Shown here piece after piece: positions 1-64,000 of a stretch of 64,000 nt of DNA. Within the stretch, counting starts at the first letter, position 1. Each line of letters begins with the position of its first letter. The notes below the pieces were generated by a model. The model did no database searches. It saw only the letters and a list, made by a program, of their open reading frames with translations, and was not told the origin of the DNA. Made by a program: the position numbers and the translations under genes. Source of the stretch: Prolixibacteraceae bacterium (GTDB taxonomy: Bacteria; Bacteroidota; Bacteroidia; Bacteroidales; Prolixibacteraceae); the NCBI GenBank assembly GCA_028683385.1, contig JAQUIJ010000001.1, forward strand, positions 1 to 64,000. The letters run 5' to 3'.

Positions 1-1
1 T

Positions 2-61
2 GTAAATGCATTAATCTTATTGCTGGCAGGTTGGTCTCCACCAGAGCCTGATTCCACTTAG
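2..61 (+). CDS. possible 3' end of an upstream gene (partial)
   Basis: Reading frame 2 is open from the left edge to a TAG at 59-61 and encodes a hydrophobic stretch (VNALILLLAGW) followed by a short polar tail. This could be the last membrane segment of a gene starting outside the window. Nineteen codons are too few to identify it. Frame 1 is also open for 16 codons, so the call is weak. Confidence 0.2.
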   Translation, partial: VNALILLLAGWSPPEPDST

Positions 62-183
62 ATTAACAATGGGGAGTTTACAAATTATTTTCCTAAAAAT
101 CACCAACCATTTTTCAGTACATTACCTCTTTTAAGATAACGGTTAGTTTATTGTAATCAATTGCGGGCTTCTATCGTTTCAGA

Positions 184-897
184 TCAAACATTCACATTGA
201 ATAAATATCCAACAAACGCAGTTATGCCCATTGCTACTGTACCCCAAAATGTAATTCGAATTACTGCTTTTGCTATACTTGAACCGCCTGTTTTTGCTGC
301 TAATGCCCCTAAAATAACCAGGAAGAAGATAGCAAAACCATAGAGATAATACTCCAAGCTTTTCACTGGAAGAAAGAGCGTAACAATAAGTGGAAGTATT
401 CCCCCAACTGTAAACGATAAGCCTGAAGCAAAAGCTGCCTGAATGGGTTTAGCCTGACTTATTTCATTTATTCCCAATTCATCACGAATGTGTGCTCCCA
501 GTGCATCGTGTTCTGACAATTCCTGGGCAACCAATAAAGCAGTTTCTTTTTTAAGCCCTCTTCTCTCGTAGATTTCAGCTAAAAGTCCCAATTCAATTTC
601 AGGCATTTCAATTAATTCTTGTCTTTCCCGCTCGATATCTGCTTTTTCCACATCGGTTTGAGAACTCACAGAAACATATTCGCCTGCAGCCATTGATAAA
701 GCACCAGCCACCAAACCGGCTAAAGTGGCCAACACAATGGGGTCTCTAAGTTCGCTCGCTGCCGCAATTCCGATCGCAAGACTTGATGTCGATAATATCC
801 CGTCGTTTGCACCCAGAACGGCTGCTCTCAACCAATTGCTTTTGTGAATGAAATGAATGTCTAAATAATCGTCTAATCCCTTGGCTTTCTCGGTCAT
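184..897 (-). CDS. VIT1/CCC1 family metal transporter
   Basis: Predicted inner-membrane protein of 237 residues related to VIT1/CCC1 (DUF125) iron/manganese transporters, which move Fe2+ or Mn2+ out of the cytoplasm. The N-terminal part has the family signature LGANDGILSTSSLAIGIA followed by the small-residue helix GLVAGALSMAAGEYVSVSSQ. A charged, Glu-rich cytoplasmic segment (about residues 84-140, with DVEKADIERER) matches the metal-binding domain of the family. Three further hydrophobic segments follow up to the C-terminus. It is a single gene with no operon partner visible. The family assignment is firm, but the transported metal is not shown by the sequence. Confidence 0.9.
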   Translation of the reverse strand: MTEKAKGLDDYLDIHFIHKSNWLRAAVLGANDGILSTSSLAIGIAAASELRDPIVLATLAGLVAGALSMAAGEYVSVSSQTDVEKADIERERQELIEMPEIELGLLAEIYERRGLKKETALLVAQELSEHDALGAHIRDELGINEISQAKPIQAAFASGLSFTVGGILPLIVTLFLPVKSLEYYLYGFAIFFLVILGALAAKTGGSSIAKAVIRITFWGTVAMGITAFVGYLFNVNV

Positions 898-1053
898 TTT
901 ATTTGTTTTTCTATAATTCTTAAGATTTTTGCTTTATCCAATCCGATTTCAGGCACATTACCGCAATGAAAATACACAAGGCGATTCGGATTACACACAA
1001 CTTTTCAAATATAAGGATATTCTATGTTCAATTTAAAAACGAGCCAATTCTTG

Positions 1054-1617
1054 TTACCCGATCAGTTGTTTTTCAAACAACGGTTTGTAAATCGGGCCTG
1101 CAGGTGTAGTTTGGCTCTCAAACAGAACAACTGAATTTACATGAACCTGATCGAAAATCGTCTCCTGAAATTCGGTTAACAAGGTTTGAAAAATCGAAGG
1201 ATTATCCACTCTTTTTACCCGGGCAATCGTCAAATGTGGCTTCAATGGTTTCTGATCAAAAGAAAATCCATTTTGCTGAAGTAATTCGCCCAAGATCGAA
1301 TAAGCTAGCATCAGTGGCTGAAGATTTTGAAGGCCAAGCCACAAAACTTTTGGATTGTGGGCATTGGGAAACACTCCTACCCCACACAGATTAGTTTCGT
1401 AAGCCTGTGTTTTACTGAACGATTCGTCGATTATTCGTTTCAGCAGGGAAACCGCCGATTCTTCTGTACTTCCCAGAAAAAATAAGGTAATGTGCCAGTT
1501 TCCAGGAATGGTCCAATTCAACACATTTCGGTTCAATTGTACGTCATTCCTCCAAGCCTCAACCTGTTGAACTGACCTTTGAGATTCGATAGGAATACCG
1601 ATAAAAAGTCGTTTCAT
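1054..1617 (-). CDS. thpR: RNA 2',3'-cyclic phosphodiesterase (2H family, ThpR)
   Basis: Small cytoplasmic 2H phosphoesterase of 187 residues, formerly called 2'-5' RNA ligase. It opens 2',3'-cyclic phosphates on RNA ends. The start KRLFIGIPIESQ is typical. The two catalytic H-x-T/S motifs are both present: HITLFFLG near residue 42 and HLTIARV near residue 128. The length is normal for the family. It reads in the same direction as the metal transporter downstream but is separated by about 150 bases, so it is probably transcribed alone. Confidence 0.9.
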   Translation of the reverse strand: MKRLFIGIPIESQRSVQQVEAWRNDVQLNRNVLNWTIPGNWHITLFFLGSTEESAVSLLKRIIDESFSKTQAYETNLCGVGVFPNAHNPKVLWLGLQNLQPLMLAYSILGELLQQNGFSFDQKPLKPHLTIARVKRVDNPSIFQTLLTEFQETIFDQVHVNSVVLFESQTTPAGPIYKPLFEKQLIG

Positions 1618-1646
1618 GGCCTAAACTTACAGACTTTTTCTGAATT

Positions 1647-2570
1647 CTATTTATCCAATAGATGCGCCTGAATAAATCGTAGTTGTTTTTCGAGCATCGA
1701 AACTTTGTTCATTTCAAAACCGGCCTTTCTGGCTGCTTCAAGCGGTTTTGAATAAATGTATTCGATTTCCATGGCACGGCGATGATCGAAATCGAGCTTC
1801 ATACTGGGCGCATAAGGTTTCATCTTGATGGTCATGTCAATCATTTGTTGGGCAAGCGATTCTTTCAACGGAACGCCACAGACATTGGCGCCATGAATCA
1901 CTTCAAGCATCAATTCTTTCGACAGCCCGCGGGTTTGATCATTCGACATCAAACGGTCGGTGGTGGTATTCAAAACGACCGTCATGCCATTAAAAGGAAT
2001 GTTCCAAACGAGTTTCTGCCAACGGGAAAATTTCAGATCAGGCGAAAGTTCCGAATGAATTCCTGCCGATTGAAAGTCGGAGACAAGTTGTTTTAAAATT
2101 TCCTGATCGGGAACATTGTACGAACCTAAGTTCAATTTACCGTAATCGAGGTGATGAATGTGACCCGGGCCAATTTTGTTAGAACAAATAAATGCCAGTC
2201 CTCCGGCAATCGCAACGCCAGGAAGTTGTTCCGAAAGATCTTCTTCGAGACCAAGTCCATTTTGAAGCAGAACCACAGCACTTTTCGAGTGAAGCATCGG
2301 TTTAATCAATTCGGGTAAATGATGATTTCCGGTCGTTTTCAGGCAAACCAGAATAACATCGCACAAAGGCATGTCTTTCGGATTATGGTAAGCATTAACT
2401 TCGTGCAGATGGAAATCGCCGTTCACCGAATCAACCCGAAGTCCATGATTGCGAACGTATTCATAATCGCTCCGGAATAAAAAATGAACTTCATGGCCAG
2501 CCTTGGCCAGCATTCCACCATAAAATCCGCCCAATGCCCCAGTTCCAATTACCCCGTATTTGATTGCCAT
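1647..2570 (-). CDS. panE: 2-dehydropantoate 2-reductase
   Basis: NADPH-dependent ketopantoate reductase for pantothenate/CoA synthesis. The open frame extends upstream to 2675, but the protein proper starts at the ATG at 2568-2570: the Rossmann motif GVIGTGALGGFYGGMLAKAG follows within six residues, and the extra N-terminal stretch is not family-like. The KLVWNIPFNG segment carries the conserved Lys and Asn of the active site. At 307 residues the length is normal. The ketopantoate it reduces also derives from the valine pathway encoded by the ilv genes at 28-36 kb. PanE paralogues of other specificity exist, so the substrate is inferred. Confidence 0.85.
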   Translation of the reverse strand: MAIKYGVIGTGALGGFYGGMLAKAGHEVHFLFRSDYEYVRNHGLRVDSVNGDFHLHEVNAYHNPKDMPLCDVILVCLKTTGNHHLPELIKPMLHSKSAVVLLQNGLGLEEDLSEQLPGVAIAGGLAFICSNKIGPGHIHHLDYGKLNLGSYNVPDQEILKQLVSDFQSAGIHSELSPDLKFSRWQKLVWNIPFNGMTVVLNTTTDRLMSNDQTRGLSKELMLEVIHGANVCGVPLKESLAQQMIDMTIKMKPYAPSMKLDFDHRRAMEIEYIYSKPLEAARKAGFEMNKVSMLEKQLRFIQAHLLDK

Positions 2571-2707
2571 TTTCAATTCTGTTTCTGTGTTTATACAAAA
2601 ATACCCACAATGTCTGGCTTTTACTACCCAAAGCGAGTTGAAGACCTCAATCGTAACAAAAAAGTTACAAGCCATCTGCTACACATAAATCACTCAAAAA
2701 AATTCAT

Positions 2708-2715
2708 TAGTTTTG
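2708..2715 (+). promoter_or_regulatory. candidate -7 promoter box for the GH97 gene
   Basis: TAGTTTTG matches the Bacteroidota -7 consensus TAnnTTTG and lies 33 bases before the GH97 start codon. No clear TTTG -33 partner is seen, so this rests on one box only. Confidence 0.35.
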
Positions 2716-2748
2716 GAAACCAAACCTCTAAACACAAAAACTCCTAAT

Positions 2749-4680
2749 ATGAAATCAACTCTTTTTTCACTGCTACTAATACTTACTGGTCTTTCCATTC
2801 AAAACTTATCAGCTCAGGAAACCAAATCGATCTCGTCGCCCGATAAAAATCTTTCCATCACCGTTCAGCTTGACAAAGACGGAATGTTGAGTTATTCGTT
2901 CAATGCTTTTAAGCAAGCGGCTATCTTAAACTCCCCGATGGGATATTCTGCTGAAAACTCGGTTACAGTACCATCTTCCGGTTGGGATGTCGAAAATTCC
3001 GAACAACATTCTGTAATCTCGGTTTGGAAACCAGTATGGGGCAAACGATCAGTTGTTCCTGATGAATACAATGAATTAACTTTGAATCTTACTGGGCCGG
3101 ATGCCTCTAAACTTCAGCATTTACGGTTGGAAGTCCGCGCCTACAACGATGGAGTCGCTTTTCGTTACAGTGTACCGGCTGAAGAGAAAAATAATTTGAT
3201 CGCCAAATCAGAATTAACTGCTTATCATTTTGCTGGCGACTACACCGCTTGGTTCTATAACGGCGAAAACGCAAATATTGGCCCAGTCAAACTTTCGGAA
3301 AACGATGCGAAACGATTGCCGGTAATGACTGTCAAAGCCAGTGATAAATTATACATGGCCATTCATGAAGCGAATTTGGCGACTGGCGATCCGCTGGTTC
3401 TTCAGTCCACAAAAGGCAGTACCACTTTTTCGGTTGTTTCTAATCCCGGAACTCTGGAAGCCGGTTTTCAATCGGCCTGGCGGGTGATTCTTTGTGGTAA
3501 AACCCCCGGCACAATGGTCGACTCGCATATTATCGAACTTTTAAATCCTCCGGCTGTAGGCGATTTCTCGTGGGTAAAACCCGGAGTAGCAGTTTGGGAC
3601 TGGCGTATTGACGGGGCACAAGTTGATGGCTTCACCTACGGTATGAATTATCCGTCGTGGGTTCGGATGGTTGATTTTGCTGCCGAAAATAACATTCGCT
3701 ATTTAGTTTTGGACGCCAACTGGTATGGCCCGGAACACGAAGCGAAATCCGACCCGCTGAAAGGCGATAAAGTTAATGATGTAAAGAAATTACTTCAGTA
3801 CGGGAAAGAAAAAGGAATCGGAATCTGGCTGTATCTTAACGACGTAGGTGGTCGCAAATTCCCTATTGAACAAACCTTGAAACAATATGGTGACTGGGGC
3901 GCTGCTGGCATCAAATATGGCTTTATGAGGGGTAATCCCACTGAAAAAAATGCATGGACACGCAAGATTACAGAACTATGTGCGCAAAATCACCTGTTGT
4001 GTGATTTCCACGATGGGCCGGTACATCCTTACGGACAGATGCGCACCTTCCCCAACGCGGTAACCCGTGAATATTGTCATGCCCAGTTGGACGGACATCA
4101 TGTTTTTGTCCCTTCAACTTTTGTGACTACCGTCTTTGTGAATATGTTGTCTGGCCCGATTGACATGAATAATGGGATGTTCGATCTTCGACAAGGAAAA
4201 ACCACTCGTGTCGACGAAAACCAACCAGTTCCATCCACCTTGGTTTCGGAAGCAGCCCGCACACTGATTGTTTTTTCAGGAGCAACGATTATTCCTGATA
4301 TTCCTGAATATTACCGTAAATATCCCGATTTGCTGAAATTTATTGCTTCGCAAAAAATGCCATGGCAAGAAAGCAAAACACTTTCAGGAGAAATTGGCGA
4401 ATACATTGTAGAGGCACGGCAGGCAAATGACGGAGTTTGGCTTGTTGGCGCTGCTACCAATGAATCGCCCCGCGAGCTTGATATTCCTCTCAGTTTTCTG
4501 AAACGTGGGAAATATGAAGTGACCATTGTTCAGGATGGCGACAATGCACATTACCTTACCAATCGCGAGGTATTGAAATCGGAGAAAAAAATCATGAAGC
4601 CCTCAGAAACAGTACATGTTAAACTTGCTGCCGGAGGTGGCGCCTGCCTGATTATTAAAGAAGTGGGCAGGCTAAATTGA
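2749..4680 (+). CDS. glycoside hydrolase family 97 protein
   Basis: Secreted or periplasmic alpha-glycosidase of the SusB family (GH97), 643 residues. I start it at the ATG at 2749 because it opens a clean signal peptide (MKSTLFSLLLILTGL, cleavage near LSAQ); the frame begins earlier at 2713. An N-terminal beta-sandwich (about 30-270) precedes the (beta/alpha)8 domain, which starts around VWDWRIDGAQVDGF. Family landmarks YLVLDANWYGPE, GIGIWLYLND and LLCDFHDGPVHPYG...RTFPNAVTREY are visible. The FHDG segment where SusB-type inverting members carry a Glu suggests the retaining group (alpha-galactosidase-like), but this needs an alignment. It is convergent with the next gene with a 13-base gap. 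Confidence 0.88.
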   Translation: MKSTLFSLLLILTGLSIQNLSAQETKSISSPDKNLSITVQLDKDGMLSYSFNAFKQAAILNSPMGYSAENSVTVPSSGWDVENSEQHSVISVWKPVWGKRSVVPDEYNELTLNLTGPDASKLQHLRLEVRAYNDGVAFRYSVPAEEKNNLIAKSELTAYHFAGDYTAWFYNGENANIGPVKLSENDAKRLPVMTVKASDKLYMAIHEANLATGDPLVLQSTKGSTTFSVVSNPGTLEAGFQSAWRVILCGKTPGTMVDSHIIELLNPPAVGDFSWVKPGVAVWDWRIDGAQVDGFTYGMNYPSWVRMVDFAAENNIRYLVLDANWYGPEHEAKSDPLKGDKVNDVKKLLQYGKEKGIGIWLYLNDVGGRKFPIEQTLKQYGDWGAAGIKYGFMRGNPTEKNAWTRKITELCAQNHLLCDFHDGPVHPYGQMRTFPNAVTREYCHAQLDGHHVFVPSTFVTTVFVNMLSGPIDMNNGMFDLRQGKTTRVDENQPVPSTLVSEAARTLIVFSGATIIPDIPEYYRKYPDLLKFIASQKMPWQESKTLSGEIGEYIVEARQANDGVWLVGAATNESPRELDIPLSFLKRGKYEVTIVQDGDNAHYLTNREVLKSEKKIMKPSETVHVKLAAGGGACLIIKEVGRLN

Positions 4681-4693
4681 GAATTTCAATTAC

Positions 4694-5620
4694 TCACATC
4701 TTGTTAACATGGAATTTTAAGAAATTACAAATTTCGTCAAGTGCCAATCGTGATTCCCTGAAGAAATTGCCGAATGCCGGGTAACAGTGACACATTCCAT
4801 TTTCAACTCTCAAAGTCACTTCAACTCCCACCGATCTGGCTTTTTGAGCAAACTGGATGGAATCGTCCAAAAGAATTTCGTTACCACCTGCACTGATGTG
4901 CAAGGGAGGTAAGCCTTTCAAATCGCCATACAGCGGAGATACGAACGGATTTCTTTTATCCGTTTCACCAGCATAGAATTCGCTGGCATTTTCAGCGCTA
5001 CCTTTTGGAGAAAGGCATTTATTGGCGTTGGCTTTGTACGATTTTCCGGTAAGCATTAAATCGATCCAAGGCGAGAGAACAGCAGCCGCGGCTGGAAGTG
5101 CAATTCCTTTGTCCTTTATGGCCAGCAAAGTAGCCAAACACAATCCGGCACCAGCAGAATCACCGGCAAAAACAACATCAGACGGGCTAAAACCTTCTTC
5201 CAACAAATAACTGTAAGCAGACAAAGAATCATCGAGCGCTGCCGGAAATGGATGTTCAGGAGCCAGCTGGTAATCAAAAACCAGCGCATTCACACTACTT
5301 CCTTTCACAAATTTATACACATGCTGCCTGTGCGACTGAGGCGAACCTGTCACATACATGCCACCATGAAAATAGAGCATCGCCTTTTGCCTGTTGTTCG
5401 AAGGAAGGGACATCCATTCGGCATACATTTTACCAATTGTAATGGGTTTCACTTCAACATCTTCAGGTAACTTTCCAAACATTTTTCCACCTTTTTCAGT
5501 CTGTTCCCTCAACTTCTTTATTCCTTCCGGCGAAGGGTCGAACACATTATTCAGTTGAAATCGAAATAAGTTTCGATGAACAAGTAATCCCAATATGATT
5601 TTGCTTTTTAAACTTTGCAT
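4694..5620 (-). CDS. alpha/beta hydrolase (hormone-sensitive lipase-like esterase)
   Basis: Cytoplasmic carboxylesterase of the HSL/family IV type, 308 residues. The oxyanion-hole motif HGGMY (YFHGGMYVTGS), the nucleophile elbow GDSAGAGLCLA and the C-terminal acid/histidine region (LLDDSIQFA ... GMCHCYPAF) are all present in order. The gene follows a divergently controlled TetR regulator on the same strand with a 23-base gap, so the two probably form an operon and the regulator may control this esterase. The natural substrate is unknown; short-chain esters are usual for the family. Confidence 0.88.
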   Translation of the reverse strand: MQSLKSKIILGLLVHRNLFRFQLNNVFDPSPEGIKKLREQTEKGGKMFGKLPEDVEVKPITIGKMYAEWMSLPSNNRQKAMLYFHGGMYVTGSPQSHRQHVYKFVKGSSVNALVFDYQLAPEHPFPAALDDSLSAYSYLLEEGFSPSDVVFAGDSAGAGLCLATLLAIKDKGIALPAAAAVLSPWIDLMLTGKSYKANANKCLSPKGSAENASEFYAGETDKRNPFVSPLYGDLKGLPPLHISAGGNEILLDDSIQFAQKARSVGVEVTLRVENGMCHCYPAFGNFFRESRLALDEICNFLKFHVNKM

Positions 5621-5643
5621 ATCATTGAATTTTATCGTCCGCT

Positions 5644-6246
5644 TTATTTTAAAAACATACTTAGGAGAATATTCGAGTCGGGCATCTTAAATCTTTGCCC
5701 GTAAATTGCTTTATTCAAGGCCAATCCGTTGATTGAGGAGAAGAAAAGAGTAGCCATCTCATTCGCGTCATGATCTTTGACGGTTCCATCCATCTGCCCT
5801 TGCTTCAGGATACGTGTAATTACCCCATACTTCACATCGTTCTGCGTCCGGATAATCTCTTTAGCATCCTCCGGATAAGCATCTGACAAGGCTGTTTGAG
5901 TGATCAGAAAATAATAATTGGCTGTATCGGCATTTTCGTTGAAGCCTTTCAACAATCCCTCTAACGCAATAATGATCTTTTCTTTGGCAGAAACAGGAAG
6001 CTTCTCCAGGTTTAGAGCAGCTTCGTTCATTTTCGCCATTGCGCTACCGATAAGCCATGTGAAGATTTCTTCTTTCGACTTATAGTAGTGGTAGATTAAT
6101 CCCTGCGACATTCCAGACTTCAGTGCAATATCAGTGATTTTGGTGGCCGATAGACCTTTCGTTGCAAATAACCGTAAGGCAGCCGAAAGAATCTGATCCC
6201 TGCGTTCATCTTTTACCTTCTGATTAGCTTCTTTATTTCGTGGCAT
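5644..6246 (-). CDS. TetR/AcrR family transcriptional regulator
   Basis: DNA-binding repressor of 200 residues. The N-terminal helix-turn-helix is clear: RDQILSAALRLFATKG, then ITDIALKSGMSQGLIYHYY and KSKEEIF. The C-terminal ligand domain is not recognisable beyond the family. The gene sits directly upstream of the esterase gene and 10 bases downstream of a perfect 8+2+8 palindrome (6256-6273), the expected place for an autoregulatory operator. The SRPBCC/DoxX pair is divergent and could be controlled from the same region. Confidence 0.92.
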   Translation of the reverse strand: MPRNKEANQKVKDERRDQILSAALRLFATKGLSATKITDIALKSGMSQGLIYHYYKSKEEIFTWLIGSAMAKMNEAALNLEKLPVSAKEKIIIALEGLLKGFNENADTANYYFLITQTALSDAYPEDAKEIIRTQNDVKYGVITRILKQGQMDGTVKDHDANEMATLFFSSINGLALNKAIYGQRFKMPDSNILLSMFLK

Positions 6247-6255
6247 TTTATATTG

Positions 6256-6273
6256 ATTGAATATTTATTCAAT
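6256..6273. promoter_or_regulatory. palindromic operator candidate for the TetR regulator
   Basis: ATTGAATA-TT-TATTCAAT is a perfect inverted repeat with 8-base arms, placed 10 bases before the TetR start codon in the intergenic region facing the divergent SRPBCC gene. Size and symmetry fit a TetR dimer site. Confidence 0.65.
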
Positions 6274-6419
6274 ACAAAAATAGATTAAATTTTCAATACT
6301 GAAAATATTTTTGAGAAAAATTTAGATCACCTAAATTTTCAGAATCAACAAAGCCTCAAAACATTTTGCGCTTTTAAATGGTTTTATTACTCAGTTTCAA
6401 ACTTATAGATGAAGCAATA

Positions 6420-6860
6420 ATGGAAAACAAAGCATTTGTAATTGAGCAAACTTTTCAGGTACCCAACTCATTTGTTTGGCAAGCGATAACAGACAGAGAT
6501 GAAATGAAACTTTGGTATTTCAACCTTCCAGAGTTTAAACCCGAAGTAGGATTAGAATTCCGATTTATGGGAGGACCGGCTGAAGACCGGCAGTACGAGC
6601 ATATTTGTCGGGTTACTGAAGTTATTCCGAATAAAAAACTTGCCTACTCATGGCGATATAACGGTTATGACGGAAACACATTGGTCACTTTCGAGCTTTT
6701 TGATGAAGGTAACCAAACCAGGTTGAAACTAACACATGAAGGTCTGGGAACATTCCCGGCTGACAACCCCGATTTCGCAAAGAAAAACTTTGCGGAAGGA
6801 TGGACCTGGCTCATAGGTACTTCATTAAAGGAATTTCTTGCGAAAAAACAGAAACTTTAA
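6420..6860 (+). CDS. SRPBCC (AHSA1-like) domain protein
   Basis: Small soluble START-fold protein of the AHSA1/CalC group, 146 residues. The frame opens at 6378 but the natural start is the ATG at 6420 (MENKAFVIEQTF), since family members begin just before the first beta strand. Landmarks are VPNSFVWQAITDRDEMKLWYF, FRFMGGP, KLAYSWRYNGYDG and the C-terminal helix GWTWLIGTSLKEFL. The cavity ligand is unknown. It is followed after 11 bases by a DoxX-like membrane protein in an apparent operon, a pairing often seen in Bacteroidota. Confidence 0.85.
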   Translation: MENKAFVIEQTFQVPNSFVWQAITDRDEMKLWYFNLPEFKPEVGLEFRFMGGPAEDRQYEHICRVTEVIPNKKLAYSWRYNGYDGNTLVTFELFDEGNQTRLKLTHEGLGTFPADNPDFAKKNFAEGWTWLIGTSLKEFLAKKQKL

Positions 6861-6871
6861 AATTATACCCA

Positions 6872-7249
6872 ATGAAAATCGCTTCAATTATTGTTCGTGT
6901 CTTGATGGGTCTCATGTTCGCATTTGCGTCCATCGTTGTGCTATTTAAACTCATGCCACAACCTGAACAAACAGGCAATGTTAAAATCTTCATGGATGGA
7001 ATGACCGCTTCGGTCTACCTGATGACCACCGTGAAAATTGTTGAACTCATATGTGCCATTGCTTTTCTCTCCGGAAGATTTGTTCCGTTGGCAACTGTGG
7101 TTATCTTTCCAATTAACCTGAATATACTGTTGTTCCATGCATTTCTGGAACCATCAGGATTACCAGTTGCAGTATTGCTAATGCTTGGGAATTTGTTTTT
7201 GGCATTTTATTATCGCGACAAATACAAGCCGATGTTAGCCTCGAAATAA
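6872..7249 (+). CDS. DoxX-like integral membrane protein
   Basis: Membrane protein of 125 residues with four predicted helices (starting IASIIVRVLMGLMFAFASIV; VYLMTTVKIVELICAIAF; LATVVIFPINLNILLFHAFL; VAVLLMLGNLFLAFYY). The pattern and length match the DoxX/DoxX-like group, whose role is poorly defined. Start taken at 6872, because the upstream part of the frame overlaps the SRPBCC gene. It is cotranscribed with that gene and followed by a terminator at 7280. Confidence 0.75.
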   Translation: MKIASIIVRVLMGLMFAFASIVVLFKLMPQPEQTGNVKIFMDGMTASVYLMTTVKIVELICAIAFLSGRFVPLATVVIFPINLNILLFHAFLEPSGLPVAVLLMLGNLFLAFYYRDKYKPMLASK

Positions 7250-7279
7250 GAAATTGTATTCCTGATCATTCAAACAGAT

Positions 7280-7318
7280 AGCACGAACCAGTCAAATTCA
7301 GATTGATTCGTGCTTTTT
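7280..7318 (+). terminator. intrinsic terminator after the DoxX gene
   Basis: AGCACGAA (7280-7287) pairs with TTCGTGCT (7307-7314), followed by a T run. It lies 30 bases after the DoxX stop codon on the same strand. Confidence 0.75.
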
Positions 7319-7332
7319 CATGTCAGATTATG

Positions 7333-7360
7333 AACTGTTAAAAAGCTGAATTTAACAGTT
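7333..7360. promoter_or_regulatory. inverted repeat upstream of the small secreted protein gene
   Basis: AACTGTTAAA and TTTAACAGTT are perfect 10-base arms around an 8-base loop, 49 bases before the next gene. There is no T run, so it is more likely an operator or an mRNA hairpin than a terminator. Confidence 0.45.
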
Positions 7361-7382
7361 TCCGAATAGTTTTTTCGCTAAA

Positions 7383-7397
7383 TTTAGAGTGTCTAAA
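7383..7397. promoter_or_regulatory. TTTAGA-GTG-TCTAAA dyad before the start of the small secreted protein
   Basis: A 6-3-6 perfect dyad ends 11 bases before the ATG at 7409. A closely related sequence (TTTAGACACTCTA) lies in the ilvD-ilvB gap at 34312. Function unknown. Confidence 0.3.
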
Positions 7398-7408
7398 AAA
7401 AGCTAGCC

Positions 7409-7768
7409 ATGAAACTAAAAGTATTTATCTTAGCTATTTTTGCATTGATTACCTATTCGTTATCAGCTCAATCGAAACAGGACTCCAAATCAGATTCAAT
7501 CAAAATCGGGTTCAATTCCTATCAGCAAATTCTTAATGATACGTTGAAATTAAGCGTTCCATCCGAAGGCGAAAATCGGCAATTCTTATTTCCGAAAAAT
7601 GAGCTGAAAAACCAAAATCTTGCGCAATTTGACGCCCAGAGATCTATCATTTCTGATCCACAGTTCAGGATGCCGATATTGAAACCCGGATTTAAATCGG
7701 AGATGCCCGTAATGAGGCCTGATTCCTCAGTTCATTTCTTTCTTCGCATCAAAAAAATTGGGAAATAA
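7409..7768 (+). CDS. small secreted protein of unknown function
   Basis: A 119-residue protein with a clear signal peptide (MKLKVFILAIFALITYSL, cleavage after LSAQ), followed by a polar, mostly unstructured-looking mature part. No domain is recognised. The mature chain contains repeated proline/methionine patches (RMPILKPGFKSEMPVMRPD) near the C-terminus. The gene stands alone between a terminator and the esterase gene and is probably periplasmic or surface exposed. Two dyads precede it. Function not assigned. Confidence 0.65.
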   Translation: MKLKVFILAIFALITYSLSAQSKQDSKSDSIKIGFNSYQQILNDTLKLSVPSEGENRQFLFPKNELKNQNLAQFDAQRSIISDPQFRMPILKPGFKSEMPVMRPDSSVHFFLRIKKIGK

Positions 7769-7909
7769 CAGTCAATTTCCGAAAAAATGAGGTTTCCGGC
7801 CTTTAGCATTTATCCGTAATTTCAGCTCAATTCCATTGCTTCACTATTGGTTTTCAACTAACTTGCATCCTCTAATTCATATAAGTATAAAAAAACCTAA
7901 TCAACTAAA

Positions 7910-9334
7910 ATGAAACGAACAGTCTTTTCAATGATGACTATTCTTCTGTTCATCATTTTTTCTGTAAGTCAAGCATTTGCAGAAGTTAAATTGCCTTCCA
8001 TTTTTTGCGACAACATGGTGATGCAGCAGCAAACTCAGGCCGCAATCTGGGGAAAAGCCAGTAAAAACGCAACCGTTAGTGTATCCACATCGTGGAATGG
8101 GAAAAGTTACAGTGCCAAAGCTTCGGCTGATGGTAGCTGGAAAGTAAAAGTAGCCACGCCCAAAGCTGGAGGCCCTTATGAGATCACGATCAGCGACGGC
8201 AAATCACTGAAACTAAAAAATGTATTGATCGGCGAGGTTTGGGTTTGCTCCGGACAATCGAACATGGAAATGCCCATGAAAGGATATAAAAACCAACCGA
8301 TTATGGGTGGTTTAGATGCTATCATGCTTTCATCCAACCCCAACATCCGGTTGTTCTCCGTAAAAAAAGCAACCAGTGTGGAGCCGCTTGACGATTTTGC
8401 CGGTGAATGGAATTTGTGTGAACCAGAAAATGTAGCTGAATTTAGTGCAACTGCCTATTACTTTGGATTAATGCTGAATAAAGTTCTGAAAGTTCCTGTT
8501 GGCCTGATCAATACAAGCTGGGGCGGAACCCGCATCGAACCATGGATTAGTGAAATGGGATGCAAAAACTTCGATTGGGTGAAACTTCCGGAGAAAAAAC
8601 AGGTTGATAACCTTTCGCAACAAACACCAACCGTACTGTTCAATGCCATGATCAACCCGATTGTGGGATACGGAATGCGTGGCGCCATCTGGTACCAGGG
8701 CGAATCGAACCGGAACGAACCCAAAGAATATCAGAAACTAATGCCCGGATTGATTGAAAACTGGCGATCATTGTGGGGAATCGGTGAATTCCCATTTTAC
8801 TTTGTCCAGATAGCGCCTTTTGATTACGGCCCAACCGGATTGAGTTCGGCTTACCTTCGCGAAGCCCAGTTAAAAGCATCAACAGCAATTAAAAACATAG
8901 GCATGGCTTGTATCATGGATATTGCTGAAAAAGATTGCATCCATCCGGCAGCCAAAGAAACTGGCTCAAAACGCCTCGCCTCGTTGGCTCTGGCTCAGAC
9001 CTACGGAATTAAAGGAATTGCCTGCCTAAGTCCTGTTCTGAAAGAGATGAAGGCTGATGCGGAAGTAGTTAAACTGACCTTCGATAATGCACCCAACGGC
9101 TTAACTTCGTATGGAAAGGAATTAAGTTGCTTCGAAGTTGCTGGAGCCAATAAACGTTTCTTCCCTGCTAAAGCTTTCATAACCGGAACCGGTATTACCT
9201 TAATTTCGCCTTCGGTTGCAGAACCGGTTGCGGTACGTTATGCATTTAAAGATTTTGTTGTTGGCGACTTATTCAGCACCGAAGGATTACCCGTTTCATC
9301 ATTCAGAACCGACGAATGGGAGCCTGAAAAATAA
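7910..9334 (+). CDS. sialate O-acetylesterase (SASA/GDSL-like)
   Basis: Secreted carbohydrate esterase of 474 residues that removes O-acetyl groups from sialic acids or acetylated polysaccharides. The signal peptide (MKRTVFSMMTILLFIIFS) is cleaved near QAFAE. The catalytic Ser block CSGQSNMEMPM, the GAIWYQGESN block and the late Asp/His region (EKDCIHPAAKETGSKRLA) mark the SASA domain. Together with GH97, GH42 and GH76 it indicates growth on decorated glycans. It ends in a strong bidirectional terminator shared with the convergent GH42 gene. Confidence 0.9.
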   Translation: MKRTVFSMMTILLFIIFSVSQAFAEVKLPSIFCDNMVMQQQTQAAIWGKASKNATVSVSTSWNGKSYSAKASADGSWKVKVATPKAGGPYEITISDGKSLKLKNVLIGEVWVCSGQSNMEMPMKGYKNQPIMGGLDAIMLSSNPNIRLFSVKKATSVEPLDDFAGEWNLCEPENVAEFSATAYYFGLMLNKVLKVPVGLINTSWGGTRIEPWISEMGCKNFDWVKLPEKKQVDNLSQQTPTVLFNAMINPIVGYGMRGAIWYQGESNRNEPKEYQKLMPGLIENWRSLWGIGEFPFYFVQIAPFDYGPTGLSSAYLREAQLKASTAIKNIGMACIMDIAEKDCIHPAAKETGSKRLASLALAQTYGIKGIACLSPVLKEMKADAEVVKLTFDNAPNGLTSYGKELSCFEVAGANKRFFPAKAFITGTGITLISPSVAEPVAVRYAFKDFVVGDLFSTEGLPVSSFRTDEWEPEK

Positions 9335-9353
9335 ACGATCGGGTTATCTCAAT

Positions 9354-9398
9354 AAAAAAGCAAGACCTCTGATTTCGTATCAGGGGTCTTGCTTTTTT
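9354..9398. terminator. bidirectional terminator between esterase and GH42 genes
   Basis: A 20-base stem with one G-T wobble (core GCAAGACC/GGTCTTGC) and a 5-base loop is flanked by A and T runs, so it works in both directions between two convergent genes. Confidence 0.9.
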
Positions 9399-9456
9399 AT
9401 TGAGCTGATCAATCCTGTATTCAGTAGCTACTTAGCGAGACTACCCGAAGGATTAA

Positions 9457-11571
9457 TTATTGAACTTTCCAAACCAGCACATCGGCGGTTTTCATCGACT
9501 TGCTGCCAATCAAAATTTTAGCTCTGGCCGGAAGATTCATCTCATAAACCTTGTCGGAGTAATTCATGGCAATACCAAATCCATCGCGGTATTCAACCAT
9601 AATTCCCTGCGGATAATCTTCAACCGGAATGCCTTGTTGTTTGTACAATTTAGTAAGCACCTGTTTTTCCAGATCACCCGTTTTGGAGTCAACGCCAATG
9701 TAAGTTACCGTTCCTTTACCCAGTTTGTGAAAAACAACGGCTGGCGTTCCGGCGTAAAAATCGCCTTCATACGTTCCCCAGGTTTCGGTTCCTTTAAATG
9801 GTTTCAGCAAATCGCCCCAACTGGTCCAGGCAAATTCCTGATTGTTGAATTTTATTTTATCCGGAGATTGCGGCATCAACAAATCGTACGATTCAACTTC
9901 AGCACCAAACAATTTCCACATCGGCTGATAGAATTTGGCTTCCCAAAGGTGACCGTTGCGATCCTGAATTCCGGTACGGCAACTCATCACCAGATTTCCG
10001 CCATTCTCGGCATATTTAGTCAGTTTATCAATCATTTGCTGATCAATCATTTCGTAGGCTGGTACAATCAAAACCGGATAATTGGCAAAGTTGGTGGTAT
10101 CGCGGACGAAATCGACCGGTGCACCAAACGATTTCACGGCTTTGTAATATTTCAGGAAATGAGCTTCGGTATTCCATTCGGTAGTTTGCTTGTTCAGGTT
10201 GAGCCCCTGAACATTGTCGGTATTAATCAGGATACCGGTTTTGCGTTGCAAATAAGGCTTCGGCAACTTATCTTTCGAATCGTAATTTTTACGCAACTTC
10301 TGTATTTCCTGAATAAACTGGCTGAATTCTTTTCCTCCGGGAGTTGGAGTTACGCCATCAGGGCCTACCATTCCGTAGTGATATTGCTCGTAACCGTACA
10401 ATGGAGCACGGAAGCGATACGAACAGGTAAATTTGCTTCCACCGGCAAACACATGCCACAAATACATGCGGATAGCACCCGGAAGTGGCTGCGGATTGAT
10501 GCTTCCCCAGTTCACCTGTCCAGGCTGAAGTTCCATAACGCCGTAAGCGCCTTTTAATGGACGGAAAAAGTCGTTGGCCATGGCAATGCGCGAATATTCA
10601 CCCACGCGGTAACCTTTGGGTCCGATACCAAGATCGCCACCATAAACCATATATCGGGTATAAGCCACAAAATCGAGCTCTTTGCTCTGACCAACATAGC
10701 CCACATCGTACATCGGAATGTAGTTTGATGTAATCCATTGGTCGGGCGAAGTATATTTCCGAAGCTCCTTTGCCTGCTCATCCAAAAATGTAGCAGTTTC
10801 GTTATCTGCAAACCGGTAATGATCGAGCTGAGCGTGAAGATTCATTCCCCATTGTTTGTGTAAAGGGATATTTATTTCATCGAAACTGGAATACGTTCCG
10901 CTCCAGAAATTGGTTCCCCAGGCCTGGTTGAGTGCATCGATGGTTTTATATTTTTCTTTCAGCCAGTCGCGAAAACGCTGAGGTGCATCAACACCATAAT
11001 CGAGAAAACGGCGAGGCTCATTATCCACTTGCCAACCAATCACACGTTTATCATTTCCGTAACGTTTAGCCAGTTGCTCAATCATTTTCATCGAATACAT
11101 GCGGTAATAGTTGCTCGAAAAAGTGGCATGTTGTCGTCCGCCATGATCCATTTTTGTGCCGTCCTCGTTGGTTGCAAGCACATCAGGATGCTTACGCACC
11201 AGCCAAACCGGCGGAGTAGCTGTTGATGTACACATAACGACCTTCAGCTTGTATTTCTCGGCCAGTTGCAATGAACGATCGAGCCATTTGAAATCGTATT
11301 TACCTTCTTCGGGTTCTAACTGAGCCCAGGCAAACTCGGCAAAGTGAGTAAATTCGAAGCCCATTTTGGCCATATTCTGGAAGTCGCGATCCCATTGTGT
11401 CGAGTCCCAGTGTTCAGGATAATAATAAACACCAACAGAAGTAAGATCCTTGGCCGGAAAAAATTTCTCGATATTCTGAGCAGATAAACTGAAACTTAAA
11501 ATCATTCCGAATAAACTCAGGATGAATAGCTTCTGAATTGAAGTACATTTAAAATTCATAGCGGTAAGCAT
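9457..11571 (-). CDS. beta-galactosidase, glycoside hydrolase family 42
   Basis: Exported GH42 enzyme of 704 residues acting on beta-galactosides. A second in-frame ATG at 11559 (MNFKCTSIQKLFIL) gives an equally good signal peptide and may be the real start; cleavage near LSAQ. The TIM barrel opens with VGVYYYPEHWD. The acid/base Glu lies in WQVDNEPRRF and the likely nucleophile Glu in YGVMELQPGQVNW. A trimerisation domain with a glutamine-amidotransferase fold and a small C-terminal domain follow. GH42 enzymes are often cytoplasmic, so the signal peptide indicates a periplasmic role here. Confidence 0.93.
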   Translation of the reverse strand: MLTAMNFKCTSIQKLFILSLFGMILSFSLSAQNIEKFFPAKDLTSVGVYYYPEHWDSTQWDRDFQNMAKMGFEFTHFAEFAWAQLEPEEGKYDFKWLDRSLQLAEKYKLKVVMCTSTATPPVWLVRKHPDVLATNEDGTKMDHGGRQHATFSSNYYRMYSMKMIEQLAKRYGNDKRVIGWQVDNEPRRFLDYGVDAPQRFRDWLKEKYKTIDALNQAWGTNFWSGTYSSFDEINIPLHKQWGMNLHAQLDHYRFADNETATFLDEQAKELRKYTSPDQWITSNYIPMYDVGYVGQSKELDFVAYTRYMVYGGDLGIGPKGYRVGEYSRIAMANDFFRPLKGAYGVMELQPGQVNWGSINPQPLPGAIRMYLWHVFAGGSKFTCSYRFRAPLYGYEQYHYGMVGPDGVTPTPGGKEFSQFIQEIQKLRKNYDSKDKLPKPYLQRKTGILINTDNVQGLNLNKQTTEWNTEAHFLKYYKAVKSFGAPVDFVRDTTNFANYPVLIVPAYEMIDQQMIDKLTKYAENGGNLVMSCRTGIQDRNGHLWEAKFYQPMWKLFGAEVESYDLLMPQSPDKIKFNNQEFAWTSWGDLLKPFKGTETWGTYEGDFYAGTPAVVFHKLGKGTVTYIGVDSKTGDLEKQVLTKLYKQQGIPVEDYPQGIMVEYRDGFGIAMNYSDKVYEMNLPARAKILIGSKSMKTADVLVWKVQ

Positions 11572-11636
11572 TAGATTTTAGGGTAATAAATTGGCGATAC
11601 AAGTATAACTCATTTCGCCGATTTTTTTTTGAAAAG

Positions 11637-11678
11637 AAAAAATCCTGAACCCATAAATTCATGGACTCAGGATTTTTT
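11637..11678 (-). terminator. terminator after the truncated hemerythrin gene
   Basis: AAAAAATCCTGA pairs with TCAGGATTTTTT, with GG and CC in the inner stem. It lies 22 bases after the stop codon of the gene at 11701. The stem sequence is nearly the same as that of the terminator at 12396. Confidence 0.8.
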
Positions 11679-11700
11679 GATATGGACTTTCGTATAAGAA

Positions 11701-12288
11701 TCAACTCGCCAGTAACACCTCTTCCAATGCGATGGCTTTGGGATGAAGAATATCGTTTTCGAGGTATACGTGTAAATGCAAATCAGCCTCAAACTCTTTC
11801 AGTTTCTCATAAAGAACCCGAAACGTATTGGAGGCATCGTCCGGAGGAGTAAAGTTGTTACTTAGTTTTGACAAGCGCTGCATCATGATGCCGGCAGTCT
11901 CATGCTCGGTTTCCATCACCTTGGTGGGAATTTTTACCGATCCGAAACCTGGCCTGTCAACACTTGTTTGGTCTGATTTGGCCTGATTCAATTTTTTAAA
12001 ATAGGGGAACAAAACAAGCTCTTCTTTTTTCATATGAAGGATCATCTCGTTGGAGATTTGCTTAAATAGACTCTGAATAATTGCGAGTTCAGAATGCTTT
12101 GTACCATGCAATTCAATCACTTCAGAGGCGAGTGGTTTAATCTGCAAAATGGCATTTTTCACGTATTGATGATGCGTTTGAATAATATAATCTGACAGGT
12201 AATCACAATTCCAGTCGTTATAATTGTGAGTTGATAATACTTCCTGATTCGTGATTTCTTCAGCCGAATTATTAATGATTATGGACAT
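11701..12288 (-). CDS. hemerythrin-domain protein, RIC paralogue without the ScdA_N domain
   Basis: Cytoplasmic di-iron protein of 195 residues, a paralogue of the RIC protein encoded just upstream. I start it at the ATG at 12286-12288 (MSIIINNSAEE), since the longer frame reads through the upstream terminator. The hemerythrin-like domain keeps the full set of metal ligands: THHQY, ELHGTKH, HMKKEE (HxxxE), METEHE and HVYLEN (HxxxE). The ScdA_N domain with its Cys pair, present in the neighbour, is absent. The function may be NO/O2 sensing or iron donation, but only the fold is certain. Its own terminator follows. Confidence 0.82.
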   Translation of the reverse strand: MSIIINNSAEEITNQEVLSTHNYNDWNCDYLSDYIIQTHHQYVKNAILQIKPLASEVIELHGTKHSELAIIQSLFKQISNEMILHMKKEELVLFPYFKKLNQAKSDQTSVDRPGFGSVKIPTKVMETEHETAGIMMQRLSKLSNNFTPPDDASNTFRVLYEKLKEFEADLHLHVYLENDILHPKAIALEEVLLAS

Positions 12289-12395
12289 CGTGCGGATTAG
12301 TTTTTTTAATAAATGCAAATTGGTGACAGTTCTCTCCAAAACTAATGAAAATTCCTGTTTCCCTCCGATTAAAAAATACCGAATTTTATAAAAAG

Positions 12396-12435
12396 AAAAA
12401 TCCTGAATCCGAATTTTGGACTCAGGATTTTTTTT
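12396..12435 (-). terminator. terminator after the full-length RIC gene
   Basis: AAAAATCCTGA/TCAGGATTTTT stem with inner TCC/GGA pairs and flanking A and T runs. It shares its stem with the terminator at 11637, as if gene and terminator were duplicated together. Confidence 0.7.
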
Positions 12436-12481
12436 CAAAAACCCCTATTTTAACCCAACTAATATTACTTTAACACATTAA

Positions 12482-12573
12482 AAAAATCAACCTTTTTACC
12501 CTTAATCCCTAAAGGGAGAGGTTGATTTTTCAGCTTTCTCCCTTCAGGGACGGGGTTAAAAAGCTGAAAAATC
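12482..12573. repeat. compound intergenic palindrome (REP-like)
   Basis: Two overlapping hairpins: AAAAATCAACC (12482-12492) pairs with GGTTGATTTTT (12520-12530), and a GATTTTTCAGCTTT arm starting at 12524 pairs with AAAGCTGAAAAATC ending at 12573. Because they share the GATTTTT arm they are mutually exclusive. The loops contain TCCCTAAAGGGA and CCCTTCAGGGACGGGG, sequences like dispersed Bacteroidota intergenic repeats. Confidence 0.65.
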
Positions 12574-12603
12574 ATTCTCCGAATTGAATCTGTTAAAGTA
12601 GAA

Positions 12604-13332
12604 CTAACTTACCAATAACAACTGCTCCTTCTCGATAGCTTTCGGGAAAAGGATATTGTTTTCCAAATGAATATGACGGTGTAAATCGTCTTCGAATTCT
12701 TTCAGTTTTCCATAAAGTACCCGAAATGTGTTGCAGGCATCTTCCGGCGCTGAATAACCATCGCTGATGCGGTACATTTCCTTCAGAATTAATCCGGCAT
12801 GTTCGTGCTCAGCTTCCATCACTGAAATCGGTGAACCAATCGACCCGAAACAACCCGGATCGGTGCATTTACCGGCCGATTCATCTGCAACAAGCTTTTT
12901 GATATACGGGAAAAGAATCATTTCTTCCTTTTGCAGGTGCGCTAGTAATTCTTCAGCTAAATCCTGAAACAATTCGTTTATCCGGATAACCTCGGAATGA
13001 TGATCGCCATGAACATCCGCTACTTTTTGTGCCAAAGGCAGAATCTGTGGAATCGCCTTTTTTACATACTGGTGATGTGTATTCTGAATGTAATCGGCCA
13101 GAAATCCAATGTTCCAGCTATCAAAATCGTGAACTGCCGAGCCACTTTGATTCTTCAGGTTTTCCAGTGCGCTAATAACAATTGACTCATCTGTCTTGGC
13201 ATTGGCGCAAGCTTCAGCCACCGATATTTTTCCTCCGCAGCAAAAATCAATTCCATAGTTACTGAAGACATCGGCTGCCCTGAAATCCAGTTTTACAATC
13301 TCACCTACTGATGTATTTCTAATGTTTTCCAT
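12604..13332 (-). CDS. ric: iron-sulfur cluster repair di-iron protein (RIC/ScdA/YtfE)
   Basis: RIC protein of 242 residues that repairs Fe-S clusters damaged by nitric oxide or peroxide. The N-terminal ScdA_N (DUF542) domain (about 1-60) has the diagnostic FSNYGIDFCCGGK. The hemerythrin domain follows with ligands in THHQY, DVHGDHH, HLQKEE (HxxxE), EAEHEHAG and HIHLEN (HxxxE). It is encoded next to the quinol NO reductase on the same strand, and the two together form a nitrosative-stress response, presumably under the divergent Crp/Fnr regulator. A shortened paralogue lies downstream. Confidence 0.93.
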   Translation of the reverse strand: MENIRNTSVGEIVKLDFRAADVFSNYGIDFCCGGKISVAEACANAKTDESIVISALENLKNQSGSAVHDFDSWNIGFLADYIQNTHHQYVKKAIPQILPLAQKVADVHGDHHSEVIRINELFQDLAEELLAHLQKEEMILFPYIKKLVADESAGKCTDPGCFGSIGSPISVMEAEHEHAGLILKEMYRISDGYSAPEDACNTFRVLYGKLKEFEDDLHRHIHLENNILFPKAIEKEQLLLVS

Positions 13333-13366
13333 TGTTTTGTTGTTTTAAATTGTAATCACAAAATGT

Positions 13367-13456
13367 AAACACAGAGATCGCAGAGTTTTTAAGAGAAAAC
13401 AGAGTGCTATAAATTATTCTTTTTACTCTCTGTGTTACTCCGTGTTCTCTGTGGTT
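13367..13456. repeat. imperfect intergenic inverted repeat, CACAGAGA type
   Basis: AAACACAGAGATCGCAGAG (13367-13385) is an imperfect inverted copy of CTCCGTGTTCTCTGTGGTT (13438-13456). It lies between the RIC and NO reductase genes. A structurally similar element is found at 28407. Confidence 0.65.
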
Positions 13457-13464
13457 AAAAAAAT

Positions 13465-15720
13465 TTAATTTCTATTTGCATCTTTCTGAACTGACCAGCC
13501 AAACAGTAATCCGGCCACAAAATAAACCAATGCCACCACTCCCACTGCAAAAATGGTATCGCCAATTACCCGCAACCAGCGAAGCGTTTGCATGAAAGGT
13601 TGTTGCAGAAAATCTGCCGAACGGGCATACCATGTACCGTATTTTACGCTGGCTACCGTTTGCAGTAATCCTACGGGCAATACACTGATCAATACCATCA
13701 GAGCAAGACCAATATTGATTGACCAGAATGCAATGGCCAAAGATTTATCGTTCCATACACTTTTCACCCACATGTTCCGGAGAACAAAAAGCATAAGTGA
13801 AATACCAAGCATTCCATAAACGCCAAACAATGCGGTGTGACCATGTACTGCGGTGGTATTTAATCCTTGCATGTAATACAAAGCGGTTGGTGGATTGATG
13901 AGGAATCCGAAAATACCTGCTCCAACCAGATTCCAAAATGCTACGGAAATCAATCCATAAATTGGCCAGCGGTATGCTGACAGCCAGTTGCTGTGACGGC
14001 TCAATTTGTAATTGTGCCATACTTCGAAACCCATCAGCACCAGCGGAACAACTTCCAACGCGCTAAATGTTGCACCTAATGCCAGGATTGCAGTTGGTGT
14101 TCCAGTGAAATACAAGTGATGAAACGTTCCGATAATACCTCCGCCCAAAAAGACGATCGTTGAGAAAAGCACAGCGGTTGTAGCCGATTTCATCCGGAGT
14201 AACCCCAATTGCACGAAAATAAAGGCCGAAACAACTGCCGCAAAAACTTCGAAGAATCCTTCAACCCAAAGATGAACCACCCACCAGCGCCAGTATTCCG
14301 CAATGGCCAGGTTGGTTTGCTGTCCCCACATCAATCCGGCACCGTAAAATGAGCCGATAGCAGCCGAAGCAACCACAAATAGAATAATCAGGTTACGGCT
14401 TTCGGAAGGCGTTTTCAGGATTGGAATTAATGGACGAACCATCAAAGCCAGCCAGATAAATAAACCGGCGAACAGGAATATTTGCCAGAAACGACCCAGA
14501 TCGACATATTCGTAACCCTGGTGTCCAAACCAAAAGTTCTGAGCCAGTCCCAGTTTCTGCATCACACCCATCCATTGGCCTGCCAATGAACCGATAACAA
14601 TCACCAAAAGAGCGCCAAACAAAACATTGACGCCCAATCGCTGAAACTTAGGCTCATAGCCCGATACAGCCGGAGCAATGTACAAACCAGTAGCCAACCA
14701 AGATGTAGCAATCCAGAAAATAGCCAATTGGACGTGCCACGTCCGGGAAACTGAGTAAGGCAAAATGGTATCCAGATTCAATCCGTAGAAAGAATGCCCT
14801 TCAACGCCAAAATGAGCAGTTACCACTCCCATAATCACCTGAACCAAAATCAAAGCAGTTACAATGACAAAGTATTTCAGGGTCGCCTTCATCGAAGGAG
14901 TCGAGGTAAGGTTGACCAACGGGTTTATTGCCGGCATTTCAATGTGTTCTTCGCTGTCGCGGGTGCGGGCATACTGATAAGCCATTAATGCAATACCCAA
15001 CAGCAAAATAATCACACTGAAACCAGTCCAAATGTGCAAATCGCCTGTGGCAATGTTTCCCACCAATTCTTCGTGAGGCCAGTTGTGTGTATAAGTCAGG
15101 TCGCTGTTCGGACGTTCGGTGACACAAGCCCAGGATGCCCACCAAAAGAAAGCAACCATCTTTTCCATCCGATCCTGTGATTTAATCGAATTTTCAGGAA
15201 TGGAATAGTTATCGCGTAGTTTAGCCATTTCTGGATTGTTTGTGAATAACCCAGAGTAAAAAGCGCTGGTAGTTTGAATAGCCAATGCTCTCGTTGAGCT
15301 CACCGTAATCGTTTTGGTCGATTCATTGTAAGTGTTCTTTCGGATGTCCTGCTGAAGCTTAATCTTCAGAAAAGCCTGATCGGCAGGGTCAATTTCAGCG
15401 AATTTTTTACTAAATTTCTCCATCGACAGAACGTCCAGCATTGCAATTGCTTCTTTGTGCAGCCAGTCTGCTGTCCAGTCAGGTGCCTGATAAGCGCCAT
15501 GACCCCAAACACTTCCCAATTCCTGGCCGCCAATCGACTGCCATACATTTTGGCCATCGCGTATATCCTGGCCTGTAAACAGAACCGATCCGTCGTTGGC
15601 TACCACTTTGTCAGGAATTGGCGGCGCCTGATGGTAAATCTCAATTCCGAAATACCCGAGTACTCCAAAACTAAGCACCATTACCGCGATAAATCCAAAC
15701 CATAATTTTCGAATGTTCAT
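13465..15720 (-). CDS. norB: quinol-dependent nitric oxide reductase (qNOR)
   Basis: Inner-membrane enzyme of 751 residues that reduces 2 NO to N2O using quinol. The N-terminal extension (about 1-220, with QNVWQSIGGQELGSVWGHGAY) is the cytochrome-c-like domain that has lost its heme-binding Cys motif in single-subunit NORs. The remaining 12 or so membrane segments form the heme-copper oxidase fold, with conserved histidines in VVHLWVEGFFEVFAA, TFHHLYFTG and VHGHTALFGVYGM. It is normal in length. It is divergent from a Crp/Fnr regulator and close to RIC genes, which fits NO detoxification rather than full denitrification, since no nirK/nirS or nosZ is in the window. Confidence 0.95.
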   Translation of the reverse strand: MNIRKLWFGFIAVMVLSFGVLGYFGIEIYHQAPPIPDKVVANDGSVLFTGQDIRDGQNVWQSIGGQELGSVWGHGAYQAPDWTADWLHKEAIAMLDVLSMEKFSKKFAEIDPADQAFLKIKLQQDIRKNTYNESTKTITVSSTRALAIQTTSAFYSGLFTNNPEMAKLRDNYSIPENSIKSQDRMEKMVAFFWWASWACVTERPNSDLTYTHNWPHEELVGNIATGDLHIWTGFSVIILLLGIALMAYQYARTRDSEEHIEMPAINPLVNLTSTPSMKATLKYFVIVTALILVQVIMGVVTAHFGVEGHSFYGLNLDTILPYSVSRTWHVQLAIFWIATSWLATGLYIAPAVSGYEPKFQRLGVNVLFGALLVIVIGSLAGQWMGVMQKLGLAQNFWFGHQGYEYVDLGRFWQIFLFAGLFIWLALMVRPLIPILKTPSESRNLIILFVVASAAIGSFYGAGLMWGQQTNLAIAEYWRWWVVHLWVEGFFEVFAAVVSAFIFVQLGLLRMKSATTAVLFSTIVFLGGGIIGTFHHLYFTGTPTAILALGATFSALEVVPLVLMGFEVWHNYKLSRHSNWLSAYRWPIYGLISVAFWNLVGAGIFGFLINPPTALYYMQGLNTTAVHGHTALFGVYGMLGISLMLFVLRNMWVKSVWNDKSLAIAFWSINIGLALMVLISVLPVGLLQTVASVKYGTWYARSADFLQQPFMQTLRWLRVIGDTIFAVGVVALVYFVAGLLFGWSVQKDANRN

Positions 15721-15750
15721 AGTGAATAGATTAATGATTTATATTTTATA

Positions 15751-15776
15751 CTTCCAGTTAATTAATTATCTGGAAG
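15751..15776. promoter_or_regulatory. inverted repeat upstream of the NO reductase
   Basis: CTTCCAG and CTGGAAG are perfect 7-base arms around a 12-base AT spacer, 31 bases before the qNOR start. It is a candidate binding site for the divergent Crp/Fnr regulator or another NO-responsive factor. Confidence 0.45.
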
Positions 15777-15932
15777 CAAATATAGAACGGTGCCAAGTCC
15801 TAATTTTATGAGCAGGATCATAAGCCATTAATTCACTCAAACAACTAATTATCAACACATAACGAGTTATTTTATTGATTTTGTAAAATAAATTTTGAAT
15901 ATAAATAAGATTAAAATCTCTTAAATTATTCT

Positions 15933-15955
15933 TTTGATTAAATTTGAAGATCAAA
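15933..15955. promoter_or_regulatory. TTTGAT...ATCAAA dyad before the Crp/Fnr gene
   Basis: TTTGAT and ATCAAA half-sites like those of Fnr boxes, but 11 bases apart instead of 4. The dyad ends 10 bases before the start codon of the regulator, so it could be an autoregulatory site. Confidence 0.3.
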
Positions 15956-15965
15956 TCCCCCAGAT

Positions 15966-16559
15966 ATGATTGACGAAGACCTATTAAATGAATTTGGCGC
16001 TGTGGAAATAAAAATTGAAAAAGGTGAGCACCTCTTTCACGAAAAACAAAAAGCAGCGCATTATTTCCAGGTTAAATCCGGAAAAATAAAAATGTTTAAC
16101 CTTACCGCCGATGGAAAAATCTTTACTCAAGGTTTTTTTGAATCCGGTGGCAGTTTTGGCGAACCTCCTCTTTTCACTGATTCGAACTACCCGGCTTGCA
16201 CCATCGCAGAAGAAGATACGATTCTGTATAAACTCTCAAAAGCAAGATTCTTCAAACTCCTGAAGGAAAATCCGGAGATCCATTTTGAAATTACCCGAAT
16301 GCTGGCTACGCGCCTGCTATACAAATCGATGCAGCTAAAAGAGATTTCAAGTTTTAAACCCGAGCACCGCATTTTAAGCCTGATTGATTATCTAAAAAAA
16401 GAGGAAGGCATTCCCGCAGAGCAGAAGTTTGAAGTCAGCCTCACCCGGCAGCACATCGCCGATCTCACCGGACTGCGCGTTGAAACGGTTATCCGAACAG
16501 TAAAAACCCTCGAAAAAGACGGGAGTCTGAAAATAATCGGGCACAAGATTTACAGGTAG
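15966..16559 (+). CDS. Crp/Fnr family transcriptional regulator
   Basis: Regulator of 197 residues. The N-terminal cyclic-nucleotide-binding-like beta roll (about 10-110) includes GEHLFHEKQKAAHYFQVKSG and FFESGGSFGEPPLF. The C-terminal winged helix has the recognition region TRQHIADLTGLRVETVIRTV. There is no N-terminal Cys cluster, so it is not an oxygen-sensing Fnr with a 4Fe-4S centre. Divergent from the NO reductase gene, it is likely the NO-responsive activator of the locus (comparable to DNR/NnrR or HcpR proteins). The signal it senses is inferred from context. Confidence 0.9.
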   Translation: MIDEDLLNEFGAVEIKIEKGEHLFHEKQKAAHYFQVKSGKIKMFNLTADGKIFTQGFFESGGSFGEPPLFTDSNYPACTIAEEDTILYKLSKARFFKLLKENPEIHFEITRMLATRLLYKSMQLKEISSFKPEHRILSLIDYLKKEEGIPAEQKFEVSLTRQHIADLTGLRVETVIRTVKTLEKDGSLKIIGHKIYR

Positions 16560-16580
16560 TAAATTCGTTAAGTTATAGTG

Positions 16581-17921
16581 CTAAACTGGTTTCATAAATC
16601 TATCCTCAATCCTTGTTCTCCAATATAACAGCAACATAAAAAACAGGCTGATTACGAAAAATAAGGTAATGGCTAGCACCGAAAAACGCATGCTCCCGGT
16701 CATGGCTTCGATTGCGCCAAAACTAAAAGTACCGGCAACTGTGGCCAGTTTTTCCATCACGTCGTAAAAACTGAAAAACGAAGTATGGTCGGTAGTGTCG
16801 GCTGGAAGCATTTTGGAGTAGGTGCTCCGTGCCAGCGACTGTGAGCCTCCCATGACGATGCCGATAAAAAATGCTACGGTTAAAAAGCCAATGGCATCGG
16901 TAACAAAATATGCGCCTATACAGATAATGGCCCACGAAACAACCGTGATCATTAGCGCCCTCAAATTTCCCAATTTTTCGGAAATGCGGGCAAACATCCA
17001 GGCGCCCAACATCCCAACCAGTTGAATGGCCAGAATGGTTGGAATAAGAATATCTTCTCTCAGCCCTAATTCTTTTTCGCCATACGTTGCAGCCATAAAC
17101 ATGGTTGTCAGCACACCCATCATCAGGAAGAAAAATCCTGTTAGATAAAGACTTAACCTGTAAGACTTCCGTATTTGATTAAATACCGTTCGCAATTCCT
17201 TATACCCATTGGTCCAAACTGACTCGTGTTTCATTCGCTGGCGGTACGTATATTTGGGTAAGCGACTAAACGTGATCTGTGAAAAACCAATCCACCAAAG
17301 AAAAACAGTCACAAACGAAATACGGGCCGGTAAGGAACTATCGGCAGCAATACCAAACAGGTTCGGTTTCATGATCATCAGCAGGTTAAAAAGCAGCAAC
17401 ACGACTCCTCCCAAATAACCCATCGAATATCCGCGCGCACTGATCCGATCCTGATCTTCAGGTTCGGCAATAACCGGAAGAAACGAGTTATAAAACACGA
17501 TACTTCCGCCATATCCAATGGTTCCCAACGCAAATGCAATTACGCCCAATTCGATGTGGTTTTTGTCGAAGAAGAATAAAGCCCCGCAAGCCGTGGCTCC
17601 AATCAGCGTAAAGGCACGCATAAAACCCTTTCGACGTCCTGTATAATCGGCCATCGACGAGAATAAAGGCGACATGATGGCTACAAGCAAGTAAGCAACC
17701 GCAATTGCCCACGAATAAAGAACCGTATTAATTACCGGCAACCCAAAGAAGTGCACCGTAAAATCGTTGCCAGTGCGGGTAATCGTGTTATAATAAATGG
17801 GAAAAATAGCTGATGCGATAGTTAACTGATATACTGAATTAGCCCAATCGTACATTACCCATCCCCGTACAATGCGCTTGTCTCCTTTCACAATGGATTG
17901 AACATCATTTCTCCTGATCAT
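16581..17921 (-). CDS. MFS transporter, UMF1/Atg22-like
   Basis: Inner-membrane transporter of 446 residues with about 12 hydrophobic segments. The N-terminal signature RGWVMYDWANSVYQLTIASA is characteristic of the UMF1 (Atg22-like) group. Start taken at the ATG at 17919-17921, because the longer frame to 18005 adds an unrelated N-terminus. MGGSQSLARSTYSKMLP is the conserved late loop. The substrate is unknown; yeast Atg22 exports amino acids from the vacuole. It is convergent with the Crp/Fnr gene with a 21-base gap and no visible link to NO metabolism. Confidence 0.88.
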   Translation of the reverse strand: MIRRNDVQSIVKGDKRIVRGWVMYDWANSVYQLTIASAIFPIYYNTITRTGNDFTVHFFGLPVINTVLYSWAIAVAYLLVAIMSPLFSSMADYTGRRKGFMRAFTLIGATACGALFFFDKNHIELGVIAFALGTIGYGGSIVFYNSFLPVIAEPEDQDRISARGYSMGYLGGVVLLLFNLLMIMKPNLFGIAADSSLPARISFVTVFLWWIGFSQITFSRLPKYTYRQRMKHESVWTNGYKELRTVFNQIRKSYRLSLYLTGFFFLMMGVLTTMFMAATYGEKELGLREDILIPTILAIQLVGMLGAWMFARISEKLGNLRALMITVVSWAIICIGAYFVTDAIGFLTVAFFIGIVMGGSQSLARSTYSKMLPADTTDHTSFFSFYDVMEKLATVAGTFSFGAIEAMTGSMRFSVLAITLFFVISLFFMLLLYWRTRIEDRFMKPV

Positions 17922-18059
17922 AGTAGCTTTCTCGTGTTTTATGATTGCAGTATCGTATAGTTGAAAAATCAAAATTGCGTAAACGTAGTGATTTCTTTTT
18001 TTCATTTGTACCGAACATTAAAAAAATGTCCACCCTTGAGAGGCAGGCATTTCAGATCA

Positions 18060-18380
18060 TTAAGAAAGTACTGTTCTGTTGTTTTGATGTTTAATCATAA
18101 CGGCGTAAGTAAACGAAGTTAGTTCGGCAAAAACCAGATATTGCGGAAGAGGCCTTGATCCACAACTAGCAGAACCAACGCCAAGCGTTTTATGTCTGAT
18201 GCACAATGCCATAGCGCCACTTTTCTGCAAATCAATCCTGTATTTCGTTTTTTCCATTTCTTCGTCGGTATAAGGAAAAGCAGTTATTTGTATCAAAAAA
18301 TTTTCGCTGGTTACTTTTATGCCGAATCAGCTTATCTGCGAAATTTCAGTCCAACGAACATCTTTGTGGTTTCCGCAATC
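18060..18380 (-). pseudogene. remnant of a GH2 beta-galactosidase (C-terminus only)
   Basis: Conceptual translation on the minus strand gives LDCGNHKDVRWTEIS, an in-frame TGA, then FGIKVTSENFLIQITAFPY and, further on, LGVGSASCGSRPLPQYLVF. This order (GNHxDVRW, then GI.V....F, then GVG....G.RPLPQY) is that of the C-terminal beta-galactosidase small-chain domain of GH2 LacZ enzymes. The catalytic barrel is missing and a stop lies inside, so it is a decayed fragment about 105 codons long. The intact-looking part starts at 18296. A complete GH42 beta-galactosidase nearby may have taken over the function. Confidence 0.7.
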
Positions 18381-18525
18381 CAACTATAGCACAAGAGTTC
18401 CATAAAAAACATTATAAAATGATCAGCTTCTACAAGCAATTGCCACATTCCGAATTATAAAAGGATATTTTTGCCAATAGAAACCTGAATTGAATAATCT
18501 TTTTCAATGCATAACTTACTAACCC

Positions 18526-19716
18526 ATGAAAAAAATCATCCGCCTGCTCATCCTCGTGCTTCTTACTATTTCTGCAAACAGCGTTTTTGCACAATCTGTG
18601 GATAAATCCAAAAAAGAAGTTCGAAACATGGTCGATTACATACACAATCATTACCGTGACGACTATACTTCGTTTGGAAATTCAAAAATTCTGGACTGGC
18701 AAAAAGCAGTTGTAAGCATGATGTTTGTGCATGCCTACGAAGTTTTGGGCGACGCCAAATACCTGGACTGGGCAAATGATGCGCTTTATGTGGAATACAA
18801 CCTGAGCGACGACCAATGCTGGGGAGCCAATGCACTTGTTGAACTGAATCAACATGGAATTAAACCAACTCCAAGAAACTATAAAGATGAATCAGGAACC
18901 AGTTTTACGATGAATTATTCCTATAAGGATATTTTCAATTACGGACTGACTACTGCTCCCAAAACAGCTCCGGCACCATATTTCGGATATTACGATGATC
19001 CGGTCAATGGCGGGCAGCGTGGTGTTTTCTGGAACCGGCAGTGCAGTTCGTACAACACGTGTACACTCGGGCAAGCCATCATTCTGGCTTTCCGGATGCC
19101 CGAAAAAGAAATCAACGGAAAATCACCACAGGAATTCGCTTCCACTTGGCTCGGATTACAAAACGATTTGCTAATAGATAAGAATTCGGGATTAATTTTT
19201 GACAACTACCAGCTGGGAAGCAAACAAAGCAACAAAGGGAATTATACCTACAACAACGGAATTGTGCTTGGTGCTTTGGGATTAGCCCGTCAGAAAGCTT
19301 CGGACCAACACACAAATGTTCCGAATATTGCAGCGAAAGTAGTCAATTTCGTGACCACCGGAATGGCTGAAAGTGGAGTACTTTACTCACCATCAGCCGA
19401 TTTCAGAAATAACAATGCACATGCGTTCAATGGTATTTTCATGCATTTCGTACCGTTTTACCTCTTTTCTGATTGCCCTGCGAATTCGAAAAACCAAATG
19501 AAAGCGTTTATCGGGAATTGCGCGGCTGCGGTCTGGAAACAGATTGACGAAAAGAAAAATCAGCATGACCAATATTCGGTAAGCTATTCTTGGGGAAAAC
19601 CGTTCAATGCATCAGAAACGAACTGCATGACCACCGTTTCAGGAGCGGAATGTTTACTGACTTATCTCCAGCTGAAAGAGAATATTCTGCCATTCGACTA
19701 TCAAACAAAAAAATAA
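18526..19716 (+). CDS. glycoside hydrolase family 76 protein (alpha-1,6-mannanase-like)
   Basis: Secreted protein of 396 residues with signal peptide MKKIIRLLILVLLTISAN (cleavage near VFAQ). The alpha/alpha-barrel has the GH76 consecutive-Asp block SDDQCWGANALVEL (about residues 90-103), the active-site position of the family, followed by FNYGLTTAPK, FWNRQCSSYNT and the typical YNNGIVLGALGLA. GH76 enzymes cut alpha-1,6-mannan such as fungal or actinobacterial cell-wall mannan. It belongs with the other glycan enzymes in the window but is not in a SusCD locus. Confidence 0.75.
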   Translation: MKKIIRLLILVLLTISANSVFAQSVDKSKKEVRNMVDYIHNHYRDDYTSFGNSKILDWQKAVVSMMFVHAYEVLGDAKYLDWANDALYVEYNLSDDQCWGANALVELNQHGIKPTPRNYKDESGTSFTMNYSYKDIFNYGLTTAPKTAPAPYFGYYDDPVNGGQRGVFWNRQCSSYNTCTLGQAIILAFRMPEKEINGKSPQEFASTWLGLQNDLLIDKNSGLIFDNYQLGSKQSNKGNYTYNNGIVLGALGLARQKASDQHTNVPNIAAKVVNFVTTGMAESGVLYSPSADFRNNNAHAFNGIFMHFVPFYLFSDCPANSKNQMKAFIGNCAAAVWKQIDEKKNQHDQYSVSYSWGKPFNASETNCMTTVSGAECLLTYLQLKENILPFDYQTKK

Positions 19717-19916
19717 TTGGATGAAATCGTTCGGCCAACAAAACGGATCAAAAAGATTTCGCTACGCTGTAGCTTAATTGCATTTTTATAGTGATTACCT
19801 CTAATAATTTTGCAGCTCTTTCACGTTGAAAATGACCGTAGAGCAGCCTCATGTTTGTATCCTGTGAGAAATAAAATACATGAAACTACAGAGGAGCGGA
19901 ATCTGTCAGGAATGTT

Positions 19917-20750
19917 TTATTTGTTGGCCTGAAGTTTAACGGAAATCGGTTTGCTGGCTTCCCCTGCATAAATACTTACATGTGGGAATGGTATTTCAAT
20001 TCCTTCGTGATCGAAGGCTTCTTTAACTTCGATGAATACACTGTTTTTCACAGCGGTGTAATTGGTTTTCTCGAACCAAACACCAAACGTAATGTTGATG
20101 CTGCTGTCGCCAAACGACTGAAAAAGAATGTAAGGTTCGGGTTCTTCGAGGCAGAGCGGATTGTTTCGGGCAACATTTTCGAGTACCGATTTCACTTTGC
20201 GCAAATCTTCTTTGTAAGCCACCCCAATCTGAAAATCGAGCCGACGAATAGGGAAACGGGTTACATTAGTCAGTTCCGAAGAAATAACCGTTTGGTTCGG
20301 AATCCGGATCAGCAAATTATCGAAAGTTTTAATTTTTATTGAAAGTAAATCGATGGAATAAACAGTTCCGGATTTATCGCCAATCCGCACCACATCACCA
20401 ATCTCGAAGGATTTTTCGCCTACAAGGAAAAGCCCGCTAATGATGTTCCCGATACTGGTTTGCGAGGCCACACCAATGACAATACCCATCACCCCCACAG
20501 CTCCAAAAAGGGCGGTCAGGTCGTAATTCAATTCGCGGGTAACAATTAACACCAAACCTGTATAGCCGGTATAAGTAACAGTTCTGGTAATCAACATCAT
20601 GCGTTGACGAGAAAGTTGTTTCCGCAACGACCGTCTCAGCATAAAAGCAATCATCTGGATGGAACTGAGGCCTATTATCAGGATAAAAACGATCCGGATA
20701 AATTTTTCGATGGTTGCTGGATTAATGTATTTTTCAAGACCGAGATCCAT
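19917..20750 (-). CDS. MscS family mechanosensitive ion channel
   Basis: Inner-membrane channel of 277 residues. Two N-terminal helices (FIRIVFILIIGLSSIQMIAF; VTYTGYTGLVLIV) precede the pore helix ALFGAVGVMGIVIGVASQ, and the cytoplasmic beta domain starts with FEIGDVVRIGDKSGTV and LIRIPNQTVISSELTN. It opens on membrane tension to protect against osmotic downshock. The gene starts 3 bases after the stop codon of the DUF432 gene, so they are cotranscribed, an arrangement seen repeatedly in bacteria. Confidence 0.92.
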   Translation of the reverse strand: MDLGLEKYINPATIEKFIRIVFILIIGLSSIQMIAFMLRRSLRKQLSRQRMMLITRTVTYTGYTGLVLIVTRELNYDLTALFGAVGVMGIVIGVASQTSIGNIISGLFLVGEKSFEIGDVVRIGDKSGTVYSIDLLSIKIKTFDNLLIRIPNQTVISSELTNVTRFPIRRLDFQIGVAYKEDLRKVKSVLENVARNNPLCLEEPEPYILFQSFGDSSINITFGVWFEKTNYTAVKNSVFIEVKEAFDHEGIEIPFPHVSIYAGEASKPISVKLQANK

Positions 20751-20753
20751 AAC

Positions 20754-21554
20754 TTAATTTTGATACATGTTTTTAATAAAGAAGAAACTTCGGCGGAGCA
20801 GTTTTCGAGATTCCGACAAGCGGGATTTGGCAATCAGAACGATATTCTTGCCCTGAATATCGTCTCGGGTGCATAAACTAACACTTTCAGCCTGATCCTG
20901 TCCTTTAAATTCAATAGTAATGTAATTTGTCAAAATCTGATCGCCTTTCCGGTAGAGGTTAAACTCTTCAACCCGTAATATGAGGCGCTGCAAATCGAGT
21001 ACTCCGAATGTATTGTTGATGATTTCAACCGAGGCAATCGCTTCCCAAATCCGGGCATCAACCTCTTTCAGCGATTTGTAGTAATTACTCCCGATTGAAT
21101 AGGCAGGTTCTCCGCTGTCAATTTCGCCAAACCAGGTATCCGACAAACGTTGCAATGGAATTTCCATCAGGCGGTTTTCGTCTTTCACATCCTTAAAATA
21201 AAACTGCAAGGTCAACGGAATCCGAAAAAACAAATTCGCCGATTCGCCAGCACTTATCTTGATGTTCTTGTTGTTTTTGAAAACAACCGCTTTATTGGGT
21301 AAAGCAGGCACTGCAATCAATTCCTTTGAATTATCAGTATAAAACTGAAGAACATTAGGGCCATCAACCAATTCGTCGACTTCTTCTACTAACAAATCAT
21401 CAGAGGCCTGACCAACCACTTCTCTTTTCACCAGCCATCCGTTCTGAATATGCTTTACAACTATTTCAGAATAGCCAGCCTTAAATAACCGGGTTTGATT
21501 GACTTCAAATTGATATTTTTTCCAAAAACTCCGCATGTTCGTTTGAATTGACAT
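20754..21554 (-). CDS. DUF432 domain-containing protein
   Basis: Soluble protein of 266 residues that I place in DUF432 from its content and from its neighbour: DUF432 genes usually sit beside mscS, and here the mscS start follows after 3 bases. Distinctive segments are VPALPNKAVVFKN, LFFRIPLTLQFYF, DTWFGEIDSGEPAYSIG and FGVLDLQRLILRVEEF. No catalytic motif or membrane helix is visible. A regulatory or accessory role for the channel is a guess from linkage only. Confidence 0.7.
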   Translation of the reverse strand: MSIQTNMRSFWKKYQFEVNQTRLFKAGYSEIVVKHIQNGWLVKREVVGQASDDLLVEEVDELVDGPNVLQFYTDNSKELIAVPALPNKAVVFKNNKNIKISAGESANLFFRIPLTLQFYFKDVKDENRLMEIPLQRLSDTWFGEIDSGEPAYSIGSNYYKSLKEVDARIWEAIASVEIINNTFGVLDLQRLILRVEEFNLYRKGDQILTNYITIEFKGQDQAESVSLCTRDDIQGKNIVLIAKSRLSESRKLLRRSFFFIKNMYQN

Positions 21555-21791
21555 TTTTCTGAATTAAAAGTAAAATAAATTTTAATAGCATTGCCAATTG
21601 ATCTGTCATCAAAAGGTTAAACATGTGCAATTCGCTTGCAACGCGGAAATCGTGAACCATAATATCCCTCTGTTGTTTAAACCACACTTGTCTGGAGCAG
21701 AGTTTAGTCCAATCCATTTCAGTCATACACCTGATGAAAAGCCGGACTTCGATTGCAACAGAAACCTCGGAATAAATTTAAACGAATAATT

Positions 21792-22520
21792 ATGGACTCG
21801 AGTAAAAATAAAATGAAAGTTGAGATTTGGAGCGATGTTGTGTGCCCATTCTGCTACATCGGCAAACGGAAATTCGAAGCCGCCCTGTCAGAATTTAAAG
21901 AATCTTCAAATGTTGAAATTACATGGAAAAGCTTTCAGCTTTCTCCTGACACGCGAACTGCCCCCGAGAAGAACATTCATCAATATTTGGCAGAACACAA
22001 ACGGATAAGCCTGGAGCATGCCAAATCGCTCAATAATCAGGTTACTAATCTTGCCAAACAGGTTGGTTTGGTTTTTAACTTCGAGCAGGCAATTCCGGTA
22101 AATACATTCAACGCGCACCGATTTCTGCATCTGGCAAAACAGCACGGATTTCAGGAAGAAGCCGAAGAAAAATTATTCAAAGCTTATTTCACTGATGGCA
22201 AAAACACCGACGATCATCAAACATTGATGCGAATTGGAAGTGAGATTGGCCTGAACCCTGATGAAGTAAAACAAGTTCTGGAGAGCAACCAATATGCAAG
22301 TGAAGTTCGGCAAGATGTTGCTGAAGCTCATCAATTGGGAGTACGCGGAGTTCCATTTTTTCTATTCGACCGGAAATATGCAGTATCGGGAGCTCAGGAT
22401 AGTAAAGTTTTTTTAGAAAGTCTGGGAAAAGCATTTGCAGCCTGGCGAAAAGAAAACCCGCAATCAACTGTTGAAATCGCAGAAGGAGATTATTGCAGTC
22501 CGGACGGTGCCTGTAACTAG
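21792..22520 (+). CDS. DsbA family oxidoreductase (FrnE-like)
   Basis: Thioredoxin-fold protein of 242 residues with the redox motif CPFC in EIWSDVVCPFCYIGKRKFE and the long helical insertion of the FrnE/2-hydroxychromene-2-carboxylate isomerase-like group. The cis-Pro region is GVRGVPFFLFDRKYAVSGAQ. No signal peptide is present, so it acts in the cytoplasm. The start is placed at 21792; M8 (21813) is an alternative. The C-terminus has an extra Cys pair (DYCSPDGACN). It is monocistronic, closed by a strong terminator. Confidence 0.9.
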   Translation: MDSSKNKMKVEIWSDVVCPFCYIGKRKFEAALSEFKESSNVEITWKSFQLSPDTRTAPEKNIHQYLAEHKRISLEHAKSLNNQVTNLAKQVGLVFNFEQAIPVNTFNAHRFLHLAKQHGFQEEAEEKLFKAYFTDGKNTDDHQTLMRIGSEIGLNPDEVKQVLESNQYASEVRQDVAEAHQLGVRGVPFFLFDRKYAVSGAQDSKVFLESLGKAFAAWRKENPQSTVEIAEGDYCSPDGACN

Positions 22521-22534
22521 ACGATTAAAACTGA

Positions 22535-22573
22535 AGCAGCTCCAATGATCAAACTCATTGGAGCTGCTTTTTT
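22535..22573. terminator. terminator between the DsbA-like and DUF4252 genes
   Basis: AGCAGCTCCAATGA (22535-22548) pairs perfectly with TCATTGGAGCTGCT (22555-22568), with a 6-base loop and a T run. It serves the plus-strand gene and possibly the convergent operon. Confidence 0.9.
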
Positions 22574-22578
22574 CAATC

Positions 22579-23079
22579 TTATTTGGTTTTGATTCCCATA
22601 TTGAGCGACCCGGTTAGCTTCCCGATGTCTTCTGGATTTATCACCCCGCGAATGCTAATCAATGTGTTGCTGCTACCGCCAACTACAAGTAGCAACTCCG
22701 AAAGTTTACCGTTTGAGCCACTTCGTCCATAAAAGCGAACAACTTCATCTTTATCAGTCACTTCCATCAACACTTCGTACTTGTTGTTTCTGAAGAATCC
22801 GTCAGCATCCAGCTCCTTATAGAAATTAAGTTTCTGGTTCAAAATCGAATCTTCAACCGACAACACACGAATGCCGCTGATTTTATTCAATATTTCAAGT
22901 TCATCGTCCTTTTTATCAGCAAAACTATTGGCTAAACTCAGCAATTTACCGCTGATATTTACGGTTGTAAACCCTTCTTTATTGGCATACTTGTTAAAAA
23001 GTTTGTCAATCGGGCTGTTGTCCTGGGCCATCACCCATAAAGGGATCAGCAAAACTAAAATCAATACTAATTTTTTCAT
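22579..23079 (-). CDS. DUF4252 domain-containing protein
   Basis: Secreted or lipid-anchored protein of 166 residues with signal peptide MKKLVLILVLLIPLWVMAQ. The mature part matches DUF4252, a Bacteroidota family of unknown role: FNKYANKEGFTTVNISGKLL near the start, DEVVRFYGRSGSNG and LLVVGGSSNTLISIRG later. It is the last gene of a three-gene operon after an ECF sigma factor and its putative anti-sigma factor, the usual context for DUF4252 genes, suggesting it is a target or part of an envelope-stress circuit. Confidence 0.85.
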   Translation of the reverse strand: MKKLVLILVLLIPLWVMAQDNSPIDKLFNKYANKEGFTTVNISGKLLSLANSFADKKDDELEILNKISGIRVLSVEDSILNQKLNFYKELDADGFFRNNKYEVLMEVTDKDEVVRFYGRSGSNGKLSELLLVVGGSSNTLISIRGVINPEDIGKLTGSLNMGIKTK

Positions 23080-23081
23080 GA

Positions 23082-23621
23082 CTATTCTTTTTTAAGTTTT
23101 TCATTTAATTTCTTCATTTGCTCAAATCCTTTGTTCAGCTTTTTCATTCCTGAATTGTAAGGATTGGCTGCATTCTCAATTTCCCCGATAGGCCTTAGCT
23201 GCGCCAATCCTTTGTTGTATTTTCCGGCAACAAATTCAAGGGTTTTGGTGGCTTCAGAATAAGCCTGATCAGGATTCGTAAACGTGTCCTTCCAAGCGTT
23301 TTGACTGCTGTAAAAATTCACAGCCAACATCACCAAAATCACAGAAGCCGCAACTCCGGTTACCATTTGCCACATCCAGCGGTACCGCAGCTTTTCCTTA
23401 TGCTCCGATTCCAGAATGTAGTTCATCAAATCGTCGCCCAAGCTGGGGACTTCTTCTTCCGCCGAAAGTTCCTTCATTCCTGAAAACATCGGAACATACA
23501 TTTTCAGGTTTTCATCCACCTCTCCGGAAGAAAAATAAGTGATCAGTTCATTTTCTTCGTCGATCGTGGTTTCGGCATCAAAGTACTTTTGAAGCAGAAT
23601 ATTTATTTTCTGTGATTCCAT
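23082..23621 (-). CDS. putative anti-sigma factor (single-pass membrane protein)
   Basis: Protein of 179 residues with a cytoplasmic N-terminal part (LQKYFDAETTIDEENEL, typical of FecR-like/anti-sigma N-termini), one membrane helix (MVTGVAASVILVMLAVNFY, about residues 86-104) and a short periplasmic, lysine-rich C-terminus (MKKLNKGFEQMKKLNEKLKK). It overlaps the sigma factor gene by 44 bases and is 2 bases from the DUF4252 gene. Position and topology make an anti-sigma role likely; no conserved domain is certain. Confidence 0.7.
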   Translation of the reverse strand: MESQKINILLQKYFDAETTIDEENELITYFSSGEVDENLKMYVPMFSGMKELSAEEEVPSLGDDLMNYILESEHKEKLRYRWMWQMVTGVAASVILVMLAVNFYSSQNAWKDTFTNPDQAYSEATKTLEFVAGKYNKGLAQLRPIGEIENAANPYNSGMKKLNKGFEQMKKLNEKLKKE

Positions 23622-24120
23622 AGTTTTGAATTTTTAAAATTTCATCCCGTACTTTTTTGCGGGCACGCGATAAATTTACCCGAATTGCGTTTACATTCAT
23701 ATCGGTTGCATCGGCAATTTCTTCAAATTCGAGTTGTTCAATATCGCGTAAATGAATTACGGTTCGTTGCAAGTCGGGCAATTCGGCTATTATTCGCTTT
23801 ACCAGGCTAACTGAATTCGACAAATCCAGATAATCCGTATCCGAACTTTCTTCTTCAGCAAAATTCGCTTTTTTCATCGAATCAATCGAGATCGTCCGAC
23901 GCAAACGAATCATGTCCAGACAGCGATTTCGTGTCATCCGAAAAGCAAATGCCTCCAGATTTTCAATCTTTTCCAGTTCGTCACGTTTTTGCCAGAGTTT
24001 CAAAAATACATCCTGAAGTACATCTTTTGCCTCTTCCTCATCCTGAAGAATCTGATTGGCAAACCGCAACAACTTGTTGCTGATTGGAAGTACATCGGTT
24101 TTAAAATCTCTGGCTAACAT
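23578..24120 (-). CDS. ECF RNA polymerase sigma factor
   Basis: Sigma-70 family factor of 180 residues. Region 2 is visible in LLRFANQILQDEEEAKDVLQ and FAFRMTRNRCLDMIRL; region 4 in LPDLQRTVIHLRDIEQLEFE and the helix-turn-helix ADATDMNVNAIRVNLSRARK. First gene of the sigma/anti-sigma/DUF4252 operon, with a 44-base overlap to the second gene that suggests translational coupling. It probably activates its own operon. Confidence 0.92.
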   Translation of the reverse strand: MLARDFKTDVLPISNKLLRFANQILQDEEEAKDVLQDVFLKLWQKRDELEKIENLEAFAFRMTRNRCLDMIRLRRTISIDSMKKANFAEEESSDTDYLDLSNSVSLVKRIIAELPDLQRTVIHLRDIEQLEFEEIADATDMNVNAIRVNLSRARKKVRDEILKIQNYGITENKYSASKVL

Positions 24121-24220
24121 TCAAGCTCTTTTCTGATTGTTTCAAAGTTAAGACGAACCAGACCGAATTTCATTACATGGAGAAAGAAAAAATTGTATGG
24201 AAACGCAGATTAAGAAGTGA

Positions 24221-24280
24221 TCAGTGGTCAGTCGCAGTGTTCAGTATTCAAACTGGAAACTGAGACTGATTACTGCGACT
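24221..24280. repeat. intergenic inverted repeat, CAGT/ACTG type
   Basis: AGTCGCAGT (24230-24238) is matched by ACTGCGACT (24272-24280), with further CAGT/ACTG repeats between. The right arm runs into the stop codon of the DUF4268 gene. Confidence 0.55.
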
Positions 24281-24743
24281 AATAGAGCTCGGCTTCGAGC
24301 ACATCCTTGATTTCCATCAGGTTGTTTTCGAGCAAAAGCATATTGTCGATCATGAAATTGAAAATGTCGGGCCATTGGTTTTGGCGATGAAAATCGACAT
24401 TGAGAAGCGAAGTGTAAATGCGGCAAACTTCCTGCCCGCTTTCCCTGACAAAGCAAATATCCCATTCGAGTGGTTGAGTAAATCCTTCTTCCAGAAATTT
24501 TCGGTATTTCTGCAGCGTTTCAAATATTTCCAAGCGTCGGCTTTCCAATCGGCTGTTTATTTCGATCATAACCAAAGCTTCGGTGCGCGAAACATCAAAC
24601 TTCAGGTCAACACCGTTGAGACCAGTGTCGTACAATACCCACTTTTTCTTTTTATGGCGTAACTCGGGAACGATCTCGCACCGACGGGCAAATACAATCC
24701 AGAATTCCTTTCGCAGCAGTTTTGCTTCGTCTTTACTATACAT
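24279..24743 (-). CDS. DUF4268 domain-containing protein
   Basis: Soluble protein of 154 residues assigned to DUF4268, a small family related to nuclease-fold C-terminal domains. The frame extends to 24791, but the natural start is the ATG at 24741-24743 (MYSKDEAKLLRKEFW), which family members share. Distinctive segments are KKKWVLYDTGLNGVDLKFDV, ALVMIEINSRLESRR and DIFNFMIDNMLLLENNLMEI. No known function. Monocistronic as far as can be seen. Confidence 0.78.
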   Translation of the reverse strand: MYSKDEAKLLRKEFWIVFARRCEIVPELRHKKKKWVLYDTGLNGVDLKFDVSRTEALVMIEINSRLESRRLEIFETLQKYRKFLEEGFTQPLEWDICFVRESGQEVCRIYTSLLNVDFHRQNQWPDIFNFMIDNMLLLENNLMEIKDVLEAELY

Positions 24744-24983
24744 GATTTTAAATTGAGGTGCAAAGAAAGATAGAAAAAGCAGAAAATGCATTTAATATTC
24801 AAATCAGCAGAATTAAATTTGGGAATAAATGACCTTTCCAGCGATAAAAACAGCCCATTCTTCGATATTTTTTAATATGAATGGTGAAAATATCTACCTT
24901 AACACTGGTTATCAGTTCATACTGATTTCTATTCTAACCGGGTTTTATTCCGGCGCATCTATTTAAAACTAAAAACTTTCAAA

Positions 24984-25337
24984 ATGAAAAAATTACTATT
25001 TGCATTTGTATTCGTTCTTTTGGGAACATTCGTCTCCAATGCTGCCGAAATTGATGGAAAATGGAAAACTTCAATAAAAGGCCAGGATGGAGACATGGAA
25101 CTTGTCTTTATTTTTAAAGCTGACGGAGCTACTTTGACAGGATCGATTGTGTCACCTATGGGTGAATTACCTTTCACGAACGGAAAAGTTGACGGGAAAG
25201 AATTTTCGTTCGATTTGGATATGATGGGAACAACCATTAAGCACAAAGGAACTGTAGAGGGCAATGAAATTAAAATGAAATCAGAAGGCGGCCCTGGCGG
25301 TGATATTGAGATGATTTTAAAGAAAGTCGTTGAATAA
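24984..25337 (+). CDS. small secreted beta-rich protein, function unknown
   Basis: A 117-residue protein with signal peptide MKKLLFAFVFVLLGTFVS (cleavage near NAAE). The mature part begins IDGKWKTSIKGQDGDMELVF and alternates short strands with Gly turns (GSIVSPMGELPF; KVDGKEFSFDLDMMG; GTVEGNEIKMKSEGGPGGD), the pattern of a small lipocalin-like barrel common in Bacteroidota. No catalytic residue is suggested. It ends at a bidirectional terminator. Confidence 0.75.
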   Translation: MKKLLFAFVFVLLGTFVSNAAEIDGKWKTSIKGQDGDMELVFIFKADGATLTGSIVSPMGELPFTNGKVDGKEFSFDLDMMGTTIKHKGTVEGNEIKMKSEGGPGGDIEMILKKVVE

Positions 25338-25354
25338 ACAACTTTTTACTGCAA

Positions 25355-25392
25355 AAGAAAGCCGTCTAAAACTCAATTCAGACGGCTTTCTT
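25355..25392. terminator. bidirectional terminator between a secreted-protein gene and eno
   Basis: AAGAAAGCCGTCT (25355-25367) pairs with AGACGGCTTTCTT (25380-25392) around a 12-base loop, between two convergent genes. Confidence 0.9.
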
Positions 25393-25408
25393 ATAAAATA
25401 TACTGATG

Positions 25409-26746
<1,338 letters not shown>

Positions 26747-26791
26747 CTATATATTCTAATTATCAGATTATTAATCTTTTTAAAATCAGCA

Positions 26792-26799
26792 CAAAGGTA
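26792..26799 (-). promoter_or_regulatory. candidate -7 promoter box for eno
   Basis: On the minus strand TACCTTTG matches TAnnTTTG, giving a leader of roughly 75 bases before the eno start. No clear -33 TTTG at the right distance. Confidence 0.35.
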
Positions 26800-26961
26800 A
26801 TAAAAGCTTCCAAAGAATGAATAAAACAACAGAATGCATGACTTTTTTTTTAAAACAACAATCAACAAGAAAGATTGTTAACCCCAAATTCAAAATTTCG
26901 CAAAATTCAGTTAAATGAATCCAATCAAACTCTATATCTTTCCAGAATATATGAAGCATCC

Positions 26962-28401
26962 ATGAAAAAATCAATTATCTATACCTGCATTCTGGCACTT
27001 TGGGCAACATTTGGCACAGCTCAAAGTGCACTAAACTCCATTCAGCAAAAAATTACCGATTGGCAATCAACAACCGGATTAGCGAACGCAAGCATCGCCA
27101 TTACCGTTTCCGATAATCAAACCAATGAAAAGCTAATCGAATCGAAACCTCAGCTTAGCCTGGTTCCGGCCTCCATCCTGAAAACAATAACAACCGCCAC
27201 AGCACTGGAAGTTTTTGGTCCAGACTTTCGTTTCCAAACCACGCTCTCCTACTCCGGAGCAGTGCGCAATGATACACTATTTGGCGATCTGCAAATCATT
27301 GGAGGCGGCGATCCATCTTTGGGATCAAAATATTTCCCGGATAGTAACACATTCCTGAAAGAATGGATAAAAGCGTTGCAGGACAGTCACATCAAAGCAA
27401 TAACCGGAAGCCTCATTCTGGATGCAACAATCTATGAATCGCAAATGATTCCGAATACCTGGATTTGGGAGGATATTGGTAACTACTATGGCGCCGGCGC
27501 TTCAGGAATCAGCATTTATGATAATCTGTACGAAATTCACCTGAAATCGGAAAGTGAGGCCGATAAACCAACCCAAATCATTCGAATTGTCCCTGAAATT
27601 CCGAATCTGGAATTGACAAATGAAGTGCTTTCGTCTGATTTAAATAGCGATCAGGCCTATGTATTTGGAAGTCCAGAGGAGAATCGAAGAGTAATTCGTG
27701 GCACCATTCCTAAAAACCGATCTGACTTTGTCGTTAAAGCTTCTGTTCCAAATCCGGCAGTACTTTTAGCCAACGAATTCAGCAAAAAACTCTCCGAAAA
27801 CGGAATTTCAGTTTCAGGAGCAACTAAATACGAAAAGATAAAACCCGGATCATCGACCAAACTATCTGTCATACAATCACCTCCGCTTCGGGATATGATC
27901 AAGGTTACCAACTACGAAAGCGTGAACCTGTTTGCCGAACATTTTCTGAAGCATCTGGCCTTTCAGAAAAGCGGATTCGGGACTACTAAAGACGGATGTA
28001 AATTCGTAATGCAATTCTGGAAAGACAAAGGATTGGACATGAACGGATTTTTCATGAACGACGGCAGTGGTTTGTCGCGATTCAATGCCATTACAGCCAG
28101 CCAAATCGTTTCGGTACTAAATTACATGAAAACCAAGAGCGCTTATTCTGAAGATTTTTATCAGTCGCTGCCTGTTGCGGGAGATGGAACACTTTCAAAA
28201 TTTAGTCAGCAAGATTTCCCGAATGAATGCCTTCGCGCAAAAAGTGGCTCAATGACCCGGGTTCGTAGCTATGCCGGGTATTTAACCGCAATTTCAGGAC
28301 GGCAATTTTCGTTTGCCATTATGCTGAATAATTTCTCGTTCAGTCGGAAAGAAGCTTCAAAAAAAATAGAGGAATTGCTGGTTGAATTGAGAAAATTGTA
28401 A
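26962..28401 (+). CDS. dacB: D-alanyl-D-alanine carboxypeptidase/endopeptidase (PBP4, family S13)
   Basis: Periplasmic peptidoglycan peptidase of 479 residues. The start at 26962 opens a signal peptide (MKKSIIYTCILALWATFG, cleavage near TAQS); the frame itself runs from 26875. The three penicillin-binding motifs are in order: SILK in LVPASILKTITT (nucleophile Ser), SVN in NYESVNLFAEHFLK, and KSG in LRAKSGSMTRVRSY. The inserted domains I and III between the first two motifs are typical of S13 enzymes. Monocistronic. Confidence 0.95.
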   Translation: MKKSIIYTCILALWATFGTAQSALNSIQQKITDWQSTTGLANASIAITVSDNQTNEKLIESKPQLSLVPASILKTITTATALEVFGPDFRFQTTLSYSGAVRNDTLFGDLQIIGGGDPSLGSKYFPDSNTFLKEWIKALQDSHIKAITGSLILDATIYESQMIPNTWIWEDIGNYYGAGASGISIYDNLYEIHLKSESEADKPTQIIRIVPEIPNLELTNEVLSSDLNSDQAYVFGSPEENRRVIRGTIPKNRSDFVVKASVPNPAVLLANEFSKKLSENGISVSGATKYEKIKPGSSTKLSVIQSPPLRDMIKVTNYESVNLFAEHFLKHLAFQKSGFGTTKDGCKFVMQFWKDKGLDMNGFFMNDGSGLSRFNAITASQIVSVLNYMKTKSAYSEDFYQSLPVAGDGTLSKFSQQDFPNECLRAKSGSMTRVRSYAGYLTAISGRQFSFAIMLNNFSFSRKEASKKIEELLVELRKL

Positions 28402-28406
28402 AAATA

Positions 28407-28485
28407 AACCACACAGTCACATAGGCCACATAGAATTTTAAGTCTTCAAAATTACATCTAATGTGTTCTATGTGCCTATGTGGTT
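28407..28485. repeat. imperfect intergenic inverted repeat, CACATAG type
   Basis: The left arm from 28407 contains CACATAGGCCACATAGAA; the right arm ending at 28485 contains TTCTATGTGCCTATGTG, its near-perfect inverse. It directly follows the dacB stop codon. The design resembles the element at 13367 (short CACA-tract units in inverted arms). Confidence 0.7.
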
Positions 28486-28492
28486 GAAAATG

Positions 28493-28521
28493 AAAAGAGC
28501 TCCGTTTTTCAACAGAGCTCT
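28493..28521 (-). terminator. terminator after ilvC
   Basis: AGAGCTC (28496-28502) pairs with GAGCTCT (28515-28521), 24 bases after the ilvC stop on the minus strand, with a short T-rich tail on that strand. Confidence 0.7.
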
Positions 28522-28544
28522 CTCACATATAGGGACAACCTTAA

Positions 28545-30020
28545 TTATACAATACTTTTCATCGCGGTCATTTCGGCGCGCAATTCTTCGCCAATGATTT
28601 CAACATCGTGGTAACGAATAATTTCGTTTACACTGATCAGTTGTTTGTTGTCAACACCATTACCTTTGCCGGCTCCGTATGGTTTTCCAATCACGTCGGT
28701 GTCGATTTTCGACATGAAGTCGGCCAACAGCGGCTTGCAGGCATGATCGAATAAATAACAACCATATTCGGCAGTATCAGAAATTACACGGTTCATTTCG
28801 AACAGTTTTTTGCGTGCAATTGTATTTGCGATAAGCGGAGTTTCGTGCAGTGATTCGTAATAAGCAGATTCTTCCTTAATACCAGCTTCTGTCATGGTTT
28901 CGAAAGCCAACTCAACGCCTGATTTTACGAAAGCAATCATCAGCACACCATTGTCGAAGTATTCCTGTTCGCTGATTTCCATGGTTCCGGCAGGAGTTTT
29001 TTCGAAAGCTGTTTCGCCAGTTTCTGCTCTCCAGGTCAACAGGTTTTTATCGTCGTTCGCCCAGTCTTCCATCATAGTTTTCGAGAAATGACCCGACATG
29101 ATATCGTCCATGTGTTTCTGGAACAACGGGCGCATAATACGTTTCAATTCTTCGGAAAGTTCAAAAGCTTTAATTTTTGCTGGATTCGATAAGCGATCCA
29201 TCATGTTGGTGATACCTCCGTGTTTCAAAGCTTCGGTAATTACTTCCCAACCGTACTGAACCAATTTTGAAGCATAACCTGCATCAATTCCCTTTTCAAC
29301 CATCTTGTTGAACGACAGGATTGAACCCGTTTGCAACAAACCACAAAGAATGGTTTGCTCGCCCATCAAATCCGATTTTACTTCGGCAACAAACGATGAA
29401 CTCAAAACGCCTGCTTTGTGACCACCAGTAGCAGCAGCATATGCTTTCGCAATTTCGAAACCATCTTTATTCGGGTCGTTTTCAGGATGAACCGCAATTA
29501 AGGTAGGCACACCGAAACCGCGTTTGTACTCTTCGCGAACTTCAGAACCCGGTGATTTTGGGGCAACCATAATTACGGTAATGTCTTTGCGGATCTGCAT
29601 TCCTTCTTCAACGATATTGAAACCGTGTGAATAAGAAAGCGTTGCTCCTTTTTTGATTAAGGGCATCACAGCATTAATTACGCCAGTGTGTTGTTTATCC
29701 GGAGTGAGGTTGATTACCAAATCAGCAGTCGGGATCATTTCTTCATAAGTCCCAACCTTGAAACCGTTTGAAGTTGCGTTTTTATATGACTGACGTTGCT
29801 CTTTAATTGCTTCTGCCCGTAAAGTATACGAAACATCCAGACCTGAATCGCGCATGTTCAAACCCTGATTTAAACCCTGAGCGCCGCAACCGATGATTAC
29901 GATTTTTTTGCCTTCCAGCTTTTTAACGCCATCAGCAAACTCCGAACTGTCCATAAATTCGCAGGTTCCAAGCTGTTCTAACTGAAGACGCAACGGAAGT
30001 GTGTTGAAATAATTTGCCAT
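28545..30020 (-). CDS. ilvC: ketol-acid reductoisomerase, class II (long form)
   Basis: Second step of isoleucine/valine synthesis: NADPH- and Mg2+-dependent isomeroreduction of acetolactate or acetohydroxybutyrate. At 491 residues it is the long (class II) form with a duplicated C-terminal knotted domain. The nucleotide-binding motif is [20 protein letters not shown]; metal ligands lie in [12 protein letters not shown] and the later repeat. Unlike ilvD-ilvB-ilvN, which lie 3.4 kb upstream on the same strand, it is separated by an AraC regulator and a DUF4251 gene, and so has its own promoter. Confidence 0.97.
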
Positions 30021-30176
30021 TTTTTATGATTTTAGTGTGTATGTAAATTCAATCTGAATATTGATGATACAAAGCAATACAATATTCGTTAAAATGCTGT
30101 GTAAAAATTAATGTATTTTAGGTACTTTTCAATGATTAGAAAATTAAATAAATCAAAATCACACAAATAAATATTA

Positions 30177-30214
30177 AATACCAACCAGTTACCATCCGAA
30201 ATAGATTGGTATTT
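30177..30214 (-). terminator. possible terminator after the AraC gene
   Basis: AAATACCAA (30177-30185) pairs with TTGGTATTT (30206-30214), just after the AraC stop codon on the minus strand. There is no strong T run on that side. Confidence 0.4.
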
Positions 30215-30221
30215 TTACCAT

Positions 30222-31109
30222 TCACTTAAATGAATCAGAACGAAACTGAATTGGAGTGAAACCGGTTTCGCGTTTGAAGAATTTCGTAAAATACGACTGA
30301 TCTTCAAAGTTCAACTGATTAGCAATTTCAGAAACGCTCAGATTCGTATGAACCAACAAACGTTTTATTTCAAGCAATTGTTTGGCTTTTATGATTTGGG
30401 AAGAAGTCTTGCCTGTCAGCAATTTTACGGTTTGGGTCAAATGATTCGGAGTTACGCCAATCATTCCCGAATAATCGCTCATTGAAAGATTCTTCTGATG
30501 ATTTTCTTCAACAAGGTGAAAGAACCGTTTAACCAGAATTTGTCCTTTCCCTTTATTCAACAGATTTTCAGTTACCTGGTAGCGAGCTGCGCAGGTAGTC
30601 AGTATGAGATCAAGAATGGAGCGCAGCATCTCAGTATTTGATTCTTCAGCATCACGAATTTCAGCAATACCTTGCCTGAACAAACTTTCGAGAAAACGAA
30701 TATCACTCTCATTTTCGAGCAACAATGGTGGATTATCCTGATGAATGGTGTAAAAAAATGGAAATTCAATCAGGGTGTTTTGATTGCTTCGGTTGAGCAG
30801 GTAAAAATCGGCAGTAAAGATAAAAATGAAGCCTTCGATATCGTTTGAGAGTTCGAGTTTGTGCGCCTGTCCGGGTGACATGAAGAAAACGCAGGGCGGC
30901 TTAATTTCATATTTATTCGTATCAATCACGTGGAACCCAGAGCCCTTCAACAGATACAATACCTCGAAGAAATCGTGCCGGTGTGGGTATTTTACGCTAA
31001 AATGCCGGTTGGCATCGAACACTTCAACTTGGAACTGTTGACTTTTTCGTTCAGGAGAACTGAAATTGTGCAGACTATAAACCGGCAACTGTTCGGCAGG
31101 ATTCTTCAT
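30222..31109 (-). CDS. AraC family transcriptional regulator
   Basis: Regulator of 295 residues. A cupin-like N-terminal domain (HRHDFFEVLYLLKGSGFHVI; PPCVFFMSPGQAHKLEL) is followed by a double helix-turn-helix (about 195-295) with YSGMIGVTPNHLTQTVKLLT and VSEIANQLNFEDQSYFTKFF and the closing RETGFTPIQFR. I choose the ATG at 31107-31109 over the one at 31130, because a perfect 9-base dyad at 31114-31140 covers the upstream ATG. It sits between ilvC and the ilvDBN operon, but a role in ilv control is not shown. Confidence 0.9.
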   Translation of the reverse strand: MKNPAEQLPVYSLHNFSSPERKSQQFQVEVFDANRHFSVKYPHRHDFFEVLYLLKGSGFHVIDTNKYEIKPPCVFFMSPGQAHKLELSNDIEGFIFIFTADFYLLNRSNQNTLIEFPFFYTIHQDNPPLLLENESDIRFLESLFRQGIAEIRDAEESNTEMLRSILDLILTTCAARYQVTENLLNKGKGQILVKRFFHLVEENHQKNLSMSDYSGMIGVTPNHLTQTVKLLTGKTSSQIIKAKQLLEIKRLLVHTNLSVSEIANQLNFEDQSYFTKFFKRETGFTPIQFRSDSFK

Positions 31110-31113
31110 AAAA

Positions 31114-31140
31114 GTACTTTCGCATTGCATACGAAAGTAC
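31114..31140. promoter_or_regulatory. perfect dyad just upstream of the AraC regulator gene
   Basis: GTACTTTCG and CGAAAGTAC, 9-base perfect arms around a 9-base spacer, ending 4 bases before the preferred start codon. Possible autoregulatory operator or translation-controlling hairpin. Confidence 0.5.
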
Positions 31141-31170
31141 GAACAAATTGGTTAAAATGCCACGCCGATT

Positions 31171-31713
31171 CTATAAATGCTGGCCTACATACACTGAAGA
31201 TTTTTCCCAGGGGACAAAATCACCGTCAAAGGTCAGTCTGCCAGAACTCATTCCTGTCAATGTCGCTGTTCCTCTTCCTGAGGCAGAAATATTAATAAAC
31301 AAGTCGTAAATACCAATCGTAGTCATCACATTCATCCTTAAGGTAAATGCCTTGTGCTTTTCATCCTCAGTTAATTCCCACTTATTAATATTGCCTTTGG
31401 CAGTAACTCCACCAACTCCATTTGGACCTATTCTGAAATTCGACCCAATTTGAATAGTAGCTTCTGTTGAATCGACAGCGACAAAGTTAATCGTGGAATT
31501 TACGAGGACTCGGTTACCATACCGGTCTTGTAAATAATTGGCCTGTAACACGAAATCCTTATTCTCCAGCATTGTTTTGGTCTGCTGAAAATCTTTTTCA
31601 AGATCAGCGTTCCGCTTTTCCTTTTTAGTTAGAGCAGCGTTTTCATCATTTCCCTGAGCAAATAAGATACTTGTTGAAACGATGAGTGCAAAAAATACAA
31701 CAAATCTTTTCAT
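31171..31713 (-). CDS. DUF4251 domain-containing secreted protein
   Basis: A 180-residue protein with signal peptide MKRFVVFFALIVSTSILF (cleavage after AQ). The mature part matches DUF4251: the charged helix KKEKRNADLEKDFQQTKTML, then FVLQANYLQDRYGNRVLVNS, GNINKWELTEDEKHKAFTL and the C-terminal GRLTFDGDFVPWE. The family is restricted largely to Bacteroidota and has no known function; probably periplasmic. Single gene. Confidence 0.85.
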   Translation of the reverse strand: MKRFVVFFALIVSTSILFAQGNDENAALTKKEKRNADLEKDFQQTKTMLENKDFVLQANYLQDRYGNRVLVNSTINFVAVDSTEATIQIGSNFRIGPNGVGGVTAKGNINKWELTEDEKHKAFTLRMNVMTTIGIYDLFINISASGRGTATLTGMSSGRLTFDGDFVPWEKSSVYVGQHL

Positions 31714-31902
31714 GGCGTTATCCTTTCTTTTTCTTTTATCTATTCATTCACAAGATTCATTCCGAAGTGCTGAAAAACAAGACCTCATTTTTATTCGTTA
31801 GCAAAATTTAACGATTGAAATATTCGACTTCGCGAAATATGATTTGAATATCTGAATTTTCATCTGTCAATAATCTGTTTTTTGAATCACTGAAGCGCAA
31901 AC

Positions 31903-31950
31903 AAAAATGCCTAAAGTTCCCGACAAAGATTTGTCTTTCAATTTTAGGCA
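31903..31950 (-). terminator. terminator of the ilvDBN operon
   Basis: TGCCTAAA (31908-31915) pairs with TTTAGGCA (31943-31950), with an inner GACAAA/TTTGTC hairpin and a T run on the minus strand. It lies 15 bases after the ilvN stop codon. Confidence 0.85.
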
Positions 31951-31964
31951 CTCCGAACTATCTT

Positions 31965-32507
31965 CTAATCCACCTGTTCGAGCATGGCATCGCGTTCTTG
32001 CAGGAATACCGAAAGCCTTTCGATGGTACTACGGGTAATGGCAACCCTTCCGGAGCGTATAAATTGGGTGACTCCAAAAGCATTCAATTCGTCAAACAAC
32101 TTTTGAGTTTCATTCGAATGACCGGTTTTTTCGATTACCACATATTCGCGGGTAACTTCAAGGATTCGCGCTCCCGAATTACGTACAATCTTCTCCACTT
32201 CATCCGAATCGAACAAAAATTCAGTCGAAACTTTATACAGGGCAATTTCCTGATAAATCATTTCATCGTTCGTATTGGCAAAAACTTTCAGAACATCAAC
32301 TATTTTCTCCAGTTGCCCAACAACTTTTTCAACCCTGTCCGCAGTTTCGCGAATCACAATGGTGAATTTAAAAACTCCGGCAATAGCCGATTCCGAAACC
32401 GTTAAACTGTCGATATTGATTTTCCGTCGTGTAAAAACAATGGTTATCCTACTTAATAATCCAATATGGTCTTCCGAAAAAACGGTTATGATATATTCTT
32501 GTTTCAT
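31965..32507 (-). CDS. ilvN: acetolactate synthase small (regulatory) subunit
   Basis: Regulatory subunit of acetohydroxyacid synthase, 180 residues. The N-terminal ACT domain is plain (YIITVFSEDHIGLLSRITIV, RRKINIDSLTVSES), the site for valine feedback inhibition; the C-terminal domain (LYKVSTEFLFDSDEVEKIV to GRVAITRS) stimulates the large subunit. It starts 12 bases after the ilvB stop codon, the last gene of the operon. Confidence 0.95.
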   Translation of the reverse strand: MKQEYIITVFSEDHIGLLSRITIVFTRRKINIDSLTVSESAIAGVFKFTIVIRETADRVEKVVGQLEKIVDVLKVFANTNDEMIYQEIALYKVSTEFLFDSDEVEKIVRNSGARILEVTREYVVIEKTGHSNETQKLFDELNAFGVTQFIRSGRVAITRSTIERLSVFLQERDAMLEQVD

Positions 32508-32519
32508 GTCAGTATTGAT

Positions 32520-34217
32520 TTAAGGTTCGAGTAAAATATCTGAGATTGAAGCTCCGGTCGGAATCATTGGAAAAACATTATCTTCCTGTTCAACAACCAC
32601 TTCAAGTACATATGGACCATTATGATCGAGCATTTCCTGAATAGCACCTTCCAACTGATCGCGTGAAGTTACTTTCTGTGATGCTAATCCGTAAGCTTTG
32701 GCAATTCCAACAAAATCAGGGTTTTTCATTTCAGTAAACGAATACCGCTTTTCGAAGAACAATTGCTGCCACTGACGAACCATACCTAAAAAATTATTAT
32801 TCAGGATGATGATTTTAACGTCCAAATTATATTGCGAAATCGTTCCCAATTCCTGAATGGTCATCTGAAACCCTCCATCGCCCGACATCGAAAATACGGT
32901 ACGATCAGGACGGCCAATTTTAGCGCCCATTGCAGCAGGTAAACCATAACCCATCGTACCAAGTCCTCCGGAAGTGACATTACTTCTGGATTGGGTAAAT
33001 TTAAAATAACGTGAGGCAATCATTTGTTGCTGACCAACATCGGTAACCAGAATTGCATCGTTATTTGTTTTTTCTGAAGCAATGCGCACCACTTCACCCA
33101 TGGTAAGTCCAACCTTTTTCGGATGAATGTCGTGCGAAATCACCTTATCGTATTCAATTTTATCACAAGCCCTAAATTCATTGAGCCATTCCTGATGCGA
33201 GTTTGAATTTACATTATCAATCAGCATCCGGAGTGATTTTTTTGCATTTCCTAAAACCGGAGCATCGGCATGTATAATTTTATTGATTTCTGCAGGATCG
33301 ACTTCAAGATGTACAATTTTAGCCTGACGGGCATATGCCGCCACTTTCCCGGTTACCCGGTCGTCGAAACGCATTCCAATGGCAATAACCACATCAGCTT
33401 CGTTGGTTTTGATATTCGGGCCATAATTGCCATGCATTCCAAGCATTCCAACATTTAGTGGATGATCGCTCGGAAGTGCTGAAAGTCCCAGTAAAGTCCA
33501 GGCTGCCGGTATTCCGGTTTTTTCAACAAACTCTTTCAATTCAGCTTCGGCACCTCCCAAAACAACACCATGACCAAACAAAACAATTGGTTTTTTTGCT
33601 TCGTTAATAATATCGGCGGCAGCTTTTACCTGAAACGGATCAACAGGATATTCAGGTAGATAGCTTCTGATTTTAGTGCATTTTTTATACTCAAAATCGA
33701 TCTGAGCAAACTGAGCATCTTTCGCAATATCAATCAATACTGGGCCCGGACGGCCAGTAAGGGCAATGTGAAAGGCCTTGGCAATTGCGTCAGGAATCTC
33801 TTCAGCGTGGGTAACCTGATAATTCCATTTGGTCACCGGTAACGAAATACCCACCACGTCTGATTCCTGAAAAGCATCGGTTCCGAGCAATGGTGATGCA
33901 ACCTGACCTGTGATACAAACCAATGGAATTGAATCGATCAGTGCATCGGCCAAACCGGTTATCAGGTTAGTTGCCCCTGGACCCGAAGTTGCAAAGCAAA
34001 CACCGACTTTCCCGGTTACTTTTGCATAACCTTCGGCAGCATGAATTGCTCCCTGTTCGTGCCGGGTGAGGTAGTGAGTTACTTCCTGGTCGTAATCGTA
34101 CAGTGCATCATAAATGGGCATGATTGCACCTCCCGGATACCCAAAAATAGTATCAACCCCTTCCTCCAAAAGAGATTTTATAACGGCTTCGGAGCCGCTT
34201 ATTCGCTGTGTTGCCAT
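32520..34217 (-). CDS. ilvB: acetolactate synthase large (catalytic) subunit
   Basis: Thiamine diphosphate-dependent AHAS catalytic subunit, 565 residues, making acetolactate (valine/leucine) and acetohydroxybutyrate (isoleucine). The N-terminal TPP domain has DTIFGYPGGAIMPIYDAL and the catalytic Glu in THYLTRHEQGAIHAAEGYA; the middle domain binds FAD; the C-terminal TPP motif is SGDGGFQMTIQELGT...NNNFLG. It lies 126 bases after ilvD with direct repeats between, and 12 bases before ilvN. Confidence 0.97.
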   Translation of the reverse strand: MATQRISGSEAVIKSLLEEGVDTIFGYPGGAIMPIYDALYDYDQEVTHYLTRHEQGAIHAAEGYAKVTGKVGVCFATSGPGATNLITGLADALIDSIPLVCITGQVASPLLGTDAFQESDVVGISLPVTKWNYQVTHAEEIPDAIAKAFHIALTGRPGPVLIDIAKDAQFAQIDFEYKKCTKIRSYLPEYPVDPFQVKAAADIINEAKKPIVLFGHGVVLGGAEAELKEFVEKTGIPAAWTLLGLSALPSDHPLNVGMLGMHGNYGPNIKTNEADVVIAIGMRFDDRVTGKVAAYARQAKIVHLEVDPAEINKIIHADAPVLGNAKKSLRMLIDNVNSNSHQEWLNEFRACDKIEYDKVISHDIHPKKVGLTMGEVVRIASEKTNNDAILVTDVGQQQMIASRYFKFTQSRSNVTSGGLGTMGYGLPAAMGAKIGRPDRTVFSMSGDGGFQMTIQELGTISQYNLDVKIIILNNNFLGMVRQWQQLFFEKRYSFTEMKNPDFVGIAKAYGLASQKVTSRDQLEGAIQEMLDHNGPYVLEVVVEQEDNVFPMIPTGASISDILLEP

Positions 34218-34263
34218 TGTATTTTAATTTTTATTTGTTTTCATTTTTTAAGTTTGAAGTGCC

Positions 34264-34340
34264 TGGAGTAAAACTCCACGAGTGATCTTCGTTTTTACAA
34301 CTTTAGTGCACTTTAGACACTCTAGTTAATTTTAGACACT
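34264..34340. other. structured gap between ilvD and ilvB
   Basis: This 126-base gap within the ilv operon holds a hairpin (TGGAGT-aaa-ACTCCA, 34264-34278) and two direct copies of TTTAGACACT (34312-34321 and 34331-34340). No T run follows the hairpin. It could be a processing site, a weak second promoter region or a regulator site. No gene is seen. Confidence 0.35.
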
Positions 34341-34343
34341 TTT

Positions 34344-36173
34344 TTATTCAATCAACCTGATCGCTCCCCGATCGGCTGAGGAAACCATGCTGGCATAGGC
34401 TTTCAACGCCTTACTCACCATACGGTCGCGTGGAGCTGGCAGATATGCCATATTGCCTTTGGCGACTTCCTGTTCTCTGCGAGCAGCCAATTCTTCATCA
34501 CTTAGCAGAACATCTATCTTGCGTGTCAGGATATCGATTTCGATTAAGTCGCCATCCTGAATCAAAGCAATTTCACCGCCAGCGGCTGCTTCCGGAGAAA
34601 CATGCCCAATCGACAATCCCGATGTTCCGCCTGAAAAACGTCCGTCGGTAATTAACGCACAAGCTTTGCCAAGGTTCATTGATTTGATGTACGAAGTTGG
34701 ATACAACATTTCCTGCATTCCCGGACCGCCCTTCGGTCCTTCATAAATGATGACTACAACATCTCCGGCCTGGACTTTGTCGCCAAGAATTCCGTTGCAG
34801 GCATCGTCCTGCGATTGGAATACCTTGGCAGTTCCTTTAAAATGATATACTGAAGGATCAACACCTGCTGTTTTAACGATACAGCCATTCCGGGCAATAT
34901 TGCCGTACAGAACAGCCAAACCACCATCTTTGTTGTAGGCATGCTCGTAATCGCGGATACAACCGTTGGCACGGTCGGTATCCAATTCTTTAAAATAATT
35001 TTCCTGCGATCCCATAACCAGATTACGACCTCCTCCTGGAGCTGATTTATATCTCCGGAAAGCATCTTCGATCGCTGTTGGAGCCATCACATCGTATTTG
35101 GCAATTGCTTCGCCCAACGTATTTCCATCGGCACGGGGAACTGAAGTATCGAGCATACCAGCACGTGAAAGCTCAGCTAAAATACCAAGGATTCCACCGG
35201 CACGGTTTACATCTTCCATGTGGTAATTTCCACTTGGAGCAACCTTGCAGAGATTTGGGGTAACGCGCGATAATTCGTCAATGTCTTTCATTGTAAAATC
35301 GACTTCACCTTCTGACGCAATAGCCAAAATATGCAATACCGTATTGGTTGAACCACCCATTGCAATATCCAGTTTCATCGCATTCTGGAAAGCAGCTTTT
35401 GTGGCAATATTTCGTGGCAAAACCTTTTCATTGCCATCTTTGTAATATTCATAAGTCATATCAACAATCCGATTAGCAGCCTCATCGAACAGACGCTTAC
35501 GATTTGCGTGTGTTGCCAGAATAGAACCGTTTCCCGGAAGAGCCAATCCAAGCGCTTCGGCCAGACAATTCATAGAGTTCGCGGTAAACATTCCTGAACA
35601 AGAACCGCAGGTTGGACAAGCATCGCGTTCAACTTTTGAAATTTGCGCATCGGAAACTGAGTTATCAGCGGCCATCACCATGGCATCAACTAAATCGTAC
35701 ATTTTACCATCAATCTTACCAGCTTCCATAGGACCACCAGATACAAAGATGACAGGGATATTGAGACGCATGGCAGCCATCATCATTCCGGGTGTAATTT
35801 TATCGCAGTTTGAAATGCAAACCATCGCATCGGCACGATGAGCATTGCACATAAATTCAACGCTATCGGCTATTACATCACGTGATGGCAACGAATACAA
35901 CATTCCGTCGTGTCCCATGGCAATTCCATCGTCAATGGCAATGGTGTTGAATTCTGCCGCGAAACAACCTTTTTTCTCGATGATTCCTTTGATATACTGA
36001 CCAACTTCATGAAGATGAGCATGTCCGGGAACAAATTGTGTAAACGAATTGACGATCGCAATTACAGGCCGTCCAAAATGTTCTTCCTTCATTCCATTTG
36101 CTCTCCAGAGGCTTCTTGCTCCAGCCATACGCCGTCCTTCGGTCGTTGTAGCTGATCTCAATCGATTTTGCAT
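34344..36173 (-). CDS. ilvD: dihydroxy-acid dehydratase
   Basis: Third common step of valine/isoleucine synthesis, an Fe-S dehydratase of 609 residues. Cluster-binding cysteines lie in [14 protein letters not shown] and [39 protein letters not shown] carries the conserved active-site region. First structural gene of ilvD-ilvB-ilvN. Its transcription must pass the leader terminator at 36200-36235, so it is under attenuation control. As a labile Fe-S enzyme it is a known target of nitric oxide damage, relevant to the RIC genes in the window. Confidence 0.97.
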
Positions 36174-36199
36174 ATAGTTTAATCTTAAATTATTATCCT

Positions 36200-36235
36200 A
36201 AAAAAAAGCCCTTCTCATCAAATGAGAAAGGCTTT
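36200..36235 (-). terminator. attenuator terminator of the ilv operon
   Basis: Read on the minus strand, AAAGCCTTTCTCAT (36235-36222) pairs with ATGAGAAGGGCTTT (36218-36205), 14 base pairs with one U-G wobble and a 3-base loop, and runs into eight T. It lies between the leader peptide and ilvD, 27 bases before the ilvD start. The 5' arm can instead pair with AATGAGAA at 36268-36261 near the leader stop codon. Confidence 0.92.
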
Positions 36236-36263
36236 CAAGTTTTTAGCTTACATTATACCATTC

Positions 36264-36329
36264 TCATTCAGCACGAAGGAGGACCACCACGCTGATAATG
36301 ACTAGAGATATAATGCTGATATTTTTCAT
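36264..36329 (-). CDS. ilv operon leader peptide (attenuation)
   Basis: A 21-codon open frame, ATG at 36327-36329 and TGA at 36264-36266. It encodes a peptide starting MKN with the core ISIISLVIISVVVLL and ending RAE: 5 Ile, 4 Val and 3 Leu, so 12 of 21 residues are branched-chain. From memory, the core closely resembles the E. coli ilvGMEDA leader (ISLVVISVVVII). Its translation would sense charged tRNA-Ile, -Val and -Leu. Stalling frees the AATGAGAA segment to form an antiterminator; reaching the stop codon, which lies inside that segment, blocks it and lets the terminator at 36200 form. The peptide itself probably has no further role. Confidence 0.9.
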   Translation of the reverse strand: MKNISIISLVIISVVVLLRAE

Positions 36330-36351
36330 TACTGTTGTCGTTTAATGTTGG

Positions 36352-36381
36352 CAAATGTAGAAATTAATTTGAACAACCAAA
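36352..36381 (-). promoter_or_regulatory. promoter of the ilv leader/operon
   Basis: On the minus strand TTTG (36381-36378) and TACATTTG (36359-36352) match the Bacteroidota -33 (TTTG) and -7 (TAnnTTTG) boxes with an 18-base spacer. Transcription would start near 36345, about 16 bases before the leader ATG. Confidence 0.7.
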
Positions 36382-36497
36382 ATAAATTTGAAAGTAAAAT
36401 ACTTGTTTGTCTGAAAAACTAAAAGAAAACGTTACGATTTTAAACAATTAAATTGCTAAAAAGTTGTTTTTTCAAACGATTATGAATTTTAGTTTTC

Positions 36498-39400
36498 TCA
36501 TTTCACCATTACTTTTCGACTTTCTGTCCTATTTCCATACACCATCCGAAGTACATATTGCCCCGACCGGAATCCTTTCACATCAATCTGAAACCCATTC
36601 GAGACCTCAGAATCGTCATGAAGTTCAGAATAGTAAACCTGACCATTGACGCCAACCAATTCAATGACATACATTCCGCAGGGTGCATTCTGAAACGAAA
36701 CATTCAACATGTCGCTCGCCGGATTAGGAAAAACCTGAAGGCCATCCCTTTTCATCTCAAATTCTTTGACATCAACCGTGATCTGAGTCGAAGCATCGTA
36801 TTGATCCGGAGTTTCTTCTACCAGACTAACATTGTCGGTTGCAATGCTGTAAAATTTGTAAGTTGAACCAACATTGCCTATAAATTCAGCCGATTTCAGT
36901 GTCGTATTCAATTTCCACGGACGAAGCGCGGTATCGTTTTCCATCACATAAACAGAATACATGGCTATTCCGGAGCCATTATCGCTACCCGTCCACGACA
37001 GCGGAAACTTGCTGTCGATTGTAGCGCTGAGTGGATAAATCTGACTTTGCGGTTTGTCCAAATCGAGTGTATTCACAAACTCATTGGTTACTATGGGTTT
37101 GTTGGCATCAAATACAATCGATGCTTTGTTCTTGAGCACGGCATTTGTTCCCAATTCCTTTTTCAGGCCAACCGAAAAGCTAACAAAGCCTTCACCAGCA
37201 TGATTGGTGTTGTTAGGAGGAAGGAATCCAACAAACGGATCTTCCTCAATATCCAGGGTGCTTGGATTTAATGACAGAAATTCCCATTTAATTGCTCCTG
37301 AAATGGTATCCAGTTTTCCGGAGACCCGGGCAATCAAATTCATTTTTGGTTTCAGGTCAACATCCATCGAAAACTGCCTCAGTTTTTTGCCATTTGGTGC
37401 AAGGATCGTATCGCCAAAACCAAACGATCCGAAACCAAACTCTTTCAGGTCAAATTTCTTCAGATCAAGCGTATCCGCAACTGTAACGATATGCGCCGGT
37501 GCTGTTGCTGTACTTTTATTTTCGAACAAAATGGTGTAAGGCATGGTATTGTTTTTCTGAACCCAATGCTGATCGCCAAATCCGGCAGGCCCGATCATTT
37601 CGTTGGGGTCGAAAGACGAAACGGCATTAACGCCCATCTTATTTTTATATAAAGGATCGTATAGCTCATGGCATTCCTTGTTTTTCTGATAACCGTCATA
37701 CATCGATTTGACTAACATTCCTCCTTTTAGAATTGCTTCTGCTCCTGTAAAACTTGCCCCGCAGCTAATAACACACGACGATAATCCATACACATGATCC
37801 CAGAATGTTTTAGGCTTATCGGGTTTCGGGCTAACAGCATCCCATGGATTCCAGGCATAAGTTAAAACATCGTAGGCACAACCAACAGGCAATACCATGC
37901 CTATAAGGTCGGCTGCCCCTGAAGAAGCCGCATCCATTGCTGCTGTGGCAACACAGGCATTCAGTTTTGTTTTCAGATCGGGCCAGTCATCGGTTGCCGA
38001 ACTTGCGCTCTTTGTCGAGGTTTGTTCTGTTCTGTAAAATGGGGCGTTCATCCAACTTTCAATGTTAAAACTCCCCGGACTTTTTATCCTGATATGAACA
38101 TTCTCAGAACTTTTAGCTGTAATCATTGGAACTATTAACGAATAAATCCGGGCATCTTTTCCAGTTCCATAGTAGTCTTTCCAGATAAAATAGTCTTTGG
38201 TCCGCGCAGATACGATGGCTGGAAATTTCGTTTTGATGTATGCATTGGCCTCTATCCTGAAATCAATCAATTCGACTTCAGTTTCCGGATAATTCTGGAT
38301 GGCAATATTTAACGGCACTCCCAGCGCATCAACATTACCATTATTTCCGTAGTTAATAGTGTACGATTGCCACCTGTTAAACAATATTGCACCCCTACCC
38401 GATACGCTAACCCATGGAGCTGGAAGTTCAGCCTTAACAATTGAAAAACCTTCTTTCAGGATTTGCTCTGCCCCATTTTGTTTTACGACCACATCCCATT
38501 TCCCAATTGTTTTTCCATTCAGGTTAAAATACGCCACAAGCACACCTTTGGCCGTACCTACCAGTTTTTCTCCTAAAATATCAGGTTCGCCCAACTTGCG
38601 CAAGGAAACAGTAGTTCCTTCAACAACCAAACCTCCACCGAAAACCGAGATTGTGGCATATCCGCCATTTCCGGCCTGAAGTGGTTCGACCCGGTCAAGC
38701 CCAACGATAGTTGCTTTTTTAATGATTGCCGTTTTACTGTTGGGATTCATTGCTTCGAGCGAAATACTGTACTCCCCTGCTTTGGGATAACTATAAACCG
38801 GGTTTCCCTTGTCGGAAACGGTTCCATCGCCAAAACTCCATTTGTAGGTCTTTCCGTTTTCGGTCTTATTGGTCAGCGAAACCTGATTCATGCTCTGGTA
38901 CATATCAAATTCGGGGATCGGAGGATTAAAATCGGAGGTCTTTAAAATACCCAGGTACAACGGAACGGCATCATTCCCATTTCCGGAGATGTCTTTAAAA
39001 GTATCGTCAAAATTCAGGAAAAGCTTTAATCCCGATTCATTACCGGTAAAGGTTTTTACCTGATTTTTCAGAAGTTCGTCCTGCGAAAGCGCTTTATTCC
39101 ACAGCCTGATGTTATCGACCTGGTATTTGGTGGTTCCATAAAATGCGCTTCTCGACCCAATCATCAGCAGTCCATTTCCCTGAATGATTTTACCGGTCAC
39201 GGTTTGCTGAACGCTTAAAAGCCCGTCGACATAAGTTTTAAAATTATTCAATCCGGATTTGGCATTGTAGGTAAATGCAACATGGTGCCATAGTGTATCA
39301 GCAATACTACAGTCTCCCCAGTTAACAAAATCGCCCTTGTCGGTTTCCAATCCCGAGTTAACACAGAATTTTCCATTGGTTTTCCTGAAGCCTAATTGAT

Positions 39401-41060
39401 AGCCATTGGGTGCATAATCGTAAGCATCAGCTCCGTTCACCTTAGCCAAAACATTCACCTCGTGCAGCGATGCCGGATCAAATTTCACCCAGGCTTCGGC
39501 TGTCATAGCCGAATCAAAATCAAGAGACGGGGAGGATGGGACAACGACCAGTTCAACCTTTTGCGGAGTCATAACCGTTTCAATTGCCAATGCTTTGTTT
39601 TTTGTTCCAGGCGAAGGTTGATCCACAATCGATTTGTAAAAAATATCCGCATCGCTACCATACCACCATTTGGCTTCCGAGATCCAATGTTTACCCCCGT
39701 TCGAATCAATCGCCAAATCAGATTTGATGTAAGAAACGTTTCGATTCAGGAATGGAGCAGCTACGATTGCTTGAGAAAAAGATTTCCCTCCATCAATCGA
39801 TTTTGTTGAAAACATGGATTGTCCTGAAATATAGACAGTCGAACCCGTTGCATCATTGGAATCCATTACCAAACCAGGATACCAGGTACTTTCAACATTG
39901 CTGAATCCATCAGGAAGTACACTTTTTGATGTTGAGAAGGTTTCGCCATTATTTGATGATTGAAGAAAGAAAATTTTCCCGCCGGTGCTTTGATAGGCCA
40001 TGTAAACATGCCCGTTTTTGGCAACAATTGTTTCCATGGCCGCCTGTAATCCATTTCCCGCTAAAATTGCATTATTGATGTCCTTGGCCTTTTCGAAGGT
40101 AAGTCCGTTATTGGTTGAACGGGCATAAAGGGTTGTCCACTCAATCTTTTCGTTGTAGCCCACAAAAATCACATGAATGTTATTTCCTGATTTGGCAATC
40201 TTTGGGGCATAGTGCCCATCGAAATAGCACCGGCATTTTTCGCGCACAACCGTGGATGATTCATTGAAGGTTGTTGATATTTTTTGAGTGGTAAATGTTT
40301 GTCCATTATCGTTCGAGATGGAAACGAAGACCTTACCGATGTTTAATCCGTAGTAATAATAAATGTATTCCGAAACGACAATCATCTGGGAACCATCGTA
40401 CCAGAAATCGGTAAACTCGTTGGGTTCTTCAGCTATTAACGTATCGGTAAACGTGTCGCCTCCATTCATGGAAGTTAACGCACGCAACCCTGGTTTTGCT
40501 CCTGATCCCAAATAAGCCACAGCAACTTTTCCATTAGCGGATTTTATGTGGCATCCATATATTTTGCGGTAACCTCCATCTGTTGAAATTAATTCTTTAA
40601 CCGCGCTAAACGAACTTCCTCCATTGGTTGAATGAAGGTAATAGATTCGCCCGGTTCCATTTCCGTAATAATCGTAGTCGCAGAAAGCGATGTGGACATT
40701 ATTTCCATCGACAGCAAGTTTCCTTGACTTGGGTTGTCGGGCATATTCACCGTCTTTAAGTTTGGCCAGCAGCTTAGGCGTTTCCCATGTTTTTCCGAGG
40801 TCGAGCGACCGGCAATAGTAGAATGGGTTCTCAACGCCATATTTATTCTCCATCCAAACTACATGGATTGTATTTCCCTGAATAATCATTTCCGGCACAA
40901 CATCATCGACTGCCTCAGCGTTTACAGACATCGATAAATTAGTTAGGTAATTTGACATTTTGGGATTATTCGCAATCGACTGGAATCCTAACAGAAATAT
41001 AGCCAATAAAAGGCTATAAAACTTCTCGCAATTACAAAAAGAACATCCTGATTTTTTCAT
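36498..41060 (-). CDS. large T9SS-secreted protein with sialidase-like, LamG and PKD domains
   Basis: Surface or secreted protein of 1520 residues. After the N-terminal export signal (hydrophobic FYSLLLAIFLLGFQSIA), residues about 50-480 hold repeated Asp-box-like blocks (SLDLGKTWE, STNGGSSFS, SISNDNGQTF, SSNNGETFS, SIDGGKSFS), the signature of six-bladed sialidase/BNR propellers. A LamG-type domain follows (about 490-690, AMTAEAWVKF ... YQVDNIRLWNKALS), then a PKD domain (YKWSFGDGTVSDKGNP), a middle region with SSFDPNEMIGPAG, and a C-terminal type IX sorting domain (LQVFPNPASDMLNVSF ... GQYVLRMVY). Sialidase activity is unproven, since the catalytic Arg triad was not identified. Export by T9SS is well supported. 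Confidence 0.85.
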   Translation of the reverse strand: MKKSGCSFCNCEKFYSLLLAIFLLGFQSIANNPKMSNYLTNLSMSVNAEAVDDVVPEMIIQGNTIHVVWMENKYGVENPFYYCRSLDLGKTWETPKLLAKLKDGEYARQPKSRKLAVDGNNVHIAFCDYDYYGNGTGRIYYLHSTNGGSSFSAVKELISTDGGYRKIYGCHIKSANGKVAVAYLGSGAKPGLRALTSMNGGDTFTDTLIAEEPNEFTDFWYDGSQMIVVSEYIYYYYGLNIGKVFVSISNDNGQTFTTQKISTTFNESSTVVREKCRCYFDGHYAPKIAKSGNNIHVIFVGYNEKIEWTTLYARSTNNGLTFEKAKDINNAILAGNGLQAAMETIVAKNGHVYMAYQSTGGKIFFLQSSNNGETFSTSKSVLPDGFSNVESTWYPGLVMDSNDATGSTVYISGQSMFSTKSIDGGKSFSQAIVAAPFLNRNVSYIKSDLAIDSNGGKHWISEAKWWYGSDADIFYKSIVDQPSPGTKNKALAIETVMTPQKVELVVVPSSPSLDFDSAMTAEAWVKFDPASLHEVNVLAKVNGADAYDYAPNGYQLGFRKTNGKFCVNSGLETDKGDFVNWGDCSIADTLWHHVAFTYNAKSGLNNFKTYVDGLLSVQQTVTGKIIQGNGLLMIGSRSAFYGTTKYQVDNIRLWNKALSQDELLKNQVKTFTGNESGLKLFLNFDDTFKDISGNGNDAVPLYLGILKTSDFNPPIPEFDMYQSMNQVSLTNKTENGKTYKWSFGDGTVSDKGNPVYSYPKAGEYSISLEAMNPNSKTAIIKKATIVGLDRVEPLQAGNGGYATISVFGGGLVVEGTTVSLRKLGEPDILGEKLVGTAKGVLVAYFNLNGKTIGKWDVVVKQNGAEQILKEGFSIVKAELPAPWVSVSGRGAILFNRWQSYTINYGNNGNVDALGVPLNIAIQNYPETEVELIDFRIEANAYIKTKFPAIVSARTKDYFIWKDYYGTGKDARIYSLIVPMITAKSSENVHIRIKSPGSFNIESWMNAPFYRTEQTSTKSASSATDDWPDLKTKLNACVATAAMDAASSGAADLIGMVLPVGCAYDVLTYAWNPWDAVSPKPDKPKTFWDHVYGLSSCVISCGASFTGAEAILKGGMLVKSMYDGYQKNKECHELYDPLYKNKMGVNAVSSFDPNEMIGPAGFGDQHWVQKNNTMPYTILFENKSTATAPAHIVTVADTLDLKKFDLKEFGFGSFGFGDTILAPNGKKLRQFSMDVDLKPKMNLIARVSGKLDTISGAIKWEFLSLNPSTLDIEEDPFVGFLPPNNTNHAGEGFVSFSVGLKKELGTNAVLKNKASIVFDANKPIVTNEFVNTLDLDKPQSQIYPLSATIDSKFPLSWTGSDNGSGIAMYSVYVMENDTALRPWKLNTTLKSAEFIGNVGSTYKFYSIATDNVSLVEETPDQYDASTQITVDVKEFEMKRDGLQVFPNPASDMLNVSFQNAPCGMYVIELVGVNGQVYYSELHDDSEVSNGFQIDVKGFRSGQYVLRMVYGNRTESRKVMVK

Positions 41061-41522
41061 ACGGTTAAGATTTTGGTTTTCTGTATAAAAGGTACAAAAA
41101 AAAAGATCAATAACCTACCAGTAAGACATATAACATGATACTTCTACACATGTTATTCAAACAAACTCACCAAAGGCTTGGAACGTCTTTTGGAAAATGG
41201 TTTCGAAAAAACATGTAACGTGATCAAAGATCAAACGATTATTAAGTTTCTGTTTCAGAACCATATCAGAAAAAAGGGAATATATAGTATCATGTTAACA
41301 AACTTTTGAACCAATATTATACCAGACTTGCTTCGGCAACCCTTCGCTAAAGTGATCATTAAAAATGGATTACTCTCCGAGCAGCCCGCCGGACAATATT
41401 AAATAGAGATGACACTAGTCCATTGCAATATTCATTCAGAAAAATTGATTTTTAACTCAACAACTAATGCACCAACTAATGTATTGAAGCATTGAAGGTT
41501 GTAATGAGTTTTCATGAATAAC
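41061..41522. other. 462-base intergenic region, no gene recognised
   Basis: AT-rich spacer between two minus-strand genes, holding the promoter region of the 1520-residue protein gene on its left side. Short open frames exist on the plus strand (for example a 23-codon frame starting MLFKQTHQRL around 41150 and an ATG-less 51-codon frame overlapping it), but none has a convincing start, homology or neighbour. No hairpin terminator or RNA gene stands out. Confidence 0.5.
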
Positions 41523-44477
41523 CTATTCTCTATCTTTTAACGGCAGGGTAAAATAAAAAGTTGATCCTACTTGTGGTTCTGATTCGAGCCAAATTTCTCC
41601 GTCCATCAGTTCAATCAGATTTTTAGTAATTGCCAATCCAAGGCCATTACCACCATACTGCCTCGAATTTGAAGCTTCAACCTGGCTAAAGCGATCGAAA
41701 ATTTTCGCATGAAAATCAGCAGAAATACCAATTCCAGTATCTTTTATTTCAAATTGTAGCATCTTTCCTTTCTGCTTGTACTCCAATTGCACAAATCCTT
41801 CGTTCGTAAACTTAAGTGCATTACTCAAGAGGTTATTTAATATCTGATTTAATCTTTCAGGATCGGCCATAATATGAACAGGCTCCAATTCCATATCATA
41901 TTTAATCCGGAAATCAATTCCTTTTTCTTCAAATCTACATCTATAATTCCTACCGATCTCAGTAACTATTTTCAGAACAGGAACTTCACGTGTACGAATA
42001 TGTACCATTCCCGATTCCATCTTCGAAATATCCATGATGTCACTGATGATACTTAAAAGGCTATTTCCGTTACTGATTATATGCCCGATAAACTCTTCTT
42101 TCTCTTCAATTTCAAAATGTGAATCGGCAAGCAATTCAGAGAATCCAATTATACTATTTAGAGGCGTTCGTATTTCGTGTGACATATTGGCCAAAAATGC
42201 CGATTTAAGCCGGTCGCTTTCTTCTGCCTTATTTTTAGCTACAATTAAATCAGCCTCCATTTGCTTACGTAAACTTATATCTTCTTTAATGGCAACATAA
42301 TTTATAATTTCATCATACTCATTCTTTATGGATGTCATTGTAATCCACTCCCAAAAGAATTCGCCATTTTTTTTCCGGTTTAATAATTCACCACGCCATA
42401 CTTCGCCAGAACTAATTGTATTCCACATTTGTACATAAACTTCATTGGGAGTATGTCCTGATTTTAGAATTCGTGGATTTTGTCCAATCACTTCTTCTGC
42501 CGTATATCCGGTAATTTCCGTGAATTTAGGATTTACATATTCAATATCTCCGTTCACATCAGTTATAACAATGCTTGAAGGGCTTTGCTCAATGCTCATG
42601 CTAAGTTTTTGAATCTTCTCTTCCGCATTTTTAATTTCAGTAATGTCCCTGCCAATACCCACTAAGCCTGAAGAATTTCCATTATTATCAAAAATCGGGA
42701 TCTTCGAGGTAAGCAACCATTTTTTTCGTCCATCAGAATCACAAAAAGCTTCCTGATGATTTAACACAGCCTCACCTCTTTGAATTACCTTTAAATCATC
42801 TAAATGACCTCGAAGTCCAATCTCATCGGGATAAAGTTCCAAATCAGTTTTGCCGATTGCTTCTTCCTCCATTTCAAGACCAATAACCTTAAGATCTGCC
42901 GGATTGGCAATTACCTTTCGGCAATACTTGTCTTTTACATAGATGGTATCCGGCAAATTATCGATTAAGGTTCTAAGCAACTTTCGCTCTTCAAGAACCT
43001 GTTTTTCTGCACTCTTTTTTTCTGTGATATCGATAACTGAGATTATTCCAGCGGGTCGCCCCATATAACTGATACTACTACCTGACAAATAAGCCCATCT
43101 TTCAGCTCCGTCCTTAGTAAGTATCTTAAACTCGTATGATCGAGGGTTTCCACCACTACCTAATTGTCTTTCCTGACCATTTTTAAAAACTAAAGCCCGA
43201 TATTCAGGAGCAACAACCTCCCAGTATTTTTTTTTGTAAAGCTCATCCAACGATAATCCAGTCATCTTTTCGGCAGCAGGATTCACATACACCCAGTAAT
43301 CATTCTGGTAAATACCAATAACTACCGGAGACGAATCTGCCAGATTTCTGAATTTATCTTCGCTTTCCTTGAGAGCTTGTTCTGTTTGTTTCCGATCATT
43401 GATATTGCGGGCTTGCTGAATGTTTTGATAAGCAAGTTGAGACATCTGTTGCGCCACGGTGTGTAACATTTCTGCCACCAGTCTAAACCGCTCCTCCGAC
43501 ATAGGGGTTACTTCAGAAAATGCCCGTAAAACATCCTTTTCATCTGCTCCGATCTCCCGGGCATATAACCTAATTTTTTCAACATCCTGAGTTTGATCCC
43601 TTACCTGACCAATCAACCAATTTGCAATATGTACGCCATCTATTGTTATACTCGATCCGGCATCCCATAAACCTCCGCTAAGACATGGCTGAATGATTGG
43701 ACCATCAGCATTCGGAACGCCTAAGACAGAATCGGAATAAATACAGTGTTCCAATCCTTTTTTTGTCTTTCGAATGATATCATTGCAAAGTCTGCAAAAG
43801 TTACTTGGATTTGTAATAGGACTACCATCGGGATTTGTAATAATGGAAGCCACCCCCATGGCCTGGGCAAACTGATCCTGAAGTTTTTGAATTTCTTTGA
43901 GATCGAATAAATCTGAAAAATTAATATCATTATCTGAATTTGCTGGTTTAGTTAACGAAACAATTCGTTTCCCCAACAATTCTTCTTTCTGCTTTCGTTG
44001 CTTAATCTCTTCCTCAAGTTGCTCATTAATATACTCTAACTCTATTTTTTTACACAACAACTGAATCCTCATTCCTTCCAAACGCAGATGATTCCTTAAC
44101 CTTGCCAAAACTTCTTCCTTCCGAAATGGTTTTGAGATGAAATCGACCCCTCCGACCTGGAATCCAGTTAAAATAGATTGTTCGTCATTAAATGCACTAA
44201 TAAAAATTACGGGAATATCCTGAGTTTGGGGATCTGCTTTTAGTTGTCTGCAAAGTTCAAAACCATCCAGGTCAGGAATTCTGACGTCAAGCAAAATAAT
44301 TGAAATTGATTTCGATCTTACAATATCCAAGGCCTCCAGACCCGAAGATGATAATATCACGGAATACCCCTCTGCACTGACAATTGCATATAATAGCTGA
44401 AGATTCGCAGAAATATCATCAACGATTAACACATTTATCCCATCCCTTCTTTGATCAAAATCATTCAAAGAAATCAT
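41523..44477 (-). CDS. REC-PocR-PAS hybrid sensor histidine kinase
   Basis: Signalling protein of 984 residues without membrane segments. It begins with a receiver domain (about 13-130; acid pair DD at 20-21, phospho-acceptor Asp 64 in IILLDVRIPD), a coiled coil, then a PocR sensory domain (about 200-365, with cysteines in NFCRLCNDIIRKTKKGLEHC), at least three PAS domains (about 375-745, with PAC-like ends such as IISVIDITEKKSAEKQ), a dimerisation/phosphoacceptor helix (FLANMSHEIRTPLNSIIGFS) and an HATPase domain with NLLSNALKF and the G boxes DTGIGIS and YGGNGLGLAI. Receiver-first order suggests it acts as a relay input or is switched by another kinase. PocR domains sense small hydrocarbon derivatives in known cases. 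Confidence 0.92.
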   Translation of the reverse strand: MISLNDFDQRRDGINVLIVDDISANLQLLYAIVSAEGYSVILSSSGLEALDIVRSKSISIILLDVRIPDLDGFELCRQLKADPQTQDIPVIFISAFNDEQSILTGFQVGGVDFISKPFRKEEVLARLRNHLRLEGMRIQLLCKKIELEYINEQLEEEIKQRKQKEELLGKRIVSLTKPANSDNDINFSDLFDLKEIQKLQDQFAQAMGVASIITNPDGSPITNPSNFCRLCNDIIRKTKKGLEHCIYSDSVLGVPNADGPIIQPCLSGGLWDAGSSITIDGVHIANWLIGQVRDQTQDVEKIRLYAREIGADEKDVLRAFSEVTPMSEERFRLVAEMLHTVAQQMSQLAYQNIQQARNINDRKQTEQALKESEDKFRNLADSSPVVIGIYQNDYWVYVNPAAEKMTGLSLDELYKKKYWEVVAPEYRALVFKNGQERQLGSGGNPRSYEFKILTKDGAERWAYLSGSSISYMGRPAGIISVIDITEKKSAEKQVLEERKLLRTLIDNLPDTIYVKDKYCRKVIANPADLKVIGLEMEEEAIGKTDLELYPDEIGLRGHLDDLKVIQRGEAVLNHQEAFCDSDGRKKWLLTSKIPIFDNNGNSSGLVGIGRDITEIKNAEEKIQKLSMSIEQSPSSIVITDVNGDIEYVNPKFTEITGYTAEEVIGQNPRILKSGHTPNEVYVQMWNTISSGEVWRGELLNRKKNGEFFWEWITMTSIKNEYDEIINYVAIKEDISLRKQMEADLIVAKNKAEESDRLKSAFLANMSHEIRTPLNSIIGFSELLADSHFEIEEKEEFIGHIISNGNSLLSIISDIMDISKMESGMVHIRTREVPVLKIVTEIGRNYRCRFEEKGIDFRIKYDMELEPVHIMADPERLNQILNNLLSNALKFTNEGFVQLEYKQKGKMLQFEIKDTGIGISADFHAKIFDRFSQVEASNSRQYGGNGLGLAITKNLIELMDGEIWLESEPQVGSTFYFTLPLKDRE

Positions 44478-44711
44478 ACTTTTTGTTTTTTATGCTCAGA
44501 TAAAACAAAACCTGAGCGATATGATATCAATTTTCTATCCCAATAATATTTGTTTCATTTTTCATTCTGCCTTAAAAGTATAAAAATCAAACTATTTGAG
44601 TGAATTAATCTATGAAATTTTCATAATAATCCGCAAATTCATAAAACATCTTTCCAAACCATCTTCTTCTAAAATTTCAGAAAACTTTTCAAACCGATTG
44701 AAACGCTATCT

Positions 44712-45416
44712 TCAAATTTTCCCAATCATGAAAATGGCCGGCCTTTTTTGGATATCCGGAATGTGAGTTTTCCAATAAGCAATCGGTTTACTTAGGATGA
44801 ATTCGGTATCAAGCGTGATGTCGGCAGCAATGCATAACATCGTTTGCGGATCGCAATTTTTCAGCAATTCATCGAGTAATTGTGCGTTTCGGTATGGAGT
44901 CTCAATAAAAATCTGGGTCTGACCTTCGGTTTGCATCCGTTTTTCAAGCATTTTAATTTGCAGCGATTTCTCCGGATTTTTTATGGGTAAGTAACCGTTA
45001 AAAGCAAAATTCTGTCCGCTCATTCCTGAAGCCATCAGTGCCAATAATATTGATGAAGGTCCAACCAGCGGTACCACCTGAATATTTTTGGTGTGTGCAA
45101 TTTTCACCACTTCGGCTCCCGGGTCGGCAACTCCAGGGCAACCAGCTTCCGAAATGATGCCAATGTCCAAACCTTCCTTGTTCGGTTCCAGGAAGCGACT
45201 GATTTCTTTTTTTTCAGTATGCTGATTCAGTTCAAAAAAGTTTAGGTCATCAATTACTATGGCCGGATTCACTTTTTTCAGGAAGCGACGGGCAGTGCGT
45301 ATATTTTCGACAATGAATACCGGTATCGATGAAATCAGATGGGTTAAATCGGGCGGTAAAACCCGTTCGATACTCGTATCACCCAAAGTCGTTGGAATCA
45401 AATATAATTTTGCCAT
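44712..45416 (-). CDS. SAM-dependent methyltransferase, RsmI/tetrapyrrole methylase fold
   Basis: Protein of 234 residues with the tetrapyrrole-methylase fold used by RsmI, the 16S rRNA C1402 2'-O-methyltransferase. Family motifs are KLYLIPTTLGD at the N-terminus, IGIISEAGCPGVADPGAEVV, VPLVGPSSILLALMASGMSG and QIFIETPYRNAQLLDELL. It is shorter and more divergent than canonical RsmI (about 280 residues), and Bacteroidota often carry both, so the RNA target here is uncertain. It is divergent from the MBL hydrolase gene. Confidence 0.88.
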   Translation of the reverse strand: MAKLYLIPTTLGDTSIERVLPPDLTHLISSIPVFIVENIRTARRFLKKVNPAIVIDDLNFFELNQHTEKKEISRFLEPNKEGLDIGIISEAGCPGVADPGAEVVKIAHTKNIQVVPLVGPSSILLALMASGMSGQNFAFNGYLPIKNPEKSLQIKMLEKRMQTEGQTQIFIETPYRNAQLLDELLKNCDPQTMLCIAADITLDTEFILSKPIAYWKTHIPDIQKRPAIFMIGKI

Positions 45417-45470
45417 TTGTAATTTTTTTCAAAAATAGTTAAAAACCTTCGGTAGCCAGAGGGTAATACT

Positions 45471-45478
45471 TATTTTTG
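45471..45478 (+). promoter_or_regulatory. candidate -7 promoter box for the MBL hydrolase gene
   Basis: TATTTTTG matches TAnnTTTG and would start transcription about 14 bases before the ATG at 45499. The -33 box is not evident. Confidence 0.35.
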
Positions 45479-45498
45479 TGAACCAAATAAAGCTATTG

Positions 45499-46260
45499 AT
45501 GAAACTTACCTTTTTAGGAACAGGAACATCGCAGGGAGTGCCCGTAGTTGCGTGCCAATGTCCGGTTTGTTTGTCAAACAATCCGAAAGACAAGCGATTA
45601 CGTGCTTCGATTATGATTGAAACCGGGACACAATGTCTGGTAATTGACGCAGGACCTGATTTCAGACAACAAATGCTCACTCATCAGGTTCGTCATTTAA
45701 ACGGCATTTTGCTCACCCACGAACACGTTGATCATATTTTTGGACTCGATGATATCCGTGCTTTTAACTGGGTACAAAAACAGCCAACCGATATTTATGC
45801 CGAAGAGCGCGTGCAGATTGCCATACGGCGTATCTTTGATTACGTGTTCGCCACTTTCCGATATCCCGGAATTCCACAAATGCACCTGCACTTGATTGAA
45901 AATAAACCTTTCCAGATAAATGATTTGGAAGTAATTCCGATTCGTGGCCTCCATTATAAATTACCCGTTTTTGGATTTCGTTTCGGAAAATTAGCATATG
46001 TAACGGATGTCAATCACCTCGAAGATGCTGAAATTGATAAACTGCGGGGATTAGATGTTTTGGTTTTGAATGCCTTGCGAAAGGAAGAACACATCTCACA
46101 TTTCAGCCTTAGTCAAGCGTTGGATTTGATTGCAGAAGTAAAACCAGGAAAAGCTTACCTGACACACCTTTCACATCAAATGGGCTTTTACGATGAAGTG
46201 CAAAAAGAGCTTCCGGAAAATGTGTTTCTGTCGTATGACGGGTTGGAGATAGTCGTTTAA
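45499..46260 (+). CDS. MBL-fold metallohydrolase (PhnP/RNase Z-like)
   Basis: Cytoplasmic metallo-beta-lactamase-fold phosphodiesterase of 253 residues. I start at the ATG at 45499 (MKLTFLGTGTSQGVPVVACQ), where family members begin; a GTG at 45478 lies inside the promoter. Metal ligands: THEHVDHIFGLDD (HxHxDH), the internal RGLHYKLPVFGFR, VTDVNH and the final THLSHQMGFYDE. The Cys-rich CQCPVC after the start is typical of the PhnP-like subgroup, which binds a structural zinc there. Likely acts on cyclic phosphodiesters; the substrate is unknown. Confidence 0.9.
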   Translation: MKLTFLGTGTSQGVPVVACQCPVCLSNNPKDKRLRASIMIETGTQCLVIDAGPDFRQQMLTHQVRHLNGILLTHEHVDHIFGLDDIRAFNWVQKQPTDIYAEERVQIAIRRIFDYVFATFRYPGIPQMHLHLIENKPFQINDLEVIPIRGLHYKLPVFGFRFGKLAYVTDVNHLEDAEIDKLRGLDVLVLNALRKEEHISHFSLSQALDLIAEVKPGKAYLTHLSHQMGFYDEVQKELPENVFLSYDGLEIVV

Positions 46261-46262
46261 GC

Positions 46263-46376
46263 ATGTCCGTTGACTGAAGTCAACGGCAAAGAATACCCTT
46301 ATGTCATCAGTTGAGCCATATCCTTTGCCGTCAGTTTCAGCGTTCGACTGAGCTCACGCCGAAGTCTGACGGACAT
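46263..46376. repeat. long intergenic inverted repeat, GTCCGT type
   Basis: The outer arms ATGTCCGT (46263-46270) and ACGGACAT (46369-46376) enclose a perfect small hairpin CGTTGACT-ga-AGTCAACG, and CGGCAAAG is matched by CTTTGCCG. It fills the gap between two convergent genes and may also terminate transcription. Confidence 0.65.
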
Positions 46377-46378
46377 AG

Positions 46379-46978
46379 CTAACAAACAATCTTTGCCACT
46401 AAAACAATTGGCATTTCCTCAAAATCAATCATCGCATTGATCAGTCCAACTTTCTGAAAACCAGAAATATCTTCTTCCCTGATTTCTTTTTCTGAGATAA
46501 TTCCCCTATCGAGTAGGAATTGGCGTTTGGTTCCTTTAAGCAAAGGAGTGGTTGGTGTAAACCAGGACTTTCCATCAAAAAAGAGCAAATTGGCCGCAAA
46601 TGAATCGGTCGCAAAACCATTTTTGACAATGATAATATCGTCGCAATTTTCGCTCTGGGCAAATAATTGCTGAAGAATTTGCCGGTCGGTGTATTTCAAG
46701 TGGTAGTCAACACTTTCGTGACGAACCACTTTCAGGCTATGAATGGTTCTGAAAGTATAAGGTTCGATTTCAATATTCCCGACCGAACTACCATACAAAA
46801 CCCGGACTTTAAAAACACCGGAAACACAGTTTTCGGGAACTACAATTGCCTTTGCCAAATCAATCTTTTCGACGTCTGGGAACAATTCGTTCATCGCACG
46901 ATTCAATCTGGTTTGGTGATATTCCAGATTTTGAACGACACCATTTTTCAGTTTCAATGACTCAACTAATAGGGACAT
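46379..46978 (-). CDS. pabC: aminotransferase class IV (4-amino-4-deoxychorismate lyase-like)
   Basis: PLP enzyme of fold type IV, 199 residues, shorter than typical PabC (about 270). It overlaps pabB by 17 bases, so the assignment as aminodeoxychorismate lyase, releasing p-aminobenzoate and pyruvate for folate synthesis, rests mainly on context. Visible motifs: NGVVQNLEYHQTRLNRAM at the start, the likely PLP lysine in DYHLKYTDRQIL, and KNGFATDSFAANLLFFDGKS with the cofactor-binding loop. The C-terminus is short. Confidence 0.8.
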   Translation of the reverse strand: MSLLVESLKLKNGVVQNLEYHQTRLNRAMNELFPDVEKIDLAKAIVVPENCVSGVFKVRVLYGSSVGNIEIEPYTFRTIHSLKVVRHESVDYHLKYTDRQILQQLFAQSENCDDIIIVKNGFATDSFAANLLFFDGKSWFTPTTPLLKGTKRQFLLDRGIISEKEIREEDISGFQKVGLINAMIDFEEMPIVLVAKIVC

Positions 46979-47933
46979 ATACTTTCTGAATGATTTCGTT
47001 GTATTCAGTTTGGCAATCGCTTAAAAAGGTGATTCCTCCCCCACTCTTGAAAACCAACTCATGGCCTTCCTGTTCCAAATATCGGATTAAAACACAGCTA
47101 TCCAGATTTTTTCCATCGAAAACACCAAAGACACCAGTGTAATATCCACGCGCACAATACTCTACCTGTTTGACGATCTCGACCGTTTTGGGTTTTGGAG
47201 CTCCGCAGATCGACCCGGCAGGCAACAATTTGGCCAAAATAGTTCCGATCGATTGCCGATAATTCTCAGGAAGTTTGCCGGAAATTTGTGAGCTCATCTG
47301 CAATAAATCGCCTCGATTAGTCTTGATCTTATCGATATACATCAACTTTTCAACCTCAACATTAGTAGCAACCATACTCAAATCATTCCTGATCAAATCA
47401 ACAATCGTATGGTGCTCGGCCACTTCCTTTTCGTCATTCTGCAAAACTTTTTCTGCATGATCGAGGTTGGCATCAATGGTTCCTTTCATCGGGAATGAGG
47501 AAATAACCCCATCATTAATGCGCACAAATATCTCAGGAGAGAAACACACAAACTGATCTTTTAACCAGACTTTGTAAGGTGCCTCGCTTCGATGAAAAAT
47601 TTCTTCCAGAGTAAGGTTTGTTTCTACCCAAGTGGGCATCGTTAAGTTGAGCAAATACGTGTCTCCATTGTGGATATGCTGCTGAACTTTGTTGAACGCT
47701 TGCTGATATTTCCCGAACTCAACGGGATGAATATTCCAGACAACTGACTGATCCTGACTTATTTCTGGATTAAAATTACTTTTTACAGGTGTTTCCCAAA
47801 GAATTTCAGAAACGTTATCCAGCCCAAAGATCAATGGCTTTTCAAAGTCAAAATCGATCACAAAAACGAACGGCTTGCCTTGTGCGCCCAGTTCGTTCAT
47901 TTGGTTAATTGTATGTTGCTGAATTTCGTTCAT
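46962..47933 (-). CDS. pabB: aminodeoxychorismate synthase component I
   Basis: Chorismate-utilising enzyme of 323 residues that converts chorismate and ammonia to 4-amino-4-deoxychorismate. The start is set at 47931-47933 (MNEIQQHTINQ); the frame to 48002 adds an unrelated stretch. The chorismate-binding core is present: GDTYLLNLTMPT, FPMKGTIDA, HTIVDLIRNDLSMV, LLPAGSICGAPKPKTVEIV and GVFGVFDG, FKSGGGITFLSD. It lacks the N-terminal regulatory half of longer PabB proteins, as is usual in Bacteroidota. It is cotranscribed with the class IV lyase gene. Confidence 0.9.
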   Translation of the reverse strand: MNEIQQHTINQMNELGAQGKPFVFVIDFDFEKPLIFGLDNVSEILWETPVKSNFNPEISQDQSVVWNIHPVEFGKYQQAFNKVQQHIHNGDTYLLNLTMPTWVETNLTLEEIFHRSEAPYKVWLKDQFVCFSPEIFVRINDGVISSFPMKGTIDANLDHAEKVLQNDEKEVAEHHTIVDLIRNDLSMVATNVEVEKLMYIDKIKTNRGDLLQMSSQISGKLPENYRQSIGTILAKLLPAGSICGAPKPKTVEIVKQVEYCARGYYTGVFGVFDGKNLDSCVLIRYLEQEGHELVFKSGGGITFLSDCQTEYNEIIQKVYVPIS

Positions 47934-48118
47934 AACGGAGTTCAAAGATATGAAAAAAGCAGGAAGACCGGAGTCCGAAGCCTGGAGATGGGATCGCGGC
48001 ACACTGAGAGCGCTGTTCCCTGAACTGCGAAGCGAGAGTAATTGAGGAATGGTGGTTAATTCTTCAAATTGATTTAAAAAATCACTGAGATTTCGTATTT
48101 GTGTGTTATTTTTGAATC

Positions 48119-48802
48119 ATGAGCATCGCAGAAAACATAGACCTCGTAAAAGCAAACCTACCGGCTCAGGTTCAGCTTATTGCTGTATCTAAAACCAAGC
48201 CGGTTGAAATGCTTGTAGAAGCATACCGCCATGGACAACGGGCCTTTGGAGAAAACAAGGTTCAGGAGTTGTCCGGAAAATTTGAAAAGCTTCCGAAAGA
48301 CATTGAATGGCATTTTATCGGCCATATGCAAACCAACAAAGTGAAATACATTGCCCCGTTTATCCATTTGATTCACGGCGTTGATTCGTTTAAACTGCTT
48401 AAAACCATCAATACTGAAGCAAAAAAAATAGACCGGATCATTCCCTGCCTGCTTCAGTTCCACATTGCTGAAGAAGAAACAAAATTTGGGTTCTCCTTGG
48501 CTGAGGTTGAAGAAATGCTGAAATCTGATGAATTTAAACTTCTGGAAAACGTAAAAATTTCAGGAGTAATGGGAATGGCAACTTATACCGACGATGAAAA
48601 TCAAATCCGCAAAGAATTTGCATGCCTGAAAACCTATTTCGATAAGCTAAAGTCGGACTATTTTGCCAACGAACCCAAATTCAAGGAAATTTCGATGGGA
48701 ATGTCGGGCGATTACCGGATTGCTGTCGAAGAAGGAAGTACGATGGTTCGGATCGGGAGTACAATTTTTGGCGAAAGGAATTACAATTCCGAAACCTTAT
48801 GA
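48119..48802 (+). CDS. yggS: PLP homeostasis protein, YggS/PLPBP family
   Basis: Pyridoxal phosphate-binding protein of 227 residues, single TIM-barrel domain of alanine-racemase type, involved in PLP balance and amino acid/keto-acid pools. The PLP lysine lies in LIAVSKTKPVEML; other landmarks are AFGENKVQELSGKF, EWHFIGHMQTNKV, ISGVMGMATYTDD and the phosphate-binding SMGMSGDYRIAVEEGSTMVR. The ATG lies only 4 bases after a TATTTTTG box, so its mRNA may have almost no leader. The DHOD-like gene follows after 43 bases. Confidence 0.93.
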   Translation: MSIAENIDLVKANLPAQVQLIAVSKTKPVEMLVEAYRHGQRAFGENKVQELSGKFEKLPKDIEWHFIGHMQTNKVKYIAPFIHLIHGVDSFKLLKTINTEAKKIDRIIPCLLQFHIAEEETKFGFSLAEVEEMLKSDEFKLLENVKISGVMGMATYTDDENQIRKEFACLKTYFDKLKSDYFANEPKFKEISMGMSGDYRIAVEEGSTMVRIGSTIFGERNYNSETL

Positions 48803-48845
48803 ATCAATTGATTGTTATTTGGTCAACACACCAAATCCAATCGAT

Positions 48846-49829
48846 ATGATTAATCTGGAAACCCAATACATGGGATTGAAATTAAAAAATCCCATTATCA
48901 TAGCCAGCTCTGGCCTTACCAATTCCATCGAGAAAATTAAAGACCTTGAAAAAGCAGGAGCAGGAGCAATTGTCCTGAAATCAATTTTTGAAGAACAAAT
49001 CAACAACGAAGTAAACAGCCAGGTCAATCGCCAGCCTCAACATTTAATTCCTGAAGAAGAAGACTTTACATGGAATTTCACCCGCAATAAATTAATATCC
49101 AGCCACCTGAATTTGCTGAGCGAAGCTAAAAAAGAAACCGAAATTCCGATTATCGCCAGCATCACATGTATGTCGACATCTGAATGGGTTGTATTTGCCA
49201 AAGATTTGGAAAATGCTGGAGCCGATGCGCTCGAACTCAATTTATTTTTTGTGCCAACCGATCCGAATAAAACTTCAGAAGAAATTGAGCAACAATACCT
49301 ACGAATTGTTTCGGAAGTCAGAAAGAACGTAAAAATTCCAATCTCAGTAAAAATCGGCTTCAATTTCAGCAACCTGGTGGGCATGGCCAATAAACTTACG
49401 ATAAGTGGCGCCAATGCTCTTGTCATGTTCAACCGATTTTATGAACCCGACGTTAGTCTTGAAAAACTGGAGTTGACTTCATCCGAAGTTTTCAGTTGTC
49501 CGGAAGACATTCGCCGTTCAATGCGTTGGATTGGACTCATTTCATCACAACTACCTAATGTTCAAATTGCTGCCGGAACTGGGATTCATGATGGCGAAGC
49601 CGTAATCAAACAATTATTAATTGGCGCTCAGGTCACTCAGATCTGTTCTTCGGTTTACATTAATGGCACTCAGGTAATCGCCGGAATGATCAACGACCTG
49701 ACGGCATTTATGAAAAAACGACATTTTAAGAAAATTGAAGATTTTCGCGGACGTTTGTCTTACAAAAACATATCGAACCCTGCCATTTACGAAAGAGCCC
49801 AGTTTATGAAGTATTTCGAAGGAAAATAA
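48846..49829 (+). CDS. dihydroorotate dehydrogenase-like protein
   Basis: FMN-binding TIM-barrel protein of 327 residues related to class 1 dihydroorotate dehydrogenases. The start is set at 48846 (MINLETQYMGLKLKNP), since the upstream part of the frame overlaps yggS. Family segments: LKNPIIIASSGLTN, GAGAIVLKSIFEEQI, IIASITCMSTSEWV, ADALELNLFFVP, ISVKIGFNFSN and NVQIAAGTGIHDGEAV. The class 1 catalytic Cys loop is not obvious, and annotated homologues are called DHOD-like; a real role in pyrimidine synthesis is doubtful. Confidence 0.85.
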   Translation: MINLETQYMGLKLKNPIIIASSGLTNSIEKIKDLEKAGAGAIVLKSIFEEQINNEVNSQVNRQPQHLIPEEEDFTWNFTRNKLISSHLNLLSEAKKETEIPIIASITCMSTSEWVVFAKDLENAGADALELNLFFVPTDPNKTSEEIEQQYLRIVSEVRKNVKIPISVKIGFNFSNLVGMANKLTISGANALVMFNRFYEPDVSLEKLELTSSEVFSCPEDIRRSMRWIGLISSQLPNVQIAAGTGIHDGEAVIKQLLIGAQVTQICSSVYINGTQVIAGMINDLTAFMKKRHFKKIEDFRGRLSYKNISNPAIYERAQFMKYFEGK

Positions 49830-49875
49830 ATCTATAAAAAGGGGCTGTAATAAAAGTGGAAAACCTTGTTGAACT

Positions 49876-49944
49876 CGTCACCTTGAATTTATTTCAGGGT
49901 CTGTAACACAATGCAGAGAGATCCTGAAACAAGTTCAGGATGAC
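49876..49944. repeat. intergenic inverted repeat, CTTGAA/TTCAGG type
   Basis: GTCACCTTGAA...TTTCAGGGTCT on the left is the imperfect inverse of AGATCCTGAAACAAGTTCAGG...TGAC on the right. The unit (CCTGAAACAAGTTCAGGATGAC) is of a kind I know as a common dispersed repeat between Bacteroidota genes. Confidence 0.6.
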
Positions 49945-49974
49945 TGGTATATATACTTTTAGTTCTTATCCTTT

Positions 49975-50502
49975 TCAATATCCGATCGAAGGTAAAAAAT
50001 CGATCACATCCAAGATCAATGCTTTCTTTTGCTCATCAGTTGTTTTCATAGCAACTTCAAGTCGGTCGATCTCCATATCGATTTTGGTCTGATCAATTTT
50101 AGCGGTCATATTTAGGATAACCGTATAAGCTTCAAAAGCAACCATAAAATCACTTTCTATGAGCAAATCGACAAATAAATTGAGGTAATTGCTGTAGTCA
50201 AGTCCGTTCTCCCAGCAACTAGCTACCAAACTTTTTAGTTCGGGCGCATATTTCTGATTCTGAATGGCTGAAACAATCAATGGGATAGCGTCACTTTCCT
50301 TTAAATTAGCAAACAAATCGGTAACCTTTCTCTTTATTTCCGGATCCGGAGTCAGGTGTAGCAGCTCAATCAGGAAAGGAATATCAGCCGATTTTCCTGA
50401 AACGCGCAAATCTTCAAGTGTCTCAATAACTTTGAGAGAATCTGCCGAATGCAATCCTTTCAGCATATTTTTGTGGTCGTTTGGAGTCTGATCTGTTGTC
50501 AT
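49975..50502 (-). CDS. HEAT-repeat-like hypothetical protein
   Basis: Soluble, all-helical protein of 175 residues; start at 50500-50502 (MTTDQTPNDHKNML). Pairs of helices such as SLKVIETLEDLRVSGKSADI, PFLIELLHLTPDPEIKRKV and LIVSAIQNQKYAPELKSLVA resemble HEAT/armadillo repeats, so a protein-binding scaffold is plausible. No catalytic residues are suggested. It stands alone on the minus strand. Confidence 0.7.
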   Translation of the reverse strand: MTTDQTPNDHKNMLKGLHSADSLKVIETLEDLRVSGKSADIPFLIELLHLTPDPEIKRKVTDLFANLKESDAIPLIVSAIQNQKYAPELKSLVASCWENGLDYSNYLNLFVDLLIESDFMVAFEAYTVILNMTAKIDQTKIDMEIDRLEVAMKTTDEQKKALILDVIDFLPSIGY

Positions 50503-50658
50503 TGAAATACCTTTAATGTTTTGCAAATTTAATCATTTGAAGCTATTCTTGGTCATTCAGGGTACAAGCTTACGCTACGAAGGAATAAAATAAGGTTAAT
50601 ATCCCAACGGAAAAGAATGATATTTGCCTGTTCTTACCCACGAAATCCACCTTAATTC

Positions 50659-50666
50659 TAACTTTG
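50659..50666 (+). promoter_or_regulatory. candidate -7 promoter box for the MATE gene
   Basis: TAACTTTG matches TAnnTTTG, 20 bases before the ATG at 50686. A -33 box at the right distance is not evident. Confidence 0.35.
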
Positions 50667-50685
50667 CACTCCAATTTTAATCCTG

Positions 50686-52047
50686 ATGATGAACGAAAAG
50701 ACCAAAGATCTTGCTGAATTGAGTATTCCGAAGCTGATGCTGAAATTTTTTATCCCGGCATTTATCGGCGTGTTTGTAAATGCTCTGTACAACATTGTCG
50801 ATCGTATTTTTATCGGACAAGGAGTTGGATCAATGGCTTTAAGCGGCATTTCAGCAATCTTTCCGGTAATGTTGATTGTGATGGGTTTCGGCATGCTGAT
50901 TGGTATTGGCGCCGGAGTTTTAGTTTCAATCAATTTAGGGAAACACGATCAAAATAAGGCAGAGCAGGTTCTGGGCAGTAGCTTTTTACTCATGTTGCTT
51001 GTTGCGGTTGTCATCACCATCATCGGTTTTTCCATTAAAGGGCCGTTGCTTCGGTCGTTTGGTGCCACAGCCGAAACCATAGGTTATGCCAACGATTACC
51101 TCGATATTATTTTAGCCGGAACAGTTTTTCAGGTAGTTGGGTTTTCGCTGAACAACATTATCCGTTCCGAAGGGAATGCACATACAGCTATGCTCTCCAT
51201 GCTTATCAGTGCGGGAACCAATCTGGTTCTTGATCCGATTTTCATTTTTGGCTTTGGAATGGGCGTAAAAGGCGCGGCATACGCTACCGTCATTTCAATG
51301 ATTGTGCTGACCATTTGGGTCCTTTTGCATTTCAGGAGTTCAAAAGCCGTTGTCAGATTGAAAAGAGAGAATATTGTTTTCGACCGGGTAATTCTGTTCG
51401 AAATTATTGCCATTGGAATGGCGCCATTCTTTATGCAGATTGCCAACAGCCTGGTTCAGGGGTTGCTTAATACGAAACTGATTGCTTTTGGAGGCGATTT
51501 GGCAGTTGGTGCAATGGGAATTGTAAACAGCATGGCTACAATGATTGTCATGGCGATTGTGGCCATTAATATGGCTTCGCAGCCAATTATTAGTTTCAAT
51601 TACGGCGCCAAATCGTACCAGCGCGTGAAAGATACGTTACGAATTGCCATGATTGCAGCAACCGGTATTGCTGTTTTTGCATTTGTAATGGTTGAAGCAC
51701 TTCCCGGAGCCATTGTCAAACTGTTTAATTCCTCGGATGCAGGCTTACTCGATTTGGGAAAACAAGGGCTGCGATTGGGCTTGATGGCTCTGCCTTTTGT
51801 CGGGTTTCAGGTAGTCGCCGGAAATTTCTTTCAATCGATGGGGAAGGCTAAAATTGCAGTTATTCTCACCTTATTGCGTCAGGTTATTATTTTGATTCCG
51901 CTTATTTTTCTACTTCCAAATTATCTCGGACTCAAAGGCATTTGGCTGTCCATGCCAATTTCCGATTTTTGCTCAGCAATAGTAGTTGTATTTATTCTGG
52001 TTAATCACTGGAAAAAACTAAGTGTTTTGGCTGAAACTCCAAACTAA
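50686..52047 (+). CDS. MATE family efflux transporter
   Basis: Inner-membrane antiporter of 453 residues with 12 hydrophobic segments in two homologous halves. N-terminal landmarks are IPKLMLKFFIPAFIGVFVNA and LYNIVDRIFIGQGVGSMALS; the second half repeats the pattern with GLRLGLMALPFVGFQVVAG. These Na+ or H+ coupled pumps export drugs and metabolites. An ATG one codon downstream is an alternative start. Monocistronic. Confidence 0.93.
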   Translation: MMNEKTKDLAELSIPKLMLKFFIPAFIGVFVNALYNIVDRIFIGQGVGSMALSGISAIFPVMLIVMGFGMLIGIGAGVLVSINLGKHDQNKAEQVLGSSFLLMLLVAVVITIIGFSIKGPLLRSFGATAETIGYANDYLDIILAGTVFQVVGFSLNNIIRSEGNAHTAMLSMLISAGTNLVLDPIFIFGFGMGVKGAAYATVISMIVLTIWVLLHFRSSKAVVRLKRENIVFDRVILFEIIAIGMAPFFMQIANSLVQGLLNTKLIAFGGDLAVGAMGIVNSMATMIVMAIVAINMASQPIISFNYGAKSYQRVKDTLRIAMIAATGIAVFAFVMVEALPGAIVKLFNSSDAGLLDLGKQGLRLGLMALPFVGFQVVAGNFFQSMGKAKIAVILTLLRQVIILIPLIFLLPNYLGLKGIWLSMPISDFCSAIVVVFILVNHWKKLSVLAETPN

Positions 52048-52070
52048 TTGATTCACAAAATAATCAGGAC

Positions 52071-52958
52071 TTAGTAATCAACGGCAACTCCAATATCTCT
52101 TAAACATTTAATTTGTTCCATTGGTATTTTGTTGCCGCTTAAATCGGCATATTCAAGCACTTCTATTTCCAGCAATGGCAAAATATCGGTAATCGAATTG
52201 TTCGACAGGTCAATGCTTTTCAGTTGTTGCAGATTACTAATATCGTCGATGTATTCAATCTGATTGTTCGATAAATTCAGTTCCTGAAGGCTAGCAAGGC
52301 AGGCAAGTGGTGATAGGTCATAAATCAGGTTAAACGACAAATCCATCGAAACCGTGTGGATACAATATTCCACCCCGTCCAGATCATCAATTTCCGATTC
52401 CGAAAGCTCAATTTCATCCAAATCTTCCAAATAATAAGTGGGGAAAGTCGTATCGGTATCGCCATATTGTCTGATTTGCATGGCCTCGTAGAAAGAATAA
52501 CCTTCTGATCTTTCCTTGTGCTTTCCTTTGCGGGGTTTCTTTTTTTTATCCTGGAAATAACTGAACCCGCTATCTTTTACATCCCACTCATATTCCGGAT
52601 GATAATCAATATCCTCAAAACTTTCAATGGTGGCGGCTATTTCCTCAATATTCTCAATTACAAAAATATGTTCGAACCGGGCGAGAGTCAAGATGTCTTC
52701 TTGTTGGGCGGCCGAGCTGATCAAACCACGATAATAATCGCCGCGATCAGGATGATACAACGAAATGATCTTTGCAAAGCCCTTGCCATCCGGTTCAATC
52801 GCAATCTCAACCCATTCCGAAAGCATTCCTGAAATAATGTTCAGCTTCTCATATTCCTTTTCCTTGTATAAACGGATCAGGTTTCGTGTAATCTTATTCA
52901 GGTTAACTTCAGACCAGGCTTCAAGAAGTCTTTCTTTCAAATCGTTTGCTTTTTCCAT
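52071..52958 (-). CDS. leucine-rich repeat protein
   Basis: Protein of 295 residues. The N-terminal half (about 1-165) is helical and resembles no family I can name (RLLEAWSEVNLNKITRNLIR; GMLSEWVEIAIEPDGKG). The C-terminal quarter has 3-4 leucine-rich repeats: LASLQELNLSNNQIEYIDDI, SNLQQLKSIDLSNNSITDIL, EVLEYADLSGNKI. No signal peptide, so it is cytoplasmic. Its gene overlaps the end of the upstream cupin gene by 38 bases in a different frame, indicating cotranscription. Function unknown. Confidence 0.8.
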   Translation of the reverse strand: MEKANDLKERLLEAWSEVNLNKITRNLIRLYKEKEYEKLNIISGMLSEWVEIAIEPDGKGFAKIISLYHPDRGDYYRGLISSAAQQEDILTLARFEHIFVIENIEEIAATIESFEDIDYHPEYEWDVKDSGFSYFQDKKKKPRKGKHKERSEGYSFYEAMQIRQYGDTDTTFPTYYLEDLDEIELSESEIDDLDGVEYCIHTVSMDLSFNLIYDLSPLACLASLQELNLSNNQIEYIDDISNLQQLKSIDLSNNSITDILPLLEIEVLEYADLSGNKIPMEQIKCLRDIGVAVDY

Positions 52959-53325
52959 CCTCTAGCTCAAATTTTTCTTCCTGAAACTTCAGAAAATCTC
53001 CATCAATGATCAACAGCTTCACTCCATTTTTTGTTGTCGAACGGTGCGAACTCAGTTCGTCGGTCACCACATAAGTCATTCCGGGAGTTAAATAGCTGTG
53101 ATTGCCATCTCCCGATTCGCTTACAAACTCACCTTCCAGACAGTGAACGATATGTCCTTTCCGGCACCAGTGATCGGCCATGTAACCGGCAGTGTATTCG
53201 ACGATACGAATTCTAAGTCCGGGCAATTGAATGGTTTGCCAAAAGGCGGTTCCGGTTTCGCCCTTGTGTTCCGTCTTCGGAACTACTGACCAATCGATGG
53301 TTTGAAATGGGATGTTTGGGTTCAT
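52921..53325 (-). CDS. DHWC-motif cupin-fold protein
   Basis: Small cytoplasmic cupin of 134 residues. The core AGYMADHWCRKGHIVHCLEG carries the DHWC motif for which the family is known, followed by the second cupin half HSYLTPGMTYVVTDELSSHR. Possible metal-binding histidines are in DHWC, KGHIVH and SSHRS. No enzymatic role is established. The 3' end overlaps the start of the leucine-rich repeat gene. Confidence 0.82.
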   Translation of the reverse strand: MNPNIPFQTIDWSVVPKTEHKGETGTAFWQTIQLPGLRIRIVEYTAGYMADHWCRKGHIVHCLEGEFVSESGDGNHSYLTPGMTYVVTDELSSHRSTTKNGVKLLIIDGDFLKFQEEKFELEDGKSKRFERKTS

Positions 53326-53364
53326 CGAGATGTTAGTTTTTAAATTGAAACTAAATTTTACTTG

Positions 53365-53553
53365 TCAACCAATTATACCCAGCAAAACCCAGACAAACAT
53401 GGGTCCATTCCTCAATCCTTGAATCCAGATTCCGACTAAGGTATTGCCTGTTTTTTGCACTGCATAAGGCAAAGTGAGCACTATGAGAATAAGTATAATG
53501 AGCAAAACAATTCCGAAAACAATGTGAAAAACGAACCAAAGCGAAGCATTTAT
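53365..53553 (-). CDS. possible small membrane protein without an ATG start
   Basis: Downstream of the heparinase-like gene and in its reading frame, 62 codons are open after a TAA, from an ATA at 53553 to a TGA at 53365-53367. The translation is strongly hydrophobic (WFVFHIVFGIVLLIILILIV, then TLPYAVQKTGNTLVGIW and MFVWVLLGIIG), as expected for a protein with two membrane helices. An AAGGAG sequence lies 6 bases before the ATA. An ATG at 53549 is in another frame that stops after 22 codons. It may be a non-canonical start, a frameshifted gene or a remnant. Confidence 0.35.
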   Translation of the reverse strand: MNASLWFVFHIVFGIVLLIILILIVLTLPYAVQKTGNTLVGIWIQGLRNGPMFVWVLLGIIG

Positions 53554-53571
53554 TTACCACTCCTTTCAGTT

Positions 53572-55446
53572 TTACCATTTCCCCAATGCCTTTGCAAATT
53601 TCACCTTTTCAGGATCAACCGATCCGGGAATGAGCAAAACCTGAATGGTTTGTTTCTGATTGGGTAGAAGCAGTATTTCGAACCCTACAAGTGATTTACC
53701 CGGATTGGGAGCATCATAATCAGTTGTGGGTTCGGTCGACCAGGTTTTCATCACAATATTTCCGGGAGAATCTACTTTCAGGAGCATTGAGTGGCCTTCT
53801 TTGGTAAGAATAATACTATTCTCTTTGATTTCGGGTGTTGCTGAAGTGAGCATTGTCCACCGAACTGTTGTTGATTGGTCAGTTGCTGCCAATTCATCGC
53901 GCACAACGACGAATTTTTGATCGACAATGGCAACACCACGACGGGCACTTGCCAACTGGCTTTCGTACACCGAAGATATGTCGGAAATGGCATACATGAA
54001 ATCTGGCTTGTCAGAGTGCTGATCGATTTTGGCATAACCGCTAACCCGCTGAAGCTGATCATTAACTGTCAATGTATTATGGGCACGGTTATTTATCCTG
54101 AAAATACTCCAGCGTTGTGCATCCTGGGTTCGTCCAAAAACCTGGATTCCTTTCGATTCGAGCGATTCGTATTCCTGCATGCCAAAATCGGTGGCCCAGC
54201 GCGAACCCTCGGATTCCATCACAAATGAACCAATATCCATGTGACCGTGATTTACCGAAGGAGATCCGGTTTTAAATCCGAGGTAAATAGCATTGGGGTC
54301 TGTCCACGAAGTGCGCATCAGGCAAACCGGATTGGCCCCCTGGCCTTTCCAAACAGTGTATTTTGGTGCGCTGATTTTATCCAATGACAAGTCTTTCCCC
54401 CAAATCATAACCGCCGGAAATAAACGGTCACTTACAAAAGATGAATAGTCGTCCTTTTGTAAATATCTTTTTTCGATCCATAATTGTGACAGATCGCCTG
54501 TTTTTTGGGCAAACCAATACATGGCAGGGCTGAGATCGCCGCGAGGCCCACAGTCGCCCCAGTTAAAACACAGACTGGAGACCGCATTCATATTTTCATA
54601 GAATTTGGCAGTCTGAAGGAATCCGGGCATTTTACTTAGGCCAAAATCAGTTGAGAATACCTTTTCAATAGCACTCAGGAACATCACGTTGAATGAAGTT
54701 CCATATCCCCAATAGCCAAAACCTTCCGGATAGGCCCCGTCTGGCTGGTATTCGTTCATTGGGAGAGGGATGGTATTCAGGGCACGTTCGATCATGCTTT
54801 TGGCGAGCTCCGGATTTTCGTCAGCAACGGCCAGAGCACCATAGGTCATTCCGGCATTACAGACCTGGTTCCAGTTGTGGGTTGCACCTAGCCAGCTGTT
54901 GTATTTCGGATCTAACGATTGATTTAACCCTTTTGAAACAATGGCCTCACGAATGATTTTTCGGGACTCATCAGACAATTTCGGATACAACCAATCGTAT
55001 CCGATGGAAACGGCCATAGTCATCTCGGCCACATCGAGAAAATGTGAGGGATTCCAGTCGCTGAAATTGGCGATGGCCAGCATTTCCTTTTCGCAACGCG
55101 CCAAATATTTTTCCTGACCGGTCATCCGGTATGCATATGATAACTGGAAGATACGACGCAAGGCTTCGCGCGATTTATCGAGCAAACGCCGTCCAATCTG
55201 GATACGTTCAACCGGTGGCAGGTCAATAATCCGGTCGCATTCTTTCAGGATGGCTTCATGCATTTTCTTCCAGACAGCATTCGACTCAATGGCCCGCTGA
55301 ATTTGCTGTTCTTCGCCTTTCAAGAGTAGAATGCGCGGATGTTGTTTTTCAGTAATGGTTCTAACCGAAACGGATTGCTGGGAAAACCCAATTACTGAAA
55401 AGCATAAAAGCAGTAAACTAAAAAGGGTTAGTTTGATGTATTTCAT
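53572..55446 (-). CDS. heparinase II/III-like polysaccharide lyase
   Basis: Secreted protein of 624 residues; signal peptide MKYIKLTLFSLLLLCFSV, cleavage near GFSQ. The alpha-helical toroid domain (about 30-350) includes HFLDVAEMTMAVSIGYDWLY, SWLGATHNWNQVCNAGMTYG and DGAYPEGFGYWGYGTSF. The C-terminal beta-sandwich of the heparinase II/III-like family has SVNHGHMDIGSFVMESEG, FRINNRAHNTLTVNDQLQ and RRGVAIVDQKFVVVRDE. The Tyr and His of GYWGYGTSF, HNWNQ and NHGHMD fit the lyase active site. The substrate, a uronic-acid polysaccharide, is unknown. Confidence 0.9.
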   Translation of the reverse strand: MKYIKLTLFSLLLLCFSVIGFSQQSVSVRTITEKQHPRILLLKGEEQQIQRAIESNAVWKKMHEAILKECDRIIDLPPVERIQIGRRLLDKSREALRRIFQLSYAYRMTGQEKYLARCEKEMLAIANFSDWNPSHFLDVAEMTMAVSIGYDWLYPKLSDESRKIIREAIVSKGLNQSLDPKYNSWLGATHNWNQVCNAGMTYGALAVADENPELAKSMIERALNTIPLPMNEYQPDGAYPEGFGYWGYGTSFNVMFLSAIEKVFSTDFGLSKMPGFLQTAKFYENMNAVSSLCFNWGDCGPRGDLSPAMYWFAQKTGDLSQLWIEKRYLQKDDYSSFVSDRLFPAVMIWGKDLSLDKISAPKYTVWKGQGANPVCLMRTSWTDPNAIYLGFKTGSPSVNHGHMDIGSFVMESEGSRWATDFGMQEYESLESKGIQVFGRTQDAQRWSIFRINNRAHNTLTVNDQLQRVSGYAKIDQHSDKPDFMYAISDISSVYESQLASARRGVAIVDQKFVVVRDELAATDQSTTVRWTMLTSATPEIKENSIILTKEGHSMLLKVDSPGNIVMKTWSTEPTTDYDAPNPGKSLVGFEILLLPNQKQTIQVLLIPGSVDPEKVKFAKALGKW

Positions 55447-55653
55447 AGGTTTGTTGGTTAAGATTCAATCTGACATCAAAAATACTTTTTTAGATTCAGA
55501 TTACTTGAGGCTCCTGAATAGTTTTCATTTCTGCATTTCAAGAGCATTTGTCCTTCCAGAGGTTGAAGTCGTTCCAATAAATCAGGAGGGTTTTAGCAAA
55601 AAAACTAGCAACTTAAAACCAGAAATAATATTTAGATAGAAGCAATTTATGAC

Positions 55654-56508
55654 TTATTTTACACCGCTGGATTGGTTTTTTTCAAAGAATTTATCCTGAA
55701 GCAGAAGTGTTACCGATCCGGGGTGTCCATTTCCTACCATCATGTCATCCATTTGCACCACCGGTGTCACTTCACTGCCGGTACCAATAACCATCATTTC
55801 GTCCATGTTGACGAGTTCAGCTGCCAGGATGCCTTCCTCTATCAATCGGATATTATTCTCCCTGCAGATTTCCCGGATAACTATTTTGGTGATGCCTGGC
55901 AAAATCAGGTTCGAATCTGGATGGGTATAAACCACACCATTTTTCACTGCCATAAAACTCGAATGAGAACCTTCGGTCACAATTCCGTTGCGGATAAAAA
56001 TGGCTTCAACGGCATTTTGTACATGAGCTTTTTCGGCGGCAAGCACGTTGGGCAACAGCGAAATCGATTTAATGTCGCAACGTAGCCAACGAATATCTTC
56101 GGTAGTAATTACTTTGACTCCGTTTTCGAGTTGATCCCATTTTGAAGAAAAAGGAAAAACGGTGGCATAAACCGTAGGTTTTATGTTTTCAGGGAATTGG
56201 TGAATTCGGGTGTGGCTCCCGCGTGAAATTTGCAGGTAAACGCCAGCTTCCTGATTGGCCAATCCGTTTTGTTCCAGAAGCGTTTGGAATACGACTTCGA
56301 ACTGATTCAAATCATCAAAATCAATACTGATTTCGCGCAAACTTCGCCGCAACCGATCCATGTGATCGGCGTACCGGAAAGGTTTTCCGCCGTAATACTT
56401 AATTACTTCGTAAATGCCGTCGGCAAAGTTAAAACCACGGTCTTCAGGAGATACAAAAGCTTCATTTTTCGGGATGAAGTTTCCGTTTAGGTAAACAATT
56501 TCAGCCAT
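55654..56508 (-). CDS. D-amino acid aminotransferase (class IV)
   Basis: PLP enzyme of 284 residues very similar to Bacillus D-alanine aminotransferase. The N-terminus VYLNGNFIPKNEA and FADGIYEVIKYYGGKPFRY are typical; the PLP lysine lies in the conserved RWLRCDIKSISLLPNVLA; GIVTEGSHSSFMAVKNG and LILPGITKIVIREIC bind the cofactor phosphate. It interconverts D-alanine and D-glutamate with their keto acids, feeding peptidoglycan synthesis. It lies alone, with the lrgB gene 50 bases upstream on the same strand. Confidence 0.9.
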   Translation of the reverse strand: MAEIVYLNGNFIPKNEAFVSPEDRGFNFADGIYEVIKYYGGKPFRYADHMDRLRRSLREISIDFDDLNQFEVVFQTLLEQNGLANQEAGVYLQISRGSHTRIHQFPENIKPTVYATVFPFSSKWDQLENGVKVITTEDIRWLRCDIKSISLLPNVLAAEKAHVQNAVEAIFIRNGIVTEGSHSSFMAVKNGVVYTHPDSNLILPGITKIVIREICRENNIRLIEEGILAAELVNMDEMMVIGTGSEVTPVVQMDDMMVGNGHPGSVTLLLQDKFFEKNQSSGVK

Positions 56509-56557
56509 ATTATTTGAGGATGTTTATTTGCCTCTAATTTACTGAACATTTATTGTT

Positions 56558-57265
56558 CTACAGCGGAATCCAGATATTTATCAGTTGTAAAATATATGGG
56601 GTAAGAATGGCAGTAAAAATGCCATTCACAATTAGCCCAATGCTCGACATAGCGCCAAACGACGGGCTGATTTCCATGGAGCGCGAAGTACCTACCGCGT
56701 GGGCGGCAGTTCCCATCGACAAACCCTGCGCCACCGGGTTTTTCACGTGTGTCCATTTCATGATGGTGTACCCGAAAATTCCGCCAAAAATTCCAACCAC
56801 AATCACCACCGAAGCGGTTAGTGCCGGGATACCGTGAATGGCTTTCGAAACCTCGATGGCAATGGGTGTGGTAACCGATTTGGGCGCCAGCGAATAAATG
56901 ATTTCTTTTGAAGCGCCCATTGCTTTGGCAATCAGCACCACCGACACAATACCGACCACGCAACCAACCAGTTGCGAAACCAGAATCGGGATGGCCTGTT
57001 TTTTTATCTTTTCGAGTTGCTGATACAACGGAACGCCCAACGCAACTACCGCCGGTTTCAGGAAAAACTCGATGAGCTTGCTTCCTTCGTGAAACGAGGC
57101 GTAATCGATCTTGAAAACCGACAAAAACACAATGATGATAAGCACCGCCACCAAAATGGGATTGAGCAGGATAAACCCTGTTCGTTTCTGTAACCGCGTG
57201 GCCAAATAATAAGCCAGAAATACAAAGGCTACGATAAACGCTTCACTTTCAAAAAAACTTTTCAT
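56558..57265 (-). CDS. lrgB: LrgB family membrane protein
   Basis: Membrane protein of 235 residues with about seven helices; conserved stretches LKPAVVALGVPLYQQLEKIK, LAPKSVTTPIAIEVSKAIHG and GLSMGTAAHAVGTSRSMEI define the LrgB/CidB family. It acts with LrgA, encoded 11 bases upstream. The pair resembles holin/antiholin systems that influence murein hydrolase activity, and in plants the fused homologue transports glycolate. Which function applies here is open. Confidence 0.92.
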   Translation of the reverse strand: MKSFFESEAFIVAFVFLAYYLATRLQKRTGFILLNPILVAVLIIIVFLSVFKIDYASFHEGSKLIEFFLKPAVVALGVPLYQQLEKIKKQAIPILVSQLVGCVVGIVSVVLIAKAMGASKEIIYSLAPKSVTTPIAIEVSKAIHGIPALTASVVIVVGIFGGIFGYTIMKWTHVKNPVAQGLSMGTAAHAVGTSRSMEISPSFGAMSSIGLIVNGIFTAILTPYILQLINIWIPL

Positions 57266-57276
57266 CCTGTTGCTTT

Positions 57277-57657
57277 TTAAACGTCTTGAATTGACCGTTT
57301 GCCATTGAGAAATTTACTTTTCCGAAGGATTTGATGTGTCCAGCCGGTAAGCGCCAACACAATAACAGTACTTCCAACCGATGCCACCACAATGGCCCAG
57401 AAGTTAGCTTCAATGACATCGAGGTAAAGCATTACAGCCACACCTGGAGGAACGAAAAACAACGACAGGTTTTTCACCAGAAAGTCGGAAATGCCTTTTA
57501 CCCAGCCCACTTTTACCCAGCCCAGTTTCAGCAGCAGGGTCAGGAGCAACATACCAATGATACTCGCCGGAAGTTTGATTCCCGTCACAGCCACAATCAG
57601 TTCGCCAATGGCCAGACAACCAAAAATTATTACGCATTGTCGAATCATAATCCACAA
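57277..57657 (-). CDS. lrgA: LrgA/CidA family holin-like protein
   Basis: Membrane protein of 126 residues with four hydrophobic segments, including VIIFGCLAIGELIVAVTGIK, LPASIIGMLLLTLLLKLGWV and LSLFFVPPGVAVMLYLDVIE with the family FVPPGV motif. First gene of lrgAB. A possible -7 promoter box (TATTTTTG, minus strand) lies about 41 bases upstream. Confidence 0.92.
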   Translation of the reverse strand: MWIMIRQCVIIFGCLAIGELIVAVTGIKLPASIIGMLLLTLLLKLGWVKVGWVKGISDFLVKNLSLFFVPPGVAVMLYLDVIEANFWAIVVASVGSTVIVLALTGWTHQILRKSKFLNGKRSIQDV

Positions 57658-57697
57658 TTTTAATGCTGATTTTCAATCAACTAATCGAAATCGAGTG

Positions 57698-57705
57698 CAA
57701 AAATA
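57698..57705 (-). promoter_or_regulatory. candidate -7 promoter box for lrgAB
   Basis: TATTTTTG on the minus strand matches TAnnTTTG; transcription would start about 34 bases before the lrgA ATG. No -33 partner is evident. Confidence 0.35.
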
Positions 57706-57790
57706 CAATTTGCTATGGTTGCTAGTGTAAATTAAAGGTTTAGAAATGAGGAGGAGGTGTTAAGGTTTGGTAAAGTGGAGTCAAAACCAG

Positions 57791-57819
57791 TCAGGGCTTC
57801 ACTTTGAGTGAAACCCTGA
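57791..57819. repeat. hairpin repeat, copy 1, after the PHP-type gene
   Basis: TCAGGGCTTCACT-ttg-AGTGAAACCCTGA forms a 13-base stem with one mismatch. A near copy is found at 58914, also downstream of a minus-strand gene. A second hairpin (AAGCCTTC/GAAGGCTT, 57833-57857) adjoins it, so the region may end transcription of the gene at 57898. Confidence 0.65.
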
Positions 57820-57897
57820 TTATTGAAATTTCAAGCCTTCAGGAGAAAAGAAGGCTTTATTTTTTCGAATTGGTCTCTGTACTTCGGTTAATTGCAG

Positions 57898-58704
57898 TTA
57901 TCCTTTTTTCACCGGCACATAGAAATCTGCGGCTGTTAAATTACATTTCTCCGCAATTCGTTTACAGTAGGCTAAACGACCGACATTGTTATTGCGCGAA
58001 TCTGAACCAAATGTAAATTTAAGGCCTTGTGCTTTTGCTTTCAGAATAAACTCTTCATGTGGGGTATGCGACATGTCGTTAATTTCTATGGCAATATTTC
58101 GTGCTTTTGCTGCAGTAATTATTTGTTGCATGCGGTCTTCAGTCCATAATTTGTAGTAATCGCGGGCGATACAAACCGGTAAAAACAATGGCCATCCAAA
58201 AATATTGATTGGCTCTGTTGTAAGCACTTCCATTGAATAATCCATGTATCGCTTCATGAAATCTTCGGTGTCATCAATGTAGGTATCAAATTCCCAAATT
58301 TTCCAGGTGTCGCCGTTCCCCATGGGCACCATTTGCGGATCCATCAAAATATAATCAATCTGAGCTAAAAGTTCTTTAGAATAATTTTCACTCCAACCTA
58401 AATAGGTTGGCTGTAAACCAATATAAACCGGATATTTTCTGAGTTTTTCGATGTAGTTTTTAAGGTCGTTATCATCTTTTAAAGCCCATGAAATTGGGTG
58501 GTCAACTATACCAAATTTCACCTGATTTTTTCTTCCAATTTCAAGGATGTTTTCAATGGTGAATTTGTCGGTGGTGTGTACATGCAAATCCAATAATTCG
58601 AAGTTTAACTTTTCAGGTTCTTTACATGCAGCAGGGATAACCGAGGATGCCATTACTAAGCCGGCTGACAGGCTAAGGTTTTTAACGAATGTTCTTCTTT
58701 CCAT
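57898..58704 (-). CDS. PHP-domain-like metal-dependent hydrolase with twin-arginine signal
   Basis: Protein of 268 residues starting MERRTFVKNLSLSAGLVMAS, a twin-arginine (RRxFxK) signal followed by AACKE, a possible lipobox. The mature part looks like a PHP/polymerase-histidinol phosphatase fold: LLDLHVHTTDKF (HxH), VKFGIVDHPISW, AIEINDMSHTPHEEF and FTFGSDSRNNNVG supply the metal ligands. Export by Tat fits a metal-loaded enzyme. The substrate is unknown. Single gene followed by the hairpin repeat. Confidence 0.75.
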   Translation of the reverse strand: MERRTFVKNLSLSAGLVMASSVIPAACKEPEKLNFELLDLHVHTTDKFTIENILEIGRKNQVKFGIVDHPISWALKDDNDLKNYIEKLRKYPVYIGLQPTYLGWSENYSKELLAQIDYILMDPQMVPMGNGDTWKIWEFDTYIDDTEDFMKRYMDYSMEVLTTEPINIFGWPLFLPVCIARDYYKLWTEDRMQQIITAAKARNIAIEINDMSHTPHEEFILKAKAQGLKFTFGSDSRNNNVGRLAYCKRIAEKCNLTAADFYVPVKKG

Positions 58705-58822
58705 TTTTAGTTGGTTTTAGGTTTTCTGTTATGACAAATAAATAAGAATTTACCCTATTCTTTGTGTGATATTTTATTTATTCAAAAAAACCATATTCGT
58801 AAAATTCTCTGCTAAATATAAA

Positions 58823-58859
58823 AACTCTTCCCCGAAATCTGTCGATTTCAAAGAAGAGT
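58823..58859 (-). terminator. terminator downstream of the aldo/keto reductase gene
   Basis: Minus-strand ACTCTTC and GAAGAGT pair around an inner GAAATC/GATTTC stem and are followed by a T run. It lies beyond the second hairpin repeat. Confidence 0.7.
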
Positions 58860-58913
58860 CTTTCATAAAATTATCAACTATAAACAGTTGGTTATTCAGC
58901 GATTAAAAACCAA

Positions 58914-58943
58914 TCAGACTTCACTTTGGAGTGAAACCCTGAC
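58914..58943. repeat. hairpin repeat, copy 2, after the aldo/keto reductase gene
   Basis: TCAGACTTCACT-ttgg-AGTGAAACCCTGA is a near copy of the element at 57791, including the flanking AAAACCA. The stem is less perfect than in copy 1. Confidence 0.65.
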
Positions 58944-58964
58944 TAAAAAGCAATAGACAAATCT

Positions 58965-59909
58965 TTATTTACTTGTTTTATCCAGAAGTGCTAAATCTTC
59001 TGCATCAAGTCTTAGTTCAGTGGCATCGAATAAGGTTTGCAACTGGCTTTGGCTGGTTGCACTTACTATGGGAGCTCCAATGTGCGGTTTCGCCAGTAAC
59101 CACGCCAATGCAACAGAGGCTTGTTTCGTATGGTGCTTTTCGGCCAATTGATCCAATGCGGCTAATACTCCAAGTCCTTTTTCGTTCAAATATTTCTCTA
59201 CGCCAGCCCCGCGAACACTTTTGCCCAAATCCTCTTTGGTATGGTATTTTCCAGTCAGGAAACCGGCTGCTAGCGAGAAATACGGGAAGACACTCAGTCC
59301 GTATTTTTCGACCAATGGCAAATAGTCGGTCTCGTATTTGGTGCGTTCAACCAAATTGTAGTGCGGCTGCAAAGCCACATATTTTGGGAACCCATTCTTT
59401 TCGGCCACTTCAAACGACTCAACAAGACGAGCCGCAGTTAAATTGGAAGCCGCAATATAACGTACCTTTCCGGCCTTAACAATTTCGTCGTAAGCCGAAA
59501 TCGTTTCTTCAACAGGAGTTTTTTCGTCGTCGAAATGGGTGTAATACAAATCAATGCAATCAATTTGTAGTCGTTGCAGCGACTCGTCCACACATTTCAG
59601 GATTTGCTTTTTGCTGATGTCAGCCGGGTGATCTTTGGTTTGCGAACCCACTTTGGTTGCAATTACCATCTTGTCGCGGTTTCCGCGAGCTTTCATCCAA
59701 TTGCCGATAATTGTTTCCGACTGTCCTCCAACGCCGTTTACCCACCACGAATAGGTGTTGGCAGTGTCAATAAAATTGAATCCAGCACCAGCAAAGGCAT
59801 CCAGTATTTCAAACGATTGTTTTTCATCCAATGTCCATCCGAAAACATTACCTCCGAGATTAATCGGAGCAACTTCCAAATCGGTATTTGCTATTTTTAC
59901 TTTTTTCAT
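58965..59909 (-). CDS. aldo/keto reductase
   Basis: NADPH-dependent oxidoreductase of 314 residues, (beta/alpha)8 fold, cytoplasmic. The start is the ATG at 59907-59909 (MKKVKIANTDLEV); the open frame to 60041 runs through a repeat-like region and is not protein-like. The catalytic tetrad is visible: Asp and Tyr in FIDTANTYSWW, Lys in MVIATKVGSQ, His in DLYYTHFDDEKTP. Cofactor-binding residues lie in the C-terminal LLAKPHIGAPIVSATSQSQL. It belongs to the AKR11/12-like group; the substrate is unknown. Confidence 0.92.
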   Translation of the reverse strand: MKKVKIANTDLEVAPINLGGNVFGWTLDEKQSFEILDAFAGAGFNFIDTANTYSWWVNGVGGQSETIIGNWMKARGNRDKMVIATKVGSQTKDHPADISKKQILKCVDESLQRLQIDCIDLYYTHFDDEKTPVEETISAYDEIVKAGKVRYIAASNLTAARLVESFEVAEKNGFPKYVALQPHYNLVERTKYETDYLPLVEKYGLSVFPYFSLAAGFLTGKYHTKEDLGKSVRGAGVEKYLNEKGLGVLAALDQLAEKHHTKQASVALAWLLAKPHIGAPIVSATSQSQLQTLFDATELRLDAEDLALLDKTSK

Positions 59910-59959
59910 GATTCTTTTTAATGAATATCCGATAATATACCTAAATGAATAAGCTTTGT

Positions 59960-60200
59960 GGGGCTTTGCCCCAAACCCCAATTCCTTTTTTGTCTTCCTA
60001 CCCGACAGGCTTGGCAGGCGGGGACACAAAAAAGGAATCAAAAAAGGTCAAGGCTACGTCCACTTCGCACGAAAAACTTACATTCGATGGCTAAAATCTT
60101 TTAAACTCCCCCGAATTCTCGGGGTCAAACAGAAAAGATTTTTTAACGCCATCTTCACTTGTTTTTCGGCTCACCGGACGAGGCCGGTCGTCGGCCAAAC
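59960..60200. repeat. intergenic repeat-like region with internal hairpin
   Basis: Locally GC-richer segment in the 353-base gap before the aldo/keto reductase. GGGGCTTTGCCCC (59970s) is a tight palindrome; ATTCCTTTTTTGT (59981-59993) pairs perfectly with ACAAAAAAGGAAT (60026-60038) around CCCGACAGGCTTGGCAGGCG. The plus-strand frame through it (83 codons, 59956-60207) has the make-up of translated repeat DNA rather than a gene. Confidence 0.5.
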
Positions 60201-60262
60201 TCATTAGGTAAAGTTATGGTCATTTATATTCTTTTTATTTGGTCAGAAACAATTTTGACCAG

Positions 60263-61006
60263 CTATTTTAACAATTCAGCCAAAAAACCCAAAGTATGGT
60301 TCCAAGCCCGTTTGGCCATTACTTCGTTGTATTCTTTTGAGGTAGGGTTAGTAAACGTGTGACCGCAATTGGCATAAGTAATGATTTGCCAGTCGGCCTT
60401 TCCATCTTTCAATTCCTGAACCTGCTGGTCGTAAATCTCTTTGGTCACGCCTTTGTCTTCGGCTGGATTTTCAACCAGAACTTTGGTTTTAATCGGTACG
60501 TTTGGACGATCAGCAGCTTTTCCGAGTCCACCATGTATGGAAACGACACCGGCAACATCAAATCCAGCACGTGCTGTTTCCAACGCTCCGGTTCCGCCAA
60601 AGCAATAGCCAATTACTGCAATTTTGGTGCTTTGTGCTCCTGTGGCTTTTAGTTGTTCCAGCGCCAGCGAAATGCGTTTTTGGTAAAGATTGTAGTCGCT
60701 TTTAAACTGACCGGCAACTTTGCCTGCGCTTGCAAAATCGGTGGGGATGTTTCCTTTTCCGTAAATATCAGCTACAAAGGCAATGTAGCCCTGTTTTTCG
60801 AGTTCAAGAGCGGCAGTTTTGGCTTCGTCGTCAATGCCCATCCAGGCCGGGAGAATCAATACTCCGGGCAAGCTTTTTCCGGCATTGGATGTTACCAGTC
60901 CGTTAAGTTCCTGTGCGCCGTCGGCATATTTAACAGCCTTCAGCGACTGTGCTGAAATTGATTGAATTAGTCCCATGACAACCAAAAGAATTAGAAGTTT
61001 CTTCAT
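60263..61006 (-). CDS. dienelactone hydrolase family protein (exported)
   Basis: Alpha/beta hydrolase of 247 residues with a signal peptide (MKKLLILLVVMGLIQSI, cleavage near SAQS). The catalytic Cys sits in the elbow IGYCFGGTGALETARAG, the His in NCGHTFTNPTSKEYN, with the Asp region in ENPAEDKGVTKE. Opening strand GVLILPAWMGIDDEAKTA is typical. Family members cleave dienelactones or other esters; here the periplasmic site argues for a different ester substrate. Single gene. Confidence 0.9.
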   Translation of the reverse strand: MKKLLILLVVMGLIQSISAQSLKAVKYADGAQELNGLVTSNAGKSLPGVLILPAWMGIDDEAKTAALELEKQGYIAFVADIYGKGNIPTDFASAGKVAGQFKSDYNLYQKRISLALEQLKATGAQSTKIAVIGYCFGGTGALETARAGFDVAGVVSIHGGLGKAADRPNVPIKTKVLVENPAEDKGVTKEIYDQQVQELKDGKADWQIITYANCGHTFTNPTSKEYNEVMAKRAWNHTLGFLAELLK

Positions 61007-61119
61007 CGCGATTCAATTTTAAATTTTAGTAAATACTTTATTTCCTGAAACCCACGACGAAGCGCTTTGTTTACAATTGCCTGTTAAGTTTTCTTAATAA
61101 CAAACGAGGGGCAGTGTGG

Positions 61120-63057
61120 CTATGCGTAAACCATTTCAGCTATACCATTCACAAAATCTTTCATTTGCCGTTTAACTTCCTTCGCTAAAGTATCTTGAGA
61201 CTTAGTGTTAATTTTTTCTAGTGCCAGAATTAATCGATCAACATCTTCTTTAGTATTTTCGATTCCCAGGCTAACTCTGACTACTCCCGGTAGCGATAAT
61301 TTGGGGAATAAAGTCACGATCATTTTTTGGAATTTTTCCAAACCGGAACCAACATGAAGAATGTGTTTGACGATGATATGTGCGCAATGGCAACCGGTGC
61401 GGACGCCAATTCCACTTTGGAGGGCAAGTTCTTTGCCCACTTTTGTAGCCATGGCGTTTTTCAGGTTAAATGGTACTACTCCAATTTTATGTGTGAATTG
61501 TGTGGAGTCGGGTTCTTTAATTCCATAGATTTCAAGGTTATTTATGGTGCTCAATCCTTTCAATAGCCGACTAGTCAGGTATTGTTCCTCTTGTGCAATC
61601 AAATCCATCCTAATTCGTTGCAAAAGTACCAGCGCTTTTCCCAAAGCAGCAATTCCAGCGGTGTTTTCTTCTCCTGAAGATTGGATCAGTTCCAATTCAT
61701 CAGGCTTGAAATTTAGCAAACCTTTTCTGGCAACGAGAGCACCGCAACCAAACGGGGCATAAACTTTATGCGCTGAAAAAGCCAGGTAGTCAATTCCGCA
61801 TTGTTCCATATCAATCTTTCGGTGTGCAATTAATTGTGCTCCATCGACCAAAAGGCGTGCTCCATATTGGTGCACAATTCGGCTAATCTCTGCTAAATCA
61901 TTGCATACGCCCAAAACATTCGAAGCGCCACCTACGGCCACAACCTTGATTCGTTTCTTCCCAAATTGGCCTTTCTGGTTGTAGGCAATCAGCATCGTTT
62001 CCAATTCGTTCAGATCCACAAAACCTTCTTCATCAACCGACAACCGGATCAGTGAGCTATTGGGAATCATCCGCCAGGGCAGATCGTTTGATGAATGTTC
62101 GAGCATGGTGTTCAGAACAACAGGCTCAGCAACATCGTCATGTTCAAGACCCAGGCTTTCGGCTGCCATATTAATGGCTTCGGTGGTATTGGAGGTGAAA
62201 ACTATATCATACTTTGACAATGTTGCATTCAAGGTTTTAGCACAAATTGATTTTACTTCCTGTACAATCTCTTGTTTCACCGATTCAGTTTGGTGCAAAA
62301 TCTGCCGAAAAGCGTTCCAAACCAGAGAGAATGTGGGAGTGCTAGCGCTGTTGTCGAGGCTAATAAACGGACGGATTCCTTCCATTGTTGGAACCTGAAT
62401 GCCGCTTCCGATGAGAGTCTTCCTTAGTTCATTCAGCAATTCCAGTCCTGAGAATTTCTCCAGTTCATCGTGGTAAAGTAATTCTGAAGCAGTCACTTTC
62501 TCCGCAATTGGATTTAGGAAAAGGTCCTTTCCTGAATGCTGAATCATTCGCAGGGCCTTAGCAAATGCAATAATGTTAATAATGGCTGGGGTTCCCGCCT
62601 CAAATTTTTCGGTTGATCTGGCCCAAACTACCCAGTCTCTCGACATCAACCTGGCTGTTCCTCCGCCTGTCTGGAAAGGAGCACCATAGGGCAAGGCGTT
62701 TTTTTGAACCGCCAAAGCCGTTACCCCGATCGATAGTCCAATATCCTGAGTTGAAATTGTTTGATAAGTCTCTGATCTAAGTTTTTTTTGAAGGGAAATT
62801 GCTCTTCGGGGCGTGCAGAAAATGACTACATATTTGCCTTTATCGAGGTTCAAATATTTCAGAACTATATCTCTTGCCTGCTCATACAGATAGGTGGTTA
62901 CCATCGAGAAGTGCCCACTTCCGCGATGAACGTTTGAGTATGTTTCGAGCGCTGCGTGAATTCCCTGTTCCAACTCGGTAAAAGCTGCTTTAGTTTCATT
63001 CTTTCGCGATGAAGGTTCTTCCTGAAGAACATCTGTTGAATCTTGTATTGCTTCCAT
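61120..63057 (-). CDS. two-part class V aminotransferase (cysteine desulfurase-like)
   Basis: PLP enzyme of 645 residues, longer than the usual 400. The C-terminal part (about 230-625) is a complete fold-type I class V domain: FISLDNSASTPT, FTSNTTEAINMAAESLG, LEHSSNDLPW, the PLP-binding DGAQLIAHRKID and Lys in FSAHKVYAPFGCGAL, then GIGVRTGCHCAH with the active-site Cys. The N-terminal part (about 30-215) resembles a second, internally deleted class V domain (TYSNVHRGSGHFS, GAPFQTGGGTARLMS, EKFEAGTPAIINIIAFAKAL) without a PLP lysine. Sulfur transfer or selenocysteine lyase activity is possible but unproven. Confidence 0.85.
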   Translation of the reverse strand: MEAIQDSTDVLQEEPSSRKNETKAAFTELEQGIHAALETYSNVHRGSGHFSMVTTYLYEQARDIVLKYLNLDKGKYVVIFCTPRRAISLQKKLRSETYQTISTQDIGLSIGVTALAVQKNALPYGAPFQTGGGTARLMSRDWVVWARSTEKFEAGTPAIINIIAFAKALRMIQHSGKDLFLNPIAEKVTASELLYHDELEKFSGLELLNELRKTLIGSGIQVPTMEGIRPFISLDNSASTPTFSLVWNAFRQILHQTESVKQEIVQEVKSICAKTLNATLSKYDIVFTSNTTEAINMAAESLGLEHDDVAEPVVLNTMLEHSSNDLPWRMIPNSSLIRLSVDEEGFVDLNELETMLIAYNQKGQFGKKRIKVVAVGGASNVLGVCNDLAEISRIVHQYGARLLVDGAQLIAHRKIDMEQCGIDYLAFSAHKVYAPFGCGALVARKGLLNFKPDELELIQSSGEENTAGIAALGKALVLLQRIRMDLIAQEEQYLTSRLLKGLSTINNLEIYGIKEPDSTQFTHKIGVVPFNLKNAMATKVGKELALQSGIGVRTGCHCAHIIVKHILHVGSGLEKFQKMIVTLFPKLSLPGVVRVSLGIENTKEDVDRLILALEKINTKSQDTLAKEVKRQMKDFVNGIAEMVYA

Positions 63058-63104
63058 TTTAACGCTCTGATTTATGGTGTGTTTAATCGCGATATTTCGA
63101 AATC

Positions 63105-63674
63105 TTAAACCTTTTTCAAAGTCAAAACGACCGCCCTGTTGAGGAATGATTTTGGCCTGTCTGCAATTTCAAATCCTATATTTTTAGCTTTTTCAAGCAT
63201 CGCTTTAAATTCCTTCCCGGTAACATGAAAGTTTGGCTCAACAATGAATATCCTTCCATCGTGGTTTAAGATTGCCTTCAATTCCCGAAGAAGATTGTCC
63301 GGATTTGGAACCTCATGAACCACATAAAAAGCCAGCACAAAATCCACTTTTTCAGTGAGGCCAATGGATTCACTTTGACATTGATGAAGCTGGATTATTT
63401 GCTCCAATTCAGTTCCCATAATTTTGTGGCTGACTATTTCAAGCATTCCATTTTGCAAATCTGCAGCAATTACTTTGCCCGAACCATTCAGCAGCTTTGC
63501 TATTTCTATTGTGAAAAAGCCCGGGCCACAACCCATATCAAGAACTTTCATTCCCGGAATGATGTGTGGTTTCAATATTTTCTGAGGATTTTGCAAAAAC
63601 CTTCTGATCGAATTATCGAGTCCCCCGGCAATCTCGACCGGACAAACGCTAACTTTTTTCGCTTTTGTTGCCAT
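63105..63674 (-). CDS. class I SAM-dependent methyltransferase
   Basis: Rossmann-fold methyltransferase of 189 residues; the start at 63672-63674 (MATKAKKVSVCPVEIAGG) is preferred over the frame start at 63734. Motif I is MKVLDMGCGPGFFTIEIAKL, followed by KVIAADLQNGMLEIVSHKIM, and DFVLAFYVVHEVPNPDNLLR. A short leading CPVE and GGLDNSIRRFLQNPQKIL is typical of a small subgroup found in anaerobes. The substrate is unknown. It lies 47 bases upstream of the two-part aminotransferase gene and may be cotranscribed. Confidence 0.88.
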   Translation of the reverse strand: MATKAKKVSVCPVEIAGGLDNSIRRFLQNPQKILKPHIIPGMKVLDMGCGPGFFTIEIAKLLNGSGKVIAADLQNGMLEIVSHKIMGTELEQIIQLHQCQSESIGLTEKVDFVLAFYVVHEVPNPDNLLRELKAILNHDGRIFIVEPNFHVTGKEFKAMLEKAKNIGFEIADRPKSFLNRAVVLTLKKV

Positions 63675-63875
63675 TTCCAATGTTTTTTGAATTCTGATTA
63701 CAGCTAAGCTAGGCTGAATGAATAAAAACTGCAATTCGTTATCAGTGAATCACCTTAAATCCATATTGAATACCATTTCGAAAGGACTGGGTTCCGGATT
63801 TTAAATTTCCAAATCGCTCCAGCATTTTGCTTTATCTGAATCCAGTCAAACAATACGGGAGAGGGTATATTGCGA

Positions 63876-64000
63876 TTATAGCTTCCTGATCATTTCAAAT
63901 TGTTGGCCTCTCAGTAAAATCCCTTTTGATTCAGCAAATTGCCTGATCAAATCGCAACCTATTTCAGCATTAATCAGTTTGATGTTCTGATGTCTGTTTT
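63876..64000 (-). CDS. 3' end of a gene running off the right edge (partial)
   Basis: On the minus strand 40 codons are open from the window edge to a TAA at 63876-63878 and encode a soluble, charged C-terminus (KLINAEIGCDLIRQFAESK, ending QQFEMIRKL). The composition is protein-like and consistent with a C-terminal helix pair. The family cannot be identified from this piece. The rest of the gene is outside the window. Confidence 0.55.
   Translation of the reverse strand, partial: NRHQNIKLINAEIGCDLIRQFAESKGILLRGQQFEMIRKL

Follow-up and report, generated by a model that had tools for sequence, protein, structure and literature searches.

The short minus-strand frame at 36329-36264 is highly likely to be the leader peptide of a ribosome-mediated transcription attenuator of the ilvDBN operon. 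It lies in a 64-kb stretch of DNA, here called the window, between a Bacteroidota-type promoter and a strong terminator, upstream of ilvDBN. The preliminary description of this locus had already proposed a branched-chain leader peptide of an attenuator, and three lines of evidence support that. These are a frame rich in isoleucine, leucine and valine (ILV) codons that is conserved in relatives, an antiterminator that covaries with the terminator, and a biased choice of codons in the leaders. Together they fit ribosome-mediated transcription attenuation. Such a switch very probably lets a Bacteroidales bacterium make Ile, Val and Leu only when these are short.

The frame runs from ATG to TGA and has 21 codons before the stop. 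The encoded peptide, MKNISIISLVIISVVVLLRAE, has five Ile, four Val and three Leu, so that 12 of its 21 codons are ILV codons. The coordinates and both codon counts given in the preliminary description turned out to be exact when the sequence was read again. Its placing of the frame between a promoter and a terminator before ilvD was likewise borne out, with the promoter boxes, a 15-bp hairpin and the ilvD ATG (at 36173) all read from the sequence. The gap between the frame and ilvD is 90 nt. Table 1 lists the features.

Table 1. Features of the ilvD leader region and the ilv genes downstream of it, with the relatives that carry two modules in series.
Feature	Position	Strand	Details
Promoter, -33 box TTTG	36378..36381	-	read from sequence
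Promoter, -7 box TACATTTG	36352..36359	-	consensus TAnnTTTG; read from sequence
Leader peptide ORF MKNISIISLVIISVVVLLRAE	36264..36329	-	12 Ile/Val/Leu codons; read from sequence
Segment 1, 5' arm of pause hairpin	36307..36316	-	in leader ORF codons 5-8; fold
Segment 2, antiterminator half round the stop codon, ATGAGAATGGT	36257..36267	-	one unpaired T; duplex, fold
3' arm of pause hairpin, GGTATAATGT	36250..36259	-	overlaps segment 2; fold
Segment 3, 5' arm of terminator	36222..36232	-	common to antiterminator; duplex, fold, covariation
Intrinsic terminator hairpin (3:4)	36204..36236	-	15 pairs, -19.2 kcal/mol; overlaps T-run 36207-36200
ilvD, dihydroxy-acid dehydratase	34344..36173	-	NF009103 1053 bits, TIGR00110 793.5 bits
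ilvB, acetolactate synthase large subunit	32520..34217	-	TIGR00118 738.7 bits
ilvN, acetolactate synthase small subunit	31965..32507	-	TIGR00119 103.5 bits, above its cut-off
ilvC, ketol-acid reductoisomerase	28545..30020	-	further downstream; NF003557 929 bits
Tandem loci in relatives	L007, L009-L011, L013-L017, L021, L027, L091, L169, L191, L202, L240		upstream of ilvD

Downstream of the leader the gene order is ilvD, ilvB, ilvN, an unmatched ORF, an AraC-type gene and ilvC. The unmatched ORF has 180 codons (31171-31713) and no match in NCBIfam. The IlvC and IlvD proteins of the window are both long forms, with PRK05225 and PRK12448 as their best NCBIfam models.

A frame of this composition rarely arises by chance. 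If the slot before the terminator is shuffled and the terminator is kept, an ORF with at least 11/14 ILV appears in 3 of 5,000 shuffles. Both strands of the 64-kb window hold no other terminator-linked small ORF above 8/14 ILV.

For comparison with relatives, upstream regions were collected through matches to IlvD. In the window's family 76 of 80 genomes matched, of which 72 were used, including the window's own; four with fragmented matches were left out. The search of the order matched 69 of 148 genomes; 60 of these, all outside the family, supplied 61 upstream regions. Two of the excluded matches were family members already counted, and seven were paralogous, split or short. The phylum search matched 147 of 198 genomes; 41 of the matches belong to other orders of the class, and 26 of these were used. 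For the other classes of the phylum the 29 best loci were taken. A search of GTDB contigs added the best 80 loci among those listed, which partly repeat genomes of the other samples.

A module was defined as a terminator with an ORF of 8-45 codons just before it that has at least 8/14 ILV. The finder needs five T in a row, and it misses some cases that look real by eye, such as L098.

The conserved Ile/Val/Leu frame that the preliminary description had proposed looking for in relatives is indeed there. The module precedes ilvD in 70 of the 72 family regions, the two misses being L208, a 40-nt stretch, and L242. It also does so in 45 of 61 regions from other families of the order, with none reported by the finder in the other 16. 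The best GTDB loci have it in 65 cases out of 80; nine of the 15 misses carry the title Spirochaetes, Desulfobacterota or Fibrobacter(es), and the miss at L033 has only 113 nt of upstream DNA. Further away, regions from other orders of the class have the module in 7 cases out of 26 (none by the finder in 19), and the 29 best loci of other classes have it in 1. Over all taxa, 175 of 252 distinct upstream regions have a module, versus 8 of 1,260 shuffled sequences; among reverse complements it is 5 of 252. When the last terminator is left in place, the counts are 173 of 198 for real sequences versus 299 of 3,960 for shuffled ones.

In the other orders, ILV frames with terminators stand before an ilvD of the shorter type (L246, L247, L248, L250, L259, L261, L265). 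A separate set of loci titled Spirochaetes or Desulfobacterota (L079, L080, L086, L094, L095, L100, L101) has an IlvD at 69-73% identity and no detected leader. The IlvD loci with these titles may reflect transfer of ilvD between phyla, or misbinned contigs.

The two promoter boxes of the window are 18 nt apart, and the -7 box ends 22 nt before the leader start codon. TTTG and TACATTTG match what we take to be the Bacteroidota -33/-7 consensus. The -7 form TAnnTTTG is named in extracts of PMC9723704. Some loci carry two modules, and among the 154 first-module leaders 129 have TAnnTTTG within 80 nt upstream, versus 6.5% of shuffles. In 111 of the 154 there is also a TTG 14-28 nt upstream of that box. 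A generic scanner, built to recognise sigma-70 boxes and T that follow the stem, saw no promoter at TTTG/TACATTTG and no terminator at the leader. Our guess is that it missed the terminator through the overlap of stem and T-run.

The RNA spanning 36350-36195 has a folding energy of -47.4 kcal/mol (z = -4.85), and 0 of 200 shuffles fold as well. Its terminator hairpin begins 27 nt past the leader stop codon, overlaps with its end the eight T at 36207-36200, and leaves the ilvD start about 30 nt beyond the stem. The pause hairpin (1:2) has a 10-bp outer stem in which codons 5-8 pair with nucleotides after the stop. This stem closes a longer hairpin of -24.6 kcal/mol in the absence of the terminator. 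The third pairing is the antiterminator (2:3). These predicted alternative pairings are those of classical attenuation.

In the window itself, the 2:3 duplex is imperfect. It comes to -12.2 kcal/mol (z -1.9), 4 of 100 shuffles pair as well, and it contains a T.T mismatch. Both the terminator and the pause hairpin are more stable, which means that kinetics must decide. With a ribosome modelled on Val10 or Leu17 and the RNA present up to the 5' arm of the terminator, 2:3 forms (-11.3 and -10.1 kcal/mol). With the ribosome modelled on the stop codon, it does not (-0.4 kcal/mol). Both outcomes are what the attenuation model calls for. Once the 3' arm is present too, the terminator is the stablest form in every ribosome placement tried. 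The attenuation model therefore requires 2:3 to form first.

The relatives were examined in the same way. Across 172 modules, the antiterminator duplex has a mean of -12.6 kcal/mol and a mean z of -3.05. In 122 of these modules no more than 5 of 100 shuffles equal the pairing, and in the other 50 more than 5 do. The starting positions of segment 2 gather at the stop codon. The terminator arms vary by lineage (CCTTTCTC, CCATTCT, CTTTCCGG, GCCGATTT, AGCCCTCC), and segment 2 changes along with them. This covariation was quantified on one module per distinct arm core (n=56), using the arms of other modules as permuted partners. Paired with its own terminator arm, the antiterminator reaches -12.3 kcal/mol versus -8.6 kcal/mol when permuted, and 0 of 5,000 permutations attain the real value. 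The locus combines a short ILV-rich ORF, an intrinsic terminator and a stop-codon antiterminator, with the last imperfect for the window alone.

The proposed mechanism is as follows. RNA polymerase would start at the TTTG/TACATTTG promoter, with a ribosome following on the 21-codon frame. With ample charged Ile-, Val- and Leu-tRNA, the ribosome would get to the stop codon and cover segment 2. The terminator (3:4) would then form, and transcription would end before ilvD. If one of the charged tRNAs is short, the ribosome would stall in the ILV run and open the pause hairpin. Segment 2, now free, would pair with segment 3, so that no terminator forms and ilvDBN is transcribed. Without any translation, 1:2 and 3:4 would both form, and the operon would stay off. 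From what was computed, which is to say the frame, the alternative pairings with their conservation and covariation, and the codon bias, we infer translation of the frame and stalling within it. Which of the three amino acids is most important, and how large the effect is, would have to be inferred likewise.

Codon choice in the 172 distinct leaders differs strongly from that in genes. For valine, GTC makes up 51% in leaders versus 12% in genes. For leucine, CTC stands at 26% versus 8-11% and CTA at 20% versus 3-5%, and TTG is down to 4% versus 22-28%. Compared with the window's genes, CTG is also low (8% versus 24%), and TTA is nearly level (14% versus 16%). GTT is another valine codon that the 172 leader frames avoid relative to the window's genes.

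It is conceivable that RNA structure dictates these codons, and the actual leaders indeed fold better than versions recoded with synonymous codons (n=171, mean z -1.79). The bias persists where the third base is unpaired, however, with GTC at 52% and CTA at 25%. Structure therefore contributes, but as the whole cause of the bias it was rejected.

The window's genome has 50 tRNA matches. These include one gene each for tRNA-Leu GAG, TAG, CAG, CAA and TAA, and one each for tRNA-Val GAC and TAC. There is no tRNA-Ile among the 50, which is taken for a gap in the assembly or in the search. We expect the enriched codons to be read by Leu-GAG, Leu-TAG and Val-GAC.

A short hydrophobic frame before a terminator can be read in other ways. 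It could encode a small membrane peptide made for its own sake, with the terminator just ending a short transcript. MKNISIISLVIISVVVLLRAE is hydrophobic with a charged start, and small membrane proteins of some 21 residues exist. The composition does not agree, however. The 14-residue cores of the 172 leaders are 76% I+L+V, part of this excess being there by construction because the cores were selected for ILV, with F at 2%, A at 2% and G at 0.5%. By comparison, 33 membrane-like segments from the window's long ORFs have 46% I+L+V, 9% F, 11% A and 8% G. Nor is the order of residues kept between genera. The stop-codon antiterminator covaries with the terminator, and uncommon codons are favoured. 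On composition and RNA covariation, a membrane peptide was judged very unlikely. The leader could also act on translation, Rho or mRNA stability instead of on the intrinsic terminator, and leaders of such kinds are generally known from other bacteria. But here a U-run terminator of -19.2 kcal/mol stands between frame and gene and has an arm in common with the antiterminator, with ilvD starting about 30 nt beyond its stem, and this makes action by another route quite improbable. A T-box, riboswitch or other described RNA family was rejected, as the Rfam 15 covariance models gave 0 matches over gathering score in the 64-kb window.

The leader might finally have been inherited or transferred, together with its genes, from a gammaproteobacterium. 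The preliminary description had called its core nearly that of E. coli IlvL. This holds as a description: ISLVIISVVVLL is identical to the IlvL core quoted there at 9 of 12 positions, a level which 349 of 100,000 residue shuffles of the window's leader (0.35%) also reach. In addition, the long forms of IlvD and IlvC have best models, PRK12448 and PRK05225, which we take to be enterobacterial-type. But among the leaders compared, the string ISL[VI]..SVVVLL occurs only in close relatives of the window. Those with an IlvD at least 90% identical share MKNISIISL[VI][ILV][IV]SVVVLL (15 loci, some of them one genome twice). L007, labelled as the same genus and with 83% IlvD identity, has MINNNIISANLVNVVVVLLRAE plus a second module. 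Other genera have strings such as MKISAIISNVVVLLVVVISQAK, MKLFSAYIIVLVVVILGTS, MRILSINILVLVTVILRIAERG or MKNLLNIVLVVVVVISEMK in the same slot, so that the ILV make-up is kept between genera and the residue order is not. The E. coli ilv leader model NF007744 (PRK10424) scores 16.3 bits versus a cut-off of 59 (residues 5-17, E = 0.0049), and no DNA match turned up in the E. coli genome collection. Among 171 distinct leaders, about 0.6 matches of at least 9/12 to IlvL are expected by chance; 2 at 9/12 were observed, and a further 8 at 8/12. Given the score below cut-off, a match that composition can account for and the lack of a DNA match, homology to IlvL was rejected as unsupported. The term proteobacterial-type leader, also from the preliminary description, finds no support, and gammaproteobacterial descent or transfer is hardly credible. 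The likeness to IlvL is best read as convergence under the same constraint or coincidence of composition, not as conserved sequence.

Some relatives carry not one attenuator but two. Two full modules in series precede ilvD in 19 loci, 16 of them distinct by their leaders, and in 14 of the 72 family regions. Each of these modules has its own ILV leader and its own terminator. There is no TAnnTTTG box between the modules in 18 of the 19 loci, L191 being the exception, so that one promoter probably serves both. A division of labour between Ile and Leu was considered and rejected as too weak: over the 19 tandem loci (16 distinct), the I/L/V totals of the two modules are 96/56/75 versus 76/68/63.

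Two further loci, L008 and L012, have what appears to be decay of the second module. At about 60-160 nt before ilvD, its leader has lost some of its ILV codons, and the terminator and an antiterminator-like stretch stay. These second modules escape the finder, their leaders being below the ILV threshold.

The window may descend from such an arrangement. A tree of 77 IlvD proteins was made by a quick method, and 20 of its 74 inner branches are weak. On this tree, the window and its close relatives, which carry a single module each or, in L033, where the contig ends, show none, sit inside a clade that is otherwise tandem or has a decayed second module. The exception is L039, whose contig stops too early to show a first module. 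Tandem modules also occur in L027, which stands at the base of the clade next to this one.

The single modules of L001-L006 were compared, part by part, with those of ten tandem loci. In 8-9 of the 10 the leader end and segment 2 are closer to those of module 1, and in 8-10 of the 10 the terminator is closer to that of module 2. The tandem loci were compared among themselves by this measure: fronts go with their own position in 84/90 and 85/90 cases, and terminators in 78/90 and 87/90. Compared with L007, the nearest tandem relative in the genus, the terminator is nearer module 2 in 4 of 6 and nearer module 1 in 2 of 6 (L002, L006), a weak point for the fusion considered below. In the window, segment 2 is of the module-1 type (AGAATGG), and the terminator is of the module-2 type (CCTTTCTC).

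A deletion between modules would explain both this combination of a module-1 front with a module-2 terminator and the T.T mismatch. The window's single copy may be the fusion of a serial pair. The hybrid would have the leader and antiterminator of the first module and the terminator of the second. The fuller history, in which serial attenuators, each complete with ILV leader, antiterminator and terminator, stood behind one promoter in the ancestor of the window's clade, and the window and its close relatives collapsed the pair to a hybrid, leaving the mismatch, is tentative; we rate it a serious possibility that falls a little short of probable. If true, the ancestor would have had two independent starvation checks, with a steeper or AND-like response. 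With the serial modules, nature provides a setting in which to ask what a pair of consecutive attenuators computes.

Published work already hints at leader-peptide attenuation in Bacteroidota. For Flavobacterium psychrophilum, extracts of PMC9723704 mention strong clues for such attenuation before amino-acid operons; according to these extracts, phylum and proposed mechanism are in common with the ilvD leader. The term 'ilv' is absent from the main text as available, and an ilv example may be among the 64 structured 5' regions of its supplementary table. A map of B. thetaiotaomicron mentions long 5' UTRs with short ORFs that recall attenuation leaders (extracts of PMC7366714). A 2010 comparative study of bacterial attenuation, cited in the available part of PMC4833913, may already list cases from Bacteroidetes. 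Excerpts of PMC2864571 list the Bacteroid-trp RNA (RF01692) as a probable cis-regulatory RNA of Bacteroidetes. Going by its name it lies before trp genes, and the window differs from it in having no Rfam match.

Outside the phylum, the leader of Salmonella mgtCBR is long and has two short ORFs, and it is reported to govern transcription of its operon (extracts of PMC3641672). These tandem attenuators serve another operon and are not ILV leaders, whereas the serial modules of the window's relatives each have an ILV leader and a terminator of their own. The Corynebacterium ilvBNC operon is preceded by a leader ORF or hairpins, as excerpts of PMC10272879 and PMC11857589 put it. It is from another phylum and is likened here by description only. 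The extracts of open-licence literature that were searched contain no recognised description of a Bacteroidales ilvD leader or of serial ILV attenuators. With the present locus, classical attenuation gains a well-supported example that is widespread in one order, in a phylum for which the literature searched had only general hints. Short leader frames of this kind come to light when a search demands frame and terminator together and then checks for the antiterminator.

Among the closest known systems are the ilv and leu attenuators of enterobacteria, which consist of a control-codon frame, a pause hairpin, an antiterminator and an intrinsic terminator. The ilvD leader resembles them in all four, and in its biased codons. 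It is unlike the enterobacterial ilv attenuators in that the comparison shows no kinship of sequence beyond composition, ilvD is the first gene and the promoter is of the Bacteroidota type. Also unlike them, some relatives carry two modules in series.

The ilvGMEDA (IlvL), ilvBN and leu attenuators of enterobacteria are named in extracts of PMC1183508, which also state that the leu leader uses CUA control codons. In the theory given there, CUA is the most suitable control codon for the leu leader, CUG is less so, and UUG and UUA are worse; an experiment that replaced CUA by CUG in the leu attenuator is cited. The 172 leaders agree with this theory and with the cited experiment, being rich in CUA and poor in UUG and CUG; they depart from the theory in that UUA is not depleted. 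To a specialist, the serial modules and the control-codon bias would be the fresh parts. These leaders, which come from a distant phylum and are unrelated in sequence, let the choice of control codons be studied as a natural experiment.
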